From positions 1-61,901 of the IMG/VR virus record IMGVR_UViG_3300022918_000013: 61,901 bases of DNA, one strand, 5' to 3'. Within the stretch, counting starts at the first letter, position 1. Each line of letters begins with the position of its first letter. Under the pieces are notes generated by a model. The model had not been told where the DNA came from. It was given only the letters and a program-made list of their open reading frames with translations, and did no database searches. Shown here piece after piece: positions 1 through 61,901 of the stretch. Source of the DNA: a virus. The position numbers and the translations under genes are program-made.

Positions 1-142
1 GGATATTTTTGTGGCTACCTTTGGCTTTCCTCTTTCCGTTTGTCCGCACTCCAGCCAATATTATGCTGACGGGTATTCGTAAGTCTCCCATTGGCTCTCT
101 TGGCGTCCTATTGAATATCATGAATGGTCTGTACCAACAGAC
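1..142. repeat. Left copy of the terminal redundancy
   Basis: These bases recur at 61758..61901. From base 17 to base 142 the copies are identical. Near base 17 this copy lacks two A residues present in the right copy. The reading frame of the giant gene is continuous through the right copy and broken here, so the right copy is probably correct and the difference is an edge error. The repeat may be an assembly overlap of a circular or permuted genome rather than a true direct terminal repeat. Confidence 0.9.
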
Positions 143-1238
143 TGCTAATGGCGTGCCGTTCTTTAAAACCTACAAGAAGGCGGCGCTTGCTAAGCACCTG
201 ACAGAGCAGCTTGCAGCATTTACGGCACTGACGACTCTTTGGGGCATGTCTGAGGGGGACGACGATGACGACGAGAAGACAGTTCTTCTTGTTGGCGGCA
301 TCCCTTACGATCCGTCCCGCAAAGGTGAGCAGGCTTTTCGCAACCGGACAACCGGCGGTAATTACGTGATCATCACACGTGATAGCAACGGCAAGGAAAC
401 TCGATTCGCTTATGGCCGGTATGAGCCGATTGCCACGGTTCTAGGCACGATTATTGATGGCATCCGCGCTGTGAAGAACATGCAGAAAGCGCAGTCTGTT
501 GGCGCAATCAAAGGCGCTAACCCTTCGGATGCGGTTGTTGCTATCGCCGCCAACTTCATGTCTCAGGTAGATGACAAGACTTTCCTCCAAGGGTTCTCTG
601 ACTTGTCACGCACAGTTCAGGACATCAAGAGTGGCCGCATTTCTGGTGAGGAAGCACACACGAAGACCGCTAAGTCTATCCTCACTTCCTTGGTTCCCAA
701 CATTGTTCGGCAGCCTCTTCGGAATTGGGATGACACGATGCGCGATGGCCGTTACAAGGCTGAGTTCTGGTATCCAGCTTGGCCGGTTGCTGCGAAGGCA
801 CAGCCAATGATGGATATTTATGGCCGCGAGATTGGCAAGGATGGTAATGCCGCCGCTCGGTTACTGATGCCCTTCGCCAACGCTCCCTTGGAGGTAGCGC
901 CTGCTGACGAGATCATTCGCGGCTTCATCCGAAACAACCCGGACGAAGACAACGCTCGCTACTTTGCACCCCTCGACAAGGGAGACTTCTACGTCTTGAA
1001 CGGCAAACAAAAGGTGCCGTTGACTACTCCAAAACAGCGCGCCGTCTTTGAGCGTTACGCGGGTAATCTCTGGCAACAAAAGCAGGCCGCTATTGCTTCA
1101 AAGCTTCCGCGCCAGTTATGGAAGAATCCGCCATCTTCTACTGTTGAGGAGCTTCAGAAGGCCAAGACTCAAGCTTTCCGAACTGCCCGCGAAACTTTAG
1201 GCCGTCCAGGCATTCTTGAAAGTCTATCATCCCGATAA
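1..1238 (+). CDS. C-terminal part of the giant polyvalent virion protein
   Basis: This is the end of the gene that starts at 53134. Joined across the repeat it gives 3,287 residues. The frame used here opens at a TTG at base 9 only because of a two-base indel near base 17; bases 18 to 1238 are in the true frame. The segment carries the PFVRTPANIM-type motif, a helical region, an acidic run of five Asp near base 260 and a predicted globular tail. It resembles the conserved C-terminal region of phage large polyvalent proteins (LPD38-like, from memory). It lies directly upstream of the portal gene on the same strand. Function is inferred: injected internal virion protein. Confidence 0.85.
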   Translation, partial: IFLWLPLAFLFPFVRTPANIMLTGIRKSPIGSLGVLLNIMNGLYQQTANGVPFFKTYKKAALAKHLTEQLAAFTALTTLWGMSEGDDDDDEKTVLLVGGIPYDPSRKGEQAFRNRTTGGNYVIITRDSNGKETRFAYGRYEPIATVLGTIIDGIRAVKNMQKAQSVGAIKGANPSDAVVAIAANFMSQVDDKTFLQGFSDLSRTVQDIKSGRISGEEAHTKTAKSILTSLVPNIVRQPLRNWDDTMRDGRYKAEFWYPAWPVAAKAQPMMDIYGREIGKDGNAAARLLMPFANAPLEVAPADEIIRGFIRNNPDEDNARYFAPLDKGDFYVLNGKQKVPLTTPKQRAVFERYAGNLWQQKQAAIASKLPRQLWKNPPSSTVEELQKAKTQAFRTARETLGRPGILESLSSR

Positions 1239-1241
1239 ATT

Positions 1242-1264
1242 CAGAGGTTGCTAAATAGCCTCTG
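1242..1264 (+). other. Hairpin between giant gene and portal gene
   Basis: CAGAGG and CCTCTG form a 6-bp stem just after the giant gene's stop codon at 1236. The following sequence is only weakly T-rich, so this may be a processing site or a leaky terminator rather than a strong one. Confidence 0.35.
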
Positions 1265-1293
1265 ACGCCCCATAATTTCTCCACTCTCCCTAA

Positions 1294-3396
1294 ATGGCCG
1301 ATCCTGACAAAAAAGTTTTAGTCCAAAGTCATCTCCGGCTCAAGCCTGACAGAGAAAAGTTGATGGTCGGTATTGCGTGTGATCGCTTCACTAGCGAGCG
1401 CCAGAACCTAGGTTGGATGTCACAGCGTCAGTACCAAGGCGATTCTTGGTTGTTCAAGCGTTACCAAGCTACTCAATTTAGCGAGTGTGACTATCGCAGC
1501 CGTGCTGTAGCTGGAACCATTTTTGCGCAGTCGAATCTTTCTCTTGCAGCTCCAAAGAGCATGATGGAGATGCACTTGGACAAGATGGTTGATGACCTTC
1601 TACCAAGTGAAAAATTCTTTGGCGTCATGCCAGATGGTCCGGAGGATGTGAATCCGGCGCTCGATCCTGCTGAGCGGTATCTTCAGGCGCGGAGTAAGCG
1701 AGCAAAGCTACTCAACAAGTTCAAAGACAGCTTGAGGGGTTGCTTAACACGCGGAGAATCAGTCTATAAAGCGACAAAAGCCACAATTATCAAGCATGTG
1801 CCAGTCAATGCGCGGCTTGTTTTGGATGCCAATGGCAAGCCTGCAAAAGACTCGCTTGGCGACTTCATCACGGAGTCTGATATTTGGAAGCAAAAAGCAG
1901 ACGCGATTGCTGGCGTTATGTTTCTTGAGCGAGATCCAAAAACGGTTCTCACATTGCCTAGCGGTGTGGCGTTGCCGTTGAGCGAGGAAACTAAGGTTTT
2001 TGTTCGGCCTGAACTGGCACTAGATGGCTGTGATTGGGATTTGCCATACTGGTCTGATATTGTCATTCCTGATACGGCTAAGTCATTGGATGCTACAGAC
2101 TTCCGCGCCCATATCTTTGACGCTTATCCCGAGGATGTTATCAATGGACTGCCACAAGACCGACTGAACAAAGGAGCGGTTGATTCTTATCTTGAGCAGT
2201 ACGCAAACAATGGCGTTGGCACCGCCTCACTTTCTGATGCCGCAGCTCCCGCTGATAATCGCGGAGAAAAACAGCCGCTAGTTGATACGAGCCAAGACAC
2301 TCCACAAAAGAGAACGTATGTGGAAATGTGGTGGCGTTGGGATGCCGACGAAGACCGCAAGAGCGAAGATTTGATGCTGCTTGTCGATCTTGAGGCGCAA
2401 TGGCCGATTGCATACGACTATGCCGCTTTGGTTCTCGACTACTCTGAAAACAAAATTCATCCGTTTGGCCTGAATCGCATCTATCCAGTCGAGTCCCGTT
2501 GGTACGGGCGCGGTTATTGGGATGAAATGGCCGACATGAATTACTTCATTGATTGGTGTTGGAACAATCTCAAGATTGACCTAGCTAACAGTGGGAACAT
2601 GCTTTTCGGCAATCCACAGGCAACCGAGGAAGGTGTAGCAGGCGTGCCGTACAAATTCCGCAGCTCACGCCTTTATCGTAGCCGTGGGCAGTTCACCCCG
2701 GCTGATGCCATGCACGTTGTTACAGTGCCGTCTCAGGCTGGCCCTATCCAAGATAGTATGAATACCATGCTGCAACGGATTCAGGGCCTTGGTGGTAGCG
2801 TAGCATCTGGAGAAACGCCAGTTCCTGGGCTTCCTGGCCGCGATACAGCTACAGCGGCAAACATTGCCAAGTCTCAAAGCGACATCATGGTGCGCGCTCG
2901 GGAAACTGAGTTTGTGCTAGGCATGAACGATGCGTTGCGGATCTTCGCTGATATTGAACTTGGCGACTTTGATTTTGCGTTTGCTAAGAAATTGTTGGGC
3001 GAGCCTGCCGCTCTTGACCTCCAAACTTGGCTGGAGTCAGAGCCTGGAGCCTACCGCGATCATATCGAGGTGAGCATGACAAAGACTCGCTCGACGGATC
3101 TTATTGAGACTTCGATGGCGAAGATTGACCTTACTGATAGGTGGGATGCAACTCTGCCTGAGAACAGGACAAAGGCTCGCCAGCGTTTCTATGCGGACAT
3201 CCTGAAGGCGATGGGCGATCAAGACCCTGAAGGGGCGCTTCCACTGCCGATCCTGCCAACTATGCCCCCTGGCGTTGGCCCTGATGGCTTACCGTTGCCT
3301 GTTGATCCTGCTCTAGCGCCGGAGGTGGTTGATGCCGCCCCAGTTGATCCAATGCTAACCGCCCCACCTGTTGAGGAATTGCAAGCCGCCGCATGA
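1294..3396 (+). CDS. Portal protein
   Basis: A 700-residue protein of the size and composition of podovirus-type portals, the dodecameric ring through which DNA is packaged and ejected. Helix-rich with many Trp and Tyr in the centre (WYGRGYWDEMADMNYFIDW region, about residues 401 to 420), a Gly-rich tunnel-like segment near residue 505, and a Pro/Val-rich C-terminus. It follows the giant virion protein by 55 nt and overlaps the next gene by four bases (ATGA). No Shine-Dalgarno sequence precedes the ATG (CTCTCCCTAA). The call rests on overall resemblance and position; terminase lies upstream on the same strand. Confidence 0.8.
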   Translation: MADPDKKVLVQSHLRLKPDREKLMVGIACDRFTSERQNLGWMSQRQYQGDSWLFKRYQATQFSECDYRSRAVAGTIFAQSNLSLAAPKSMMEMHLDKMVDDLLPSEKFFGVMPDGPEDVNPALDPAERYLQARSKRAKLLNKFKDSLRGCLTRGESVYKATKATIIKHVPVNARLVLDANGKPAKDSLGDFITESDIWKQKADAIAGVMFLERDPKTVLTLPSGVALPLSEETKVFVRPELALDGCDWDLPYWSDIVIPDTAKSLDATDFRAHIFDAYPEDVINGLPQDRLNKGAVDSYLEQYANNGVGTASLSDAAAPADNRGEKQPLVDTSQDTPQKRTYVEMWWRWDADEDRKSEDLMLLVDLEAQWPIAYDYAALVLDYSENKIHPFGLNRIYPVESRWYGRGYWDEMADMNYFIDWCWNNLKIDLANSGNMLFGNPQATEEGVAGVPYKFRSSRLYRSRGQFTPADAMHVVTVPSQAGPIQDSMNTMLQRIQGLGGSVASGETPVPGLPGRDTATAANIAKSQSDIMVRARETEFVLGMNDALRIFADIELGDFDFAFAKKLLGEPAALDLQTWLESEPGAYRDHIEVSMTKTRSTDLIETSMAKIDLTDRWDATLPENRTKARQRFYADILKAMGDQDPEGALPLPILPTMPPGVGPDGLPLPVDPALAPEVVDAAPVDPMLTAPPVEELQAAA

Positions 3397-3689
3397 ACGA
3401 AACCACTTCGAAAACTACTGAAGAGATTACCGCTCAAGAAAAAGCGGCTCGATTCTATGCCTACTGCAAAAAGCTAAAAGCAGACTCTGAGTTTCAAGAG
3501 TACTTCTGGGATAAGCTAGTTGATGATAGGCTAGAGGCCGCTGACTTGGATCTTAAAAATGAGTCTATCAAAGGTGAAGACCTAGCTGTTGCCAGAAAAG
3601 CTTGGAAAATATATCAAGAACTGCATACTCTCTTCGATGATTCTATTGAGTCATACGAAAGAATCCACTCTCAAACTCCCGCCCTTTAA
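3393..3689 (+). CDS. Small charged protein of unknown function
   Basis: 98 residues, mostly helical and charged, coupled to the portal gene through an ATGA overlap. The sequence suggests a soluble helical protein with no membrane segment. Its place between portal and tail-fibre-like genes suggests a minor virion or assembly role, but I do not recognise the family. Confidence 0.7.
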   Translation: MNETTSKTTEEITAQEKAARFYAYCKKLKADSEFQEYFWDKLVDDRLEAADLDLKNESIKGEDLAVARKAWKIYQELHTLFDDSIESYERIHSQTPAL

Positions 3690-3694
3690 TCCCT

Positions 3695-4315
3695 ATGTCT
3701 TATATTGACGGTTCAACCACTCCCACTAGGGATGTAAATAGTGCAGTCGAGTTTGCCTCTACGGTGGACTCTACTGGCGCTCATATCCCAATTGTTAGCC
3801 TTTCCGGCGGCGGAGGTGGCGGGCAAACGGTTGTTGGCCCTGCTGCTGATGACGCAGCCGCTTCCGGCAACCCGATCTTAACCGCAGGCAAGGCAATCAA
3901 TGTTGCCTCGCCTCCTGGCGGTTATGCGGTGAATGATGTTAGTACGTTGCGTACAGACAAAGACTCGTCCGCTCTCGTTGTCACTCAAGCCAAACTTACT
4001 CGGGCGGATGATAAAGTATCCGCAGATCCAAATCAGTATTCAACAGTTAGCACTGCCACCCCAGTTACGACAGACAGCACGGTTTTCACTTTGGCGGCAA
4101 ACGAGAAGGGATTTATTCAAAATCTCGATGATGCTGCCGTTTATGTGAAGTATGGGGCAAGCGCATCAAGTTCGTCTTTCAACTTTGTGCTAAAAGCTGG
4201 ATTGGCCGCCGATGATGGTAACGGCGGGTCTCTGGTGATTGATGACTTCATCGGCGCTGTTTCTATCGCTGCTGCCACTGGATCGCCTCGCGTTGCGGCA
4301 TTCAAACTATCATAA
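3695..4315 (+). CDS. Probable virion surface or tail protein, beta-rich
   Basis: 206 residues, low in charged residues, rich in Ser, Thr, Ala and Gly, with a run of Gly near residue 40. The last 90 residues look like a beta-sandwich of the type seen in phage surface proteins (alternating hydrophobic/Thr segments ending in AAFKLS). No signal peptide. It stands five bases after the preceding gene, without a clear ribosome-binding site. Role inferred from composition and position. Confidence 0.65.
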   Translation: MSYIDGSTTPTRDVNSAVEFASTVDSTGAHIPIVSLSGGGGGGQTVVGPAADDAAASGNPILTAGKAINVASPPGGYAVNDVSTLRTDKDSSALVVTQAKLTRADDKVSADPNQYSTVSTATPVTTDSTVFTLAANEKGFIQNLDDAAVYVKYGASASSSSFNFVLKAGLAADDGNGGSLVIDDFIGAVSIAAATGSPRVAAFKLS

Positions 4316-4317
4316 TC

Positions 4318-4572
4318 ATGAAACTTGAATCCCCATCGCCAAGCATGGCTGCTGACACTGGATGGACTGCAAACTCCAGTGCGGGCGATAAAACAGCAGT
4401 AGTCACTGACTATGTTTCGACTTTAGACGGAACAATGGTGACAGCTTTAAATGTCGTTTCGGCAGGAACGGGAACAGCTCTTTCTTCCGCCTTGGATGTT
4501 GTTGTGCTTCTGCGTAAAAAAGTTCAAGCCCTTGAAGCTGCGCTAGCACTAAATAAGCTTCCGAATGCGTGA
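4318..4572 (+). CDS. Small structural-region protein
   Basis: 84 residues. The first half is Ser/Thr/Ala-rich like its neighbour, and the last 25 residues form an amphipathic helix (RKKVQALEAALAL). It starts two bases after the previous stop. Probably a small virion-associated protein; family not recognised. Confidence 0.6.
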   Translation: MKLESPSPSMAADTGWTANSSAGDKTAVVTDYVSTLDGTMVTALNVVSAGTGTALSSALDVVVLLRKKVQALEAALALNKLPNA

Positions 4573-4575
4573 TCT

Positions 4576-5013
4576 ATGAGTACTGAGCCCAATGGTGTCC
4601 TTCGACGTAACTCAAACCTGCAAATAGCGATTGCGGTTATTGGGCTTATTATTCTCATTGGTGGCCCGATTTACAATCTAGCCTCGCGGGTTGATGCGCA
4701 TGACTTGGCTATCAACAATATCCACACGCAGAATACTCAGAGTTTCGACAATAGAACCATCCTCTCGAAACAGGTTGATGAGAATAAAGCCTCATTGTTT
4801 GAGATGCGTGAAAAGCTTAGCAACGAGGTAACCGAGCGGAACGCCAAGCTTGTCGAAGTTGAAACTCAGTTCGCCTCTACTGAGAACAAGATCAATTCAT
4901 TCATCGCCAATCAGGAGCGATTGAATGCTATCATGTGGAACAAAATAGGAACTCTTGGCACATATCCAAGCGCGCCTTATTTCTTCTCAAATATTAGCCA
5001 GCACGAACGATGA
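4576..5013 (+). CDS. Membrane-anchored coiled-coil protein
   Basis: 145 residues with one N-terminal hydrophobic segment (about residues 16 to 34, IAIAVIGLIILIGGPIY) followed by a long helical, heptad-like region to about residue 115. This is the layout of a spanin-like or Rz-like inner-membrane protein or of a membrane-bound tail accessory protein. It overlaps the next gene by four bases. No spanin partner with a lipobox is visible beside it. Confidence 0.6.
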   Translation: MSTEPNGVLRRNSNLQIAIAVIGLIILIGGPIYNLASRVDAHDLAINNIHTQNTQSFDNRTILSKQVDENKASLFEMREKLSNEVTERNAKLVEVETQFASTENKINSFIANQERLNAIMWNKIGTLGTYPSAPYFFSNISQHER

Positions 5014-5405
5014 GCCTAGGCTTCAAAACATCTCCCACTTGGGGCACAGCTCGCACTTGGCGAACGTCTCCCACTTTCCACGTTAACCCATCTTGGCACA
5101 CTGCGGGGCTTTCGCCACCAGTGGTTGCGCCGATTCTAGTCGTTGATGCGGATGTTGGAAGCTATGTAGCTAATCTCGCCTGGACGCCTAGCAACAATAC
5201 GGGAGCGCCCGGATTTGGGTATGAGATTTACATACAGGTTGATGGCGGTGGGTATACGTTGCTCGATACAGTCACGGATTTGACATACGATTATGACGCT
5301 GGCTCTACGGCTGGCGATTATGATTTCTATGTGACTCCCAAAAATGATGCGGGCTCAGGCCCTGAAAGTAACATAGGAAGCATTGCCCTGCCGGGGGAGC
5401 TATAA
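5010..5405 (+). CDS. Fibronectin type III domain protein
   Basis: 131 residues. From about residue 33 to the end the pattern is that of one FN3 beta-sandwich: a Pro-rich lead, the core Trp in LAWTPS, GYEIYIQVDGG and YDFYVTPKNDAGSG. FN3 domains in phage virions usually assist carbohydrate contact or act as spacers. The first 30 residues hold short repeats of SPTW/TSPTF type. The product may be extended by a -1 frame (see the next entry). Confidence 0.7.
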   Translation: MSLGFKTSPTWGTARTWRTSPTFHVNPSWHTAGLSPPVVAPILVVDADVGSYVANLAWTPSNNTGAPGFGYEIYIQVDGGGYTLLDTVTDLTYDYDAGSTAGDYDFYVTPKNDAGSGPESNIGSIALPGEL

Positions 5406-5476
5406 CGGCTCGCCTCCTTGAAGATGGGGCGGGCCGGTATCTCGAAGACGGAGCAGTTAGAAACTTGGAAGGCTAA
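5393..5476 (+). other. Possible -1 frame extension with LLEDG repeats
   Basis: Overlapping the end of the FN3 gene, the -1 frame stays open for 25 further codons and encodes ARLLEDGAGRYLEDGAVRN. Such LLEDG repeats are familiar as the C-termini of phage structural proteins. A run of five G (5393 to 5397) lies at the crossing point. Programmed slippage, a one-base sequencing error in the G run, or chance are all possible. Confidence 0.3.
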
Positions 5477-5478
5477 AC

Positions 5479-6804
5479 ATGGCAGGCAAAATTACAGACT
5501 TAACAGAACTGACGAGCGGCAATTTAGCCGACGCGGATCTTGCTGAAGTGGTGGACACTTCCGATACGTCGATGGCTCCCACGGGAACCAACAAAAAGGC
5601 GCTTTGGAGTACTATCTGGACTTACATCAAAAGTAAGGCTGACCCCACTTACGCCACCGCAGCCCAAGGCGCTACCGCCGATAGTGCCGTTCAGCCTGGA
5701 GATTTAGCAACAGTCGCCACCTCTGGAAGCGCTTCGGATTTAGGAACGGGCACTTTGCCCGCCGCTCGCTTGCCCGCCCCAGGGACAACCACTCTTGGCG
5801 GCGTAAAGCGTAACACTGGCGCAGGCGGTCAATTCGTCTCCGGCGTTGATACTGATGGGTCTCTGCTTTACAGCACTCCATCAGGAAGCGGAGATGTGGT
5901 AGGGCCTGCGTCTGCAACTGATAACGGCATTCCTCTTTACGACGGGACGACAGGCAAACTGCTCAAAGATAGTACGGTGACTTCTACCGTCTTAACCGTT
6001 CAATCTGCTGGTACTGCCTCAGTTCGTGCCATCGGAACTGGAGGAACAGATGCTTGTGCGGGCAATGACAGCCGCCTTTCTGACGCTCGCATGCCTACTA
6101 GTCACGCTTCTTCTCATGTAACAGGCGGTTCTGACAAAATCCGTGACGCTTCTGCAAGTCAGGACGGCCTAATGACCGCCGCCTACGGAACGAAACTTGA
6201 TGGCATCGAAGCTCTAGCAGACGTGACGGATGCGGGCAATATCGGCCCGGCCATCAACGGAACATCCTCAAAAGGATCTCTCGCTGATGGTGACAAGATC
6301 CCAATTCTTGATTCTGCCGCTTCCAATGTCCTGAAGTACATTCTCGGAAGCACGCTTAAAGCTCTTTTTGCGCTCACTGGTGCAATCACTAGCTCGACAC
6401 TCACGATGACCACGGCGCGGCTTCTTGGGCGCACCACTGGCAGCACTGGCGCTGTTGAGGAACTGACGGTTGGCGGCTCTTTAGTGCTTGCTAGTGGCGT
6501 TCTATCGTCCCGAATGGCTATCGTCACTGAGACAGGAACAACCCGCACTTGGACGACAGCAGATGCGGGCAAGTGGATTCGTTTCACGAACGCCTCGGGT
6601 TGTTCATATACGATTCCAGGCTCAACGGCTTCAGGCGAAGAAGAAACAGCGATTGAGCAAGCTGCCGCCGGTCAAGTTACACTTGTAGAAAGCAGCTTCA
6701 CTATCAACAAGGTTTCGACGCTCAAGACTCGCGTTCAATCTTCCGTCATTGGCCTCAAGTTTGTGAGTTCTAGTGTTGCCACTTTAACGGGAGACACGCA
6801 ATGA
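5479..6804 (+). CDS. Tail fibre-like protein
   Basis: 441 residues with very low charge and many Gly, Ser, Thr and Ala, and repeats of the kind found in trimeric tail-fibre shafts (TLGGVKRNTGAGGQFVSGV, about residues 104 to 122; SHASSHVTGGSDKI). The C-terminal 130 residues form a separate beta-rich tip (TWTTADAGKWIRFTNAS near residue 357). Likely binds the cell surface. It is followed with a 4-nt overlap by another beta-rich protein. No chaperone-type cleavage motif was recognised. Confidence 0.75.
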   Translation: MAGKITDLTELTSGNLADADLAEVVDTSDTSMAPTGTNKKALWSTIWTYIKSKADPTYATAAQGATADSAVQPGDLATVATSGSASDLGTGTLPAARLPAPGTTTLGGVKRNTGAGGQFVSGVDTDGSLLYSTPSGSGDVVGPASATDNGIPLYDGTTGKLLKDSTVTSTVLTVQSAGTASVRAIGTGGTDACAGNDSRLSDARMPTSHASSHVTGGSDKIRDASASQDGLMTAAYGTKLDGIEALADVTDAGNIGPAINGTSSKGSLADGDKIPILDSAASNVLKYILGSTLKALFALTGAITSSTLTMTTARLLGRTTGSTGAVEELTVGGSLVLASGVLSSRMAIVTETGTTRTWTTADAGKWIRFTNASGCSYTIPGSTASGEEETAIEQAAAGQVTLVESSFTINKVSTLKTRVQSSVIGLKFVSSSVATLTGDTQ

Positions 6805-7436
6805 GCTTAATGCAAGTGATTGCTAGCAGTCGCCCTAGAGGCGGTGGTGGTGGGGGTGTCACCTTCGTTTCAACTGGGCCGGTCTCTGTGAATACAAATG
6901 TCACGCTGCCAACCGGACTAGCTAATGGGGATATACTTGTAGCGTTTATAACAAATATCACGCCAGCAGATATAAAGCTACCTACTGGATGGACTAGGGC
7001 AAAGACAGATTACACTTGGACAACGTACGCCTACGCAACAATGGTTGCTTACCATGTGGTAACAAACGCTGGTAGTGAGCCGTCTAATTTAGCATTTGAT
7101 AATGGCGGTGGAGCTAACCGGAGTGGAGTAATCGTCAACTATCGAGGATCTTCAGGCCTTGTTGCGGCTGGCAACTTTTCTCAAACTGGCTCTACGGCTA
7201 TGGGGGTTTCGGCTGTAGTCGGGACTGGATTGCTGTTGTCCATGGTTAGCCAATTACAGATTGGAACAAATAATTCCATAAGTGCGCCAAGTGGCATGAC
7301 TGGAAGGATTGACTCAGCAAGCGGCGGATTCTTCCATATAGGAATCGCAGATCTAGCCGCCAATGATGCTGCTTCCAAAGCTTTCTCTGTCTCCGCCAAT
7401 GCCTATTCAGCAGTCACCATCAGTTTAGTCCTTTGA
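6801..7436 (+). CDS. Beta-rich tail-associated protein
   Basis: 211 residues, overlapping the fibre gene by four bases. A Gly run near residue 14 is followed by beta-strand patterns typical of phage and bacterial surface modules (GDILVAFIT, LPTGWTRAK, MVAYHVVTNAGSE, VIVNYRGSSG). Probably a receptor-binding or fibre-tip accessory protein. Exact family not named. Confidence 0.65.
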   Translation: MSLMQVIASSRPRGGGGGGVTFVSTGPVSVNTNVTLPTGLANGDILVAFITNITPADIKLPTGWTRAKTDYTWTTYAYATMVAYHVVTNAGSEPSNLAFDNGGGANRSGVIVNYRGSSGLVAAGNFSQTGSTAMGVSAVVGTGLLLSMVSQLQIGTNNSISAPSGMTGRIDSASGGFFHIGIADLAANDAASKAFSVSANAYSAVTISLVL

Positions 7437-7437
7437 T

Positions 7438-7938
7438 ATGTCTTACCAATTCTACAGAACAAGCGGCCAGATAGGTCTTTATGGAGTCATTCGGCCATCG
7501 CCATACACAGTGGATGGCGAGCCAGGAGAGCTACCTCCTGACACCATCGAGGCTTATCTTGTTTATGAGCCGTATCCAACTGACATGACTGTTACTCAAA
7601 AAGCAGTCCCTCAAAATACCTTAGATGGCTCCGTTTACACATTTGGGTGGTTAGTCGAGGAGATGACGCCGGAAGAGATTCAGGCCTCTATCCCGACTAT
7701 CACGCCTCGCCAGATGCGCCTATGGCTAAATAATCAGCCGACATGGAAAACAGCCATCAAAGCATTCCTAAACAGCCTGCCCGCTGGTCAGCAAAAAGAT
7801 GATGCGATTGACCAATGGGAATACGCGACTGCAATTCTTCGCAACAATGAGTTGGTTGAGGTTGTCAGAACTCAAGTGCTGCACTTGACCGTTGAGGAGA
7901 TGAACCAAGCATTTAGAGAGGCGGCGCTTATCTTATGA
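7438..7938 (+). CDS. Tail-region protein, possibly fibre-associated
   Basis: 166 residues. The first 85 residues are beta-rich, the second half helical, with a conserved-looking ITPRQMRLWLNNQ segment (about residue 90) and an acidic tail. ITPRQxRLxL segments are common in small phage tail-end proteins. Overlaps the following membrane-protein gene by four bases (ATGA). Confidence 0.6.
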   Translation: MSYQFYRTSGQIGLYGVIRPSPYTVDGEPGELPPDTIEAYLVYEPYPTDMTVTQKAVPQNTLDGSVYTFGWLVEEMTPEEIQASIPTITPRQMRLWLNNQPTWKTAIKAFLNSLPAGQQKDDAIDQWEYATAILRNNELVEVVRTQVLHLTVEEMNQAFREAALIL

Positions 7939-8342
7939 TCCAACATTTCCACGATCTTCCGCAACAAGTCGCTGTTTGTGTCATCGGCGCGGCCACTTCA
8001 GCGATAACGATTCTTGGCACATGGCTTGCGCCGGTCTTCGGGTTTATTGATCCTGCCGTTGCGGACAAGTGGGGGATGCAGGGAATTTACATCACGGCCA
8101 TTGTTTCTCTAACTGGCTTTATTTTGTTCATGCTGCGGTGGGTGGCGACGATTGGCATTGCCACAATCAAAGAGAACACTTCGGCTCTTCATGAGGTGGC
8201 CGCATCTAATCGAGAGCTGAACGCGACCAACGCTCGCCAGAATTCTTATTTTGAAGAGATTTCCAAAAAGTCTTTGGACGAACGCTTAGCCTCTCAATCC
8301 TACCAGGAACCTCCAACACGCCGCCGAAACTCCCCACGATGA
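7935..8342 (+). CDS. Holin-like membrane protein, two transmembrane segments
   Basis: 135 residues with two hydrophobic segments (about 12 to 33 and 51 to 68) and a long charged C-terminal helix rich in Asn, Ser, Glu and Arg. Topology and its place three genes before the CHAP endolysin fit a holin or pinholin. It overlaps the next gene by four bases. No sequence family assigned. Confidence 0.6.
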   Translation: MIQHFHDLPQQVAVCVIGAATSAITILGTWLAPVFGFIDPAVADKWGMQGIYITAIVSLTGFILFMLRWVATIGIATIKENTSALHEVAASNRELNATNARQNSYFEEISKKSLDERLASQSYQEPPTRRRNSPR

Positions 8343-8689
8343 AACAAACACTGATCAAAATCTTCGCCACCCAGGATAAAGGCCACATCCTTTCCGGCGC
8401 AATCGCTCGCTGGCTTGGCGGCGTCATTGGCGGCGGTCTTGTCTGGCTAGGTGCTCAGCTCCCCATCTTTGCGATGACTCCTGAGACTGTTGGTATTGTC
8501 TCTGGGTTCTCTGGTTTCGCTACGCAGATTCTTATCTCTGATTGGGTGCAACGGAACACTAAGGAGGGCGTGAAAGAAATGCAGGAAGTTATCAACGCGG
8601 CGGGCATAGCAGAACCGATTCCTACAGACGGGATACCGGGTCCTGTCACGATTCAGGCTCACATCAACACGGTTGCCGCAAAGATTTAA
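8339..8689 (+). CDS. Holin-like membrane protein
   Basis: 116 residues with a Gly-rich hydrophobic segment (about 23 to 42, WLGGVIGGGLVWLGAQLP) and a second (about 48 to 66), then a soluble tail of about 45 residues. Adjacent to the endolysin. With the preceding gene it could form a holin/antiholin pair; this is inference from topology and context. Confidence 0.6.
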   Translation: MKQTLIKIFATQDKGHILSGAIARWLGGVIGGGLVWLGAQLPIFAMTPETVGIVSGFSGFATQILISDWVQRNTKEGVKEMQEVINAAGIAEPIPTDGIPGPVTIQAHINTVAAKI

Positions 8690-8700
8690 TCTCTCAATTT

Positions 8701-8829
8701 ATGACTCTTATCCTTCTCGCCTTTGCTATCGTCTGCGCCATTCTTGCCGCTGTTGGCGTTGGCGCTCCTCGCTTCCATCTTGGATGGGCTGCTATTGCTC
8801 TTTATCTCATCACTCTGATTCTACGCTGA
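8701..8829 (+). CDS. 42-residue membrane peptide
   Basis: A short frame of 42 codons starting MTLILLAFAIVCAIL. It has two hydrophobic stretches separated by a short Arg/His turn and sits 11 nt after one lysis-type gene and 4 nt before the endolysin start. Composition and tight spacing support translation. It may be a third lysis regulator. Confidence 0.6.
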   Translation: MTLILLAFAIVCAILAAVGVGAPRFHLGWAAIALYLITLILR

Positions 8830-8833
8830 TTTT

Positions 8834-9343
8834 ATGCCTCCAGTTCCATTTTCTGAATTGCTCGTTCGTGTTGCCTTAAAAGAAGTGGGCGTACAGGAGG
8901 TGGATGGAACTAATTGCGGACCGCGTGTGAACGAATACAAGGCGGCTACATGGCTCCCGGCTGATAAGCCTTGGCCGTGGTGCGCTGCGTTCGTTTGCTG
9001 GTGCATACGTGAGGCAATGAAGATCCAAGGTTCTGACAAGAACGAAAGGCCTTACACTTTCGAGCGCCCGCAAACGGCTGGCGCATGGGATTTCGAGAAT
9101 TGGTCGCTCAAGCAGGACAATTCAACGCAAACCAAAAAACCTCATCACGATGACATTAAGCGTGGCGACATTGTAATCTTTTCTTTCTCCCACATTGGCA
9201 TAGCTATTGAAGATGCTCGAAGCGGTATGGTGGCTACTTGTGAAGGGAATACAGATGCCGCAGGTTCGCGTGAAGGTGGTGGAGTCTTTCAAAAGGTCCG
9301 TAAGCTTTCGCAAATTCGGAGTCGCATTCGGTTCACGGTTTAA
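8834..9343 (+). CDS. Endolysin, CHAP-domain peptidase or amidase
   Basis: 169 residues, a single CHAP (NlpC/P60-like) domain. The nucleophile Cys lies in WPWCAAFVCW (about residue 50), the catalytic His in FSFSHIGIA (about residue 120), and the third polar residue in CEGNT. Cleaves peptidoglycan cross-links or stem peptide to release progeny. No cell-wall-binding domain or signal peptide, so it needs the holin-like neighbours for export. Its end overlaps the end of a leftward gene by four bases, marking convergence of the two transcription directions. Confidence 0.85.
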   Translation: MPPVPFSELLVRVALKEVGVQEVDGTNCGPRVNEYKAATWLPADKPWPWCAAFVCWCIREAMKIQGSDKNERPYTFERPQTAGAWDFENWSLKQDNSTQTKKPHHDDIKRGDIVIFSFSHIGIAIEDARSGMVATCEGNTDAAGSREGGGVFQKVRKLSQIRSRIRFTV

Positions 9344-9585
9344 TCCCCGCTCCACTCCTGCCAATATCTCCGATTGGCTAACATCCCGCGCTCAACTGCC
9401 AAGCTCAGCGCCTCTTGATCGCCCTCTTCTTCCGCCTCGATGGCATCTAAAAGAGCCATTTGCGTTTGTTGGCACCAAAAATCAGCCTGAATCCGCCGTT
9501 GTTTTAAGCGCTCAGGGTCTTCACGTCGCCGCAAAGTCCATAAGACTATTACAGAGAAGATAATGCATCCTATAATGACGCTCAC
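9340..9585 (-). CDS. Small single-span membrane protein
   Basis: About 81 residues. One hydrophobic N-terminal segment (SVIIGCIIFSVIVLWTL) followed by a basic then acidic helix. I chose the GTG at 9585 because it overlaps the upstream TGA stop (GTGA) and has AAGGAGG seven bases upstream; a GTG at 9603 would give 87 residues. Last gene of the leftward unit. Spanin-like or unknown. Confidence 0.65.
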   Translation of the reverse strand: MSVIIGCIIFSVIVLWTLRRREDPERLKQRRIQADFWCQQTQMALLDAIEAEEEGDQEALSLAVERGMLANRRYWQEWSGD

Positions 9586-9710
9586 TTCCGTGCCTCCTTC
9601 CACCCTTCAGAGTAAGGCTCAGGCTCCGGCGGCCCGCTGTGATTTGAGATAAACCACACCCAATAGAGAAGGAGTGCGGCTAGGATGAGGTAGGCGGTGG
9701 TGAGTTTCAT
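9582..9710 (-). CDS. 42-residue membrane peptide
   Basis: Starts MKLTTAYLILAALLLYWVWF, one transmembrane segment and a short Pro/Glu-rich tail. Its ATG overlaps the stop of the HNH gene (ATGA) and its stop overlaps the next GTG, a doubly coupled arrangement that strongly supports translation. Function unknown. Confidence 0.65.
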   Translation of the reverse strand: MKLTTAYLILAALLLYWVWFISNHSGPPEPEPYSEGWKEARK

Positions 9711-10315
9711 GGGATGTGCTTCCAGTGTGTGCGCGTTACAATCTTCTGTATGCACTGTCTAGTCACGCCAAATTTAAGAGCTATAGATAGATGTGTGTGT
9801 CCGTCCTTGGCTAGGGACCGAATCTCAGGGATCTGCGCTGTTTTTAATTTTGATCCAAAAGCGCTCTCGCCAACGATGCGTCGCTCTGGGTATTTTCTCA
9901 TCCAACAATCATCCCCACGGCAAGCGGCCTCTGGATGCTTGCGTAAGCCATGATTATCTCCAGTCGGAGAATTATTACGTCCTTTATTAACACGATCAAT
10001 CGCATTGTCTTTGTGGGTTCCTAAAAATAGGTGACTTGGATTAACGCAAGTTGGATTGTCACACTTATGGCAAACAAGAAGATCATTATTTATATTACCA
10101 ATAGATATGAAATATGATACTCGGTGGGCGTTTATGCGGAAGCTCCTGCCCTCTCTGTAAATTCCAAATCGGCCATATCCCTGCTTGTTCTTGCCAGCAG
10201 TCCATAGCCAACAATCTCCGGTTTTATCAACCTTTTCCCAAAATGACTTAACCTGCCTTGCGGTTAACTTGACATCTGAAATTGGGGCGTTTACTGCTCT
10301 TTTAGCCTCTTGCAT
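9707..10315 (-). CDS. HNH endonuclease with C-terminal helix-turn-helix
   Basis: 202 residues. A central HNH domain of the homing-endonuclease type: INAHRVSYF supplies the first His, CHKCDNPTCVNPSHLFLGT the zinc ligands and second half of the motif, and NAIDRV the last Asn. The final 40 residues form an HTH (IRSLAKDGHTHLSIALKFG). Such genes are free-standing mobile elements in phages that nick or cut DNA. It sits between a glycosyltransferase and tiny membrane genes. Confidence 0.85.
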   Translation of the reverse strand: MQEAKRAVNAPISDVKLTARQVKSFWEKVDKTGDCWLWTAGKNKQGYGRFGIYREGRSFRINAHRVSYFISIGNINNDLLVCHKCDNPTCVNPSHLFLGTHKDNAIDRVNKGRNNSPTGDNHGLRKHPEAACRGDDCWMRKYPERRIVGESAFGSKLKTAQIPEIRSLAKDGHTHLSIALKFGVTRQCIQKIVTRTHWKHIP

Positions 10316-10374
10316 GGTGATTCATGTTTGATGTTAGACGATTCCTACCGCTAGAACGGTGGGGATCGTTGCCT

Positions 10375-11442
10375 TTATTGTAGGCGTTGTTTTACGGCTC
10401 GCAAGACTCTTTCTGGCGAAAGGTCAACCATCCCAGAGCACTCGCCCTCGTATTCACATCGTTCCCCAGGTGGAAATTGCTGCCCTGCAATAGCGTGCCA
10501 ATGACAGTGCTGAATGCCGCATGACGCTTTTCCTGTAAGGGCTCTAACGGAGGTAAAGTGGCCTACACGCTCGTTCCATGGGAACGCAGCATACAGGGCT
10601 ACAGTTGGAATATCCAAGCAGCCTGCGATATGACAGAAGGCTGAATCTGGAGCAACCATGCAATCAAGCGATGAAACTACAGCGGCAGATTCGCGAAAGC
10701 TAAGAGGCGGATCACATGCAGTTAAGTTCACCACTCCATGCGGAACTACTCCCTGAGCTTCACCGGGAGCGCCGAAAAGAAATACTTCATATCCTTCTTG
10801 TAAGCAAAGGCCAGTAAAGTTAATGCAATAACGCTGAGGCCATGATCTTGCTGCGGATGTGCTCTTTAGTTGTAACCCAATTCTCTTCTTGTTCGTCTTC
10901 GGGAAGCGATATTCAGCGCCAACTTTCTCCTCGTCTGTGATGATGTAGTGAGGTTTCTTGTTGACCGGCTCAGCGCACATTCTTTCCGCGATGGCTGTCA
11001 CAGCGTCCAGTCCTGGCTTAATACACTCCTCAAGGGGAACGATCACATCGTAGGCGTCAATCTCGGAGGCTAGCAACGGGTATCCAACACGCTTCACAAA
11101 TTCAAGCCCTGGCGAATCAAGGATAGCAAGGTAATTGTCAAACGCACACAGGCTGATTTCAATTTCATGGTGCTTTTCATGAATCCAGAAAAGTGACGGA
11201 GTGAGAAAAAGCATATCACCAAACCCCCCATGAGGAATTATGAGCATCTTCCGCACCCGCCACTGAAGAGAGCCCCAATGCAAGGGGCAGTCAATGTGGT
11301 AGTACTCTGCACGCTCGGCCATGCCCGTCACGAAAAGCTCGCCAACGTTTGCATCACAGACTAGATAGCGCCCCTCAGTGATCCAAGGAATGCTGCCGCG
11401 CATCTTTTCGACGCCGTGAGGGGTGATGTTTACAAGGTGCAT
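10375..11442 (-). CDS. Glycosyltransferase family 9 (heptosyltransferase-like)
   Basis: 355 residues from the ATG at 11442, which is preceded by AAAGGAGG ten bases upstream; a longer frame reaches 11523. GT-B fold features: N-terminal IIPHGGFGDMLFLTPSL nucleotide-sugar loop and C-terminal CMVAPDSAFCHIAGCLDIPTV donor-binding motif, as in ADP-heptose:LPS heptosyltransferases. In a phage it may modify virion or DNA sugars or host LPS. It follows the tail gene cluster on the same strand, so expression is probably late. Confidence 0.8.
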   Translation of the reverse strand: MHLVNITPHGVEKMRGSIPWITEGRYLVCDANVGELFVTGMAERAEYYHIDCPLHWGSLQWRVRKMLIIPHGGFGDMLFLTPSLFWIHEKHHEIEISLCAFDNYLAILDSPGLEFVKRVGYPLLASEIDAYDVIVPLEECIKPGLDAVTAIAERMCAEPVNKKPHYIITDEEKVGAEYRFPKTNKKRIGLQLKSTSAARSWPQRYCINFTGLCLQEGYEVFLFGAPGEAQGVVPHGVVNLTACDPPLSFRESAAVVSSLDCMVAPDSAFCHIAGCLDIPTVALYAAFPWNERVGHFTSVRALTGKASCGIQHCHWHAIAGQQFPPGERCEYEGECSGMVDLSPERVLRAVKQRLQ

Positions 11443-11444
11443 GA

Positions 11445-11594
11445 TTATTTGTCCTCCTTTTCTAAAGGAGATAAAGCCCCTAGAATCTTGCCTATTGCAT
11501 AACATTGAAACAGTACCGCCCATACAGTGGCTAGGCCATACTGTTTATATTCAACGGCACCTCCAATGAGGAGTGCATAAATTAAAAACATCAT
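11445..11594 (-). CDS. 49-residue membrane protein
   Basis: Frame MMFLIYALLIGGAVEYKQYG with two hydrophobic halves and a charged end (LEKEDK). It lies between a short gene and the glycosyltransferase; its stop is two bases before the next ATG, and its last codons supply that gene's ribosome-binding site. Real by packing; function unknown. Confidence 0.55.
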   Translation of the reverse strand: MMFLIYALLIGGAVEYKQYGLATVWAVLFQCYAIGKILGALSPLEKEDK

Positions 11595-11599
11595 ATAAC

Positions 11600-11818
11600 C
11601 TAAATCATTACCTCCGTCCTAGTTCCGTCCATCCGCTCAATCACCAGCTTGCCGCTTCCGACTGTGGAGCGAATGCGGTCTAGCAAATCGCGAGATTCAG
11701 CAGCCTTCTTGAAGAATTGAGGCCATGTCGCATCCTCAAACTTCGCTTTCTGCGCCTTTAGCCAAGTGTGATCCGTCTTGGACCATTCAGTATTGATTCG
11801 TGGTTTGTCCATACGCAT
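11600..11818 (-). CDS. Small soluble protein of unknown function
   Basis: About 72 residues, basic N-terminus, Trp-rich first half (WSKTDHTWLKAQ) and a short beta-like end. Start taken at the ATG at 11818; another ATG lies six bases downstream. Follows the large tail gene by about 30 nt. Confidence 0.55.
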   Translation of the reverse strand: MRMDKPRINTEWSKTDHTWLKAQKAKFEDATWPQFFKKAAESRDLLDRIRSTVGSGKLVIERMDGTRTEVMI

Positions 11819-11850
11819 CAAACCTGCGCACGAACAGAATCCTTGTCAAC

Positions 11851-14800
11851 TCACAATTGGCGCAATCCGCGATAAAGCATCGCCATGTTACGCACAGTCC
11901 ATGCGCTTTGCTCAGCATAAATCACCGTAAACTTCACTTTTACGGCGGTTGCGTTCATGCTTTGAAGGATCTTGTGACATTGTTGGAAGCCAAATTCCGT
12001 CAAATCTCCATATAGTTTCGTAACCACCATATCAGTATTCATGGCGATGAACTGCACTTTCACCAGTCCTCGCGAGCCTTGGACGGTTGCCCAGATAAGG
12101 CCAGCGAAGGCTTTGCGGTTTGCCGCTCGGCCTATATCAATGTACCCAGTCGTGAAAATGCACGTAGCGGCCTGATAGTAGCGTGAGGTTCCTGTGCCAT
12201 CATTGTAATCCACCATGCCGTAGCCATCGAACTGGACAGGAGGGAGCGTGTTAATGCTATACTTCGTCGCCATTGGCTGCGCCCCATAGTTGTCGCCGTG
12301 ATCTAGCTGATTGCGTGTATCCCAAAAGAAAAGATTGCCGTCTTCATCCGCAAAAACCATCTCAGGCCGTGATGGTTCAAGTAGCGTCAAATCGTACACT
12401 TTCGGATAGTCATACTCACCCAAGATGCCCTTGGCCTCGAAGTCATAGACGAACCCCAGACGATTCTTGGTCTTGGCAAATGTGCCCGCCGTGATGTTGG
12501 TGGTGATATTGACCACATTTCCGCCAGGAGTGGCCGATACAGTGAAAGTCGTGGCATTCGGAACAGTCTTGACGTAGTAAATCGTAGTGCCCGCCGTTAA
12601 ACCTGTGCCGCCGGTCAGCGTGGGGAATATCACCGCATCCAAAAGCCGCAGGCCGTGACGGTCGGCAGACGTGATGACCTCCGTAGAGGCAAGCCCTGTG
12701 ATAGCCACCGCCTCAGAGTTTGGAGAAGGCAGGAAGAACCAAAGCATTTGCCCATTCACATCAGGAAAGGCAAAAACACGGTCAGGATTATCAAGGGCGG
12801 CGTCAACGCTTGTCCGGTCGAGGACGTAGCTAGCGGCATCACGGGCGGCAAACTCCACCTGCTGCTTGCCGTAGCGGAGGCCGGAAATGGTGTAAATCTG
12901 GAAGTCAGCACCCAGGTAGTAAATCAAGCCTCCCGGCCACGGCACAAGGGCTGATTGGTTGATCGCGCCGCAAACAACCGGCGGGCTGTACCGCTTTGAC
13001 GGGTCTGTAGGATCAATCAGCGTCACTCCATCGGCAGTATGAACATGGATTTTAAAGCCGTCGCTGTAGAGAGCCGTCATACGTGGCGTGCCTGTCGTTC
13101 CGTTTGGAGACTCAACACGCTCGTACGCCTCTGCATTCGCTCCCTCTGGCGCGAGCTCATCATTAGTGGCGGGCTTGGAAACGTATAGCCGATCTTGAAA
13201 TCCCGTCACGCTCCCTCGCCAAGTCTGTTCATTAGCAATCGTCGTAACCTTGTGAGGTAGTGGCCTGTTTTGGTCCACACTCATGATTTGTCCAATTGGC
13301 GTTGTCGTGCCTAGCTGAACGACTTGACGAGTTAGGGTGTAGGTTGGAGAATTTCCACCTGCCGTTATATCAACAATTGATCCATCAACCGATTCGGAAA
13401 GTTGGAAGCTATATGGCGTTGGGTTACGAACGAAATATTCTGACGCGGTAAGCGGTGAAGGCAGCGCAGAGCCAGCCAAAAGAATACCATTACCTGGAGC
13501 TAATGAATGGGCCACTAATCGCCATACCGCCGTGCTTGTATTTGCCGTGATGTTCACTGGCGAGCCCCCTTCAGACAAAGATACTTTGAATGAGCTGCCG
13601 CTAGCCTGAACAACGTAATAAACAACGAATCCAGTCAATCCGCCGGATGGTGGCGGGGAGCTAGCAAATATGACTGGTGTATTATTTGGAGGTGCAGCAG
13701 ATCCATCAAAATTAGTGATGAAGTCTGTTGATGCGTTTGTTGTTACAATCCTAGTTTGGGAGAAGGTAAAAACGAAGTTTGAGGTAAGGTCAGGAACAAA
13801 CTGGCCTGAGCGTGAGGTGTTAATGATTGGATTATCTGCATCCATCAAGTTCCATTGAGCGGCCAATCCCTCTCCAAATTGGAGATAAACGCGAATCTGG
13901 TTAAACCGGCCATCGCCAGCGCCAGGAGAAACAGGAACACTGACTCGAATATCTGAATTAGTGTTCGCATCAATGATGATGGTGTTTGAAATCTCGCTAG
14001 AGATGCCCTCATAACCAAGAAACTCATTGCCACTGTCGAAGTAGCGTAAATAAACCGTGGCTGTTTTATTGGTGAATCCAGCGCTTTGACCTGTTCCGCT
14101 CCCTTGCGCTAAAAACTCTGGCCCGTAGTTTGCCGTGTCACTAGTCGAGTCAGCGCCAGATTTGGATGCGCTGAGAATCGACAAAACTTTAGCATCTAGG
14201 TTAACGAACGTAACAATTGCATCCGTTGAATTACCAGATGTAGTCGTGAAAATCGTGTAAATATATGGGTCTGCTACAGATCCGCTCCCAGTCAAGGTGG
14301 ATGAAATCGCACCTCCGTAAGACGAGAACACAATATTAACTTTGATTTTATTGTTCCCCGAAACGCCAGGGAAGTTCCCTTCATTAGCTGTAAATGTTAA
14401 GCTTGCGCTTCCGGCTCTGGTCGCCCCAAAGACGGCTACCGTATGCGTTCCAGTGCCAACTGTGGTTATATTAACCAACCCGCTTCCTGGGCTAGTCGTT
14501 AGTTTAAATGTGGTGCCAACTGCGGCAGCTACATAGTAAGTTGTTCCTGTTGCTAGAGGTGCAGGCAGCGTGCCTGTAGTTGTTAAACGAACAGCCGTGC
14601 CATTAACAAAATTGTGAGGGGCCGGAGTGGTGAATGTATCCGAACTGACATCAGCCGTGAAGGTAAATGAATTTGAACCGGGGATTGTCCAAAAAGATTG
14701 GACTAGGGTACTATTGCCGGGGGCAGTTAAAGAAATGATTGGCTCAACAGGCCTGTCGTTGCTGGCAGCAATGCGCCATTTCCCTGGTGTTTTTGTTCGG

Positions 14801-15303
14801 TTTAGTTGAACAACCACACCGTTATCAACCCCATTATTTAGGAAAATCTGAGTGTATGCCCGTTTGCCATACCAACGAGCGCTTCGGTCCAGGCCAACGG
14901 CTAAAACTTCATACGATGGAGGGCCGGTATCAAAGTCTACTGGACCGGTGTACGAGTTATCACGGCCAAGGTAAAAGAAGCCCCGCGCCTTACGGTCAGG
15001 CATCGAGTAAAGGAGCAGGAAATTCACCCCATAACGGTAAATGCGAACGGCTACCGTCAGATCCGAATCAGACAACGTGCCGCTGCCGCTAGGGTGCGTG
15101 AGTGCATCAAGTGTGCTGTAGATGTTCTGGACGCTCCCAATCGCCCATAAGCGGAAGTAGCGCGGCGGTCCAGAGATGCCGCCAAAGGGACGCAACTTGC
15201 AGTTTTTGGCCTCAGTCAGCTTACCGCCAATGTCTGTTGTCTCCTGTAGGCTCGCAAGAGTCCCAAAGTCACGGATAGGAAATTCGGATAGCTGAGAGCC
15301 CAT
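11851..15303 (-). CDS. Large tail protein, nozzle or tail-tube-B-like beta-propeller
   Basis: 1,150 residues. The core contains propeller-like repeats found in podovirus nozzle proteins of T7 gp12/P22 gp10 type: an RLYVSKP segment, then FKIHVHTADGVTLIDP, SALVPWPGGLIYYLG and FVYDFEAKGILGEYD. Four related beta modules are inserted (about residues 222-290, 525-595, 598-660 and 878-940), each with a YYV or YFV strand and ending VNIT or VDIT. Probably forms the distal tail and DNA gate. It follows the connector gene on the same strand. Specific assignment is by pattern and context only. Confidence 0.7.
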   Translation of the reverse strand: MGSQLSEFPIRDFGTLASLQETTDIGGKLTEAKNCKLRPFGGISGPPRYFRLWAIGSVQNIYSTLDALTHPSGSGTLSDSDLTVAVRIYRYGVNFLLLYSMPDRKARGFFYLGRDNSYTGPVDFDTGPPSYEVLAVGLDRSARWYGKRAYTQIFLNNGVDNGVVVQLNRTKTPGKWRIAASNDRPVEPIISLTAPGNSTLVQSFWTIPGSNSFTFTADVSSDTFTTPAPHNFVNGTAVRLTTTGTLPAPLATGTTYYVAAAVGTTFKLTTSPGSGLVNITTVGTGTHTVAVFGATRAGSASLTFTANEGNFPGVSGNNKIKVNIVFSSYGGAISSTLTGSGSVADPYIYTIFTTTSGNSTDAIVTFVNLDAKVLSILSASKSGADSTSDTANYGPEFLAQGSGTGQSAGFTNKTATVYLRYFDSGNEFLGYEGISSEISNTIIIDANTNSDIRVSVPVSPGAGDGRFNQIRVYLQFGEGLAAQWNLMDADNPIINTSRSGQFVPDLTSNFVFTFSQTRIVTTNASTDFITNFDGSAAPPNNTPVIFASSPPPSGGLTGFVVYYVVQASGSSFKVSLSEGGSPVNITANTSTAVWRLVAHSLAPGNGILLAGSALPSPLTASEYFVRNPTPYSFQLSESVDGSIVDITAGGNSPTYTLTRQVVQLGTTTPIGQIMSVDQNRPLPHKVTTIANEQTWRGSVTGFQDRLYVSKPATNDELAPEGANAEAYERVESPNGTTGTPRMTALYSDGFKIHVHTADGVTLIDPTDPSKRYSPPVVCGAINQSALVPWPGGLIYYLGADFQIYTISGLRYGKQQVEFAARDAASYVLDRTSVDAALDNPDRVFAFPDVNGQMLWFFLPSPNSEAVAITGLASTEVITSADRHGLRLLDAVIFPTLTGGTGLTAGTTIYYVKTVPNATTFTVSATPGGNVVNITTNITAGTFAKTKNRLGFVYDFEAKGILGEYDYPKVYDLTLLEPSRPEMVFADEDGNLFFWDTRNQLDHGDNYGAQPMATKYSINTLPPVQFDGYGMVDYNDGTGTSRYYQAATCIFTTGYIDIGRAANRKAFAGLIWATVQGSRGLVKVQFIAMNTDMVVTKLYGDLTEFGFQQCHKILQSMNATAVKVKFTVIYAEQSAWTVRNMAMLYRGLRQL

Positions 15304-15305
15304 AG

Positions 15306-15485
15306 TTACTGATTCTTTTTATCGCGTGCCTTCAAATCCTCAAGCTCTTGCAGTCGCTTCGTGAGGGAGGGTTTAATTTGCTTTGGATCAATACCGCCAA
15401 AAGGAATCTGGCCGATATTGCCAGCGCCCTTAACGATGTTGGCTCGCTGGTGACGTGCTGGAACGGATTTGAAAGGGTCGCTCAT
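15306..15485 (-). CDS. 59-residue protein between connector and nozzle genes
   Basis: Starts MSDPFKSVPARHQRANIVKG and ends with a charged helix (LTKRLQELEDLKARDKKNQ). It begins three bases after the connector gene's stop and ends two bases before the nozzle gene. Position suggests a small virion or assembly factor. Confidence 0.6.
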   Translation of the reverse strand: MSDPFKSVPARHQRANIVKGAGNIGQIPFGGIDPKQIKPSLTKRLQELEDLKARDKKNQ

Positions 15486-15488
15486 AAA

Positions 15489-16418
15489 TCAGTTCTGCAT
15501 TTCCGTTGCCATCGACTGATAGCCAGATGGATTGATCGTTGAAAGCATCGTGCGAGCGCCTTCGTATTCGGTCTTCGTGTCATCCTTTGAGAAGGCCGCT
15601 TGAGGCCAAGAAGAGAAACGCCACCGCACCATAGGAAGCAGAATCGTGCCCTCGTAGCCATAGGGAACCAAACACTCCCGAGTATCGCTAAAGGAAGCAA
15701 CAACTGGCGCTAAAAGCTGCGCCTGATAACTTAAGGTGTACTGCTTGTCTGGCAGCGTATCAAAGCTGATAGCAGGGTAAGTCTGCGCATTAAAAGCCGT
15801 TGAGCGCTCCACAAGGAAAAGTTTTGGCTGCGAGATCATCTTGTCGGCACGAATCCAGTTAGCCAGATTGTCCCCCGTATTACCATACGAGCTAGAGCCA
15901 TAGTCGCCGCTAGGACCGTTCCAGTTGTAGCCGCGCTGTAAATCCCGCTTGGAGGGCATGGGAATCAAGGGCCAGTTATCAACAAAGACTGGCTGTGCTA
16001 CCTGCGCCGTATCCGTTGGCAAAGTCACCTTGTCATGGTAAACCATCGCGCCTTTAACGCCGCTCGACCCAAGATAATCAAATCGAAGGCTTGGGCTTGC
16101 TCCCAAGGAAAGCAGGTTGTTCTGATTGTCATCCCCATCAATGATGATGGTACAGCCGAGCATCCAAGAGGCGTAACCAGCAAAGGTGATTGCCTTGGAG
16201 TTTTGCGTAACAGTCAGCGTGACGACTGTAGGCGCTCTCACGCGCTCGCCTCGGTCGTCGGTCATCCACCACTCAGTAGGAGCCAGACCATAAATCTCCT
16301 CAAGGGCGGCGTTAAGATCCGAAAGCGCCCGCGTTTGGAACTGCGGAGGGGCATGATTGACACTCTCCACATCAAGGAGTCCCATTAGGTCGGCTAGAAC
16401 ACGGGCGGCGGCGGGCAT
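15489..16418 (-). CDS. Head-tail connector / tail-tube-A-like adaptor
   Basis: 309 residues. Helical N-terminus (about 1 to 50, LADLMGLLDVE... DLNAALEEIYGL) followed by a beta-rich domain with hydrophobic strands, the arrangement seen in podovirus adaptors that dock under the portal (gp4/gp11-like). It lies between the major capsid and nozzle genes. Assignment is moderate and context-driven. Confidence 0.55.
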   Translation of the reverse strand: MPAAARVLADLMGLLDVESVNHAPPQFQTRALSDLNAALEEIYGLAPTEWWMTDDRGERVRAPTVVTLTVTQNSKAITFAGYASWMLGCTIIIDGDDNQNNLLSLGASPSLRFDYLGSSGVKGAMVYHDKVTLPTDTAQVAQPVFVDNWPLIPMPSKRDLQRGYNWNGPSGDYGSSSYGNTGDNLANWIRADKMISQPKLFLVERSTAFNAQTYPAISFDTLPDKQYTLSYQAQLLAPVVASFSDTRECLVPYGYEGTILLPMVRWRFSSWPQAAFSKDDTKTEYEGARTMLSTINPSGYQSMATEMQN

Positions 16419-16421
16419 AAT

Positions 16422-17156
16422 TTATTCAGCCTCCTTAAGCTTAACCCATCCAGCCTCACGCTTTTCAACCAAAGACTCAGGCGCTTCAATGAGCGCGGCA
16501 GTTTCTTCCTCGGTTTTGCCAATCTCAGCGGCGATTGCTTTCGTGCGGAGAGGTTTTTCGAGGACGAGGTTAGCGATTTGTTCGTGGATGGTTGGGTTGG
16601 TTACTTTAGGGGCTGGCTCAGCGTTCTTTCCCAGACTTTCTTTGACTGAATCAATCACTTCGGCAGTAAATGTGTCAGGCTGTATGAGTGGTGACTCAGC
16701 TTTTGGAGTTTTTGGCGTGTGTGGCCATTCTTCTGCGGCTTTCTTGGCTTCTGCTAAGCCTTCCTCAAAAGAGGATGGAAGCTCTTTTTCTTCCGGCTCG
16801 GAGCTGATAGACGCTAGAGGATCTTGGAACTTTTCACTGAGCGATTTATCAATCAGCTTCTGAAAGTGCTCCTTTTGGTGCTCAAAAGCCTTGTCCAAGT
16901 CGTCAAAGCGCTCGCCATCGCCCGTCTCAAACACGACGTAAGGAATTGGTTTGATGAAACGGTTTCGCCCTTCGAATACCGCTACTTTATGGTGATTGAA
17001 ATCGGCAAGGCTAGCAAACTCGAATGCCGCTGAACCTGAAACTCGCCCAGGTCGTCCAGTCGTAGCCAGCCCAATCATGACGTTATTAGTTCCCTCGATA
17101 GGAACCGTGCAATCGGAACAGTTCAGAAACTCGACACCGTAAATAGCTTTGATCAT
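16422..17156 (-). CDS. Virion-region protein with C-terminal winged-helix-like segment
   Basis: About 244 residues from the ATG at 17156; a TTG at 17192 would add 12. The N-terminal 70 residues are beta-rich with CSDC; the middle is Glu/Lys/Pro-rich and probably disordered; the last 60 residues (IHEQIANLVLEKPLRTKAIA) resemble a winged helix. It starts just after the terminator behind the major capsid gene. Possible head completion protein; family unknown. Confidence 0.6.
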   Translation of the reverse strand: MIKAIYGVEFLNCSDCTVPIEGTNNVMIGLATTGRPGRVSGSAAFEFASLADFNHHKVAVFEGRNRFIKPIPYVVFETGDGERFDDLDKAFEHQKEHFQKLIDKSLSEKFQDPLASISSEPEEKELPSSFEEGLAEAKKAAEEWPHTPKTPKAESPLIQPDTFTAEVIDSVKESLGKNAEPAPKVTNPTIHEQIANLVLEKPLRTKAIAAEIGKTEEETAALIEAPESLVEKREAGWVKLKEAE

Positions 17157-17194
17157 GAGGCGTATGATGGAGGTTATTGTTAGTCCATGCAATC

Positions 17195-17227
17195 AAAAAG
17201 CGGGCGGCAGATTTCTCCACCGCCCGC
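17195..17227 (-). terminator. Rho-independent terminator after the major capsid gene
   Basis: On the leftward strand, GCGGGCGG pairs perfectly with CCGCCCGC (8 bp, 12-nt loop) and is followed by TTTTTG. It begins 25 nt after the major capsid stop codon, so it should set the high capsid level apart from the genes downstream. Confidence 0.85.
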
Positions 17228-17251
17228 AGAATCCTAACAAGCCACCGTTGT

Positions 17252-18745
17252 TTAGACGATAGTAGGCAGGCCGGGAGGGTTGTAGGCGCTGTAGGCGATG
17301 GCGTAGTTGCAGTACACCCCGTCCACGTTTGGAACGGCGCGGCAACCATACACGGTGGCGATACCAACACCGCCGACATGGCCGTAGTCGTCCACCTGAG
17401 TAATACGACGACCCATGCACAGGCTTGGGCTACCGTCGTTAGTGGCGTACTGACCGTAACCACCAACGATAGCTTGGTCGCCCAAGGCATACGTGCGGAC
17501 ATATGGCTGGCCGTAGCTGTTACATGGGTACACCTCGGAGCCGATGGCGGCGGAATCGGTGACATAAGTGGTTGTCCACACGCCAGAGTTCCAAGTCACG
17601 TTCCCAAGGGTAGTCACCTGCGCGCCTTGAGCGGCAGAGCCAAGACGGTTGATAACCGTGATGGTGTTGCCAGAGTTCACCTGATACGAGATCATCATGA
17701 ACTTGCCAGTGTCCTTGTCCTTGATGAGGGCATAGTAGGTCGTGCCAGTCGTGGCAGCGATTTTGACACCTTCATAACCCATCCACTCAGCCGCGGGGAA
17801 GTTGGCAAAGTAGAGAACGTCCGTTTTCGCAGCGTTTGCAGCCGTGCGGCCACCGTAGAGGGTGAATGCAGCGGTACCAGCAGCGATGGCAGCGCCAGTG
17901 TAGGCGCGAGGAGCAGCGAACGAACCGGCAGGGATTGCGCCAGGTTGGTCGCTAATCTGCCAAATGTTGATAGCCTGACCAGCCCAACGAGGAAGGTTGC
18001 CCTTGAACAGAGAGTTCTTGTCGCCACGCTCCTGAGCGTCAGCCAAAAGCTGCTGCCAAGTCGAAGATCCGCGCAGAGCCTCAACCGCGTACTGATTCGT
18101 TTGGAAGAAGTACGAGAGTTCGCGCTGTGAATCCGGGCCGTCGATTTCCTTGAGGGGCAAGCCACCAAGGGTATTCAGTTTGCCAGATGTGCGGGTGATT
18201 GTCGCAGTGCCGAAGGTATCCGCAGAGCGGAGAGCTTCGATGCTGCTTTTCTGGTTCGCGTAAACCGTGTTGTCACTGGTAGCGCGGGCGATCATCTCAG
18301 CTTCGTAATCTTGGTAAGTCATCCAGTCGGACCACTCGCCAAGGTTGAGCTGCGTACGAGCATCCCAAGTGCCGCCCATAACGGACTGCGACTTGGCAAT
18401 ACCAGTAACAGCGATGGCGGTACGCTTCATGCCGATACTCAGCGTGAACATGCCTTCTGTTTCTTTCTGTTCCTGGCCGCGCAGAGTGGTGTCCTGACGA
18501 ACGCCTGCACCGCCAATACCGGAAGTGATCGGGATATTCACGACCTGACCGAACATCTTGCGAGTGTCCATGTTTTCCTGAATCGGCATCCCACCGTTAA
18601 CGCCACCGCGAATAATCCCCCATGGAGATTTCCGGCGACCGTGACGAATTGCCTTCATCACCCATTTTTGTTCCTGAACATTGGCACCCGCGCCAGTGAT
18701 CATGTTTTGGAGGGTCATCGCCTCCATCGTTGCTTGATTAGCCAT
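17252..18745 (-). CDS. Major capsid protein, N4-gp56 family
   Basis: 497 residues. Features typical of N4-gp56-type HK97-fold capsid proteins: early MKAIRHGRRKSPWG, the VNIPITSGIGGAGVRQDTTL stretch, a long central helix region (QYAVEALRGSSTWQQLLADAQ), and a Gly/Tyr-rich C-terminal P-domain ending AYNPPGLPTIV. Forms the icosahedral shell. It is preceded by the scaffold gene and followed by a strong terminator. The start ATG has an A-rich upstream region but no Shine-Dalgarno sequence. Confidence 0.8.
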   Translation of the reverse strand: MANQATMEAMTLQNMITGAGANVQEQKWVMKAIRHGRRKSPWGIIRGGVNGGMPIQENMDTRKMFGQVVNIPITSGIGGAGVRQDTTLRGQEQKETEGMFTLSIGMKRTAIAVTGIAKSQSVMGGTWDARTQLNLGEWSDWMTYQDYEAEMIARATSDNTVYANQKSSIEALRSADTFGTATITRTSGKLNTLGGLPLKEIDGPDSQRELSYFFQTNQYAVEALRGSSTWQQLLADAQERGDKNSLFKGNLPRWAGQAINIWQISDQPGAIPAGSFAAPRAYTGAAIAAGTAAFTLYGGRTAANAAKTDVLYFANFPAAEWMGYEGVKIAATTGTTYYALIKDKDTGKFMMISYQVNSGNTITVINRLGSAAQGAQVTTLGNVTWNSGVWTTTYVTDSAAIGSEVYPCNSYGQPYVRTYALGDQAIVGGYGQYATNDGSPSLCMGRRITQVDDYGHVGGVGIATVYGCRAVPNVDGVYCNYAIAYSAYNPPGLPTIV

Positions 18746-18866
18746 AGTCTGTTTTTGTTGTCTCTGACGTGGGCATGTATTGCCCTTGTTTGGTTGAAAC
18801 CAGAGAACTACGGCACGGCAAAACCGAGCGGCAATCCGCTGGCGTGAGGTGTGCTATCTTTTTGGC

Positions 18867-18886
18867 AGGGCGTGTCGTGACGCCCT
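18867..18886. other. Perfect 7-bp hairpin in the scaffold-capsid gap
   Basis: AGGGCGT and ACGCCCT flank a six-base loop in the 163-nt gap. In the leftward transcript it is followed by GCCAAAAAG rather than T, so it is more likely an RNA processing or stability element in the capsid leader than a terminator. Confidence 0.45.
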
Positions 18887-18908
18887 ATTTTGTTCCGCTT
18901 CGGACGGT

Positions 18909-19916
18909 TCAGCTCCAAGCTCCCATTCTACCGGCGGGGACGCTGGCAGATTCAAGGCCTAGTGCTTCGTCAATATCCGCGCTGGTCTTTGCGTTCTTTA
19001 TCTTCTCAACGAAGACAGTGTTCGCGTCAGGCTCAACGTGAGTAATGACATGTCGGAGCGGAGTTTGAGACGCTTTCGCGGATACAGGAATGAGGCCAGA
19101 GGCTTTCGCCGTCTTTGCCACCTGTTGCGATGCGGATACTCCCGGTTTGTTTGTGCCGCTGGGATTTGACGCCTCAACTGGCAAAATTCGTAGTTTAGCG
19201 GCCTCGGAAGCTACAATGTCGTAGATTTGTTCGGGGCTGCTGGCCTTATTCTTCATCGCTTGAACGCGAGTAATAACGGCCTCGTAAAGTGGTGTGCCTT
19301 CCTTCCGGATATCAGGGAAATCGGCATAAGCAAGCTCGCGGTAATGCGCGTCTGCCTTCTGAGCTTCTGTCATTTCGGCAGCTTGAGCGCTCTCAGCGGC
19401 AACCGTTTGAAGTGAGCGGTGATAGGCGCGAGCTTCCTTGAGGTCACTGATTTGATCATTGATCGCATCAATCGCCTCTTCATCCACTGGAGCCATTTCT
19501 TCCTTGGCTTCAGCGCGGAGGGCGGCTTTCTTGGCTTGCAGCTCTTCAAGCTCGGCATTGATTGCCTGAACGTGATCAATGGGCTGCTCTTGTTCAACCT
19601 CTTCCGTTTGCACGGGCTGGCGGTCGCGGAAATGTTCCGCAGCCGCCAGAAGGCTGATTCCTTGGGATTTGGCATAAAAGGCAATGCTTCTATCAAGATC
19701 GTCCTTAAACCGGAAGCGCTCTTGCGTAATTTCAGCTTCGACGGGCTGTTCAACTTCCTCGACCTGCTCTTTAGGTTCAACCGTTTCGACTTCTTCGGTT
19801 TGAGCTTCGACTTCCTTTACTGGCTCAGTCACCACCGTCTCAACTTCGACAGGAATCAAAGGCTCGTCGAGCATTGCGTCCAGGTCGGCGATAGGGTCGG
19901 AAGTGGTTTCAGCCAT
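18909..19916 (-). CDS. Scaffolding protein
   Basis: 335 residues, strongly acidic at the N-terminus with repeated VE/EE motifs to about residue 65, then long helices (about 90-210, ELEELQAKKAALRAEAKEEM) and a basic C-terminal region, the usual plan for a phage scaffold that templates procapsid assembly and is then released. It lies directly upstream of the major capsid gene. No protease was found nearby. Confidence 0.75.
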   Translation of the reverse strand: MAETTSDPIADLDAMLDEPLIPVEVETVVTEPVKEVEAQTEEVETVEPKEQVEEVEQPVEAEITQERFRFKDDLDRSIAFYAKSQGISLLAAAEHFRDRQPVQTEEVEQEQPIDHVQAINAELEELQAKKAALRAEAKEEMAPVDEEAIDAINDQISDLKEARAYHRSLQTVAAESAQAAEMTEAQKADAHYRELAYADFPDIRKEGTPLYEAVITRVQAMKNKASSPEQIYDIVASEAAKLRILPVEASNPSGTNKPGVSASQQVAKTAKASGLIPVSAKASQTPLRHVITHVEPDANTVFVEKIKNAKTSADIDEALGLESASVPAGRMGAWS

Positions 19917-19927
19917 ATATTACGGCA

Positions 19928-19955
19928 ATTATCAACAATGCCGAAAAGAATGCAA
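19928..19955 (-). promoter_or_regulatory. Candidate promoter for scaffold and capsid genes
   Basis: On the leftward strand TTGCAT, 16 nt, GATAAT. The -10 box matches five of six consensus positions; the -35 is weak. Transcription would start about five bases before the scaffold ATG, giving an almost leaderless message. The terminator at 19993..20025 lies just upstream, so a promoter is expected in this gap. Confidence 0.4.
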
Positions 19956-19992
19956 GCGGGAGTTTTACATTACTGCGACTCATTACCAAATG

Positions 19993-20025
19993 AAAAGGCC
20001 CGCAGGGGAGGAACCTGCGGGCCTT
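19993..20025 (-). terminator. Rho-independent terminator upstream of the scaffold promoter
   Basis: A perfect 12-bp stem (AAGGCCCGCAGG with CCTGCGGGCCTT, seven-base loop). On the leftward strand the stem ends in TTTTCATTTGG, a U-rich tail. It would end the unit that contains the short gene at 20171..20353. The rest of the 19917-20170 gap holds no gene I can support. Confidence 0.85.
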
Positions 20026-20170
20026 CACATATGCAAGGACACCTGAGTAAACGCCGTGCGGTGAATGAAAGGAAACCCGCCCGGCGGTGATAGTTGTCGG
20101 CTATTCTTTGATAAGCGCAAACGAAAAATAGAGGCCACAATCGACAAAAGGGCGAGAGTGATTTCACTCC

Positions 20171-20353
20171 TTATAAAGCAGAGTCTGTCCAGCAGATTTT
20201 TGGCACAACCTCCTCAGGGGGATAAAGAGAAATCCAAGGCCCACTTGGAGCTGGGTACATTTTCTTTGCAAACTCAGTTATCCCAGGAATATCATCCCGC
20301 TCGGAACCTTCTTTACCCTGAAGGATTTCTTGGCTTTCTTCGTCTGTGTCCAT
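20171..20353 (-). CDS. 60-residue acidic protein
   Basis: MDTDEESQEILQGKEGSERD followed by a Pro/Trp-rich end (PSGPWISLYPPEE). AAGGTG lies six bases before the ATG. It is isolated between two terminators, so it would need its own promoter or read-through. Function unknown. Confidence 0.45.
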   Translation of the reverse strand: MDTDEESQEILQGKEGSERDDIPGITEFAKKMYPAPSGPWISLYPPEEVVPKICWTDSAL

Positions 20354-20402
20354 GAATTCACCTTCTTTGAAGGAGAGCTATCTGTCAATGAATTGAACCC
20401 TG

Positions 20403-20446
20403 TCAAAAGAAAACGAAGGAGCCGCAACCCACCGGTACGCGGCCCC
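20403..20446 (-). terminator. Terminator after the tRNA-like element
   Basis: On the leftward strand GGGGCCGC pairs with GCGGCTCC (8 bp, one G-U pair, 13-nt loop), followed by TTCGTTTTCTTTTG. It ends the transfer-enzyme operon and the tRNA-like element. Confidence 0.75.
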
Positions 20447-20479
20447 TTTGTCAGCCTATTGGCGTGACAGCTTGAAAAT

Positions 20480-20576
20480 TGGTGAGCAGTCCAAGGAATC
20501 GAACCTGACAGGCCCGTAAGGCGATGAAGTAACATCTAGAATTATTCACCCCGGCTCCATACCGGTCTATCTGCTC
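20480..20576 (-). ncRNA. Atypical tRNA or tRNA-like RNA
   Basis: Reads leftward from GAGCAG to CTGCTCACCA: a perfect 6-bp acceptor-like stem with encoded CCA, T8-A9, a D-like arm (CCGG, loop TATGGAG, CCGG) and a canonical T-loop (GGTTCGATTCC). The anticodon position holds an unusually long hairpin whose 7- to 9-nt loop contains TTCTAGA; if decoded normally the anticodon would be CTA. The T-stem has a mismatch or bulge and the total is 97 nt, so it is not a standard tRNA. Alternatives: a degenerate suppressor tRNA, or a mimic processed by tRNA enzymes. Confidence 0.45.
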
Positions 20577-20588
20577 TTTACGATTAAT

Positions 20589-21755
20589 CTACGTCTTGCG
20601 GCCATAAAAACTAGCAAATTCGTCTCCAGTAGTGAGCGCAAACCTGAATCCAACTTCTGCTGCAAACTTGTCCACTGCATCTATGGTTGGTTGCCAGCGG
20701 GGCGCGTAGTCGTGACCAGCGAATATCCCACCTTTTTTTAACTTCACCCACCAATCCCTGAGTGTGTTCCCATCTTCTTGACCGCCTGCTGCATACCCAT
20801 CTATATAGCAAAAGTCGAGTGAGTCGTTACCAATCAGCGGCAACGCATCCGCAAAGCTCATTCGCAGAACATTCGACCGCACCCCATATTGGGAAAGCGC
20901 CTGAACTGCTTGTAGCATTTCCTTGGCGTCATGGTGATCCGTCCATCTGTCAATCGAGTACAGCTTCTCACACTTCGACCGCTCAAGAATCGTTTTCGAG
21001 AAGTCGCCACGCGCAACTCCAAGTTCTACCCCTATGCCGGTAAACGAGGCCGCTAGATCCTCGCGGGTAGCATACTTTGGCAGTTTGGGTGCGGCGTCAC
21101 GCTTGAGCTTAGCCAGCACGTCGTAAAACGGGTTCCAGCGGTGCTTGGGTTGAATTGAGTCCCAATCTGCCCACTCCATTTGTGGAGCGCCCGCGATGAA
21201 TAGAAGTAGTTGAGCCGCTACAATATCATCGCGCATTTCGGTCGGTCTAAGCCCCCACTCCCGCCAATTGAATGATCCAAGGGACTTTTGCCACTCGATC
21301 ATGCTGTCAGCAATAACTAGTTCAGAAAATCCAATTTCTCCATCCAGTTTAGCTTGGTAAGCCAATAAGCAGGAACATCGAAGATAATTTGTGACCTGAG
21401 GACTCCAAATATGTGCTGAATTATGCCATAAGTGGCGCACCTCTTTAAGTTTTAAAAGTCCATCCAACTTCCTGTCATTCAGCAAATAAACATAGGCGGT
21501 TACAGTCCCAAGCGACATTTCCCACCGTACCGCCAAGTGCTCGTCATCCACCCGAGTTTCAACGGATAATATGTCGCGTTCCCATTCTTCAAACGGAATC
21601 AGCCCATCACAGCAACGATAACTGAGCCAACACTTCGCAGCCGATCTTGCCTCAGAGCCATCCAACGGCCCATGCAAGAAAGGGGTCACATTCTCGATAG
21701 TCTTGTTCCCAGGAAGACCGTGGGTGAAGATATATGGATTCGCTGGAATGCTCAT
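20589..21755 (-). CDS. Two-domain protein with C-terminal SAM methyltransferase
   Basis: 388 residues. Residues about 235 to 388 form a class I methyltransferase of the Methyltransf_24 kind: motif I GVELGVARGDFSK, LYSIDRW as the acidic loop, DFCYIDG as motif IV and GGIFAGHDY. The N-terminal 230 residues are helical, Trp-rich and unrecognised. It overlaps the preceding methyltransferase gene by four bases and ends the sugar/methyl cassette. Substrate unknown; a glycan or sugar-linked target is suggested by the neighbours. Confidence 0.65.
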   Translation of the reverse strand: MSIPANPYIFTHGLPGNKTIENVTPFLHGPLDGSEARSAAKCWLSYRCCDGLIPFEEWERDILSVETRVDDEHLAVRWEMSLGTVTAYVYLLNDRKLDGLLKLKEVRHLWHNSAHIWSPQVTNYLRCSCLLAYQAKLDGEIGFSELVIADSMIEWQKSLGSFNWREWGLRPTEMRDDIVAAQLLLFIAGAPQMEWADWDSIQPKHRWNPFYDVLAKLKRDAAPKLPKYATREDLAASFTGIGVELGVARGDFSKTILERSKCEKLYSIDRWTDHHDAKEMLQAVQALSQYGVRSNVLRMSFADALPLIGNDSLDFCYIDGYAAGGQEDGNTLRDWWVKLKKGGIFAGHDYAPRWQPTIDAVDKFAAEVGFRFALTTGDEFASFYGRKT

Positions 21756-22264
21756 GACGCAAGAAGAAGGAAGCGGTAGCTGTTGATTGGATGGATGACG
21801 AGAGAGGTAAAGAAGTTGCTAAACAGCGCCTCCCACCATCCGGCGTCGTGAACCGTGCAGTGCGCGTTTTCGCCATTGGGAAGTATTTGGCTGGCTAGTC
21901 GCGTGTGAATCGTGATTGCCCACTTGGGAGCAAGCTTCTTCATCAGTTCGATGTTTGCGGCAAGCTCTTCCTCCGGTATGTGTTCCATGACTTCGGAGCA
22001 AAAGCCCACGTCACATGGCATCATGATTTCATCAGGCAATTCACGCAACTCCTCAATAGCTGGATCATAAAAGAAGAAACATTGCGTTTCCGTAAAGATG
22101 GTCACAATCTCAGACGATCTCCCACAGCCATAGTCAATTACAGAGACAGGTCCATCCGCCCACTCTCGAATCAAATCCTGATACTTTGGATCAAGGTTCG
22201 GCGAGTCGTATTTCATACCCGCGTGCAGCAGTCGATACTGCTCAATTAGTCTTCCATTTTTCAT
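21752..22264 (-). CDS. Class I SAM-dependent methyltransferase
   Basis: 170 residues from the ATG at 22264, which overlaps the upstream stop (ATGA). Motif I is VIDYGCGRSS, motif II FFYDPAIEE, motif IV-like CSEVMEHIPEEEL. Small Rossmann methyltransferase without an obvious target domain. Flanked by a glycosyltransferase and a second methyltransferase, so glycan modification is plausible. Confidence 0.7.
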   Translation of the reverse strand: MKNGRLIEQYRLLHAGMKYDSPNLDPKYQDLIREWADGPVSVIDYGCGRSSEIVTIFTETQCFFFYDPAIEELRELPDEIMMPCDVGFCSEVMEHIPEEELAANIELMKKLAPKWAITIHTRLASQILPNGENAHCTVHDAGWWEALFSNFFTSLVIHPINSYRFLLLAS

Positions 22265-22989
22265 AACGCGTTTGGTCGTGGCTCCTTCATCCAACACTCA
22301 AGCACTTGCTCCATTTGTAAAAGATGCGGCATCTTGTCTGGCAGTCCATATCCGGCGGCGTGCAGTCCAATGACGCCATGCGGGATGCTCTTAACAAGTC
22401 CACCTTTGAAGCTGAGTAGCCAGAAGTTGTAGGTCTGCGGCAGGAAGTCGAGAGCCACGCCTGCGCGATGAATGCCAGCATTCAAAAATCCTTGCTCGCC
22501 GTAGTCTTGGTAGTCCTTCCATAAGCCGTTCTTTTTCTCTTCGTAGAGCTGCTTCGCAATGGCGAATGCGCTAACGTGATCTTCACGTTTGAAGTTCGCA
22601 ATCCACAGGCCCCCATTGAAGTACTGCTGCGGATCAAAACCTAACAGAGTGGCATCAGGAACTGGGAAGGAGCCACTCATAACAGCAGGCTCCCCTCCCG
22701 CATTAATGAGAGTAGCAGGCAAGTCGTTAATTCCAGGATCTTTGACAGCCCAAAAGTAAGGGGAGTTATTGAACTGGCTTAAATCGCAGTCACGAATCAT
22801 CCAATGATCCGCATCGAAGTACACCACTGTTTGAGGTGCTAATAAGAAAGGAAGGTCAAGTTTCGCCTCGAAAGCATCCTTGTCTTTCCATAAAACAATC
22901 ACATCAAGACCAGTTCGCTTTTTGAAGCGCTCGACAGCGGCAATTCCAATTTCCGCATAATTCTTGGTTAAAATGGTCGCCCCAATCAC
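22261..22989 (-). CDS. GT-A glycosyltransferase, family-8-like
   Basis: 242 residues. The DxD metal/sugar-nucleotide motif is in VYFDADHWMI (about residue 60), with NGGLWIANF and GVIGLHAAGYG matching the later motifs of GT8-type enzymes. Transfers a sugar from a nucleotide donor. First gene of a three-gene coupled cassette with two methyltransferases. Confidence 0.7.
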   Translation of the reverse strand: MIGATILTKNYAEIGIAAVERFKKRTGLDVIVLWKDKDAFEAKLDLPFLLAPQTVVYFDADHWMIRDCDLSQFNNSPYFWAVKDPGINDLPATLINAGGEPAVMSGSFPVPDATLLGFDPQQYFNGGLWIANFKREDHVSAFAIAKQLYEEKKNGLWKDYQDYGEQGFLNAGIHRAGVALDFLPQTYNFWLLSFKGGLVKSIPHGVIGLHAAGYGLPDKMPHLLQMEQVLECWMKEPRPNAL

Positions 22990-23222
22990 GATTCAAAACC
23001 CCTCTCCAGTTTATCCTTCAGCTCAATAACATACACCTGTGAGCGGCGCAGTTCGTTTTCTTCGGCCCTCACCTCATGCTCAAGCCTGTGAACGGTGGCT
23101 GTGTATTCTTGAGCGAGTTTGGCTTTTCCATCCAGCAAAAGCTGTTTGGCGTTTCTCACGCGCTCCTTGTGCCGTTCGACATCAAGAACGGCCCTCCGTA
23201 GGTCTGCTTCGGTTTCGGTCAT
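22986..23222 (-). CDS. Small coiled-coil protein
   Basis: 78 residues, almost entirely a charged heptad helix (AVLDVERHKERVRNAKQLLL). Overlaps both neighbours by four bases. Unknown function. Confidence 0.65.
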   Translation of the reverse strand: MTETEADLRRAVLDVERHKERVRNAKQLLLDGKAKLAQEYTATVHRLEHEVRAEENELRRSQVYVIELKDKLERGFES

Positions 23223-23479
23223 GGGTCCTCCTTTATATTTGATGGCGCGACTGACAAGTGTGATTCATCATCGACTATAAAGATAGGGCATCCGCACCAT
23301 ATAGGACGAGTGCTGGCTGTCACTTCATGAACTATCCTAAATGGCTGGCCGTTGATTGAATCTTGCAGTTCACTCCAATCTTCCCGACCCAAGTATAGGT
23401 TAAATTTTGTTCTTTTGGTGATTCCATGCCTCATTTCTGCAAGCATGATCGCCTCATCGATTCGTTGCTGGATATTCAT
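23219..23479 (-). CDS. Small protein of unknown function
   Basis: 86 residues, mixed alpha/beta, helical N-terminus (QRIDEAIMLAEMRHG) and CGCPIFIVDD near residue 65. Coupled to neighbours by 4-nt overlaps. No family recognised. Confidence 0.6.
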   Translation of the reverse strand: MNIQQRIDEAIMLAEMRHGITKRTKFNLYLGREDWSELQDSINGQPFRIVHEVTASTRPIWCGCPIFIVDDESHLSVAPSNIKEDP

Positions 23480-23781
23480 ACCTCTTTCACCCTCCTGAGA
23501 AATTCATTGGCTATGTCTTCCCATGCTGTTTTTACAGGGCCTGATTGCAGATCTCCTGGGCGACATTTTAATGTATCCCATGTATCTCCATACAGGATTT
23601 CATAAAGTATCTGCCCTGGCGTCTTCTCAGGCTCCACAACTCGATAGTCATTCACGCACTGGTCAAACTTCAGTTCGTAGTGAACCTTCCACACGCCAGC
23701 GCCATCTCTGACTTCGACTTGCTTTCCTTCAGCTAGAGCGGTCACGATTGGTAGCCATTGGGCTGCGGTTTCTTTATTCAT
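23476..23781 (-). CDS. Phage accessory protein, small conserved type
   Basis: 101 residues. The opening helix followed by GKQVEVRDGAGVWKV and YRVVEPE resembles a widespread phage accessory family in which a parameterised beta-hairpin ends in a YR(V/I) motif. Role unknown. Overlaps neighbours. Confidence 0.6.
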   Translation of the reverse strand: MNKETAAQWLPIVTALAEGKQVEVRDGAGVWKVHYELKFDQCVNDYRVVEPEKTPGQILYEILYGDTWDTLKCRPGDLQSGPVKTAWEDIANEFLRRVKEV

Positions 23782-24067
23782 GAGTTGTGACGATTGAGTA
23801 TTGATAGTGCGAACTGCTTTCCTTATTGCGGGTGATGAGTCCGATTTTGAGGAGAAGGATAAGCTGATTGGTAATATTGTTTCTCGCTAGGTGCGATGGA
23901 AGCTTATTCGCCAACTCCGCAAGACCGATGCCTGGATGCTTTTTTATGGCCTTCCAGACCGCTTGATAGGTAGAAGGTAATTGGACCTTGCCAGATCCGC
24001 CACAGCACTTGCATTTGATTCTAGGTATTGATTCGGCCATGGCGCTATTATTCATGCGTTTACACAT
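23774..24067 (-). CDS. Zinc-knuckle and winged-helix protein
   Basis: About 97 residues from ATG 24067 (later ATGs at 24052 and 24037 are possible). The N-terminus has CKCCGGSGKV, a DnaJ-like zinc knuckle half, and the rest a winged HTH (VWKAIKKHPGIGLAELANKL). Probably a small DNA-binding regulator. It is the first gene after the terminator at 24105..24134. Confidence 0.55.
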   Translation of the reverse strand: MCKRMNNSAMAESIPRIKCKCCGGSGKVQLPSTYQAVWKAIKKHPGIGLAELANKLPSHLARNNITNQLILLLKIGLITRNKESSSHYQYSIVTTHE

Positions 24068-24104
24068 TCCGCAAGAAATGTTTCTGTCTATTTGTGCTTG
24101 TGGG

Positions 24105-24134
24105 CAAAAAGAAACCCCAGGTTGTCGCCTGGGG
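24105..24134 (-). terminator. Rho-independent terminator
   Basis: Perfect 7-bp stem CCCCAGG/CCTGGGG with a six-base loop; on the leftward strand it is followed by TTTCTTTTTG. Ends the unit that finishes with the lipoprotein gene. Confidence 0.8.
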
Positions 24135-24212
24135 CTGAAAAGGGGTCGCCCCACCTCCTCTACATAAAACTATGGCGCATAACGCCAGCATTCGATTTGG
24201 CAGGGCGGTTTA

Positions 24213-24431
24213 TCACTTACTCGAAATTTCAACCGCTGGCAACTCTGGCGTGAGAACGACTTTACCAACCTCGCGCACAAAGGCCGCATCCTCTGCGCTG
24301 ATCTTGCCTTTGCTCTGCGCGTACGACAGTGCAAGATTCGTGATCGCGCGCGCTTGGGCCTGCTGAGCTGGCGTCAGGTTTGAGCACGAAGGAAGGCAAA
24401 CGATGGCGCAAAGAAGGGTGATAGATTTCAT
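24213..24431 (-). CDS. Small secreted lipoprotein
   Basis: 72 residues. Signal peptide MKSITLLCAIVCLPSC with a lipobox (LPSC) at residues 13 to 16, so the mature protein starts at Cys16 and carries lipid. The mature part is helical, Ala/Gln-rich. Phage lipoproteins of this size often act in superinfection exclusion or lysis; which applies here is unknown. Confidence 0.7.
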   Translation of the reverse strand: MKSITLLCAIVCLPSCSNLTPAQQAQARAITNLALSYAQSKGKISAEDAAFVREVGKVVLTPELPAVEISSK

Positions 24432-24446
24432 AGGCTCATATCCTGC

Positions 24447-24659
24447 CTAACAAACTGGCGCTTGTCTAGCAAATCCACTCTCCATGTACCTCCGAATCAG
24501 CGGCGAAGGACTCGCGTTGTCGCCATCGTGAATGGTGCACCCACCCGCACACTCGATGAACCAGCAGCCGTCATAGCCGATTGTCACCGGCTTGTTATGC
24601 GTCGGGCAAGCCTTCGCGTTGGCGTTGAAGTGGCGCATGGTTAGTTCGTTCTCGGTCAT
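24447..24659 (-). CDS. Small zinc-ribbon protein, Lar-like
   Basis: 70 residues with CPTHNKPVTIGYDGCWFIEC and a following CTIHDGD, similar in layout to the Lar-type restriction alleviation zinc ribbon (C..x..H/C, W, C..C). The resemblance is partial. Coupled to the upstream membrane gene by ATGA. Confidence 0.5.
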   Translation of the reverse strand: MTENELTMRHFNANAKACPTHNKPVTIGYDGCWFIECAGGCTIHDGDNASPSPLIRRYMESGFARQAPVC

Positions 24660-24784
24660 GTTCTAAGTAGAACACCAATGACAAAGACAATGAAAGCGCA
24701 CAAGTGAGAACCGAGGACGAGGTACGCTCCAATAAGGCATATTCTAAGAGCATCATCTTCTCCCTTTGGTGGTAAAAGGCTCAT
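24656..24784 (-). CDS. 42-residue membrane protein, paralog B
   Basis: Starts MSLLPPKGEDDALRICLIG at 24784, chosen because ATGA overlaps the upstream stop. One transmembrane segment ending AFIVFVIGVLLRT. It matches the upstream gene product in length and in the C-terminal AFxVFVI pattern. Confidence 0.6.
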   Translation of the reverse strand: MSLLPPKGEDDALRICLIGAYLVLGSHLCAFIVFVIGVLLRT

Positions 24785-24909
24785 GAGTGGAATATTAGGC
24801 TGATAACAAAAACAACAAACGCCCACGCGTGCAAGGATATTAGTAACAGTGGGAGAAAGAAGAACAATAGGCACTCGATCTCATCATCTTTAAGATCAGT
24901 GAGTTTCAT
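24781..24909 (-). CDS. 42-residue membrane protein, paralog A
   Basis: Starts MKLTDLKDDEIECLLFFF, preceded by GGGGGAGG directly before the ATG region, and overlaps both neighbours by ATGA. Ends HAWAFVVFVISLIFHS, similar to its downstream neighbour. Tandem duplication of a tiny membrane gene. Confidence 0.6.
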   Translation of the reverse strand: MKLTDLKDDEIECLLFFFLPLLLISLHAWAFVVFVISLIFHS

Positions 24910-25406
24910 ACCTCCCCCTCCTTCATCGCGTCATTCATGGGTGTATGGCTCTTTCCTTTAATCGGCAAATCATCCCACATGCCTCCTATGATTCTCCGTG
25001 CCTGCCGAAGTCCTTCAGTAATTCCCAAGCGATGCTCCAAAGCATCGCCTGGAACGTTATCAGTAGGCCATGATTCAATCTGTTCATACCTAGCGATGAT
25101 TAGCCGTCTCGCTTCAGCTAAAGCTAATTGTTGAATTGTGGTTTCACTCAGCATCTCCTCCGCGCTAGGCTCGCTCGGCTCCGCCTTCTGTTCAGCGTAG
25201 CGCCAGCCGACAATCTCATCGTCTCTATTATCCCATATCTCATCCCAGCGCCAATGCTTGGCAGGCATGGCGGGTGTATCTGGGAAACAAGAACTGAACC
25301 ACTCTTCGCGGATAAGGATGAAAACGACATCCTCTTTTCTGCATGGTATATCATCTCCCGGCGTGTGCTTTATCCAAGTGTGGCCCTGTGATTCGAACGT
25401 GTTCAT
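24906..25406 (-). CDS. Hypothetical early protein
   Basis: 166 residues. N-terminal half Trp-rich (KHWRWDEIWDNRDDEIVGWRYA), second half one long helix (QLALAEARRLIIARYEQIE). Such W..R/Y segments are common in small phage accessory proteins. No function assigned. Confidence 0.65.
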   Translation of the reverse strand: MNTFESQGHTWIKHTPGDDIPCRKEDVVFILIREEWFSSCFPDTPAMPAKHWRWDEIWDNRDDEIVGWRYAEQKAEPSEPSAEEMLSETTIQQLALAEARRLIIARYEQIESWPTDNVPGDALEHRLGITEGLRQARRIIGGMWDDLPIKGKSHTPMNDAMKEGEV

Positions 25407-26035
25407 ACTGGAATAGCCCTTTCAAATTCCTTAATTGCCGCCTCTGCATTTTCCACCGAAAACCAATCATCCACACGAAGTTTACCCTCCATATCCACCC
25501 ACCATCCACGGCGGGATATTCGGGTAATTTGGCAAAGTTCTCTGAAAAGGTTCGATGGCCCCAATCCACCAGCAAAACCCACATGTTTACGTGTTATTGG
25601 AGCCTCCCACTTTTCAGGGGACAACCCTTTACCGCCGCTGGCGTCAATAAGAACTACGTGATTCGTTTCCTGTATATCCAAGAGATGCGCATTCCTTGCG
25701 TGGTGTTGTGTGATGATGACGTGAAGAGGTTGGCGCGTGCATATTTGTACCAATTCATCTGCGGCAAGTAGGCCGTTGACCTGGATGCGCTGGATGTATG
25801 GTAAAATATCATCCAGTTCCCCATTTATTAATTCTTGGCGCGCTCTCCCACCGCACACATGAAGCGCAACACGTTTAAGATGCCGCGCCGCGCTCAAGAC
25901 CCATTGGCGTGATGGGTAGCGATTTCTCCCCTCTGGGGTTGCGGTGTAAAGAAGTCCGATTTCCGCGTCCAAACGACCTAGCGATTGAATGTCTGTTTTT
26001 TCATCGGCTCCTGTAACTGTGATCATGTTATTCAT
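25403..26035 (-). CDS. TIM-barrel protein resembling phosphoribosylanthranilate isomerase
   Basis: 210 residues from ATG 26035 (ATGA overlap). The order of strands fits a ribulose-phosphate-binding barrel: MITVTGADEKTD, EIGLLYTATPEGR, RVALHVCGG, RIQVNG, LHVIITQH, HVVLIDASGGKGLSP, HVGFAGGLGPSN (phosphate loop) and WWVDMEGKLR. TrpF carries a comparable GGLxPxN loop. Catalytic Cys/Asp equivalents could be CGG and DASGG. In a phage it is unlikely to make tryptophan; a base- or sugar-modifying role is possible. Confidence 0.55.
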   Translation of the reverse strand: MNNMITVTGADEKTDIQSLGRLDAEIGLLYTATPEGRNRYPSRQWVLSAARHLKRVALHVCGGRARQELINGELDDILPYIQRIQVNGLLAADELVQICTRQPLHVIITQHHARNAHLLDIQETNHVVLIDASGGKGLSPEKWEAPITRKHVGFAGGLGPSNLFRELCQITRISRRGWWVDMEGKLRVDDWFSVENAEAAIKEFERAIPV

Positions 26036-26439
26036 AAAACGCCACTCGCTCCTTCCCATGCCGCGAGGGCTTTAGAGGCAATGGTGTATGTTGGATTGTC
26101 TCCACCTTGACCAGCCGCGTGGAGCGCCCGCATTGCGAGCCTCAGTGCATCCAAAAGAGCCTTCACCTGCTCAGCCGTGAAGACGGCGGGAGGCGGGTTG
26201 GTGAGGGCGGCCTCGGCTAACTTTAACCATACAGCAGGCACTCCCCTGTCATCATGAGAATCCCAAGTAACTGCTTCTTGCAGCGCCGTCCTGTAAGCCA
26301 AGGCTTGGGCCTGGGAGGCGGCGAGCTTTAACTCGAAGTCTCGACATTGATTAAGTAGCTTATAGGACTTCCTATAGAGTTCGGATGCCTCTGGCATTGG
26401 TCCGGCGACGATGGAATCAGTGATTGGTGTTTTGCTCAT
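26032..26439 (-). CDS. Hypothetical phage accessory protein
   Basis: 135 residues. Helical N-terminus typical of phage accessory proteins (LYRKSYKLLNQCRDFELKLAASQ), linker, then an Ala-rich helical C-terminus. No motif for a named function. Confidence 0.6.
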   Translation of the reverse strand: MSKTPITDSIVAGPMPEASELYRKSYKLLNQCRDFELKLAASQAQALAYRTALQEAVTWDSHDDRGVPAVWLKLAEAALTNPPPAVFTAEQVKALLDALRLAMRALHAAGQGGDNPTYTIASKALAAWEGASGVL

Positions 26440-26732
26440 CCTTCGCCCCCTTTCTTATCGCCATACTTGGCGCGGTAGGTGGCCCATGTTTCGCTTAGGC
26501 CGTCAGACTGAATGTAGAGTGCATCAGCTAGATCCTCCGCATCCTGACGAAGTTCTTCAATCTCACTTTTGAGTTCAGTCAAATGCACTGCGCTTGCCCG
26601 AATTAGTGGCACTAAATCGCTATCCGCAAATCCGAGTTTCTCAACATCATCGGCATACAATGGAAGAAGTTTAGCGCACTTAGAGGCAGATTCAGAAAAA
26701 GTAACTCTTTGTGGCCCCTGTTGGCAATTCAT
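26436..26732 (-). CDS. Small coiled-coil protein
   Basis: 98 residues with a strong helix (LTELKSEIEELRQDAEDLADAL). Overlaps its neighbours. Unknown. Confidence 0.6.
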   Translation of the reverse strand: MNCQQGPQRVTFSESASKCAKLLPLYADDVEKLGFADSDLVPLIRASAVHLTELKSEIEELRQDAEDLADALYIQSDGLSETWATYRAKYGDKKGGEG

Positions 26733-26995
26733 AGCGCGCCCTCCTTATCAAAGCGATACAGCACATGATTCTGACCGCAGCCCATCGCGTCGCAGTTGTG
26801 GTAGAGAGGGTCATTCTCATCCTCAATATCGTTGGGCGTGCCGCAGATGACGATCTGATTACCGAAGTGGAAAGCATAGCCAAATGGCTCTGCCTCTATG
26901 CTGTTTTCCGCCACTGGTCGAGGTGCTGTTTGCTCGGCCAATCGTTTATCAGCGATAGCCTTCTGCTCTGCGAGTATTTCGTTGATCGTCTTCAT
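26729..26995 (-). CDS. Hypothetical phage accessory protein
   Basis: 88 residues from ATG 26995, chosen for the ATGA overlap. Helix of about 22 residues then a beta-rich part with CDAMGCGQNHVLYRF, which could hold a metal. Family unknown. Confidence 0.6.
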   Translation of the reverse strand: MKTINEILAEQKAIADKRLAEQTAPRPVAENSIEAEPFGYAFHFGNQIVICGTPNDIEDENDPLYHNCDAMGCGQNHVLYRFDKEGAL

Positions 26996-27720
26996 GTGTT
27001 TGGGTTTGTGAGTATTTGCCATTCCTTGATAGTTCCTTCTGCTATATTCCTAGCAATAATATTTGTCTCTGTATTGCTGGAAATTTGCCTCAAGCCGCCC
27101 AGTAGTTTTAGGAGGCCTAACTTTTCACGGAGCGGCGTCACATCTTCCTCAGGAATCACCTTCGGCGCTGGCGAAGAGAGGGCGACTCTAACACTATCAG
27201 CATCAAGGCTGCAAAGTATCGCTCCTGCCTTGCCATCTTTGAACCATTTCCCATCGCGCAATGGCTCTAGGATAGCTCTCAACGCCCTTTCCTGCGCCTG
27301 GGATTCGCGGAGTTGTTCTTCAGCCAAGTAAACCCTGTTTCTGCCAGCATCTACAAGCGTCAATAGTTCAGCAATAGTATTGTCGGCAGAATCTCTCTCA
27401 GATTCCTCTGTCTGCTCCAAGGCTTCACGGATCTCTACTTCGCGCTCTGTCCGATGGTGATAGCCGCCTGCAAGCTGAATCCTTTGATTCAACCCCTCAA
27501 TCTCCGCATCTTTCTGCTCGGCCTGCTGTTGGAGGGCGGCAATTTCGCGTCTTAGCTTATCAATCAAAGGCTCTCCTGGCTCGTATTTGCCACTCGCTTT
27601 TAACTCAGCCCCTATTTCTTCCAGGGTTTTCATAAGAGGGTGTTTAGTGTCTGTCTGGCTCATTCTATCCTCAACTCCTGCGAAGTATATTTCTGTGCTT
27701 GTGTCTGTCTGTTCACTCAT
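26992..27720 (-). CDS. Coiled-coil protein, Ea22-like organisation
   Basis: 242 residues. Two helical blocks (LRREIAALQQQAEQKDAEIE near residue 58 and a second near 100 to 145) resemble the helical organisation of accessory proteins of the lambda Ea22 type. No enzymatic motif. Confidence 0.6.
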   Translation of the reverse strand: MSEQTDTSTEIYFAGVEDRMSQTDTKHPLMKTLEEIGAELKASGKYEPGEPLIDKLRREIAALQQQAEQKDAEIEGLNQRIQLAGGYHHRTEREVEIREALEQTEESERDSADNTIAELLTLVDAGRNRVYLAEEQLRESQAQERALRAILEPLRDGKWFKDGKAGAILCSLDADSVRVALSSPAPKVIPEEDVTPLREKLGLLKLLGGLRQISSNTETNIIARNIAEGTIKEWQILTNPNT

Positions 27721-27859
27721 CGTTCTTTCCCTCGGTTAGTTTGGTGAAAGTGTCCTTCCAGAAGTATTTCCATCCCCATGCGTTACAATAACGAATCAAT
27801 GATTCGACGTATCCAAAGCGAATTGCTCGCCATAAGTTGCAGTTCATTCTATTACTCAT
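27713..27859 (-). CDS. 48-residue basic protein
   Basis: Starts MSNRMNCNLWRAIRFGYVES, rich in Trp, Tyr and Arg. Its ATG overlaps the upstream stop (ATGA) and its end overlaps the next gene by eight bases. The doubly coupled position supports translation. Confidence 0.6.
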   Translation of the reverse strand: MSNRMNCNLWRAIRFGYVESLIRYCNAWGWKYFWKDTFTKLTEGKNDE

Positions 27860-28080
27860 AATGGTTTATTTGTCTTAAATTTCTCCAGCGCTCTCAAGAG
27901 CAGCGGCTTACTTCCTGATGAAGCGCAGTATGCATTCATGGCTTCCTCATAAAGAGCCCCCGCGGCCCGCTCAAACTCCAGACCGCGCTCTGCGGACTGA
28001 ATCAACTCTCGAATATCATCAGCCTTCAAGGTTATGTGCTGGAACTTGAGTTTTATTTTGGTTAGGCGTTCATTTGTCAT
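27856..28080 (-). CDS. Small helical protein
   Basis: 74 residues, helical, charged. Coupled by 4-nt overlaps on both sides. Unknown. Confidence 0.6.
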   Translation of the reverse strand: MTNERLTKIKLKFQHITLKADDIRELIQSAERGLEFERAAGALYEEAMNAYCASSGSKPLLLRALEKFKTNKPL

Positions 28081-28319
28081 GGCGTTAAATCAGCTTGCCC
28101 GCACGTTGGGCAGATTGTTGGTTTAGGTGCTGAAGATACAAAATCTTCCTTCATAGCTTCCGCGAGTGCTGCGGTTATTTGTGCGGGTGTGTATCTAGAT
28201 TTTTCATCTCTCATTATCCAATAAGCATCCATTGGGAAATCTCCTGACGTGTGACTACAGCCGTCGATCATCAGACCCCTGTAACTCCCGTCTTCGTTTG
28301 TGATTTGTTCGATTTTCAT
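28077..28319 (-). CDS. Small protein with C-terminal zinc half-site
   Basis: 80 residues from ATG 28319, preceded by GGAAGGAGGGCGAGTA. Beta-rich first half, then a helix (AQITAALAEAMKEDF) and CPTCG near the end. The single CxxC suggests a metal half-site or dimeric zinc binding. Confidence 0.6.
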   Translation of the reverse strand: MKIEQITNEDGSYRGLMIDGCSHTSGDFPMDAYWIMRDEKSRYTPAQITAALAEAMKEDFVSSAPKPTICPTCGQADLTP

Positions 28320-28387
28320 TACTCGCCCTCCTTCCAAAGGCTAATTGTAGCTAACCGTCTCCGCTTCTGTTCTTGGGTAAGTTTCAT
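28319..28387 (-). CDS. 22-residue micro-protein
   Basis: MKLTQEQKRRRLATISLWKE, basic then acidic. Its ATG overlaps the stop of the DUF551 gene and its TAA overlaps the next ATG (TAATG). It could be a translational coupling leader rather than a functional protein; its 3' end supplies the ribosome-binding site for the next gene. Confidence 0.4.
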   Translation of the reverse strand: MKLTQEQKRRRLATISLWKEGE

Positions 28388-28719
28388 GATTCCCCCTCCG
28401 TTGGTGGTTCTGGAAGCTCGCGGAAGTGGGTTGGTTGATCTGGATAAGGATCAAGATCACAAAGAGCTTCATCCACATAAACCCAGAGAGCATAATCTCT
28501 TCCCTCAATCCATCTCATCCTATGTTGTTCTCCATTGAATGCCCATATATGGCAATCACGCGGCGCTTCGCTGATAGGGCGCCACTTGTTCAGCTCGCGA
28601 TGGGCGATTGTTGCATAAAGTATTATATCGCGGCGCTCGCCAATAGTAAATTGCTCGGGCCATTTAGCGCCATCGCATTTTGCAGACGCCATCTTCTTCG
28701 CTAGATCTTCAATGCTCAT
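28384..28719 (-). CDS. DUF551-like protein (cassette A)
   Basis: 111 residues. Contains the DUF551 signature (WRPISEAPRD, a central W.AFN/MRW part and PTHFRELPEPP at the end). DUF551 proteins are short accessory proteins of phages and prophages with no known function. A related gene occurs at 34191..34523. Confidence 0.75.
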   Translation of the reverse strand: MSIEDLAKKMASAKCDGAKWPEQFTIGERRDIILYATIAHRELNKWRPISEAPRDCHIWAFNGEQHRMRWIEGRDYALWVYVDEALCDLDPYPDQPTHFRELPEPPTEGES

Positions 28720-28720
28720 A

Positions 28721-29029
28721 TCATTCAGTCGGCGGTTGAGGTTTCGTTATCGGCATCCAGTAGTCAAATCCATCAACGCGAGTCCAATAGACTTTGGTAA
28801 GGCTATTACCCCCATTTCGACAGACCCAAACATGGCCAGATCTATCCGCATCTTTTTCTTTAGGAAGTCTTACTTCTAAAGAAATCCACCTCGGCCAAAA
28901 CGCCTCCAGTATACCCTTAGCCAAGCATCGCCAGTCGTCTTTGGATGCCTCGGTAAGCATCGCCGGATCGCTGCCTTTTTCGTGCGACCACATGTAGGAC
29001 GCTAGTTGCTCGGTGGTTGGTTGGTTCAT
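28721..29029 (-). CDS. DUF551-like protein, second copy
   Basis: 102 residues. Ends with the same signature: WISLEVRLPKEKDADRSGHVWV, a divergent middle and YWMPITKPQPP. Directly upstream of the first DUF551 gene. Confidence 0.7.
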   Translation of the reverse strand: MNQPTTEQLASYMWSHEKGSDPAMLTEASKDDWRCLAKGILEAFWPRWISLEVRLPKEKDADRSGHVWVCRNGGNSLTKVYWTRVDGFDYWMPITKPQPPTE

Positions 29030-29400
29030 GCTAGTTTAATCCTGTTTCTCCAATTTCTATATTCTCCCGCATGTGCAAAGCCAAGTCTCTTGGCTGCCCT
29101 CTCGTCCTTCTCATGCTTCAGAAATTGCGCAAAGCTATCGAAGCAATCAGCAGCTTCGCGATACCTTCTATACCGCTCTTGAGCGCGAGTCATCTTTGGA
29201 ACCTTTCCCATTCCTAAGTATGTCACCTCGCTCGTTGGGTGAAATGGTCCACGTGGTTTTTTCTCTCCATCGAAATGAACCTCAATGTACTGATTGATGG
29301 CTTTGGTGATGACGCCATTCAATCCGCCTATATTGACGCGCCTGCCTCGCTCAGCAGGAACGCCATAGTAAGTGCGGATGTATTCGAATGGATCATTCAT
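29026..29400 (-). CDS. Conserved accessory protein (cassette A copy)
   Basis: 124 residues. Opens with a strand-rich segment (YYGVPAERGRRVNIGGLNGV) of the kind that coordinates a nucleic acid or small ligand, then a basic helical half (MTRAQERYRRYREAADCF). Nearly identical over most of its length to the protein at 34520..34891, with high DNA identity, so the duplication is recent. Confidence 0.7.
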   Translation of the reverse strand: MNDPFEYIRTYYGVPAERGRRVNIGGLNGVITKAINQYIEVHFDGEKKPRGPFHPTSEVTYLGMGKVPKMTRAQERYRRYREAADCFDSFAQFLKHEKDERAAKRLGFAHAGEYRNWRNRIKLA

Positions 29401-29768
29401 ACCTCAACCCCCTTCACGATCAGGTATGCTTTGCAGCGTTGGAGGGGGCTGGCTGTTATCTTGGCCCACACAGACCTATAGCTATTCATGTGAGCGCGTA
29501 GAAGGTCTTTCAGGCACTCGATATATCCCTTTATCTCCTTATCTGTCAGCGTCCGTTCAAACTGAGAGCAGGCGTCTAGCGAGGTGGTGAACTTTGGAGG
29601 ATTAACCCAAACACCCTCAATAGTTGGATGCCACCATGCTTCTATGGACGGTCCAAAATAGTTAGGCAGCCTCATGCCATCTTTCTCTACAGGACTATCA
29701 ACTGTAGTCAACTGATGTTGCCAGCCCATTTTCTCCGCCACCTTCACGTTGATCTCTTCGTCGGTCAT
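29397..29768 (-). CDS. Phage ABA-sandwich domain protein
   Basis: 123 residues. Starts with the VAEKMGW motif, then PNYFGPSIEAWW and FTTSLDACSQF, as in the phage ABA-sandwich family of small accessory proteins. It is inserted between the two genes that are adjacent in cassette B. Confidence 0.65.
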   Translation of the reverse strand: MTDEEINVKVAEKMGWQHQLTTVDSPVEKDGMRLPNYFGPSIEAWWHPTIEGVWVNPPKFTTSLDACSQFERTLTDKEIKGYIECLKDLLRAHMNSYRSVWAKITASPLQRCKAYLIVKGVEV

Positions 29769-30067
29769 GGCGCGTCCTCCTTTGGCTTGTTGGCTTTCAT
29801 TGCCTTCAGTTCCTCGCGAGTAGCAAGGCGCTGGCGCATTCCAGTATTAATCATCACTGGCTTGTTTAGCCTCCATTTAGACCATGCTTTTTCACGGTAT
29901 ATTTGCGCCGGATTGCTATTCCAGCTAGCTTTCACGGTGTTAGCATCTGGGAATACCTCGATAATTCGGATACTCCAACAGCCCATAGTCCGCATGGTTG
30001 TATTGCCCATCTTGTGAGAGTGTACATCGTACACTGTCATTCCGGATTTTAGCTTGTCGATCTTCAC
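29765..30067 (-). CDS. Conserved accessory protein (cassette A copy)
   Basis: 100 residues from a GTG start that overlaps the upstream TGA. Beta-rich N-terminus (MTVYDVHSHKMGNTTMRT) and a basic C-terminus (NTGMRQRLATREE). Closely related to the product of 34888..35187. Function unknown. Confidence 0.7.
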   Translation of the reverse strand: MKIDKLKSGMTVYDVHSHKMGNTTMRTMGCWSIRIIEVFPDANTVKASWNSNPAQIYREKAWSKWRLNKPVMINTGMRQRLATREELKAMKANKPKEDAP

Positions 30068-30243
30068 GCCTTCGCTCCTTTCTTCCTGGCGGCTTCAGCC
30101 TTAAGTCCTTCAAGAGCCAGCAACCTCGACGCTTTAGTCTTCGAGATTCGCTCGCCAAGTCGCTTCGACTCTTGATTTGCCCATTTCTCCACTTTGGCGT
30201 GCTCGGCTTCGGTGAACGGTGTTAGGATTGGTTTGATGTTCAT
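30064..30243 (-). CDS. Small helical protein, possibly ribbon-helix-helix
   Basis: 59 residues starting MNIKPILTPFTEAEHAKVEK, ending in a basic tail. The middle (ERISKTKASRLLALEGLKAE) resembles the second helix pair of RHH regulators. It occupies the same position as the RHH gene of cassette B. Confidence 0.55.
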   Translation of the reverse strand: MNIKPILTPFTEAEHAKVEKWANQESKRLGERISKTKASRLLALEGLKAEAARKKGAKA

Positions 30244-30441
30244 TGGAAATCTTCCGCGTTGTTAATCCAGTCGCGGCCCTGGCATATCCGGTATCAGTTT
30301 TTCGTAGTTCATAGTCATCGCTGATTCACTTGTGTGATTTCAGCGGGTGTCCGTGCTCAACGCCACGGTGCTATAGGATTATTTCATGGAGGTAAAAACG
30401 AGGTGTTCGTTTTGGGTGAGGCTGCATTTATGACACATCCC
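30244..30441 (-). other. Intergenic leader upstream of cassette A
   Basis: 198 nt without a supported gene. On the leftward strand there is a TATAGC box near 30370 without a clear -35, and an 18-codon frame (MTMNYEKLIPDMPGPRLD) ending 20 nt before the next gene, which could be a leader peptide. A local promoter is likely here but I cannot place it. Confidence 0.3.
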
Positions 30442-30564
30442 TCACTCCTTGTCTAAGACTTTCGTAAAACTTTCTTTAATCGCCTCATCCTCCCTCCGCA
30501 TCTCCTCCTCAATCTGCGCGAGCACTTCGGCTAGGATGTCTTTTATGTGGCGTGGTTCGGTCAT
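30442..30564 (-). CDS. 40-residue acidic helical protein
   Basis: MTEPRHIKDILAEVLAQIEE, one charged helix. Its ATG overlaps the stop of the primase-helicase gene. Could be a replication accessory peptide. Confidence 0.55.
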   Translation of the reverse strand: MTEPRHIKDILAEVLAQIEEEMRREDEAIKESFTKVLDKE

Positions 30565-32330
30565 AGGCGGCTGAATGAAAATCGTGATGAATTGAATTTT
30601 AGGCGGAAGCTTCCGACCCACCCTGAGTCCCGTTGCTTCTCGATAATGACTTCAGTATCGTGCATTCCATCTGCTTGTTCTTTGGTTAAGCGGTTTTCTT
30701 TTTTGAGCCTGTCCTTCTCCTGATTTCGGCAGACAATCGCGATGTTATCCACGTTGTTAGGTATAAGGGAAGATCCTTTGATGCCATACATAGATGGTTT
30801 GGCTTTAATAGATTTGTCTGTTGGCTTGGAGAGATGGGCTACTAGATGTACGTGAGTTTGAGATTGTTTAGCAAACTCCTGTAGCCGATTGCAAAACTCG
30901 CCTTGTTTTGGATAATCTTCCTCTAAACCTTCAATACGCATTAAGGAATCAATGATGTAGTGCTTTGCGCCGAATCGGCGGTAGGCAAACCATAGCATCT
31001 CGAAAAGCATATCTTGTGTGATGTATCCAACTACATCAGCAAAAAGCAAAAGATGCCCAGCGTTGCTGATGAACTCTTTCACGATTGGCGCTGAGATTCT
31101 CTCACCATAAAAAATCGTGATTAGCTTTTTCAAAAGAACCTCAGGGAGCATTTCCATTGATGCCACAAAGACAGGCTCATTCTCTGCTATCAAAACGCTC
31201 TCCATGAAGTTTAGAATGGTGGACTTGCCAGAAAACGAGTATCCCGTCCAGCACGTCACCTCTCCAGGTCGGAGATAAAAACCGCGCTCCGGCCACTTCT
31301 CTTTGAAAAACTCAAGGGTAAAGGCTTCTCCTTTATCGCGTAGTGACTCAAGGGTTCGTGCTTCAAGTTCCTTAGCGGTGAGGAATTTATTTACCCCTGG
31401 CGCTTTTGCGTTCACTATCCAATCAGCGGCATCTTCGGAGGAATAGCCTGACTGAAGGCAGGCGTTCGCGTCCTTTTTCGGCATCGAAACCAACATGCAA
31501 CGATGCTTGCCAAGACGGCTCATTACTTTTTCAGCAATAGTTTGGCCTGCCGCATCCTGGTCAAAGGCGAGATAGATCGTATCAAAGGCGGCAAGGTTAT
31601 CCCATTCGTAGTCAATCCATGAGCATCCGCTTCCGTTTGGAATAGAAAGCGCAGGAATACCCCATTGCAGCCAAGATGCGCAATCTATCTGTCCCTCGCT
31701 CAAAAGCACCTTGCGGGCCTTGTAAGCGGCCTCTGGGAGGGCGTGCCAACCAAAGAGGCAGGGAGCGCAACCGGTGTCTTGCCAAACCTTCTTCTTTTCG
31801 CCCAGTGTTCGATAGCTGCGATTGATGAGAATACCGGAAGGAGAGAAGCACGGGAAAACGATAGCTTTGTGAGCAACTGATCCCTCGATCTTCAGCGCCT
31901 CGACAATCTCACGCTTGAGGCCGCGAATAGTTGTTAAGTACTTCATGGCATCACCAGCATGATTCAGAGGTGCAGTCTTTACCTCTGCGGGCTTTGCGTA
32001 CTGCTTTGCCTCTTGCTGGCGCACAGGATCTATAATACCAAGGTATGCTTTAGCCTCCTTGATGGCCTCGGCCTGCGTTAAGCCTTTCACCATGCGCCAA
32101 AGGTCAATCAAATCACCCTTGGCTTCATCGCCTGCTGCCCAATCGCGCCATTGGCCCGCGTAGGTCGAGTGGATGCGAACCTTTAGACTTTCCCCAGGGC
32201 CACCGCTCAAATCTCCACACAGCCATTCCTGGCCGTATTCCTTGCCCCCTGGCAATAGGAATCGGGCGACTTGAGGGGCAATAGCGGAAAGCCTGTCTGA
32301 GATGTCAGAAACTTTGATTTCCATTTTCAT
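30561..32330 (-). CDS. Primase-helicase (T7 gp4-like)
   Basis: 589 residues. The N-terminal part lacks a full Cys4 zinc finger. TOPRIM motifs are KVLLSEGQIDCAS (about residue 207) and YLAFDQDAAGQ (about 255). A RecA/DnaB-type helicase follows: Walker A GYSFSGKST (about 370), Walker B KHYIIDSLMRIEG (about 462), and HLVAHLSK. Unwinds DNA and primes the lagging strand. It overlaps the loader-like gene by 26 nt. No phage DNA polymerase is encoded, so it must work with the host polymerase. Confidence 0.85.
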   Translation of the reverse strand: MKMEIKVSDISDRLSAIAPQVARFLLPGGKEYGQEWLCGDLSGGPGESLKVRIHSTYAGQWRDWAAGDEAKGDLIDLWRMVKGLTQAEAIKEAKAYLGIIDPVRQQEAKQYAKPAEVKTAPLNHAGDAMKYLTTIRGLKREIVEALKIEGSVAHKAIVFPCFSPSGILINRSYRTLGEKKKVWQDTGCAPCLFGWHALPEAAYKARKVLLSEGQIDCASWLQWGIPALSIPNGSGCSWIDYEWDNLAAFDTIYLAFDQDAAGQTIAEKVMSRLGKHRCMLVSMPKKDANACLQSGYSSEDAADWIVNAKAPGVNKFLTAKELEARTLESLRDKGEAFTLEFFKEKWPERGFYLRPGEVTCWTGYSFSGKSTILNFMESVLIAENEPVFVASMEMLPEVLLKKLITIFYGERISAPIVKEFISNAGHLLLFADVVGYITQDMLFEMLWFAYRRFGAKHYIIDSLMRIEGLEEDYPKQGEFCNRLQEFAKQSQTHVHLVAHLSKPTDKSIKAKPSMYGIKGSSLIPNNVDNIAIVCRNQEKDRLKKENRLTKEQADGMHDTEVIIEKQRDSGWVGSFRLKFNSSRFSFSRL

Positions 32331-33237
32331 CCTCTTCTATCGCTAAAGGCGGTTGGTTCTCAGCTTCTTCCTTGGCTTCTCGCTCGGCTCTCTTTTGCTG
32401 CCAGAGCAACAGGGGGTCAATTTCTTCCGGCGTGTAAGACTTGTTCACATCAGGGTCCACCCAAAGGTCCATGTTATTGCCGTACTCGTTTTCCCAGCTT
32501 CGACTCCTGAGCCATGTGGCCGGGAACGGGATAAATTGCCCGTCATCCTTTTGCCATTGCTCCTCAAATTCCTTTTGAGTGCGGATGGCCTGAATCAGCA
32601 CCTCTAACGACACAGCACCCTTGATCGCCTTCCACGCTTTCCACGCATCACCCTTGGCTTTCTTCTTTGGGTACTCAGCCCAAAAAGCGTCAAAGGACTT
32701 GGAATAGGTGTCAGTAGGAGGGTTTTTACTACCACTCCCCAAGCCGTCAGGCGACGAAGTACTTGCTTCTACCTTTCCTTTTCCATCTCCATCTCCATCT
32801 CCATCTCCATCTCCTATGGGCTTATTTTTGATTACGAATGCTGACGACTGCTTATCAGCTTTTACTTCCTTCTTACTGTTGCGCCATTTCTCCTGTGCTT
32901 TGCGGTTCTGTTCCCGCCGGTCTTCATCGTTTTTGATGGCGCGGTAACGGCCATAATTGACGACACGCCAGCCCCAGGCGCGATTGTCTGAGACACGGAT
33001 AATCCGCCTACCGTCCTCTTCAGGGGATCGGCTTTCGTCGTCTGGAGATTCCAAGATCGTGACAGCGGCGCGCACCTCATCCAAACTCAGGCCCACCTCA
33101 TCGGCGATGGCGCGGAAATGCTTATCGACATACCCCTCCTTGTCGCAATGGGCGAGCATGTTGGTGAATACGAGGATTTCATGAGGCTTCCCGCGAAGGG
33201 TTCCTTGGTAGAGGCTGGCAAACAGTTTACAATACAT
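32305..33237 (-). CDS. Replication protein, DnaT/helicase-loader-like
   Basis: 310 residues. Winged-helix N-terminal half (TNMLAHCDKEGYVDKHF, AIADEVGLSLDEVRAAV) typical of phage replication initiators, a low-complexity Gly-Asp linker (about residues 142 to 151), and a C-terminal DnaT-like domain (SFDAFWAEYPKKKAKGDAWK, FIPFPATWLRSRSWEN). Probably loads or recruits the downstream primase-helicase. Confidence 0.75.
   Translation of the reverse strand: MYCKLFASLYQGTLRGKPHEILVFTNMLAHCDKEGYVDKHFRAIADEVGLSLDEVRAAVTILESPDDESRSPEEDGRRIIRVSDNRAWGWRVVNYGRYRAIKNDEDRREQNRKAQEKWRNSKKEVKADKQSSAFVIKNKPIGDGDGDGDGDGKGKVEASTSSPDGLGSGSKNPPTDTYSKSFDAFWAEYPKKKAKGDAWKAWKAIKGAVSLEVLIQAIRTQKEFEEQWQKDDGQFIPFPATWLRSRSWENEYGNNMDLWVDPDVNKSYTPEEIDPLLLWQQKRAEREAKEEAENQPPLAIEEDENGNQSF
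32783..32812. repeat. Five tandem 6-bp repeats
   Basis: CCATCT repeated five times, coding for the Gly-Asp run in the replication protein. The linker length can change in two-residue steps without frameshift by replication slippage. Confidence 0.85.
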
Positions 33238-33309
33238 AGTAAGCAGTGGAATATTATTATAAGCATTACGGATTTGAGGCGGTGAGTCTAGTAGAAAATG
33301 AATTCTCGC

Positions 33310-33879
33310 TCAGTCTTTCCAAACTCCTTTATGCGGCTCAGAGGCATCTACACAGGAATCACAAACATGCTCATGCTTGCCGTCGCGGGCGTTGAAATTC
33401 CCTGGCGTCTTCCATTCCTTGCACCGATGGCAGCAAACGCGCTCGGTTTCCCCTTTTGCTTTGGTCGTATAAATTGGGTCGAGGCGGATTTCATCCAGTG
33501 GCGTTTCGTGCTTCCTCGCTAGCGCAGAGGCGATCCTGAACCTAGCCGTTGCCTCCTTTGTCTGCTTTAGATCCTGAAGGGCTAAGCGAATCACATCAGA
33601 GTTGTACATTACCTCTTCATTGGTGAACCTGAAGACCATGAAGCCTAGACCTCGCGCCCAGAAATCACGACGGCGATCCTTAGCCTTGTCCTGGTGAATG
33701 CCTCCATCGACTTCAATCAGGACATTGATTGACGGTATAGCAAGATCCACAATCATCTTGCCTATTACCACTTGTCTTCTGATTCGGTGGTATCCCCACC
33801 CTCGTAGGTGGTGTTTTAACAATTCTTCAGCGCCGGTCGGTTTCAGCCTGAGCTGCCGCGCCTTCTGATAAATATTCAT
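33310..33879 (-). CDS. DUF559-type nuclease with zinc ribbon
   Basis: 189 residues from ATG 33879. A restriction-endonuclease-like core: MIVDLAIPSINVLIEVDGGIH with the catalytic Asp and E-x-D, then DRRRDFWARGLGFMVFRF and NEEV, as in DUF559/Vsr-like nucleases. The C-terminal part has two CxxC pairs (CCHRCKEW, HVCDSC), a zinc ribbon. Probably a nicking or mismatch-type nuclease. It starts just after a terminator, so it needs its own promoter or read-through. Confidence 0.7.
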   Translation of the reverse strand: MNIYQKARQLRLKPTGAEELLKHHLRGWGYHRIRRQVVIGKMIVDLAIPSINVLIEVDGGIHQDKAKDRRRDFWARGLGFMVFRFTNEEVMYNSDVIRLALQDLKQTKEATARFRIASALARKHETPLDEIRLDPIYTTKAKGETERVCCHRCKEWKTPGNFNARDGKHEHVCDSCVDASEPHKGVWKD

Positions 33880-33892
33880 CGGGAGTAAACAC

Positions 33893-33962
33893 AAAAAGGC
33901 CGCTGAGGGTTGCCTCCTGTGGAACTCCCAATTTCTCGGGCAGGAGACAGGCCTCAGCGGCC
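33893..33962 (-). terminator. Long terminator hairpin
   Basis: GGCCGCTGAGG and CCTCAGCGGCC form a perfect 11-bp outer stem around a 43-nt loop that itself can pair (CTCCTG with CAGGAG). On the leftward strand it is followed by TTTTTGTG. It ends the unit from 42949 to about 34045. Confidence 0.8.
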
Positions 33963-34044
33963 AAAATTTAAGTTAAAACTAGGTCGATCAAACATCACCG
34001 GTTCCAAACGGCTCGTCTTATCGACACCAAACCCTTACACCTCC

Positions 34045-34194
34045 CTACTCGTAAGACAAGGGCGAATTGATTCTCAACTCAGCCACATTGACGGCAATAA
34101 GCAAGTTCCGGCAGATCGTGTGCAGCTTCGGCCCGTCCTCGCAGGCGCGTGTCTCAGCTTCGTTAAGCGGGTCTTCGCAGAGTTCGCAGGTCAT
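34045..34194 (-). CDS. 49-residue Cys/His-rich protein
   Basis: MTCELCEDPLNEAETRACED with CxxC at residues 3 and 6, then His25 and Cys28 (LHTIC), a plausible single zinc site. Its ATG overlaps the stop of the upstream gene. Last gene before the long terminator. Confidence 0.6.
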   Translation of the reverse strand: MTCELCEDPLNEAETRACEDGPKLHTICRNLLIAVNVAELRINSPLSYE

Positions 34195-34523
34195 CCCTCT
34201 CCCTCCGTTGGCGGCTTCGGCAGGGGAAGGAAGTGGGTGGGCTCACAAGTGACAGCGTACGCATCTTCAAGAGAAGCACGCCAAAACCCATTTACGCACA
34301 CGCCAACGCCAGCAGACACGCCGAGACCGCCATTTATCTCACCCTCCCAAGGTCCAAAGATTATCGCTTTAGCATCCTTGTGGGCATCCTCGACAGGACG
34401 CCACTTAGTCTTCTCCATCTCAGCCTCCAGCGCCTCGATAAGCTCCTTGATCGGCCCTTGGGACTGCATCCCAGCGTGTGTTGGATACCAGCGTTTGATT
34501 TGTTCTAGGCGGGTGGCGGTCAT
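34191..34523 (-). CDS. DUF551-like protein (cassette B)
   Basis: 110 residues from ATG 34523 (ATGA overlap). KWRPVEDAHKDAKAIIFGP and CEPTHFLPLPKPPTEGE are the DUF551 hallmarks. Counterpart of the genes at 28384 and 28721. Confidence 0.7.
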   Translation of the reverse strand: MTATRLEQIKRWYPTHAGMQSQGPIKELIEALEAEMEKTKWRPVEDAHKDAKAIIFGPWEGEINGGLGVSAGVGVCVNGFWRASLEDAYAVTCEPTHFLPLPKPPTEGEG

Positions 34524-34891
34524 GGTGATAAAGATCTCCTCCAATTTCTGTATTGCGAAGCGTCGCTAAATCCCAAGCGCTTAGCGGCTCGCTCGTCTTT
34601 TTCATGTAGAAGAAATTGCCAAAAGCTATCGAAGCAATCGGCAACTTCGCGGTACCTCCTGTATCGCTCTTGAGCACGGGTCATCTTTGGAACATCACCC
34701 ATTCCGAGATATGTAACCTCGCTCGTTGGGTGAAATGGCCCGCGTGGTTTCTTATCGCCATCGAAATGAACTTCGATGTACTGATTGATAGCTTTGGTAA
34801 TAACGCCATTCAATCCGCCGATGTTGACGCGACGACCTCGCTCGGCTGGCACTCCGTAATAAGTGCGGATGTATTCGAATGGGTTATTCAC
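34520..34891 (-). CDS. Conserved accessory protein (cassette B copy)
   Basis: 123 residues, nearly the same as the product of 29026..29400 (shared start EYIRTYYGVPAERGRRV and MTRAQERYRRYRE). Differences cluster in the last 30 residues. Unknown function. Confidence 0.7.
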   Translation of the reverse strand: MNNPFEYIRTYYGVPAERGRRVNIGGLNGVITKAINQYIEVHFDGDKKPRGPFHPTSEVTYLGMGDVPKMTRAQERYRRYREVADCFDSFWQFLLHEKDERAAKRLGFSDASQYRNWRRSLSP

Positions 34892-35187
34892 GACTCCACC
34901 TCCTTCGTCTTGCTGGCGTGAACTTTCTTTTCTTCACGGGTGGCAAGGCGTTGGCGCATCCCAGTTTCAATCATGAGTGGTTTTGCAAGACGCCACTTGC
35001 TCCAAGTCCTCTCACGGTAGATTTGTGCTCCATTGCTATTCCAAGAGGCTTTCACAGTTCCTGTGTCGGGGTAAGTTTCAATTATCCTCACACTCCAGCA
35101 GCCCATAGTCCGCATGGATGTATTGCCCATCTTGTGCGAGTGTACGTCATACACCGTAATTCCAGGTTTTAGTTTGTCGATCTTCAT
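34888..35187 (-). CDS. Conserved accessory protein (cassette B copy)
   Basis: 99 residues, close relative of the product of 29765..30067 (shared TVYDVHSHKMGNT and GMRQRLATREE). Overlaps its neighbours by ATGA. Unknown function. Confidence 0.7.
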   Translation of the reverse strand: MKIDKLKPGITVYDVHSHKMGNTSMRTMGCWSVRIIETYPDTGTVKASWNSNGAQIYRERTWSKWRLAKPLMIETGMRQRLATREEKKVHASKTKEVES

Positions 35188-35333
35188 CGCTTGGCTTTCT
35201 TCTTGGGTTGTGGGTGCTTGAGGGCTTCACGAAGTGCCTCTTCTGTGAATTGCTGGAGGCTCTTTGATTTGTAGCTTGCCGCGATCTTTGCAAGCTTGTG
35301 CAAAGCGTCGTCAATTCGTATTGATTTAGTCAT
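35184..35333 (-). CDS. Small ribbon-helix-helix regulator
   Basis: 49 residues: MTKSIRIDDALHKLAKIAAS then QFTEEALREALKH and a Lys-rich tail, the classic single-strand, two-helix plan of Arc/CopG-type repressors that bind DNA as dimers. First gene of cassette B, preceded by about 50 nt without a gene where an operator could lie. Confidence 0.65.
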   Translation of the reverse strand: MTKSIRIDDALHKLAKIAASYKSKSLQQFTEEALREALKHPQPKKKAKR

Positions 35334-35384
35334 GGCGGATACTATTACGCATATTCCACGTTACGACAAGTGGAAAGTGAAGAA

Positions 35385-35831
35385 TTAAAACTGCTTTTGC
35401 TGCCTGTCGTAGAATGTGACAGCCACTGCTAGAGCCGCCCAAATATCCTTCGAGACTCCATACGTTGCCCCCGGTGTCTTCTTTGTTCCTGGGGCTCCTA
35501 AGCGGTCAATGAGAGCCTGTCTGATATTGGAGTCTTTCGCCCTCATTGAATGGCAAAGGTGCATTTTTACATCCTTGCGGTAAAGGCGGCTCATATTGCC
35601 ATTACGGGCCTGGATATAGCGGCCAGTCCAAATGCACGTCTCGAATACTTCGGCCCCAACAGCCATCCCGTATGAAGCTATACACTCGGTAACAAAAGCA
35701 TCACATGGCCATGCTTTCATTGCCTCTAAAACTTCCAGATTTGGCATCTTGGCTTTGCCTAAAATGCGTGATCCATCCCACACAACAAAGGCGCTCTCTG
35801 TTGGTCCGGGGTCGATTGCGAAGATAGTCAC
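35385..35831 (-). CDS. RuvC-like Holliday junction resolvase
   Basis: 148 residues with an RNase H-like fold: first catalytic Asp in FAIDPGPTES, Glu in AFVTECIASYG, and the late Asp in SKDIWAALAVA. Phage resolvases of this type debranch DNA before packaging. It stands in the recombination gene group. Confidence 0.75.
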   Translation of the reverse strand: MTIFAIDPGPTESAFVVWDGSRILGKAKMPNLEVLEAMKAWPCDAFVTECIASYGMAVGAEVFETCIWTGRYIQARNGNMSRLYRKDVKMHLCHSMRAKDSNIRQALIDRLGAPGTKKTPGATYGVSKDIWAALAVAVTFYDRQQKQF

Positions 35832-36016
35832 TTCCTTTTCTTCGCCCTCCGGAAATGTTTCCAGAACGAGCTTGCAGACTCCATTGGCTTCCAGTCTTTA
35901 GGAGCTTCAGGCCGCACGCTCTGGTCTATGGCGATGTGCGTGTAGTTTTGCGCCAGAAAGTTCTCGCAGAACTCTTTCGTCAACGGCTCCTGCATGTGGA
36001 TGATGCCGACTTTCAC
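35828..36016 (-). CDS. Small protein downstream of resolvase partner
   Basis: 62 residues from a GTG at 36016 that overlaps the upstream TGA and has GGGAGGG eight to nine bases upstream. Contains HIAIDQSVRPEAP and a basic C-terminus (FRRAKKRK). Function unknown. Confidence 0.55.
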   Translation of the reverse strand: MKVGIIHMQEPLTKEFCENFLAQNYTHIAIDQSVRPEAPKDWKPMESASSFWKHFRRAKKRK

Positions 36017-36399
36017 TTTGCGGCCCTCCCTGCTTGCCAAGCTAAGAAACAGTCTTCCTTAGATCCTTGGCCTTGGTTTTCTTTTCGTTTTGGTGATTGC
36101 CACCACGCCTCAAACTTCGCCCGCTCCTCGTCTTCGGGGGTGGGCAGGAGGAAGTCAATAAACCAGATAGCATCAGCATATTCACAAGCTCTTGCATTAT
36201 CGCCTTGTGGTTTGAAAAATTCCCGAAATGAATTTAACGGCCTTGGGTTATCAAACTCAGCCATCGGCCTGAGCATCACAACAGGCTCGGGGAGTGTGGC
36301 GATTGCGGCCTCAACACATTTTTTATGTGGTAGGGAAAACTCTGCTGTCTTCCTGTAGGCTTTTACGGCCTCATCTAACTGTTCTTCGGTGATCTTCAT
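36013..36399 (-). CDS. Hypothetical accessory protein
   Basis: 128 residues. The C-terminal FEAWWQSPKRKENQ plus FLAWQAGRAAK motif is common at the end of phage Ea22/Eaa-type accessory proteins. Role unknown. Confidence 0.6.
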   Translation of the reverse strand: MKITEEQLDEAVKAYRKTAEFSLPHKKCVEAAIATLPEPVVMLRPMAEFDNPRPLNSFREFFKPQGDNARACEYADAIWFIDFLLPTPEDEERAKFEAWWQSPKRKENQGQGSKEDCFLAWQAGRAAK

Positions 36400-36411
36400 T
36401 TTGATTGGGTG

Positions 36412-36762
36412 TTAAAACTTCTTGCCGCCTGCTGCCAAGCGAGCTTCGTGGGTGTGGTCGAGCCTTGATGCGTTGTAAGCCATCTTCTCTTCAAAGGCTC
36501 CTTGCAGGTCGAGTCCGAAACCTCCGGCGTAGTCAAAGATGCGGATGATGGTATCGACTAGCTCCACCTCCTCCATCTTGCGGTGAGGCAGTTTGTCGTC
36601 CATTAGGTCTTTTCGAACACCCTCCATCGCTTCGGAAAGCTCGGAGTGCATGAGGCAAATCAACTCGCCTTTGTTGCGCTCGATTGGTTTGCCGGTCTTT
36701 GGATCTTGCCACCATTTGAGGCTGGCGGCGTGGCATTGGTCGCGGTAGTCGTTTAGGTTCAT
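36412..36762 (-). CDS. MazG-like nucleotide pyrophosphohydrolase
   Basis: 116 residues from ATG 36762. All-alpha MazG signature: HSELSEAMEGVRKD and later EEVELVDTIIRIFDYAG with the Glu/Asp metal ligands. Hydrolyses (d)NTPs to monophosphates; in phages it may alter nucleotide pools or ppGpp signalling. Confidence 0.75.
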   Translation of the reverse strand: MNLNDYRDQCHAASLKWWQDPKTGKPIERNKGELICLMHSELSEAMEGVRKDLMDDKLPHRKMEEVELVDTIIRIFDYAGGFGLDLQGAFEEKMAYNASRLDHTHEARLAAGGKKF

Positions 36763-36772
36763 AGAGGTAGTG

Positions 36773-37315
36773 TTAGTAGATTTCGTCGTGGCGAGCGAAG
36801 GGGATGGAATCCATTTCAGCCAATGAAGCTGTGCTTGTACTAGATGGTAGCTCATCGCTGCTAGCCTTTTGTTGCAGGTCTTTCACGACAGCCTTTGATC
36901 GGCCTTCCAGTGAGGCAATGAGACTTGTGGCCTTGCGTTCATCCAGCTTCGCTCCTCCGCCGTCTGGATTGAGCCAGCGAACCTTGCAGCGCTCTTTGCC
37001 GTTGTAAGTCTCCATGACGGTCACGATACGACAGCGTAGGCCATCGAATCCATTCGGATCTCTGACAAGAGCGCCCCATTGACCTTCAAAATTGAAAGCT
37101 TCATGCAATGCTTTCACCGTGGACGAAAGAGCGCCGTCAGTCAGCCATCCTTGCCATGTGATGCGCTTGCCATCCTGCGGGCCTCCGATGACGACCAGAG
37201 GGATTTGGCAGCAAGGTGTTTCTTTGTCTCCGACTTCGATTAGCCATCCATTGTTAGGCCGTTCAACTCGGCAGGTGAATGTTCCAGCGGTGTTTAGGTA
37301 TGCGTCGTTGCTCAT
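36773..37315 (-). CDS. Recombination-module protein, possibly ssDNA-binding
   Basis: 180 residues. Beta-rich N-terminal 110 residues (IPLVVIGGPQDGKRITWQGW, RCRIVTVMETYNGKERCKV) and a Ser-rich tail ending in acidic and aromatic residues. Its place beside exonuclease and RecT suggests a DUF669-like or SSB-like partner; the sequence alone does not prove it. Confidence 0.55.
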   Translation of the reverse strand: MSNDAYLNTAGTFTCRVERPNNGWLIEVGDKETPCCQIPLVVIGGPQDGKRITWQGWLTDGALSSTVKALHEAFNFEGQWGALVRDPNGFDGLRCRIVTVMETYNGKERCKVRWLNPDGGGAKLDERKATSLIASLEGRSKAVVKDLQQKASSDELPSSTSTASLAEMDSIPFARHDEIY

Positions 37316-37324
37316 AGTGATATT

Positions 37325-38086
37325 TTACAGTTCGTTGATTTGATCTTGCCCGGCGTATGCGGGCCACAGGTTTTCATCCGTGCATCTCTTCCAAGTGTCC
37401 AAAACTTCGTTTAACTTCCGTCGTCCTTCTGTGATTGTCTCCATAGACTCGCGGTAAACCATGACGGTGTATGGTGGCGATGTTTCTTGAACGATCCAGA
37501 TTCCAACCGCCTCCTCGTCGAGGCAGTTCCTAACCAACTCTTTATAAACCCCAAATTGGAGATCGTAGTGCAAAGGCTCCCGAGTGGCCTTCTTGCGAAA
37601 AGCCCAAGCTCGGGAGTCTGTCGTCGTTTTGAAGTCTCCGATTACTGGAGTGCCATCTGTAGAGCGCCCGTAGAGGTCCAAGAGGCCCTTGCAAAGCACG
37701 CCATTCAAATCAGCCTGCAACGCTTTTTCTCGCTCCTTGCAGCAAGCGAGGATGCCCCTGGCAATGGGGTGCTTTGTAACAGCTTCCGCCATGCGTGGCA
37801 CCTTCATTGCTGATTCCTCTTCCAAGATAGGAAGGGTCTGCGCGGCCTTCCATGCTTTCCCTTCCTTGGTTGCAAAGCTCATTCCTTTAGGCTTCAGAGC
37901 AAAACAATCTGTTAGGTCTTTGCCCTCCAAAACGAGACTATGCGACATGGTACCGACCGCATAGCGTAGTTCGTCCACTTCCTCGGGCTCGTTCCTGGCT
38001 GTCCAGTAGTGGGCAGGAGAACGTAGGATGTGCTTGAGCGTGGAGAAACGCTCGCCTTCCAGTTTGTTGTACTCTTCGCGTGTCAT
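37325..38086 (-). CDS. PD-(D/E)XK exonuclease, RecE/DUF3799-like
   Basis: 253 residues from ATG 38086. The nuclease core is visible: YAVGTMSHSLVLEG (His/Glu motif), GLLDLYGR, VIGDFKTT (D-x-K motif) and YDLQFGVYKELV (Q-x-x-x-Y motif). Resects double-stranded ends to give single strands for the RecT-like annealase encoded six bases upstream. Confidence 0.8.
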   Translation of the reverse strand: MTREEYNKLEGERFSTLKHILRSPAHYWTARNEPEEVDELRYAVGTMSHSLVLEGKDLTDCFALKPKGMSFATKEGKAWKAAQTLPILEEESAMKVPRMAEAVTKHPIARGILACCKEREKALQADLNGVLCKGLLDLYGRSTDGTPVIGDFKTTTDSRAWAFRKKATREPLHYDLQFGVYKELVRNCLDEEAVGIWIVQETSPPYTVMVYRESMETITEGRRKLNEVLDTWKRCTDENLWPAYAGQDQINEL

Positions 38087-38091
38087 AGAGG

Positions 38092-38886
38092 TTAACCAAT
38101 AAAACCATCCCAATCTTCCAATGCATTTGCAAGCATCAGGGTAGGCACGTCAGCAAGTGACTTGTATTGAGTTTTCCTTATTTCACAGAAACGCTCAAGA
38201 GCCCACCCTTGAGTTTTGTCCTGTTCATTTAAGAACAGAATAAAAGTTTGGAGTGGTGTCTCCTCGGGTTGCTCTTGATTTGTGGCCGCTGGCTCCTCAA
38301 GCGTTGGCGCGACATCAAACGATAGCGGCTTTTGCGGAGTCACGTCTTGAGCGTTATTCACACGGTCGGCTTCATCTTCGTCGTAGATGCCTGAGAATCC
38401 AAAAGCGATACGCACAGCTTGGCAGAATGCTTTGTGACGGAGCATTCGGTGTTCCATTTTCCATGGGTCTGTGTTGCGTTTGCATTCGTCCAGATATTCA
38501 GTAATCCTGATTGGATGCCCGCGATCTTTGCGATAGACCACGCAGGTGCAGGAAATGAGTTTCGTGCCTGCGTGTTCCCATTCAAAATCCACTCCATCCA
38601 TTTGCGGATGTGAGTTGGCTAGATTTGCCCATCCGTCCACAGAGACCACCGGGACAATGCCGCCGCCCTTAGCAGGGAAAGCATAAATCTCTTTTGTTAG
38701 GGGGTTAAGATTATAAGCGTTTGCAACGATGACGAGGGCTTGTAGTTCCTCATTATTTCGAGCGGCGGCAAACACAGTTGCCTTGAGCGTATCAAGCAGT
38801 TTAGCTGGATCTGCATTAAACCGAGCCGCCATTACGGTTAAGGGGCTGACGCGGGGGGTATTTGTTTGTGTGGTTATTTGGCTCAT
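38092..38886 (-). CDS. recT: RecT-family single-strand annealing protein
   Basis: 264 residues. RecT hallmarks: LQALVIVANAYNLNPLTKEIYAFPAKGGGIVPVVSVDGW, present here as separate blocks around residues 49 to 88, and RMLRHKAFCQAVRIAFGF (about 148 to 165). The C-terminal 80 residues are a Gln/Glu-rich linker and a small helical end. Anneals complementary strands during replication or repair. Confidence 0.85.
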   Translation of the reverse strand: MSQITTQTNTPRVSPLTVMAARFNADPAKLLDTLKATVFAAARNNEELQALVIVANAYNLNPLTKEIYAFPAKGGGIVPVVSVDGWANLANSHPQMDGVDFEWEHAGTKLISCTCVVYRKDRGHPIRITEYLDECKRNTDPWKMEHRMLRHKAFCQAVRIAFGFSGIYDEDEADRVNNAQDVTPQKPLSFDVAPTLEEPAATNQEQPEETPLQTFILFLNEQDKTQGWALERFCEIRKTQYKSLADVPTLMLANALEDWDGFIG

Positions 38887-39515
38887 GATTCAGGAAGTGA
38901 ATGTATAATTGCTTGATCTAATGGCATTTCCCTTTTGAGGAAAAAATGACGGAGAGAGTGATATTTTACTTTGTTTGCTCTAGCTATTTCGATGATGGAT
39001 AATGGCTTGCCATCCCATATAAATTTTAACGTCAACCTTCGGTTACTTGCCTGCTGTTGAGCAGTAGCCCACCTGCAATTCCCTGGCTCGTAGTTACCGT
39101 TGTTGTCAATACGGTCAATAGAGTAATCAGCGCTCGGACACTCGCCCATATCGGCGAGGAAACATGAAAATGAATGCCACTCTTTGCACACCTGTATGCC
39201 TCGGCCTCCATATCTTGAGTAATGAGGCACTGATGGGTTTAAACAGCGCTGCTTCATATTAACCCAAATATTAAAAGTACGAGTTTGACTCATCTTGTGA
39301 GAGGATCTGCGTTGGCTTACCATTTCCCTGCGTTTACACCCGCATGATGTAGTTCTGTCCATTAAATCAGATCGGTGGATCTCTTTAATAGTTCCGCAGT
39401 CACATTGACATACCCAAGTAGGCTGGTGTTTCCCTGATCGGACTTTTCCGGCCCCCTTTTTTAAAACTAAAAGTCTTCCAAATCGGAGTCCGGATAGGTC
39501 TCTAGGTGTTTTCAT
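38883..39515 (-). CDS. HNH-type homing endonuclease
   Basis: 210 residues. N-terminal zinc-ribbon (WVCQCDCGT and SCGCKRRE) followed by an HNH core (SRYGGRGIQVCKEW, YSIDRIDNNGNYEPGNCRWAT) and a C-terminal DNA-contact repeat (LTLKFIWDGKPLSIIEIARA). Free-standing mobile nuclease wedged directly before recT. Confidence 0.8.
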   Translation of the reverse strand: MKTPRDLSGLRFGRLLVLKKGAGKVRSGKHQPTWVCQCDCGTIKEIHRSDLMDRTTSCGCKRREMVSQRRSSHKMSQTRTFNIWVNMKQRCLNPSVPHYSRYGGRGIQVCKEWHSFSCFLADMGECPSADYSIDRIDNNGNYEPGNCRWATAQQQASNRRLTLKFIWDGKPLSIIEIARANKVKYHSLRHFFLKREMPLDQAIIHSLPES

Positions 39516-39639
39516 TTCGCTTTTTCTTGTTAATTAATTGCATTCGCTTTCGACGTTTTTCCAACTCTTCTGGGGTAAAGGATTTTGACTTCCCTTTACC
39601 GAGCTTCCCGAGGGCTGATGCATTTTGGTTCTTCTTCAT
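39502..39639 (-). CDS. 45-residue basic protein
   Basis: MKKNQNASALGKLGKGKSKS and a long run of Lys and Arg, ending NENT. Overlaps the start of the HNH gene by 14 nt. May bind nucleic acid; it could also be the remnant of a gene interrupted by the HNH element. Confidence 0.5.
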   Translation of the reverse strand: MKKNQNASALGKLGKGKSKSFTPEELEKRRKRMQLINKKKRNENT

Positions 39640-39673
39640 ATTCGATATACGCTTATCGTGCAAGTACTATTTT

Positions 39674-39704
39674 AATCAACTGCTTTTTGGGTGCTAAGTT
39701 GATT
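39674..39704. other. 8-bp inverted repeat after a small gene
   Basis: AATCAACT and AGTTGATT flank 15 nt. In the leftward transcript the following bases are AAAATAG, not T, so it does not look like a terminator. Possible operator or RNA stability element. Confidence 0.4.
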
Positions 39705-39714
39705 TTGAGACATG

Positions 39715-39918
39715 TTATTTCTTGGAGGGTGAAGGTTTATTGTAAACGAACAGGCCGCTCTTGAGCATCATGAGGATGATTGAACCTGAGTAATTGATAA
39801 TGAAAGCAGCGGGGCGAGCTTTAGCAAAGCTGCGTAAAGTTGGGCAGAACACAGACTGCTTTGAGTCTCTTGCCGCCGCCAAATCGGCCAGTGTGTGGAT
39901 TTGAGAGCCTTGAGACAT
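39715..39918 (-). CDS. Small conserved phage protein
   Basis: 67 residues with LADLAAARDSKQSVFCPTLR and PAAFIINYSGSIILMMLKSG, a pattern I associate with a widespread but unnamed small phage protein family. One hydrophobic stretch. Function unknown. Confidence 0.6.
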   Translation of the reverse strand: MSQGSQIHTLADLAAARDSKQSVFCPTLRSFAKARPAAFIINYSGSIILMMLKSGLFVYNKPSPSKK

Positions 39919-39939
39919 GATGTTAGGCTTGCGGGGTTG

Positions 39940-40152
39940 TTACTTTACTTCGTTGAGAGGGTTGTTGACACCTTTTTGGTAGCCTAGGCGGTAGGCGCGC
40001 TCTTGAGCTTCTGCAATTGCTCGCATTGTCTGCTTGTGAATCCGGCGCTCAGTCCGGAGATAGCATAGGAACCAGATTACGCTCATAGTTAGGGAACCGC
40101 AGAGGAAGCATAGCACTTGGTCGTTGGTGAATCCGAAGATGGTGGCGATCAT
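39940..40152 (-). CDS. Small single-span membrane protein
   Basis: 70 residues from ATG 40152, chosen for the ATGA overlap and a nearby GGGAGG. Transmembrane segment VLCFLCGSLTMSVIWFLCYL, then a basic helical tail. Unknown role. Confidence 0.6.
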   Translation of the reverse strand: MIATIFGFTNDQVLCFLCGSLTMSVIWFLCYLRTERRIHKQTMRAIAEAQERAYRLGYQKGVNNPLNEVK

Positions 40153-40886
40153 CCCAACTTCCCTCCTTTCGGCTTCGAGCATGGGAGCCATTCGGTCGTG
40201 TTGGGGAGGAGGATTTCCCATCCGGCAAAAGCGTTTTGCCAAGTAACTGGGATATGTCCGGTTCTCCCAAGGATAGCAATACCTTCATCACTTACTGAGA
40301 AGATAATAAACCAAACACTTTGTCCTTTGGCTCGTAAACAGCTCCCAGGCGGCACATCCTCCGGCTCCAAGTTAACAAGCTCTGGCTCTGAGGTGATTGG
40401 GCGACGGCCTTTGCAATAGCCCCCGAAAACTTCACCTATCATGTTGGCGGGAATTTTATCAAAATCCTCAACCTTCTTACTGCCCCACTCATCCCCCTCC
40501 TGCCACACGTCCACGCCGGGAGTCAGGTCGCGGTAGGTCTTTTCTTCCGTGTGGTAATCAATGGTGCTTGTTTGGTTCGCTGCCTTCCGCTTCTCATGCT
40601 CGGCTACTACGGCTTTTACTGTTCTCTCCCATTCGCCCTTAAATAAGCTGCTAGACCACTTTTCTGTTCCAACCATGCGGAACGCTTCAAACGCCACCTG
40701 CCCCAAAGTCTTGACCTCGGGAGTCGGCTTGATGCGGATTTTGTAGCCCTTTATGAGAGCTTCTGTAATATCCCCCGCGCCATCATACCAGTCTTTGCAT
40801 TGGTATTCCCACTCAAGATTTTCACGCTTGATCCTCGCGGCAAGCTCCAATTGTTCTGCGGTTTCGGCGATTTCGGTGGGTGTCAT
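40149..40886 (-). CDS. Hypothetical early protein
   Basis: 245 residues. The first 70 residues contain a helix and the YKIRIKPTPE element common in phage accessory proteins. The rest is beta-rich with Trp. Overlaps both neighbours. Not assigned. Confidence 0.6.
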   Translation of the reverse strand: MTPTEIAETAEQLELAARIKRENLEWEYQCKDWYDGAGDITEALIKGYKIRIKPTPEVKTLGQVAFEAFRMVGTEKWSSSLFKGEWERTVKAVVAEHEKRKAANQTSTIDYHTEEKTYRDLTPGVDVWQEGDEWGSKKVEDFDKIPANMIGEVFGGYCKGRRPITSEPELVNLEPEDVPPGSCLRAKGQSVWFIIFSVSDEGIAILGRTGHIPVTWQNAFAGWEILLPNTTEWLPCSKPKGGKLG

Positions 40887-41110
40887 GGGATTTTGTCTCC
40901 TTTCTTGAGGGTTCCGGCTGGGAACATATCCACAGAGTAATTTTCGTTGATGCGGGATAGACCTGTCATCATTCTTTCTTCTGCGGAATTGCGCTGTTTA
41001 CCATTCTCCTCGTATGAGTGAAGGTTCGCGCCAATGACAGCGGAAACAATACCGCTCTCAATATCGTAAATAACGACATCGTATTTCTTCTCATCTTTGG
41101 TTGTTTTCAT
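40883..41110 (-). CDS. Small hypothetical protein
   Basis: 75 residues from ATG 41110 (ATGA overlap), not the longer frame from 41347, whose N-terminus is Arg/Pro/Ser-rich and antisense to real genes. Starts MKTTKDEKKYDVVIYDIESG; alpha/beta pattern. Unknown. Confidence 0.6.
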   Translation of the reverse strand: MKTTKDEKKYDVVIYDIESGIVSAVIGANLHSYEENGKQRNSAEERMMTGLSRINENYSVDMFPAGTLKKGDKIP

Positions 41111-41274
41111 ACTTCTTGTTTGTCTGTTGGTTCCTTTGCTTTCAAATATTGGTTTTGCATCTCGATTAAATCTTGCTCGGCCATCTGCGCAAATCGAGCG
41201 CGCAAAGGGTGGTCTATCCGTTCTTCTTCCGGCTCGTCTGCTGGACGGTCGCCTATTGGGTGTTCGGTTGTCAT
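41107..41274 (-). CDS. 55-residue acidic protein
   Basis: MTTEHPIGDRPADEPEEERI then a helix (RARFAQMAEQDLIEMQNQYL). Coupled by ATGA at both ends. Function unknown. Confidence 0.6.
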   Translation of the reverse strand: MTTEHPIGDRPADEPEEERIDHPLRARFAQMAEQDLIEMQNQYLKAKEPTDKQEV

Positions 41275-41663
41275 TCGCCCTCCTCGTACAGTTCTTCGAG
41301 GATGTCAGCGATCTCGGGGAAGGTGAGGTGCAGGGTGTCGTTAACATAGGCTAATAAGCATTGAGGTTCTTGACCCTGTTTATGGACTTTGCACCACATT
41401 GGCAACTGCCCACAGGTTTCGAGAATGGAGTAATTTGGGTTACTGCGGGAAAGGCCCGCACCATTACCAAATCCTCCATCTTTGCCTCCTACAAGCCTTC
41501 CTTGGACTTTAGACAAAACTCCAAGGCAACAATATTTATCTTTTTGGCAAAGATATGTGTAACCTTGCTCATACTCTCCGCTTCTGAGCGCCTTAACCCA
41601 AGCTGTGAGTCCTGGCAGCTTCACTTTTTGGTAGCCTTCAGGCTTTGTTAGGGTGTAGCTCAT
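41271..41663 (-). CDS. Conserved phage protein with YCCLGVL motif
   Basis: 130 residues. The pattern W..ALRSGEY.QGYTYLCQKDKYCCLGVL belongs to a common phage and plasmid accessory family of unknown function. The C-terminal half contains LAYVNDTLHLTFPEIADIL, typical of the same family. Confidence 0.65.
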   Translation of the reverse strand: MSYTLTKPEGYQKVKLPGLTAWVKALRSGEYEQGYTYLCQKDKYCCLGVLSKVQGRLVGGKDGGFGNGAGLSRSNPNYSILETCGQLPMWCKVHKQGQEPQCLLAYVNDTLHLTFPEIADILEELYEEGE

Positions 41664-41836
41664 TTCGATTTCTTGCTAGGGTTGACTGTAGGCAGGCCGC
41701 AAGCCTCAACGATGCGCTCGCTGTAGGATTGGCCCTTGGACTTGCAGAGAGCCGCAAAAGCTCGTTTCTGAAACGGCTTCAGGCGGAATAGAAGGGGGAT
41801 TGCCTTCTCGGATGGCGGGAGTTTGGGGGTGGTCAT
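41660..41836 (-). CDS. 58-residue RHH-like protein
   Basis: MTTPKLPPSEKAIPLLFRLK followed by two helices (PFQKRAFAALCKSKGQ, SYSERIVEACGL). The strand-helix-helix order suggests a ribbon-helix-helix DNA-binding protein. Overlaps both neighbours. Confidence 0.55.
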   Translation of the reverse strand: MTTPKLPPSEKAIPLLFRLKPFQKRAFAALCKSKGQSYSERIVEACGLPTVNPSKKSK

Positions 41837-42114
41837 TGTTTGGCCTCCCGTGCTGCGAGCATTGCGTCTGCGATTTGATATGCTCTTTCTGCCGCTAGAT
41901 GTTCGTTACGATCAGCTAGCCAGCTTGAGCAGCCATCTGCATCAACTGCGGAAACTACACCTATCAAAGCCTGACCGGCGAGCCAGTCGCGCACACTTAA
42001 CCCTCCCTCAGACTGAATTCTGGTAAATGGATTGCTGTAGCTGTCAAATCCAGGGCCGCTAGAGATAACCGGGAAAGCAGGCCCGCCGTCATTTATTGGT
42101 GTTGGTGTATTCAT
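41833..42114 (-). CDS. Small conserved phage protein
   Basis: 93 residues with the DGGPAFP opening, GGLSVRDWLAGQAL and a terminal AYQIADAMLAARE, a widespread phage accessory family without known function. Confidence 0.65.
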   Translation of the reverse strand: MNTPTPINDGGPAFPVISSGPGFDSYSNPFTRIQSEGGLSVRDWLAGQALIGVVSAVDADGCSSWLADRNEHLAAERAYQIADAMLAAREAKQ

Positions 42115-42118
42115 TTAA

Positions 42119-42499
42119 TTAATACTCCGTAGAATCGTTTGTTACTTCTTCTGAATCTGGCACTGTGTACCAGTTTGGTTGAAGGTTGTGCTTAGCGATC
42201 CATTCAGACACGATTCTTTGGAGAGAGTCAGTCAATTCCTGTTTTTGCTCTTTTGAGACGATAGGCCAATCTTGAGTATACTCTCCAGAGTACTCTTCTT
42301 GGTTGATTATGGCATCAATAATGGTGTCGGCATCAATGAAGATTTCAGGGGCGCTTGGATAGACGACTTCTCCAACAAAGACGTTAACTCGTTCAGGCCA
42401 TTCGCCAAAAGCTTCAGCAATAGCTTCTTCTTTAGAAGGGAAAGTCCCTGTGTAGGATTCATCATCCCATGAATAGGCATATTTTAGTGTTGTATTCAT
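42119..42499 (-). CDS. Acidic hypothetical protein
   Basis: 126 residues, acidic, with YAYSWDDESYTGTFPSKEEA at the start and a central helix (EQKQELTDSLQRIVSEW). Start overlaps the stop of a 26-codon gene. Possibly a DNA mimic or host-takeover protein, a guess from charge only. Confidence 0.6.
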   Translation of the reverse strand: MNTTLKYAYSWDDESYTGTFPSKEEAIAEAFGEWPERVNVFVGEVVYPSAPEIFIDADTIIDAIINQEEYSGEYTQDWPIVSKEQKQELTDSLQRIVSEWIAKHNLQPNWYTVPDSEEVTNDSTEY

Positions 42500-42576
42500 T
42501 TTGCGAAAAATAAGAGGATGTGCGCGACCGCTGGAGGAGCTAGGATCGCTAGGAGGAGGATTAGGATGGGTTGCAT
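42496..42576 (-). CDS. 26-residue membrane peptide
   Basis: MQPILILLLAILAPPAVAHI, one hydrophobic span. Stop overlaps the next ATG. Tiny but with coupled placement. Confidence 0.45.
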   Translation of the reverse strand: MQPILILLLAILAPPAVAHILLFFAK

Positions 42577-42616
42577 GTTTGTTTTGCGCGTTACAGTCGC
42601 GCCCCTGGGGGTTGAA

Positions 42617-42949
42617 CTAAGCGAGCTTTGCCAATTTCTCCTGAGCTTCGATAAGCTGGTTCTTCCACTGCTGAAGCTTCACAGAGTCAAGGGTGCGCTG
42701 TATACGCTCCCATTCATTCCGGCCGGAAACAGGCTTCGAATCAATTTTTGATTCCAGGGAATAAATAAGAGAAGGAAGCTCCTTCATATCACGGTTGCAC
42801 TTCTCGATACGACGAGAACGGCGACGCGCTTTGTGAGCGATTTCAGCGTCAGTGAGAGCGCCAGAGATAGGCAGCCCAAAGCTAGAATGGCCGTTTGGAT
42901 AGTTGCGGTTTTCGATGCGGCGAATGAAACGATTTTTTGCGTGTGTCAT
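42617..42949 (-). CDS. Basic protein, first gene of the leftward operon
   Basis: 110 residues. Basic N-terminus (AKNRFIRRIENRNYPNGHSS, ARRRSRRIEK) then a helical acidic/basic part. First gene after the divergent region, hence probably immediate-early. May bind nucleic acid. No family recognised. Confidence 0.6.
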   Translation of the reverse strand: MTHAKNRFIRRIENRNYPNGHSSFGLPISGALTDAEIAHKARRRSRRIEKCNRDMKELPSLIYSLESKIDSKPVSGRNEWERIQRTLDSVKLQQWKNQLIEAQEKLAKLA

Positions 42950-43004
42950 ATTGCTATGTGTGTTTGATGTTTTGGTTTAACGGTTTGTTTTCCGTTACGA
43001 CCAA

Positions 43005-43032
43005 ATCCTACCGCGCTTTAGAGATAGCGCAA
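43005..43032 (-). promoter_or_regulatory. Candidate leftward early promoter
   Basis: On the leftward strand TTGCGC, 16 nt, TAGGAT, giving a start near 42998 and a leader of about 50 nt. The leader can form TAACGG/CCGTTA (42978-42997). Both boxes match four of six sigma70 positions. The upstream dyads at 43049 and 43115 support a regulated promoter. Confidence 0.4.
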
Positions 43033-43048
43033 TCGCGATTTCGTTATT

Positions 43049-43071
43049 GAGCATGTCAGTTCGGTATGCTC
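43049..43071. promoter_or_regulatory. Dyad 1 in the divergent region
   Basis: GAGCAT-n11-ATGCTC, a 23-bp perfect-arm dyad about 20 bp upstream of the leftward promoter, a probable operator. Confidence 0.45.
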
Positions 43072-43114
43072 AGGCAAAGTTTATTTCATACTGACTTGGC
43101 ACGGTTCTTGAAGT

Positions 43115-43137
43115 GTCTAATTGGACGACGATTAGAC
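43115..43137. promoter_or_regulatory. Dyad 2 in the divergent region
   Basis: GTCTAAT-n9-ATTAGAC, also 23 bp with seven-base arms, centred 66 bp from dyad 1. The arms differ from dyad 1, so a different regulator or a transcription signal is possible. Confidence 0.45.
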
Positions 43138-43142
43138 GGATT

Positions 43143-43352
43143 TTAGATGGTTGACTTTGGGGGTGGAAAGGCGATTATCAACTCCTCTAGCTCTTCCTGA
43201 GGCCCTTGTGAGTGTCCGCCAAAGACTTTGCTCGCAGGGCTTTTAATGCGTTCGTAGTGTAGGATTGCACATCCCCGACAACGGGAAAGACTTGGTGAAA
43301 CTCCAGGTGGACGCTCCACTTTAAAGGTTCCTTCCCGGTGAAAAGAGGCCAT
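43143..43352 (-). CDS. Doubtful 69-residue protein
   Basis: Frame starting MASFHREGTFKVERPPGVSP with a CRGC pair and an acidic end. No ribosome-binding site precedes the ATG, and the opposite strand carries hairpins (GTGGA-CGC-TCCAC near 43307). Could be a small zinc protein or a structured noncoding segment. Confidence 0.3.
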   Translation of the reverse strand: MASFHREGTFKVERPPGVSPSLSRCRGCAILHYERIKSPASKVFGGHSQGPQEELEELIIAFPPPKSTI

Positions 43353-43412
43353 GGGACTCTTCAGAAATGATAGCCGGGGAGGTCATTTAGATTCTGCATT
43401 TCACAATTCCGC

Positions 43413-43440
43413 TTGACCGGGCGGCGGGAGGGTGGATAAT
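43413..43440 (+). promoter_or_regulatory. Strong sigma70-like promoter for a small RNA
   Basis: TTGACC, 16 nt, GATAAT: five of six matches in each box. Start expected near 43447. A terminator 60 to 95 nt downstream and no reading frame between them point to a small RNA. Confidence 0.65.
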
Positions 43441-43446
43441 CGGCGC

Positions 43447-43541
43447 ATCACCAATAGGTTTTGCGCTGTGGAGCGGTGCAATCCGACCCACTGCAAAACC
43501 GCACTGAGGCCCGGCGTCGCTCCACGACTACGGGCCTTTTT
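43447..43541 (+). ncRNA. Small structured RNA with complementary hairpin loops
   Basis: About 95 nt from the promoter start to the T run. Hairpin 1: GGTTTTGC (43457) with GCAAAACC (43493). Hairpin 2 is the terminator. GTGGAGCG (43468-43475) in loop 1 is the exact complement of CGCTCCAC (43518-43525) in the terminator loop, allowing an 8-bp loop-loop contact. CGCTCCAC also occurs upstream at 43312. Possibly an antisense RNA like phage C4 RNAs; no known family is claimed. Confidence 0.6.
43507..43541 (+). terminator. Rho-independent terminator of the small RNA
   Basis: AGGCCCG/CGGGCCT, 7 bp, with a 17-nt loop and five T residues. Ends the small RNA and insulates the larger structured region. 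Confidence 0.8.
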
Positions 43542-43550
43542 GTGTCGGTT

Positions 43551-43580
43551 TTGCTAGCTCTCAAAGTTTAAGGCTCTAAA
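43551..43580 (+). promoter_or_regulatory. Weak candidate promoter for the large RNA
   Basis: TTGCTA, 18 nt, TCTAAA: four of six matches in each box. It lies just after the terminator and in front of the structured region, so some promoter is expected nearby. Confidence 0.25.
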
Positions 43581-44340
43581 AAAGCTCGGAGGTATGAGAG
43601 GGAATCGTTATCAGTTGAGTGATTTGAAAGTAGAGTTGAGCGGACACTTGGAGAAGCATTGGGGACTTCCTGGCCTGTCCGGTTTAGCAGCGGGTTCGAA
43701 TCCCGCCTTGTGTAGTAGGGACGCCTACACCGCTCAACTCTGCTTTCGGTCATGATTTGAAGGAAGATTTCAGGGGCGGCGTGGAATGTAGACACGCAAA
43801 GACAAAGCAGCATGTGCAATGGTCCTCAACAAAGTTGCGAATACGGCGGATACGCCTAGCAGCACGCGAGGCGTCTGGAAGTACTGCCCCCAGCAGGGAT
43901 TGACGAACCTGCCCCCTGAAACCTTCCTTCTGTCAGAGTTTGAAGATTGTGTTCTGCGGCGGTGCGAAGAAGTCATACTCACACGCAAGAGCCGATTGAT
44001 CGTCGGTGTGCCCTTTGGTGGATAGACGCGAGAAATCGCCAAGTAAGAAGCCAAAAAGCTGGTGTAATGCCCAGCCCGCAGAACACAGTTTCCGCTCCAG
44101 TAGAAACGGTACGGAAGGGCCTGACTGAGATTTAAGCCCGCAGCGCACTGGAGCAATCCAGAACCTCGCATCCTTACTCCAGCCGATTCCACCCACGGAA
44201 TCAATTAGATGTGCGCCGTCTGGTTGGATGCGATCCCTTCAGTGGGATGTTGGACCCCTCAGACTCGCTTCCTACGCGAAAGAGATTTCACTAGCACGGA
44301 CTCCTTCAAAGGGAGAAACCGTGCCGTGTTCCTACACCCG
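43560..44340 (+). ncRNA. Putative large ornate noncoding RNA
   Basis: About 780 nt without a convincing gene on either strand but with a chain of exact short stems: CTCTCA/TGAGAG, the 12-bp AGAGTTGAGCGG helix (43632/43730), GCGTG/CACGC, GGCG-GATA-CGCC, ACGC/GCGT, GCAGG/CCTGC, CTCCAGT/ACTGGAG, CGCATCC/GGATGCG enclosing GATTCC/GGAATC, ATCCC/GGGAT and GCACGG/CCGTGC. It contains a tRNA-like T-arm. Size, phage location and tRNA link recall GOLLD or ROOL RNAs; I cannot align them here. Ends are approximate; strand inferred from flanking rightward signals. Confidence 0.55.
43632..43741 (+). ncRNA. tRNA-like five-way junction within the large RNA
   Basis: Closed by a perfect 12-bp helix. Inside lie GAAG-CATTGGGGA-CTTC (D-arm-like with GG in the loop), CTGG-CCTGT-CCGG (short arm with a five-base loop where an anticodon would be), GCGGG-TTCGAAT-CCCGC (canonical T-arm) and TGTAG/CTACA. 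There is no 7-nt anticodon loop and no CCA, so it cannot be a decoding tRNA; it looks like a tRNA mimic. Confidence 0.55.
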
Positions 44341-44391
44341 CAAGCCTATCGAAAGTAGATCACCCAAACCAACCCAGAGAGAACCAAGATT

Positions 44392-45069
44392 ATGAGCAAC
44401 ACAGTCACATACGAAGGAGAAGCGGGACTTTTTAGCGAACGCCTGAGAGCAAGAGCTGAAGGTTTCATCGTTGGGCAACAGTACCAAGTTCAACAGGCAA
44501 TGAGGGGCACATTTCACACCTCTTATGTCATCGTTGGCAAGCCTGGAACATGGAACTCAGTTCTGTTTAAGGCGAGTGAATCACTGCCGATGATCGACAC
44601 CTATTATCATAGTGCCACCTCAGAGCCACAGCCCAACGTGGTTCAATCGGATTTCTCTGCCACATCGTATGATCCAGGCCCTTCAATAGACTCCTCACCG
44701 GGAGACTTTTCGAGCGGTGGCGGTGATTTTGGAGGAGCCGGGATGGAGATAAAGGAGGGGCTGAATTTTTTAAACCCAGAGCAGTGCAAGTTCGTTCATT
44801 TCGACTGGGTTGTCACAAATCCACCCTGGTCAAAGGTCAGGGAGTTCCTTCAGCGTTCAATGGAGGTAGCGGATAACATCGTCTTCCTTATGACGGTCAA
44901 CCATTGCTGGACAAAAGCCCGTGTGCGCGATGTAAAGCAGGCAGGATTCGGCCTCAAAGAGATACTGCTATGCGATATGCCAAAGGAGTTTCCACAGTCC
45001 GGCTTTCAACTCGGTGCAATGCATTGGCAGCGGGGATGGACCGGAGACATTAAATTGAGCAGTCTGTAA
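44392..45069 (+). CDS. Adenine-methyltransferase-like protein with replaced N-terminal half
   Basis: 225 residues. The C-terminal half has the N6-adenine methyltransferase motif IV in VVTNPPWSK (about residue 142) followed by VADNIVFLMTVNHCW and GFGLKEILLCDMP. The SAM-binding motif I is not visible. The N-terminal 115 residues are unrelated (an SH3-like start, then a Ser/Gly-rich linker). It may be an inactive or partner-dependent enzyme. Its leader GAACCAAGATT before the ATG is identical to that of the next gene. Confidence 0.6.
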   Translation: MSNTVTYEGEAGLFSERLRARAEGFIVGQQYQVQQAMRGTFHTSYVIVGKPGTWNSVLFKASESLPMIDTYYHSATSEPQPNVVQSDFSATSYDPGPSIDSSPGDFSSGGGDFGGAGMEIKEGLNFLNPEQCKFVHFDWVVTNPPWSKVREFLQRSMEVADNIVFLMTVNHCWTKARVRDVKQAGFGLKEILLCDMPKEFPQSGFQLGAMHWQRGWTGDIKLSSL

Positions 45070-45089
45070 CAGACAAAGGAACCAAGATT

Positions 45090-45713
45090 ATGAACAAGCC
45101 TATGGCTAAACTTCAGCTTCATGAAGGGATGCCGATTAAGTGGAAAAATTGGAGAGTTAAAACTTGCCAAACGCAAGAATCCCTCGCAGGATACGCGCCT
45201 ATGACTAAAACTCTAGTAATCAAGGGGCGACTCCCTCTAACCGATCAGCAAGTGAAAATCCTGCGAATGATCGCTCAAGGCAAAGGCTCGAAGCAAATCG
45301 CACAGGAGCTTGGTTGCAGCCCGAAGACGGTCGATGCACACAAGAACTCGATCAAAGATCGCCTAGGCCTCGTAAACCACCGAGAGCTGACCATAGCGGC
45401 ATGCAAACATACTGGCACCAAGGAATCTAACCCCTCATCAATAGAAACTGCTCTTGGTGGTAAAATCTACTGGCGAGACCTTGCCATTCAACTTGCGCAA
45501 GTATGGTGGGAGTTGTCCTCTATTAAAGGAAGTCTCCAACATGGAGAACTGGATGCTGAGGGAACTATGTTTTCGGTAGTCCTTGAGGAACATGGAGGGC
45601 AATGCTTCCACGGGGAAACTCCGCATGATGCTTGGCAAAAAGCTAAAGCGTGGCTCCTATCGCCATCGCGGCGGTCAAGTGGGTCGATGGGAAGTGAACT
45701 GAAGGAGGATTGA
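45090..45713 (+). CDS. LuxR-type HTH protein with C-terminal extension
   Basis: 207 residues. Residues about 50 to 105 form a GerE/LuxR HTH (LTDQQVKILRMIAQGKGSKQ, CSPKTVDAHKNSIKDRLGL). The C-terminal part (GTMFSVVLEEHGGQCFHGET) resembles the small DUF-type domain found next to phage accessory proteins. Probably a transcription regulator of the rightward genes. Confidence 0.7.
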   Translation: MNKPMAKLQLHEGMPIKWKNWRVKTCQTQESLAGYAPMTKTLVIKGRLPLTDQQVKILRMIAQGKGSKQIAQELGCSPKTVDAHKNSIKDRLGLVNHRELTIAACKHTGTKESNPSSIETALGGKIYWRDLAIQLAQVWWELSSIKGSLQHGELDAEGTMFSVVLEEHGGQCFHGETPHDAWQKAKAWLLSPSRRSSGSMGSELKED

Positions 45714-45715
45714 TT

Positions 45716-46603
45716 ATGGGACGAGAACTAAAAAGAGTGCCGCTGGATTTTAACCAGCCAATCAACGAAACGTGGCCTGGATATTTGAACCCTCATTGGG
45801 GGAAGGCTAGAAATTGCGAGGCGTGCGGAGGCAGTGGAAGCTCTCCATTTGCTAAACATCTCCAGGATCAGTGGTACGGGAATGCTCCATTCAAGCCTGA
45901 AGACCGAGGGAGTAAGCCGTGGCAACCGGAGGATACCCCTGTATGGAACTTTGCCGCCCGAAACGTCGCTAATGCAGGGCATTTTTATGGCTCTGGCGAT
46001 GCGGCTATCATGCGTGAGGCAAAACGCCTCTGTGAGCTATTCAACGGCCAATGGAGCCATCATCTCAATGCTGATGATGTTGCTGTGCTAGTGGAAGCTG
46101 GCAGGCTGAGTGACTTCACTTCTATTTTCATCCCTGGCGAAGGGTGGAAAAAGAAAGAGCCATTTGTGATGCCGACTCCAGAGGAGGTAAATGCATGGAG
46201 TCTCACAGGTTTCGGGCATGACGCAATCAATCAATGGAAGGTCTGTGGCGCTGAATGTAAACGATTAGGCGAGTCAGAGTTGTGTGATGTATGTAAAGGA
46301 GAGGGTTCTCTATGGGCGTCACCTGGGGATAAGGAGACGGCAGAAAATTGGGAGCGGACTGAGCCGCCTTTGGGAGATGGTTATCAGATGTGGCAAACTG
46401 TAGGGGAGGGAGCGCCTATTTCTCCAGTGTTTGCAACACCAATGGAACTAGCTACATGGCTCAGTCAAAATCCATGGAATGATTGTGACGCGAAAACTTC
46501 CGCTGAGCAATGGATGCGTTTTATTGAGGGTCTAGGATGGGCTCCATCATTCATAGGCGTTAACGGCTCTCTTTTAACCGGCGTGGAAGCTGTAGGAATC
46601 TAA
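45716..46603 (+). CDS. Conserved phage protein with two CxxCxGxG zinc motifs
   Basis: 295 residues from ATG 45716, with AAGGAGG seven bases upstream; the frame opens six bases earlier at a TTG. MGRELKRVPLDFNQP is a start shared by a widespread phage family. Two zinc half-sites, CEACGGSGSS (about 33) and CDVCKGEGSLW (about 195), resemble DnaJ zinc fingers. Function unknown. Confidence 0.7.
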   Translation: MGRELKRVPLDFNQPINETWPGYLNPHWGKARNCEACGGSGSSPFAKHLQDQWYGNAPFKPEDRGSKPWQPEDTPVWNFAARNVANAGHFYGSGDAAIMREAKRLCELFNGQWSHHLNADDVAVLVEAGRLSDFTSIFIPGEGWKKKEPFVMPTPEEVNAWSLTGFGHDAINQWKVCGAECKRLGESELCDVCKGEGSLWASPGDKETAENWERTEPPLGDGYQMWQTVGEGAPISPVFATPMELATWLSQNPWNDCDAKTSAEQWMRFIEGLGWAPSFIGVNGSLLTGVEAVGI

Positions 46604-46607
46604 CACT

Positions 46608-46880
46608 ATGACACCTGAACCAGCACCAAACTACGACGGAACCGAGGAATCTTGGCAGGCTTTCCAGAAATGGGCCTTTTGGAATTCCAATCAATGGCAG
46701 AACGCCGTTGAATCGGCCATCTTACTAGACCTTACAGAGGAGCAGAAATACCGAATGCTAGCTGTGACTCTTCAAACAGCCTTAACGACTGCCCAGAATG
46801 CTTTGATTCGACAAGCTCTTATGAGTTCTCCTATTTTTAGGATACCGACAGGAGACAAATCGCTGAAAGCAACATTATGA
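46608..46880 (+). CDS. Small helical protein
   Basis: 90 residues, Trp-rich start (WQAFQKWAFWNSNQWQNAVE), helical. Overlaps the next gene by four bases. Confidence 0.6.
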   Translation: MTPEPAPNYDGTEESWQAFQKWAFWNSNQWQNAVESAILLDLTEEQKYRMLAVTLQTALTTAQNALIRQALMSSPIFRIPTGDKSLKATL

Positions 46881-47119
46881 CCACCAAAGAACTAGAAACC
46901 ATGCCCAAGGCGCTGAGGGAGCTAGCCAGTCAGATCCAATCGCCTGACAACGTTCCGGCCATGTGCCTACGCGATGCAGCGGCGATGATTGAGAGTTTGA
47001 GGATGCAATTAGCCGACGCTTCGGTATCACCCAAAAAAGGAGATTGGATCAATCCAATTCCTGAATGCCTATCAGCCCAGGATATGATTGAAGCCGCTAA
47101 AAGGAGGGATGCGAAATGA
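46877..47119 (+). CDS. Small accessory protein
   Basis: 80 residues. Contains VPAMCLRDAAAMIESLRMQL, typical of phage accessory proteins that end in a helix. Coupled on both sides. Confidence 0.6.
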   Translation: MTTKELETMPKALRELASQIQSPDNVPAMCLRDAAAMIESLRMQLADASVSPKKGDWINPIPECLSAQDMIEAAKRRDAK

Positions 47120-47505
47120 CCGACCACACAGACCAATGCAACTGCCCGGACTGCACGGAGGCGAGGAAGCCAGACACCAGCTTTGGTCATATCTTTGAAG
47201 CTCCGTGCCATAATGTGCTAGAGCCGGACGGGATTGCCTGTGATGGGGTCCTTATCTTTGGCGCTAATAGCGTGGATGCAGCTTGCGGCAAATGTGGTGC
47301 TAGATGCGGCAGGTTTGTGGCTTTCCATGAGAATCCCACATCGACTGAGGCGAGGAAGGAGGCAGAGGCTTGCAACCACTGGATAGGCGTAGGCTCCATG
47401 CCTGATTATGGTTTCTGGCTTGAAGAAAAGAGTTTTGGTGGAAATAAAAGCAACCTGGATGAGAAATTCACCTTCTGCCCCAAGTGCGGAGAGAAATTGA
47501 TATGA
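47116..47505 (+). CDS. Cys-rich zinc-binding protein, Lar-like
   Basis: 129 residues with several metal pairs: CNCPDC near the start, CGKCGARCGRF in the middle, then the second-domain pattern of restriction-alleviation (Lar) type proteins with EACNHWIGVG and FCPKCGEKL at the end. Could counter host restriction; unproven. Confidence 0.6.
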   Translation: MTDHTDQCNCPDCTEARKPDTSFGHIFEAPCHNVLEPDGIACDGVLIFGANSVDAACGKCGARCGRFVAFHENPTSTEARKEAEACNHWIGVGSMPDYGFWLEEKSFGGNKSNLDEKFTFCPKCGEKLI

Positions 47506-47621
47506 AATACAACACCAAAGCAGGATGGGTAAAGGTCGGTAAACTCTGGGTTGATCCTTATCACCCAAATATCTACCGCCCCAGGGATTGTGGAAAGAAC
47601 TCAAAGAAGAAAAAGGTATGA
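47502..47621 (+). CDS. 39-residue basic protein
   Basis: MKYNTKAGWVKVGKLWVDPY and a Lys-rich tail. Overlaps the previous gene's stop and the next ATG (ATGA both times). Confidence 0.55.
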   Translation: MKYNTKAGWVKVGKLWVDPYHPNIYRPRDCGKNSKKKKV

Positions 47622-47854
47622 AGTGGAGTAAAAAGAAGCCCTCAGTTCTTGGCTGGTGGTGGACTTGGACTGGTTTAGCGGATGATGCGCCAGAGCTGGT
47701 TTACATTCGCACTTTGGAGCCATTAACAGGGTGGTATCGTGGATCTCCTGACAGTGAAGTAGTCGTTGAAAACTGGTATGCAGGTCCAGTTTTAGCTCCT
47801 GATAAATCTCTTCTGCCTGACAATCAACGAACTAGCGAGGGCGGTGATGTTTAG
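47618..47854 (+). CDS. Small accessory protein
   Basis: 78 residues from ATG 47618 (ATGA overlap). Trp-rich beta part (SVLGWWWTWTGLADDAPELV, GWYRGS, VENWYAGPV), similar in spirit to DUF551-type ends. Unknown. Confidence 0.55.
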   Translation: MKWSKKKPSVLGWWWTWTGLADDAPELVYIRTLEPLTGWYRGSPDSEVVVENWYAGPVLAPDKSLLPDNQRTSEGGDV

Positions 47855-47927
47855 GCTTGACGGAATTACTATAATCGAAAGACAATTGATCCCCGCAGTT
47901 TATGACTATGGCTGGATGTGGGGTTGA
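47847..47927 (+). CDS. 26-residue micro-protein
   Basis: MFRLDGITIIERQLIPAVYD, overlapping the previous gene by eight bases and ending directly before the terminase small subunit frame. It may serve translational coupling. Confidence 0.4.
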   Translation: MFRLDGITIIERQLIPAVYDYGWMWG

Positions 47928-48560
47928 TTGAAGTTTGACAACAACGCATCCTCAAATTACCATACGTCGATGACAGACGCTCTAAAGCAGGCGAAATCCG
48001 CTTTACACGCTCCGCCTCTTCATGAGTTAACCGCTGCCCAAGCGCGGTTTTGCGAGTTGGTAATTAACGGAATGCGCGACATTCCAGCCTACATGGAGGC
48101 CTTTAACACCACCCGCGCCAATGCTGAGATGAATGCATGGCGAATGAAGGGTTATGAAGGGGTTAGAAATACTATACAGGCTGGAAGATCGGCGCAATGG
48201 AGCGATGCTGTTTTGACACTTGCTGAAAAGCGAGCTTACCTAAAATTAGTGGTCGAAACTGAGATCGAGGATGTGGATGCTAATTCCATCTTATGCCAAG
48301 AGTGGACCTATGAGCAAACTGGAGGCGCGCGAGGCAAGCTCAAGCGAGGCGGGGCCGATCAAGGCAATGAGATTGAAGAGGAGCCAAAAGACCGCATCAA
48401 AGTCAAAATGCCCTGCAAATTGAAAGCAATCGAATTGGATGCTAAATTAGCTGGGGAGCTGGCCCAAGACAAAGCTGCCGTTGTCGTAGCTGACGCATTC
48501 ACGGAGCTGCTAGACCACGTTCGCAAGCCAGGGAGTCCATTCGGACAGCCTAGACTATGA
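47928..48560 (+). CDS. terS: Terminase small subunit
   Basis: 210 residues from TTG 47928; an ATG at 47970 would give 196 and is the alternative start. LTAAQARFCELVINGMRDIP and YMEAFNTTRANAEMNAWRM match the N-terminal HTH of small terminase subunits that bind the pac or cos site. The C-terminal helix (LDAKLAGELAQDKA) is the usual oligomer region. Overlaps the large subunit by four bases. Confidence 0.75.
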   Translation: MKFDNNASSNYHTSMTDALKQAKSALHAPPLHELTAAQARFCELVINGMRDIPAYMEAFNTTRANAEMNAWRMKGYEGVRNTIQAGRSAQWSDAVLTLAEKRAYLKLVVETEIEDVDANSILCQEWTYEQTGGARGKLKRGGADQGNEIEEEPKDRIKVKMPCKLKAIELDAKLAGELAQDKAAVVVADAFTELLDHVRKPGSPFGQPRL

Positions 48561-50143
48561 GTGACAAACTCCCAGAACTAGAGGCGATGGTTCCAGATGT
48601 GGGGCCGGACGAACTCAAGAAGGGGATGCTCGATCCTTTGTGGCGCATTCGGAATCTTTACTGGATTCGAACTGAAGACGGGCAAGTTAGGCGCTTTGTC
48701 CCCAACGAGGCACAGGAGCGCATCCTTGATGCCATCTATGTCAAAGGGCATACGAAGCTGATCATTCCCAAAGCACGGCAACGTGGCATGAGTACTCTTA
48801 TTGCCATCATCAGCCTGGACCTCGTTCTATTTTACTCGACGGTTCAAGCCTCGTTGGTGGATTTCAACGGCGCTAACGCCAAGAAGAAGCTGGATGAAAA
48901 GGTGGTGTTGGCGTTCAATCACCTACCGCAATCCGTCCGGCGGAACTTCGATTACAACCTCAACCGGCAAGAAGGGACGTTCACGATTTGGCGCAGGGAC
49001 AACCCTGAGTCTAAAAGCTGGTTCCTTGCTGGAGACAAGCCTCGCGGTGGCACGAATCAGCTTCTATGGATCTCAGAATGGGCGGAAATAGCGGCGAAGT
49101 TCCCAAGTGTAAGCCTTGAAATTAAGCTAGGGGCGCTCAAGTCAGCGGGCACGCCTGGAGCGCTAATCATCATTGAAACGACATGGCACGGCGGCAAGAC
49201 GGGCGATGTGTGGCCGTTGGTCGAGATGGCGCTAACGACTCAAGAAGAGGACAAAACGCTGTCCGATTGGCGAGTGATGTTCGTGCCTTGGTGGGAGTCA
49301 GCAGTCTTCCGTAATCGCGGCAACCCAGCGCAAATCACTGATGAGACGCGAAAGTATTTCGCAGAAAAGTCAGCCAAGCTAGGAGTGCAATTTGATGAGC
49401 CACAAATGTTATGGTGGCAGATTGAAAAGAGGATCAGCGGAATCTACATGTCAGGGCAGTATCCGACTGACATTGAGGAGTGTTTTGCCTCGCCAGTCGA
49501 GGGCGCTATTTACGCGGATCTTATCGCGGAAGCTAGGACGCAAGGGCGCATATCTGATTTCATCATAGACTACTCAATCCCTATTGATACCCTTTGGGAC
49601 TTAGGAAACCTCATGAACACGGTTGTCTGGTACTGTCAAAGCATCGCAGGCCGCAGACGGTTTGTGGATGTTGATATTGGGCTAAAACTGGACCTAAGCG
49701 ACCGCAAGAAGCACATGGACGGGAAAGGCTACGTGTTTGGTAAACACATCCTTCCTCACGATGGAAATGCTCAATGGACGACCGGCGCAACGTTTCAAAC
49801 TGAAATGATGAAAGCCGGATTTGAAAACGTGGTAGTGCTCAAGCCGATCAAGAGCGTGAGCCTGCGTATTCAAAAGATGCGTGAGATTTTGCCCAGTTGC
49901 AGTTTCCATAAGACAAAATGCAAGGATGGTATTAAAGGCCTTGAGCACTACAGGTACCGAGCACACCCAAAAGAAGAGGGGCACTTCCTTGATGAGCCAG
50001 TTCATGACAGCTCCAGCCACATTGCCGACAGCGCGGGCTACCTTGGGGAAGGGTTGCTTTCGAACATAATCTCGACAACAGGCGACCACTACACAACAAA
50101 TGCGTTCTTCGATACGGACGCGATTAACAATCTAGCAGCATGA
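48557..50143 (+). CDS. terL: Terminase large subunit
   Basis: 528 residues. ATPase: Walker A-type PKARQRGMSTL (about residue 76); the Walker B position reads LLWISEWAEIA, with Ser-Glu where Asp-Glu is usual. Nuclease domain: first Asp in IDTLWDLG (about 343), second region KHILPHDGN (about 396), third Asp in SHIADSAGYL (about 498). Cuts and pumps phage DNA through the portal. Confidence 0.85.
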   Translation: MSDKLPELEAMVPDVGPDELKKGMLDPLWRIRNLYWIRTEDGQVRRFVPNEAQERILDAIYVKGHTKLIIPKARQRGMSTLIAIISLDLVLFYSTVQASLVDFNGANAKKKLDEKVVLAFNHLPQSVRRNFDYNLNRQEGTFTIWRRDNPESKSWFLAGDKPRGGTNQLLWISEWAEIAAKFPSVSLEIKLGALKSAGTPGALIIIETTWHGGKTGDVWPLVEMALTTQEEDKTLSDWRVMFVPWWESAVFRNRGNPAQITDETRKYFAEKSAKLGVQFDEPQMLWWQIEKRISGIYMSGQYPTDIEECFASPVEGAIYADLIAEARTQGRISDFIIDYSIPIDTLWDLGNLMNTVVWYCQSIAGRRRFVDVDIGLKLDLSDRKKHMDGKGYVFGKHILPHDGNAQWTTGATFQTEMMKAGFENVVVLKPIKSVSLRIQKMREILPSCSFHKTKCKDGIKGLEHYRYRAHPKEEGHFLDEPVHDSSSHIADSAGYLGEGLLSNIISTTGDHYTTNAFFDTDAINNLAA

Positions 50144-50147
50144 CAAT

Positions 50148-50363
50148 ATGAGAATGAAACTAAAAATGATCACAGCTCACCAAGCGGAGAAAGATAGGGA
50201 GATAAAGCTGGCTCTCCATTTCATGACTCCAGACCGGAAGATGCACGGTTTAGAAGCGTCCTTTGATCCTGGGGAATCCGCAGAGGACGCTTGTGAAAAG
50301 TTGCTACGCCTAACAAAGGCGGTGGCGTTGATAACAGCTCCACGTGATCCAGTTTTAGCATGA
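50148..50363 (+). CDS. Small hypothetical protein
   Basis: 71 residues; helical, charged, C-terminal Ala-rich helix. Overlaps the following gene by four bases. Confidence 0.55.
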   Translation: MRMKLKMITAHQAEKDREIKLALHFMTPDRKMHGLEASFDPGESAEDACEKLLRLTKAVALITAPRDPVLA

Positions 50364-51094
50364 CCCCAGACGCTATCCCAGCCACCTACGGCACAATCAC
50401 CGTCAACCAAGACACCGCGATCTTCACGCGTCAAGATGACGGTGGATGGATGCGCCAATGGGAAACGCCGCTTGGCGGTCGCGCTTACATTGTCGTGATG
50501 ACAGGCAAGGCGCTCGCTGTGTGGCGACAACCTCACAAGGTGGATGGCGAGATGAAACCAGCGCGCATGATAGCCGCCGTGGTGCCTGACCAGCGCCATC
50601 ATATCACAGTGCTAACTGATTGGGCGTGGCATCTCTCGAAGTACTATGGTGATTGCCTCGTTATGGTGGATGCTGGCAGTTGTCCCGGCTCGTTGCCAAC
50701 ACTGAAGGAACGAGGTGTCATGCTTTGGACTCGGCAGCAAAGAGACGATAAGCGCCCACTTGGGCAAGGTTTGCCATCGCGTCATATCGGCTGGGAGATG
50801 ACTGAACCGGCCCGTATGGATGGGCTGGTGACGTTGCAGCGAATGATTTCAGATGCGCAGATCAAGATTCCATGCGCTCACACGATTACTGAGATCCGCA
50901 TGACTGCGACTAATGCAACCAACGAAGTTGAGGTTGCGCAGGGCTATGGCTCTGACTGGTTAAACAATGCAATTATGGCAGCAATAGGCCTCCCAAACGC
51001 GACAACTTACCAAATCCAGGCATCTATCTACTCCGGCGACTACATGACCCGCTTAGATTCCAGTAATTTTGATGTTGGCAATATGGGTAGTTAA
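50360..51094 (+). CDS. Terminase-nuclease-like RNase H-fold protein
   Basis: 244 residues. The second half follows the order of terminase nuclease domains: VPDQRHHITVLTDWAWHLS, DCLVMVDAGSCPGSLPTLKERG, then a basic loop, a helix (LVTLQRMISDAQIKIPCAHT) and YGSDWLNNAIMAAIGLP with the late Asp. The large subunit at 48557 already has its own nuclease part, so this is a separate paralog-like protein. Confidence 0.5.
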   Translation: MTPDAIPATYGTITVNQDTAIFTRQDDGGWMRQWETPLGGRAYIVVMTGKALAVWRQPHKVDGEMKPARMIAAVVPDQRHHITVLTDWAWHLSKYYGDCLVMVDAGSCPGSLPTLKERGVMLWTRQQRDDKRPLGQGLPSRHIGWEMTEPARMDGLVTLQRMISDAQIKIPCAHTITEIRMTATNATNEVEVAQGYGSDWLNNAIMAAIGLPNATTYQIQASIYSGDYMTRLDSSNFDVGNMGS

Positions 51095-51111
51095 GGCTAC
51101 TCTCGCCAATT

Positions 51112-51585
51112 ATGGCACTCGCAGTTTCACAATTCGCTTCAGGAGTAAAGGCTTCAGGGGGCCAGCTTTGGGACCCTCTCACCAAGATGTATGTGGATGG
51201 CAATAGCCTTCGCGGACAGGCTCTCAAAGCAGAGCGGCAGAAGGTTTTCAACACGACTACAAAGCCTATTGTTGAGGGTGAAAGGGCTGTTCAGAACGCG
51301 GAGATCGGCGTTCAAGAGGCCGAAGATGTGATGCGTTTGAATCAGCAGGCGGCGGCTCAGACAAATGCTCTTGCTATGTCTCGCGGCAATAAGAGAGTCG
51401 TTGGCGGTGGCTCTTTTCAGAATAACAGCGTCAATGCGAATAGCGCCATTGCAGGGCTGAATTCGGCTAACGCTAGAATTGCGGCTGGCAAAAAGAGAGA
51501 TGCGGTTGACGCCTCGCTAGCCTCTCCTACAGGTCAAATGACGGCTGTGGGTAAGTTCGCATCAGCGGTCAAAGGACTCAGGTAA
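51112..51585 (+). CDS. Probable internal virion protein
   Basis: 157 residues, helical, rich in Ala, Asn and Gln, low in aromatic residues (QNAEIGVQEAEDVMRLNQQAAAQT). Composition and position between terminase and the ejection-type proteins fit a small internal virion protein like T7 gp14, but no direct homology is seen. Confidence 0.55.
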   Translation: MALAVSQFASGVKASGGQLWDPLTKMYVDGNSLRGQALKAERQKVFNTTTKPIVEGERAVQNAEIGVQEAEDVMRLNQQAAAQTNALAMSRGNKRVVGGGSFQNNSVNANSAIAGLNSANARIAAGKKRDAVDASLASPTGQMTAVGKFASAVKGLR

Positions 51586-51590
51586 TCTTT

Positions 51591-51800
51591 ATGAAAAAAT
51601 TCACTGTTATATTAGAGGGCAATGAAGGCAATGAAACCGTTAGCGTAATTGCCGCCTCTGTTGAGGTAAATGATTGTTACTTAATCTTTGTGGATGCTGA
51701 CTGGAAAGTGGTTGCCTCATTTAAACATTGGTTGGCAGTTTCTCGGGAAGGCTCTACCGAGAGACCAGTTAAAGCAAAGCCTACTAAAGTGCCAAATTAA
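51591..51800 (+). CDS. Small hypothetical protein
   Basis: 69 residues with beta-strand patterns (TVILEGNEGNETVSVIAAS) and a basic tail. In the virion gene block. Unknown. Confidence 0.55.
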   Translation: MKKFTVILEGNEGNETVSVIAASVEVNDCYLIFVDADWKVVASFKHWLAVSREGSTERPVKAKPTKVPN

Positions 51801-51806
51801 ACCATT

Positions 51807-53033
51807 ATGGCGACTTCATACCGCAATCCAGACCTTCACCCTCGCCGCAAGCGTGGCTTCTACGACAACGGCACTCGAACCGGCGTTAAGATCAACGCGA
51901 ACATCGGTAAGCCATCGCCTATGGCCCGTGCTGGCAAGTCGTGGGGCATTGGCAGCAAGACTAGTTTTGATGAAGATCGGGAGAAAGCTGCTTTTGAGAA
52001 CCTGAGTCCTGCTGAAAAGCAAGGGCGCTTGGATGCTCAAGGCGCGGCTGAGTATCGCAAAGGCCGATACGGTGATGTGATCCCAGCTTATCGCCCAAGC
52101 ATGATAGGCCCAAGTGATGAAACTCCTGTTTCCCGTCGTCCCGCCTCAACACCTGCGTCTGACAAGCTGATTCGTGGCGCGATTGATAGTATTTCAACAC
52201 GCATGGACGGGCCAAAGCGTGATGCTAAGGCTACTGGATTCGCGAAGACCACTAGCAATCCATCGGCGGAAAGCCAGAAGTCCTATGACCGCAAGCAGGC
52301 GAAAAGCTCTGAGGCCATGTCTCGCGCTGGTGAGTCTGGCGTTGTCTCACGTTCTGATAATGGCGATGTGGCCTACGAATCCGGCGGCGTCTATGACGTT
52401 GGCGGCAAGAAAGTGCTCGTCAGTAAGTATGGAAGCGGTTCAACTGGGGTGTCAGGTGGTCGGAATGATAGCGGCAAGGAGCTTCGGCAGATGATCGCAG
52501 ATGGTCGAGCGAGCGTGCCAAGTGACAAGCGAATCGCCTCACGGGAAACGCCAAATCCCAAGAGCCCGCTGACACTATTAGCCAGTGCAAATCCTCCCAC
52601 TGGCCCAAGTAAAACTCGTTCGAGTATTCCTTTGGCTAAGCGCCTAACTGCTAATTCAAAGCCTATTGATCCAGCCCAGGCCGAAAAAGCGGTTGAAGGC
52701 TCTCAGCGCAACGCTCGCGCTCGGAGCGAAAGAATGGTGGAATCTCAGTTGAAGCCTAAGCTTGAGCAATTCTACTCCGAGCAAAAACCTGTGCGTGTCG
52801 CTGCTGCTAAGGCTGACCTTCAGCATGCCGAATCTCCAGCGATGAAGGCATATCGTGCGCTCAATGATGGCGCTAACTCTCTGATTGCCGCCCCAGGTAA
52901 CGCTATTCGCTCTGCCGGTCTTGACGATCAAAGCCTGATTGCTGGCGCGAAGAAGCTCTTTACTGGCGATACTCAAGCCGCAGAAGAAGCTAAGAGACGC
53001 CTCAAGAAAGAAGGAGAAGACGAGGATAGTTAG
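51807..53033 (+). CDS. Probable internal virion protein, mostly disordered
   Basis: 408 residues, basic and rich in Ser, Ala, Arg, Lys and Pro, with helical parts only near the end (about 290 to 400). Lies directly before the giant gene. Such proteins are often packed in the capsid and ejected with the DNA. No enzymatic motif. Confidence 0.6.
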   Translation: MATSYRNPDLHPRRKRGFYDNGTRTGVKINANIGKPSPMARAGKSWGIGSKTSFDEDREKAAFENLSPAEKQGRLDAQGAAEYRKGRYGDVIPAYRPSMIGPSDETPVSRRPASTPASDKLIRGAIDSISTRMDGPKRDAKATGFAKTTSNPSAESQKSYDRKQAKSSEAMSRAGESGVVSRSDNGDVAYESGGVYDVGGKKVLVSKYGSGSTGVSGGRNDSGKELRQMIADGRASVPSDKRIASRETPNPKSPLTLLASANPPTGPSKTRSSIPLAKRLTANSKPIDPAQAEKAVEGSQRNARARSERMVESQLKPKLEQFYSEQKPVRVAAAKADLQHAESPAMKAYRALNDGANSLIAAPGNAIRSAGLDDQSLIAGAKKLFTGDTQAAEEAKRRLKKEGEDEDS

Positions 53034-53061
53034 TCACTCGCTACAAATCCCGGACCTTTTG

Positions 53062-53092
53062 GGGCTGTGTGGCTAGAAATAGCTCGCAGCCC
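53062..53092 (+). terminator. Hairpin, possible leaky terminator
   Basis: GGGCTG/CAGCCC outer stem with an inner GGCTA-GAAA-TAGCT stem capped by a GNRA tetraloop, followed by TATTGAATTTTC. It sits in the 100-nt gap before the giant gene. The U tail is poor, so partial read-through or RNA processing is likely. Confidence 0.4.
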
Positions 53093-53133
53093 TATTGAAT
53101 TTTCATAGACTGCACGCAAAGTAACCGCTTCCC

Positions 53134-56100
53134 ATGCCCAATAACTACCTCCCTATCCCCGAAGAGGAGCGCGACGCCTATCAGGCTAGCAGGCTCGAAC
53201 GCTCAAGCAATGGGAAGGGCGCATTAGATGCCTTCGGGTCAGCGGGTGATGACGTGGCGACTATCTCCGCTGGTAAACCTATCCGCTATGTGCCGCAACC
53301 GACCGGACAGCTTCAAGAGATCCTACCTCCATCAGGCGCGCCTAACTTCGTTCAACGCAGTGGTTCAAAGGTTATTGAAGATCCGCTAACCGGCGAGCCG
53401 TACATTCCTGACTCCGCCTCTCCGTATGGTTATACTAGTGCCTACGATCAAGCCAAGCAGAGCACGGTTAAGGGCGACATTGTGGCAAACGTCCCTGGCT
53501 ATGGCCGTCGAGTGATTGGCCGTGATCCAGTGGCACAAGAGAAGGAGGAAACGAAAGCTAAAGCGGCAGCACTCGCTGACCAGTACCGCGCTGAAGGTCG
53601 CCCTTTCTACGTCTCGAAGGTGGATGGACTGCCAAAACCTAAACATCGACCTGGCGAATGGGAAGCAATCCAAGCGGCCAAGGAAGAGAAGAAAGCTAGT
53701 GGCGAAGAGGCTAAACGTGCGGCTCTGCTTACTGCTGATCCTTCAATCAAGAAGCGCCCCGACAAGGAGATTAAAGCCCTCAAGGAAGAAGCCGAAGCTG
53801 GCGACGCTATGCTTGCGGCTAAGGCTGACCCCGCAAATCCTGCGGTAGCGGCTGCCTTGCAAAAGGCTGAACAAGCCAAGGCTATTCTTGCTCAAGAGGA
53901 GAACGCCAAGGAAATCAAACAGCAGCTCGCTACTCAAGCGTGGGAAGCTCGGTTGCGCCGTGATGCGCCGGACCTATGGAAGGAGCGCCAGAAAGCTAAG
54001 CTGGCAGACATGCCACGTGAGGAGTTGCAAAAGACGATTCCGACCTTGCAGGCGCAGATCCAAGAGAAGGTAGCAGCTACCACAGAGCGCGCCGCTCAAC
54101 TACGCGACAAGCAGGCCGTATTTGAGTCTGAGTACAAAGCGGTTGAGGAGCAAGAAGCCAAGCAGCGCACTATTGGTATCAATGCGGCGCAGCTTGCTAA
54201 GTTTGCCGCTGAGAAAGAGCGGATCAACTTTTCTGCTAATCAATGGCTAGGCGAAAACCAAGACCTACTGGAAGAAATCAAGGTAGGCCAGGCTGATGTT
54301 GAAAACGAAACTGAACTGGCTAATGAGGCGATCACTACTCATAACGCCAAGGTAAAAGCTGAACGCACGGACACTCTGGAGAAGCTGAAGGCTGTTCCAC
54401 AAACCGCGCCGATTGCTGATAAACTGGCAAAGCTTGACTCTGAATACGAGCAACGGATTGCTCAATGGGAGGCGCAATATCCAGACAATCAGACACCCGC
54501 CGCTCAGGCTGGCTACAAGGCTATTGACGAAGAGTTCAAAGCTAAGAATCAAGAGGCGGCAACTGAAGCCGAACAAGCACTTCAAAAGGTGCCAGCCAAG
54601 AAGGTAGAGCAACCCGACAAGCCTTTCTTCGACCTTGGCAATACCGTTGACGCTATTGGTGATGTTATCAAAGGTATCACAGTTACAGTTCCAGCGGCAT
54701 ATCGCCAGCTCCGCGAGGGGCTTGTTCGCCCTGACCAATACTCACCAGAGGCTAAAGCAGCCTTTGCGGCGGCGGATGCCTACTCGCAAGAGATGCAGGC
54801 TAAGACGGCGGCGTTACAAGCCCAAGGTAAAAGCGACTCAGTAAGTGAGTCCTTCCGTGAAGCTGGCCCGAGTTTGGGTTTCACAGGCGTATCTCTAGGC
54901 GCTTCCATGCTTGGCGGCGCTGGTACTGGCGTTGTTGCTGGCTCGGTCGTCCCTGGTCTAGGCAATACAACAGGCGCTATTGTTGGAGCTGTGGGTGGCG
55001 CTGCCGCATCAGCCCCAACCGCCTACCGAATGGCAGGCGCTGGCTTCTTAGATGGAGCGTTCAAGAAGATTGAGGCGGAGAAGGGCAGGCCACTTACTGA
55101 ACAAGAGATGGCAGAAGCTTATGACGTACTGTTGCCCATCGCACAGAATACCGCCCTTTGGGAAGCTGGCCCGGAAGCTGTAGCTAACGCTGTCACGCTA
55201 GGCGCAGGCAAGTTCGTGTTTGGCTTTGGCAAGAAAGCCGCGAAAGAGATTGCTGAGTCTGCATTCAAGACGGCTGTTAAGAAAGCGGGCGCGATTGTTG
55301 GCGCTCAAGCCTCCGAGCTTGGAACCGAGACGATTACTCAGGTGGAGCAAGCCGCCGACCAACTCAAGGCGGATGCAATCGCTAAAGGCGCTCCAACTAA
55401 GGGCATCCGGCCTGATTGGAGTCCTTCAGGAGTCGTTAAATCCTTCAAAGAAGTCGCCCCTCAAACTCTCGCTCTAGGCGCTTTAACCGGCGGCGCAGGT
55501 GGAGCGGCCAAACTCGCAACCAATCTACTCCCAAGTGGCAAGAATGCAGAGACACAGACCCAGGATGAAGCCGCCCCAGAGTCGGCAACGGCTGAATCAG
55601 GCCCATACTCGCAGCTTCCAGAGATCCGTGCTGCCGCCGATGAAGCGGTGAAGATGTGGCAACCAGATGTTACGACACTGCCAACACAGTTCCAGCCAAC
55701 ACTAGACAAGGATGGCGTAGAAGTGCCAGCCGAATACAACCCAAAGAGCGCGGCTGAGACTCTTGTACGCGTAGCCCGTGGTGAACCACTGGTTGAAATG
55801 GACTCTGACGCCCAGCTAAAGAACGTGGGTTTAGAGAATCGCGGCGGCAAGATCGTTCCCCAAAAGGGTTTTGGAGCGCCATTCGTGACAATGGAAGGGC
55901 CTAAAGGTGATCAGCCCGTCATCACTGAGGCTGGTATGCAGTTCCTGAAGTCAGACGAAGCTCTTTCGCCTGCCATTGCCGCTATTGGCCTGAGCCCGCA
56001 AGATCGTCGGAAACAAATCAACGCAATACCTAAAGAAAATGAAGATTCTAAGTCGCTTATTCAGGCCACAGACAAAAGTGCAATATCGCCAAGTGCGCCC

Positions 56101-59100
56101 AATTCCACTAGCAACCGAACAGGATCTGAATTGGTTGGCGGACTCGATAGAGAGAACGGAAGCACGATGGAAACTAACCCAAATAAAATTGGGAATGATT
56201 CGGCGCAAACGTCAAAAAGTCAGGACTCCTCAAATAATAAGCAGCTTGCACGACCGCCACTAGGCCAAGCGCCTCCTGCGCAACGCAAAGCCATCGGCAA
56301 AGGTGCCGCTGGTCAGTCGTCTTATGCTGAGTTCGCCACGCCAGACGATGCGGAGGCCTTCACGTATGCGGCTGACTTGGCGCGCTACAATAACAACTCA
56401 AAGAAGGTCAGCGATAACGACCGTGCCCAGGCCGCACAATCAGCCAGGGATAAGCTCGCCCGCATTGCTGAACGCACAGGGCTGAGCGCCGAAGAACTGC
56501 GCCCCATCCTGAAGAGGTATAGCGAGGCGATTCGCCAGACAGCCAAGCGCAAAAAGCAGGGCGAGTCATTCCAAGCACCGACCTTTGAAGAGTTCACTGA
56601 TACCTCTCTGGATATTGCCAAGGAGCCTATTGATCTTTTCCACGGCGGCCTGCCTGAAGACGCGACCCTTGACCAAATCGACCTAGATCGTGCAGGCTCG
56701 CAGCAAAACAAGCGTAACCGTTCTTATGGCGGGTTCTACCTAACTGATGGCAGTAGCCGTGAATGGTCAGACAAGTACGCTAAACAGCGTGGCGCTGCGG
56801 TTCATCGCGTGCGCCTGAAAGCCGGTTCGCGCATTCGTTCCACGCAAGAGAACATTGACCGTTTAAGCGAGAGGCAACGGGCAGAACTAGCGAAGAAGTA
56901 TGACGCTGTTCGGGGCGTTGACACGCTTGGCCGCGCTCAATGGGTATTGCTCAATAAGAACGCTGTAGAGTCATTCGAGGTGGTCAGCGAAAAAGCGGCT
57001 GAGCCCGCAAAGGCCACACAGCCTAAAGCTCCGCATCAAATCTTCCGCGCCGCTGTTGAGGCATCAACGGAACTGACGGCAACTCAGCGCGAGGCAGGAT
57101 TGCGCACGGCAAAAGCAATCGCTCGTTGGGCTCCGATCTTTGCCAAGGCTGGCTTTAGTGTCAAAGCCGGGCAGGTTCGAGGCTCGGGCATTTCCTACAG
57201 CCCGTCAGCACGGTTAATCACCATTGATCCTGTCAATTTCTCGATTGACCTGGCAAAATCCAAGTCACCAAAAGCGCAAGAAGCTCGTATCCAAGCTGTC
57301 TTTCGTGAGGAGCTTTTGCACGGCCTGATTCGTGACAACCTCGGAATCGCTAAGCCTATCGAATGGTGGCGGTCCTTGTCTCCTGAAGCTCAAGCAATCT
57401 CCATCAAGCTCTATGATGGGCGTTTTGACACTGCGAGCATTCCAGATCCAGACAGTGCGGAGGAGTCAAACCGCGCCGATGAGTTTGTGCGGCAACTCTT
57501 CCAAGAGTCGTTTTGGTCCGAAGTGACCGAAGTGGCGGGCAAGAACTTGAACGTGATGGCAGAACTTCGCCGGATATTCGAGGAGCTTCTTGTTGCTTTG
57601 AAGGCTATTCGCCAGACTGCGCCCAAGGCTGTAGCGGCTGAGATTAACGCTGCTGAAAGGCTGATTCGCGCTCGGTTAACTGAGCTGGGAGCGCTGGAGA
57701 AAGAGGCGGAAGTTATTGCTTCCACGCCTATCAATGAGGCTTCTCGTATCCGTGAAGATTTGCCAGAAGCGGCTCCAATTATTGCAGAAATTGACGCTCT
57801 AACAAAGCTTTCGGAAGAACGTCATTCAGAGCTTGGCCCTGATCTAAAAGGTCTTGTCCATCCATCGGAGCTTTTAACGCCAGAGGAAAAGCAACGTGTC
57901 TATGACTTGAAAATGTCATTACGCCCTAAAAGTCGTGAAGAAGCGAAAGCGGACATAATGAAGAAGCGGGCGGCTCGTTTACAGCAGCCCAATCAAGCTC
58001 CCGAAAACACCTCCACATCATCTTCCGGCGTCCTCGGCACCATCACAGACTCTGGTAGCGTAACGACCGTCAAAGTCCGCGACCTTGCGAAGGCAAATCA
58101 TGGCGACTTCCGCGAGATTGCCAGCAACGAGGACTTCACGAAGGATTTCCGCTATAACGACACGACCAAGGAAGTCTTTTGGTGGAATCTGGACAAGATC
58201 ACGCCCGAAGATAAGCAGAAGGTAAGTGACTGGCTAGAAGCTCAAGGCAAGACGGTTGCTCGTCATCGTGGCGTGAAGTCTTCAGATGAGACTTACCGGC
58301 GTGCGCATGGGGCTTTGAGTGCTCCTGTGAATAGTCCTGACAAGCCTCTAGCTGTTGTCCATAACCTGAGTATTGCAAATCTCCGCCATGCCTTAAAGGT
58401 GGGTGGATTGCCAGTGCCATCATTAGCCGTTATCCGCGCCGATTTGAGCGGTTTTGATAGCTTTGGAGAGGTGACGTTGATTGCCAATCCTGATCTAATC
58501 GACCCGCAAAAGAACAAGGCATCTAAGGTGTTTAATGCGGATGTTTATTCGCCTCGTTATCCAACGGTTAAAATCTTGTTCAAGCCTTCGGACTTTAATA
58601 AAATAGCCAGTGCATTCAAGCCTTGGAGTGAGGAATTAAAAACCATCCCTAAACTTGGTTACTCCTGGAGTGTTGAAAGCGCTGTTGATTCAATCAAAGA
58701 TGACGGTTATGAGCGGTCTGGAAATAATCCGCTGGTCGGATACTCATACTTGAGAGACAAAGGACTAATTGATCCTCCAACCGCAGAAGATGGCAACTCA
58801 AGTTTCAATGAGGCAGTGTACAGGAAGGCACGTGACTACCGGGATGAAATTACTTCATGGGTTGAAGAGAAGATTCTTGCAGCAGGCGTAGAACCTGTGG
58901 AGAAGATTTTCGATGGATTCACAAACTCAGGAAATAAGAGGTATCTGCCGCATGATCTAGATACCGTTGTCAAGATCCTAAAGCGAGGGCTGAAGGATGG
59001 GGAGGGATTCAATTATGGAGTGCCCTCTATTCGTGCAGCCAATGCTAAACCATTCCGCACACTCAAAGCTATCCAAGAGTCACGCAATCATATTGTGACT

Positions 59101-61901
59101 AAGGATGAAATGGAAGAGTTGAAAAAGGAAGTTAACGAAGAGTTCGTTAAGCTTGCTGAACATGCTTTATCTATTAGATCCTCAAAACCTCGTTTTGGTG
59201 GCCTTGATGCTATTAGCGATGACATGAAGGCGCTGGCAAAAGGCGGCTCAACCAATATCACGTATTTACGGGAGATGTATCCAGATAGTGACATCTTCAA
59301 CGAAATGCGGACATTTTTGGATAAGCTCAGGCATCTGCCAACCGAGTACTTTGAAAGTAAGATTCAGAGAGCAGTGTATTTAAATGAGTTTGGGGCAGCG
59401 GTTGTTCCTGACTCCACACCAGAAGACTTACAAGCCACACTAAAGAAGCGTGGTCTTAGCGTTGTGACATACCCTGAAAAGGATGGAGTCGCACGCAAAC
59501 AGGCTGTATTACAGGCAGCACAAGAGAGAGGTGCTTTATTTGCCCCCGGAAACTTCGCCACACCCGAGAACGATTCGCCTGAAGAAATCGAGCGTGCCAA
59601 TGCAATCAACGAGACGGCACAAGCTGACATTGATACGCTGACTGAGGCTGTGGATGGGTTTTTGGCAGCTAGTGAGAACGCAGGCGATGAAGCCCAAGAC
59701 TACGCCAACGCCAATCTCCCTCGCCCTCCAATCATGGAGGAGATGGTTGCACGCGCAGAGACGAAACCAGGAACTTACATTACCCCTGATGCTCTTGGCG
59801 GCACATCCACGCCTCAACGTATCCGCACGTCATTAATTCAATGGCTCGCCAACCAGAACTCCGAAGTTCGCCCGCGTGAAGTTCTGGCTCAAGAGGCTGA
59901 AACCTTCCTTGCGGCCCCAGGTGGTGAGCAAGCCTTAATGCTTGAAATGTTGGATGCGGCGAATGAGCAGCGCCCAATTACAGACGCTATGCAGGTTGCT
60001 TGGCAGGTGTTGCAACCAAAGCTCTACAAGCGAGCCGTTGCCACAGGTAGCGCCCGGCTGATGCGTGAGCACGACGCCTTGGCTTATGCTTACAAAGAGA
60101 TCGGCACTGAGACAGCCCGCTCTCTCGCTGCCCGTCGAGATCCGAATCAGACTCCCACCGAACGATTCCGCGAGGCTATCCGCAACATTGCCCGGACGCC
60201 AACTAACCGCGCCTTGATTCGCCAGATTGATGAAACACAAACGCCATCGGCTAAAGCTCGCAAGGTAAAGGCTCTTGAAAGGAAACTGGCTGATGAATTA
60301 ACCAAGGCTCAGACAAACTCTGAAGAGATCCGCAGTTTGCAAAAAGAACTGGCCGACGAGCGCCGCAAGCCTGACAAAGCCGACGTGATTGCACGCATGG
60401 CCGTTGATGCGCAGAAGCGCACGGATGCAGTTTTAGCCAAGCTTGGGCTCAGTGAATATGATGTAATGCTCGATAACGAGGATCGTTATGCCGCTATGAA
60501 GTCTCAGCCTGTAATGCAGGCGATGGAAGGTCTATCGGTGCAAGATAAAGCCATCGTCACGCAGTTGATGGAGGGTAACTCGCACCGCGCCATCATGCAG
60601 AAGACAGGCGCGAGCTTGCAACACATAGGTGCTCTTCATGAGCAGTTCCGCAACAAACTTGAAGCCCAACTCAAGACATTCCTTGGCGCTCAAGGTAACA
60701 CGCTCATGACGATGATCGAGCAAGGACAGGCAGCTATCCGCGATGGACGCGCAGCCGGTCGTAACATCAAAGGTGAACTGAGTGATCCCGCTGTCCAAAA
60801 AGCAATGACTCAGGCGAACCGTGATGCCATCATGCGTTCGCTGGCTTGGCTACTGCCAACGGCTCGCTCTGTGAATAGCGGCAATCTCAAGCCTGTGACG
60901 GTGGTGATTAGTAAAGTCGGCCCCACTGGACAAAAGGTGCAGAAAGTTACTCTTCACGTCCCATACGACCCCGAGAACGCTAGTCAAGCCTACCGCATCG
61001 CCCGTGAGATGCAGGCGGCGCAGTCAACCAAATACGATAAGGCCTATGAATACTGGATTAACGGCATTCTAAGCGGCCCACAGACTCAGTTCGTCAATAC
61101 GGCTGGCAACTTGGTTTCTACAGCTTGGCACTACGGCTATCAGCGGCCCGTTGAAGGGCTGATGAACATGGTTATGCGCGATCCTGGCGGCGTGCAGATG
61201 GGCGAACAGGGGCGACTTATCAGCGCCCTCCGTCCTGCGCTGGCAGAAGCCTATACAAACGCCATTCAGGCCTTCTCGACTGAGGCTGACACCCTCCGCT
61301 CAATCTACCTCGATCAACCAATTGAGATTAACGCCAAGGATGGCACAATTGACAAGATTGGCGGCGCTCCACGGGCTGCGAACAAAGGCGCGATTGGCCG
61401 CACGATTCGCCTTCCTGGCCGTCTCTTGCGTGCCACGGATGCATTCTTCAAGACTGCAATCGCCCGAATTGAAGTTGGCGCTCTGGCATATCGTCAAGGT
61501 CTAGCTGATGGATTGAATGGCGCGGCGCTTGAGCAATTCGTTCAATCGGAAATCAACACCTATGGCTCTCAATCTTGGCATAAGGCGCTGGCAACCGCTG
61601 AAATCCTGACGTTCCAAGAGGATTCATGGCTTGCAAAAGCTGGTGAATCTATCGTTCGTGGCCGTGGCGCTGAACAAATTCAAAAGAAAGCCTCGAAACT
61701 GCGTCAGCAAGGCAAGATTGATGAGGCGGATGTAATGGAAAATACCGCCAAAGCGCTGGATATTTTTGTGGCTAAACCTTTGGCTTTCCTCTTTCCGTTT
61801 GTCCGCACTCCAGCCAATATTATGCTGACGGGTATTCGTAAGTCTCCCATTGGCTCTCTTGGCGTCCTATTGAATATCATGAATGGTCTGTACCAACAGA
61901 C
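53134..61901 (+). CDS. Giant polyvalent virion protein, N-terminal 2,922 residues
   Basis: Starts MPNNYLPIPEEERDAYQ and runs without stop to the window end, then continues at base 143 (3,287 residues in all). Order: long Ala/Glu/Lys coiled coil (about 120-520); Gly-zipper hydrophobic segment (about 580-635); ADP-ribosyltransferase-like domain (about 1165-1285: DLFHGG, YGGFYLTDGSSREW); REELLHGLI, a peptidase-like motif (about 1391); a large polyvalent-protein domain (about 1706-2136: LAVVHNLSIANLRHALKVGG, YSPRYPTVKI); HTH-like stretch near 2480; and a conserved C-terminal region from about 2641. Likely ejected into the cell to act on host proteins. Confidence 0.8.
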   Translation, partial: MPNNYLPIPEEERDAYQASRLERSSNGKGALDAFGSAGDDVATISAGKPIRYVPQPTGQLQEILPPSGAPNFVQRSGSKVIEDPLTGEPYIPDSASPYGYTSAYDQAKQSTVKGDIVANVPGYGRRVIGRDPVAQEKEETKAKAAALADQYRAEGRPFYVSKVDGLPKPKHRPGEWEAIQAAKEEKKASGEEAKRAALLTADPSIKKRPDKEIKALKEEAEAGDAMLAAKADPANPAVAAALQKAEQAKAILAQEENAKEIKQQLATQAWEARLRRDAPDLWKERQKAKLADMPREELQKTIPTLQAQIQEKVAATTERAAQLRDKQAVFESEYKAVEEQEAKQRTIGINAAQLAKFAAEKERINFSANQWLGENQDLLEEIKVGQADVENETELANEAITTHNAKVKAERTDTLEKLKAVPQTAPIADKLAKLDSEYEQRIAQWEAQYPDNQTPAAQAGYKAIDEEFKAKNQEAATEAEQALQKVPAKKVEQPDKPFFDLGNTVDAIGDVIKGITVTVPAAYRQLREGLVRPDQYSPEAKAAFAAADAYSQEMQAKTAALQAQGKSDSVSESFREAGPSLGFTGVSLGASMLGGAGTGVVAGSVVPGLGNTTGAIVGAVGGAAASAPTAYRMAGAGFLDGAFKKIEAEKGRPLTEQEMAEAYDVLLPIAQNTALWEAGPEAVANAVTLGAGKFVFGFGKKAAKEIAESAFKTAVKKAGAIVGAQASELGTETITQVEQAADQLKADAIAKGAPTKGIRPDWSPSGVVKSFKEVAPQTLALGALTGGAGGAAKLATNLLPSGKNAETQTQDEAAPESATAESGPYSQLPEIRAAADEAVKMWQPDVTTLPTQFQPTLDKDGVEVPAEYNPKSAAETLVRVARGEPLVEMDSDAQLKNVGLENRGGKIVPQKGFGAPFVTMEGPKGDQPVITEAGMQFLKSDEALSPAIAAIGLSPQDRRKQINAIPKENEDSKSLIQATDKSAISPSAPNSTSNRTGSELVGGLDRENGSTMETNPNKIGNDSAQTSKSQDSSNNKQLARPPLGQAPPAQRKAIGKGAAGQSSYAEFATPDDAEAFTYAADLARYNNNSKKVSDNDRAQAAQSARDKLARIAERTGLSAEELRPILKRYSEAIRQTAKRKKQGESFQAPTFEEFTDTSLDIAKEPIDLFHGGLPEDATLDQIDLDRAGSQQNKRNRSYGGFYLTDGSSREWSDKYAKQRGAAVHRVRLKAGSRIRSTQENIDRLSERQRAELAKKYDAVRGVDTLGRAQWVLLNKNAVESFEVVSEKAAEPAKATQPKAPHQIFRAAVEASTELTATQREAGLRTAKAIARWAPIFAKAGFSVKAGQVRGSGISYSPSARLITIDPVNFSIDLAKSKSPKAQEARIQAVFREELLHGLIRDNLGIAKPIEWWRSLSPEAQAISIKLYDGRFDTASIPDPDSAEESNRADEFVRQLFQESFWSEVTEVAGKNLNVMAELRRIFEELLVALKAIRQTAPKAVAAEINAAERLIRARLTELGALEKEAEVIASTPINEASRIREDLPEAAPIIAEIDALTKLSEERHSELGPDLKGLVHPSELLTPEEKQRVYDLKMSLRPKSREEAKADIMKKRAARLQQPNQAPENTSTSSSGVLGTITDSGSVTTVKVRDLAKANHGDFREIASNEDFTKDFRYNDTTKEVFWWNLDKITPEDKQKVSDWLEAQGKTVARHRGVKSSDETYRRAHGALSAPVNSPDKPLAVVHNLSIANLRHALKVGGLPVPSLAVIRADLSGFDSFGEVTLIANPDLIDPQKNKASKVFNADVYSPRYPTVKILFKPSDFNKIASAFKPWSEELKTIPKLGYSWSVESAVDSIKDDGYERSGNNPLVGYSYLRDKGLIDPPTAEDGNSSFNEAVYRKARDYRDEITSWVEEKILAAGVEPVEKIFDGFTNSGNKRYLPHDLDTVVKILKRGLKDGEGFNYGVPSIRAANAKPFRTLKAIQESRNHIVTKDEMEELKKEVNEEFVKLAEHALSIRSSKPRFGGLDAISDDMKALAKGGSTNITYLREMYPDSDIFNEMRTFLDKLRHLPTEYFESKIQRAVYLNEFGAAVVPDSTPEDLQATLKKRGLSVVTYPEKDGVARKQAVLQAAQERGALFAPGNFATPENDSPEEIERANAINETAQADIDTLTEAVDGFLAASENAGDEAQDYANANLPRPPIMEEMVARAETKPGTYITPDALGGTSTPQRIRTSLIQWLANQNSEVRPREVLAQEAETFLAAPGGEQALMLEMLDAANEQRPITDAMQVAWQVLQPKLYKRAVATGSARLMREHDALAYAYKEIGTETARSLAARRDPNQTPTERFREAIRNIARTPTNRALIRQIDETQTPSAKARKVKALERKLADELTKAQTNSEEIRSLQKELADERRKPDKADVIARMAVDAQKRTDAVLAKLGLSEYDVMLDNEDRYAAMKSQPVMQAMEGLSVQDKAIVTQLMEGNSHRAIMQKTGASLQHIGALHEQFRNKLEAQLKTFLGAQGNTLMTMIEQGQAAIRDGRAAGRNIKGELSDPAVQKAMTQANRDAIMRSLAWLLPTARSVNSGNLKPVTVVISKVGPTGQKVQKVTLHVPYDPENASQAYRIAREMQAAQSTKYDKAYEYWINGILSGPQTQFVNTAGNLVSTAWHYGYQRPVEGLMNMVMRDPGGVQMGEQGRLISALRPALAEAYTNAIQAFSTEADTLRSIYLDQPIEINAKDGTIDKIGGAPRAANKGAIGRTIRLPGRLLRATDAFFKTAIARIEVGALAYRQGLADGLNGAALEQFVQSEINTYGSQSWHKALATAEILTFQEDSWLAKAGESIVRGRGAEQIQKKASKLRQQGKIDEADVMENTAKALDIFVAKPLAFLFPFVRTPANIMLTGIRKSPIGSLGVLLNIMNGLYQQ
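61758..61901. repeat. Right copy of the terminal redundancy
   Basis: 144 nt matching bases 1 to 142, with GCTAAACC where the left copy has GCTACC. The gene frame is intact here. Using this copy the unique genome length is about 61,759 bp. Confidence 0.9.

Follow-up and report, generated by a model that had tools for sequence, protein, structure and literature searches.

What is encoded in a phage region that holds no credible gene? The question is raised by an IMG/VR virus contig of 61.9 kb, in which the gap between a leftward gene (42617-42949) and a rightward gene starting at 44392 is devoid of credible genes over the stretch studied here. The whole contig, 61,901 nucleotides, is the DNA that was analysed and is referred to as the window (W). 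A preliminary description had placed a large noncoding RNA with an embedded tRNA mimic at 43560-44340. An RNA in that place is supported; the start is not, as the element begins about 110 nt further left, at 43447, with a terminator-like hairpin included, and the start first proposed leaves out a conserved 5' module (module B). Positions 43447-44390 almost certainly represent a real, selected structured RNA. The element occupies the + strand from 43447 to about 44390 and is modular, with module B followed by module C and a 3' domain (Table 1), and in W it stands at the head of a rightward operon holding terminase genes.

Two leftward reading frames do lie in the region as first described (43568..43819, 83 aa; 43770..44204, 144 aa). 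Compared with two related phages, neither gave a match beyond 20 residues on a conserved 57-nt stem segment, and the DNA conserved between W and a homologous locus, L003, consists of stem arms and not of a reading frame. The gene-free, structured character of the stretch is thus borne out.

Table 1. Coordinates of the RNA element and its parts in the window.
Feature	Position	Strand	Basis or detail
Sigma-70-like promoter, TTGACC-16-GATAAT	43413..43440	+	10/12 consensus matches; consensus match only
Module B: conserved hairpin, pseudoknot, terminator-like hairpin with U tract	43447..43545	+	covariance model R1, W-L096 alignment, fold z
B helix P1, 43457-43464 with 43493-43500	43457..43500	+	2/8 pairs changed on both sides, 100% paired
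B pseudoknot, 43468-43475 (GTGGAGCG) with terminator loop 43518-43525 (CGCTCCAC)	43468..43525	+	5/8 pairs changed on both sides
Terminator-like hairpin, 43506-43513 with 43531-43538, then TTTTTG	43506..43541	+	5/8 pairs changed on both sides
Module C: three tandem paralogous 18-bp helices with variable caps	43620-44097	+	inverted-repeat scan, compensatory changes
Unit 1: outer 3 bp 43620-22/43750-52, internal loop, h1 43626-43643/43730-43747 (18 bp)	43620..43752	+	arms 96-98% identical in L003
tRNA-like tip of unit 1	43644..43714	+	full-length tRNA model match; arms assigned by hand
Unit 2: outer 3 bp 43753-55/43933-35, h2 43759-43776/43913-43930 (18 bp)	43753..43935	+	
Unit 3: outer 3 bp 43936-38/44095-97, h3 43942-43959/44076-44093 (18 bp)	43936..44097	+	
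3' domain up to next gene; begins with CAGTAGAAAC; hairpin 44294-44324	44098..44390	+	

Homologous loci in largely unrelated phages

L003 was retrieved by a protein search with the gene downstream of the W RNA. Three segments of W (43617-43643, 43730-43786 and 43907-43936) are 96-98% identical to it, almost none of the sequence between or flanking them can be aligned, and the conserved segments make up both arms of two long hairpins. When IMG/VR was searched with a degenerate 5'-arm pattern, 59 stretches were returned, and beyond L003 only one of these, L096 (IMGVR_UViG_3300035670_001468, 20.4 kb), has a matching 3' arm, in which 16/18 positions are paired, all Watson-Crick. In L096, tandem helices of 18 and 17 bp lie on the strand of its genes, in the gap after terminase; module B is found upstream of them, and the second helix encloses a tRNA-Met(CAT). 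The order of module B and then helices is common to W, L003 and L096, while the tips differ. The three contigs have little protein content in common, and because L096 has one protein region in common with the others, overall relatedness of the genomes does not account for the RNA locus.

Further searches were less productive. Exact and degenerate junction patterns returned only L003 and chance matches in IMG/VR, one pattern gave chance matches in GTDB genomes (several in coding DNA), and protein-anchored searches gave only L003 and a further contig, L002. BLAST against isolated phages and plasmids found no homologue; the plasmid matches to the L096 query were set aside, as they cover only its tRNA part.

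The surrounding genes offer observations of their own. The gene after the RNA (44392-45069, + strand) has, as its C-terminal half, that of a phage DNA methyltransferase (phrog_799), with the N-terminal half replaced by unrelated sequence where the counterparts in L002 and L003 carry EPCxGDGAF, and its product is perhaps no longer an active methyltransferase. To the left, short leftward reading frames in W (43143-43352, - strand) and L002 (3185-3448, - strand) contain a common motif, GVSPSLSxCRxCAI. Under the W frame, 58 nt (43264-43321) are 84% identical to L002 with several synonymous changes; the frame may be a genuine small gene belonging to the leftward operon. The same 58 nt resembled a cobalamin-riboswitch motif, found no such match in Rfam, may belong to the short frame, and were left out of the RNA. 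Elsewhere in W, a single + strand frame (53134-61901), 2,922 aa long, is still open where the contig ends, and two - strand frames (29026-29400 and 34520-34891), both matching one protein of the L003 contig (70.8% over 120 aa), look like a within-record duplication.

Tandem helices, fold stability and the pseudoknotted 5' module

The helices of module C are exceptional within their own records. A scan for long-range 18-bp inverted repeats (30-400 nt apart, at least 17/18 pairs) returned only h1, h2 and h3 from the whole of W, and the same scan of the L003 record returned its two helices plus one unrelated. Sequence similarity links the 5' arms of the three helices, and where these arms differ the 3' arms compensate; in the first helix alignment, 9/18 stem pairs had changed on both sides. 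With the L096 units added, this count became 13 of 21 unit pairs, reached by none of 500 shuffles, and sliding the partners by one base lowered unit pairing from 97% to 52% or less. These counts lean towards structure, since the units, module B and the 3' hairpin were aligned manually so as to match the proposed helices, and a large part of the covariation lies among paralogous units or just three sequences, from three loci in all. Only three changes separate the stems of W from those of L003, and one of them disrupts a pair in W.

Each unit carries an outer 3-bp stem beyond a small internal loop. Consecutive units abut in W with no spare base between them, and across the loci 0 or 1 unpaired nucleotide separates them. 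The interior of unit 2 is variable, with two small hairpins common to L003 (43779-43797 and 43893-43912, read by hand), and unit 3 was not found in L003 or L096.

Thermodynamic folding points in the same direction. The region 43540-44390 folds more stably than its shuffles (z = -3.2, from only 20 shuffles), the adjoining 43000-43560 gives z = -6.0, and all three loci fold more stably than shuffles; for module B alone, z is -5.4 in W, and -5.4, -6.0 and -4.6 across the three loci. More than ten stems are predicted in the W fold. In a + strand fold scan of 309 windows, 43401-43600 ranked first and 43601-43800 third. The helices contain 5 G-U pairs on the + strand versus 2 A-C mismatches, and because of this excess, a modest sign, the + strand is taken as the RNA strand. 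The T-loop described below also reads correctly only on the + strand.

Module B brings a second, separately conserved structure. Over the three loci, all 71 counted cells are paired and 12 of 24 pairs have changed on both sides (0/500 shuffles), five of these twelve in the 8-bp pseudoknot. Covariation among homologues, which the preliminary description had proposed to look for, is seen as compensatory changes in both the units (13/21) and module B (12/24). The local alignment of B between W and L096 outscores 500/500 shuffles. R1, a covariance model of B, scores 90 bits in W, 63 in L096 and 55 in L003, the three loci from which it was built; the next best match in 222 kb reaches 13.9 bits, in L014, and was rejected as it lies inside a coding gene. 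Against 399 genomes of one phylum R1 found no match, a result of low weight, as that phylum need not include the phage host.

The pseudoknot joins an upstream segment to the terminator loop with different strands in each locus: those of Table 1 in W, GTGCTAG/CTAGCAC in L096 and GTTGCGGG/CCCGCAAC in L003. The distance from the start of the upstream segment to the terminator is 35, 36 and 40 nt in the three loci. In a complementarity search done without the hand-made alignment, the chance of such complementarity to the terminator loop in shuffles was 0.03, 0.026 and 0.0005 for the three loci. Module B has the GC-rich hairpin and T run of an intrinsic terminator, and a T-rich tail follows the hairpin in all three loci. 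The terminator scan flagged the hairpin in L003 and L096; in W it was not flagged, and the hairpin (43506-43538) with TTTTTG was called by sequence. Upstream of B, the promoter-like site of W has a counterpart at the equivalent position in L096 (4678-4705), again with a 16-nt spacer, and none was found in L003.

This arrangement invites a reading as a regulatory leader, in which B would be a conditional terminator, similar to lambda pR'-6S-tR', and C a cis-acting antitermination or attenuation RNA for the downstream genes. A promoter-like site and then a terminator-like hairpin precede C in W and L096, the W element heads the operon with the terminase genes, and in W and L096 the segment engaged in the pseudoknot is partly the same as that paired in the hairpin, so that a switch between the two would be possible. 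Against this, the downstream genes are unrelated between loci, being methyltransferase-like in W and L003 and encoding an uncharacterised 209-aa protein in L096; because the phage genomes are largely unrelated and these genes differ, the RNA is not the leader of one gene. In L003, only one gene follows the RNA before convergent genes, so that neither a leader nor a put-like antiterminator would have a long operon to control. The tips, moreover, are large and variable, and we know of no attenuator with tips of this kind. We consider a leader unlikely.

The 3' domain and the tRNA-like tip

The start of the W 3' domain, CAGTAGAAAC, recurs in L003 at 5480-5489. The 3' hairpins of L003 and L096 are alike by sequence (local score 32 versus a shuffle mean of 17.6) and show compensatory changes, and the W hairpin corresponds to them by position only. 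In L003, 5268-5277 and 5507-5516 form a 10-base perfect complement between the h1 3' arm or helix base and the loop of the 3'-domain hairpin, possibly a tertiary contact or strand exchange. A general contact between h1 and this loop is not claimed, as the W loop, CTGACTGAGA, is only partly complementary and the pairing is not clearly kept.

Directly after the h1 arm in W sits a domain that can be read as a tRNA: an acceptor ACACTTG/CTTGTGT with two U.U mismatches, a D-arm with GG, a shortened anticodon arm and a perfect T-arm. The T-arm GCGGG-TTCGAAT-CCCGC (43690-43706) is present as first described and is the only perfect T-arm of its kind in the 61.9-kb record; L096, likewise, has only one in its record. 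The tRNA covariance model RF00005 aligns with the W tip at full length (1-71), at 17 bits (E = 0.027), below its cut-off of 29 bits. ARAGORN found no tRNA and no tmRNA in W, and with the tmRNA model RF00023 only the 17-nt T-arm matches, at 15.8 bits against the 47 needed for membership. The tRNA-Met(CAT) of L096, by comparison, passes the RF00005 cut-off at 34.1 bits. The embedded tRNA mimic is thus backed weakly by the tRNA model in W, and a recognisable tRNA-Met forms a tip at the homologous locus of L096. Both differ from a free tRNA in topping a long helix without free ends, and the W tip additionally in its two acceptor mismatches and shortened anticodon arm. The domain is one of the variable tips, belonging to unit 1 in W and unit 2 in L096; no tRNA match was found in the L003 tips or in the other tips (74-157 nt).

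Could the units be a decayed tRNA cluster, that is, former tRNA genes whose acceptor stems have been lengthened and which persist as processing signals or as functionless remnants? The two tRNA-like tips fit such an origin, as does the L096 acceptor, which forms the inner part of the helix. The part that is conserved and covaries is the stems and not the tRNA, the remaining tips match no tRNA, L003 appears to keep intact stems and module B with no tRNA in any tip, and module B would be out of place in such a cluster; this origin is quite improbable. Slightly less probable still is a DNA-level element, with the inverted repeats as recombination boundaries, an att site or mobile element ends and the T-arm as a tRNA-gene remnant at an att site: tRNA genes are common integration targets, and recombination that swaps modules would likewise leave nearly identical arms around interiors that have been exchanged, but compensatory changes in stems and pseudoknot and one-strand G-U pairs are expected of RNA, the arms are internal and tandem and not the ends of one unit, and no integrase was found among the subset of proteins scanned.

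Known large RNAs and a proposed role

A structured RNA is the reading to be carried forward, and the question becomes which kind. At gathering thresholds, Rfam returned nothing in W, and with permissive settings only tRNA and tmRNA models touched the region, in its tRNA-like part; the group II intron model RF01998 gave no match. The GOLLD model (RF02032, gathering 150 bits) had no match at E<=10 in the three genomes searched (G000, G001 and G002), nor in the region with permissive filters, and as a control search of 14 genomes gave only sub-threshold matches, no true positive stands behind this negative. The ROOL model (RF03087, gathering 99.1 bits) also had no match at E<=10, the region included, a result weak alone since the control genomes were without a match too. 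By the Rfam models, the RNA is a member of neither family, and it resembles both in kind. The earlier suggestion of a GOLLD or ROOL lineage, or else a new class, is accordingly narrowed: the two covariance models are unmatched, and a new class is favoured.

GOLLD is a phage-encoded RNA of about 800 nt with a complex fold, described with a conserved 3' region, stems P1-P27 and a 14-mer cage (PMC12286853). ROOL is a large RNA of phages or plasmids with pseudoknots and a variable linker that shows little likeness between homologues (PMC12286853). In both, the variable linker lies inside a cage, and in GOLLD this variable part can hold tRNAs, as it sometimes does (PMC12286853). The RNA described here is like GOLLD in its phage location, its size (about 0.6-0.95 kb) and the tRNA in the L096 tip, features that are common to other kinds of RNA and not diagnostic. 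It differs from GOLLD in its conserved core, which is made of module B and tandem 18-bp helices, and from ROOL, which has a single linker, in having several variable stem tips. Phage ICP1 also contains an orf-less region of about 1 kb, similar in size, which gives an abundant noncoding transcript of about 800 nt with no family assigned (PMC7567579). It was rejected as a relative, as the region (L137 4097-5109) has no tandem long-range helices of this kind and no DNA similarity was found in the phage collection.

At the level of sequence, comparison shows stems kept by compensatory changes, tips freely exchanged, and one tip that is a tRNA or tRNA-like. How such an RNA might work can be proposed in outline. 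Transcription would start near 43447; part of it would end at the B terminator, and the rest would read through to give the full RNA, which would fold into a rigid hub displaying its tips. The RNA may then act as a scaffold, as has been proposed of GOLLD and ROOL. Its tRNA-like tip would be either cargo, exposed or enclosed, or a decoy that engages host factors acting on tRNA. The scaffold mechanism is drawn by analogy and is held tentatively. Equally speculative is its fuller form, a modular display platform in which a covarying 18-bp hub would stand behind a pseudoknotted, possibly conditional terminator, and tips, tRNAs included, would be swapped as cargo or decoys, in a class with no kinship to GOLLD or ROOL that would have arrived at a similar job on its own. 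Taken jointly, a large structured noncoding RNA of phages, about 0.6-0.95 kb long, that forms a new class and works as a scaffold is our somewhat favoured description, a judgement that is a compromise between near-certainty about the structured RNA and the doubtful standing of the scaffold.

Very few classes of large bacterial or phage RNAs are known, and what GOLLD and ROOL do in phages has yet to be settled. Another class, folded differently and with tRNAs in its variable part, would mean, if true, that phages reached large RNAs with tRNA cargo more than once. Uniform stems combined with exchangeable tips would also present a simple architecture for testing the role of tRNA cargo.
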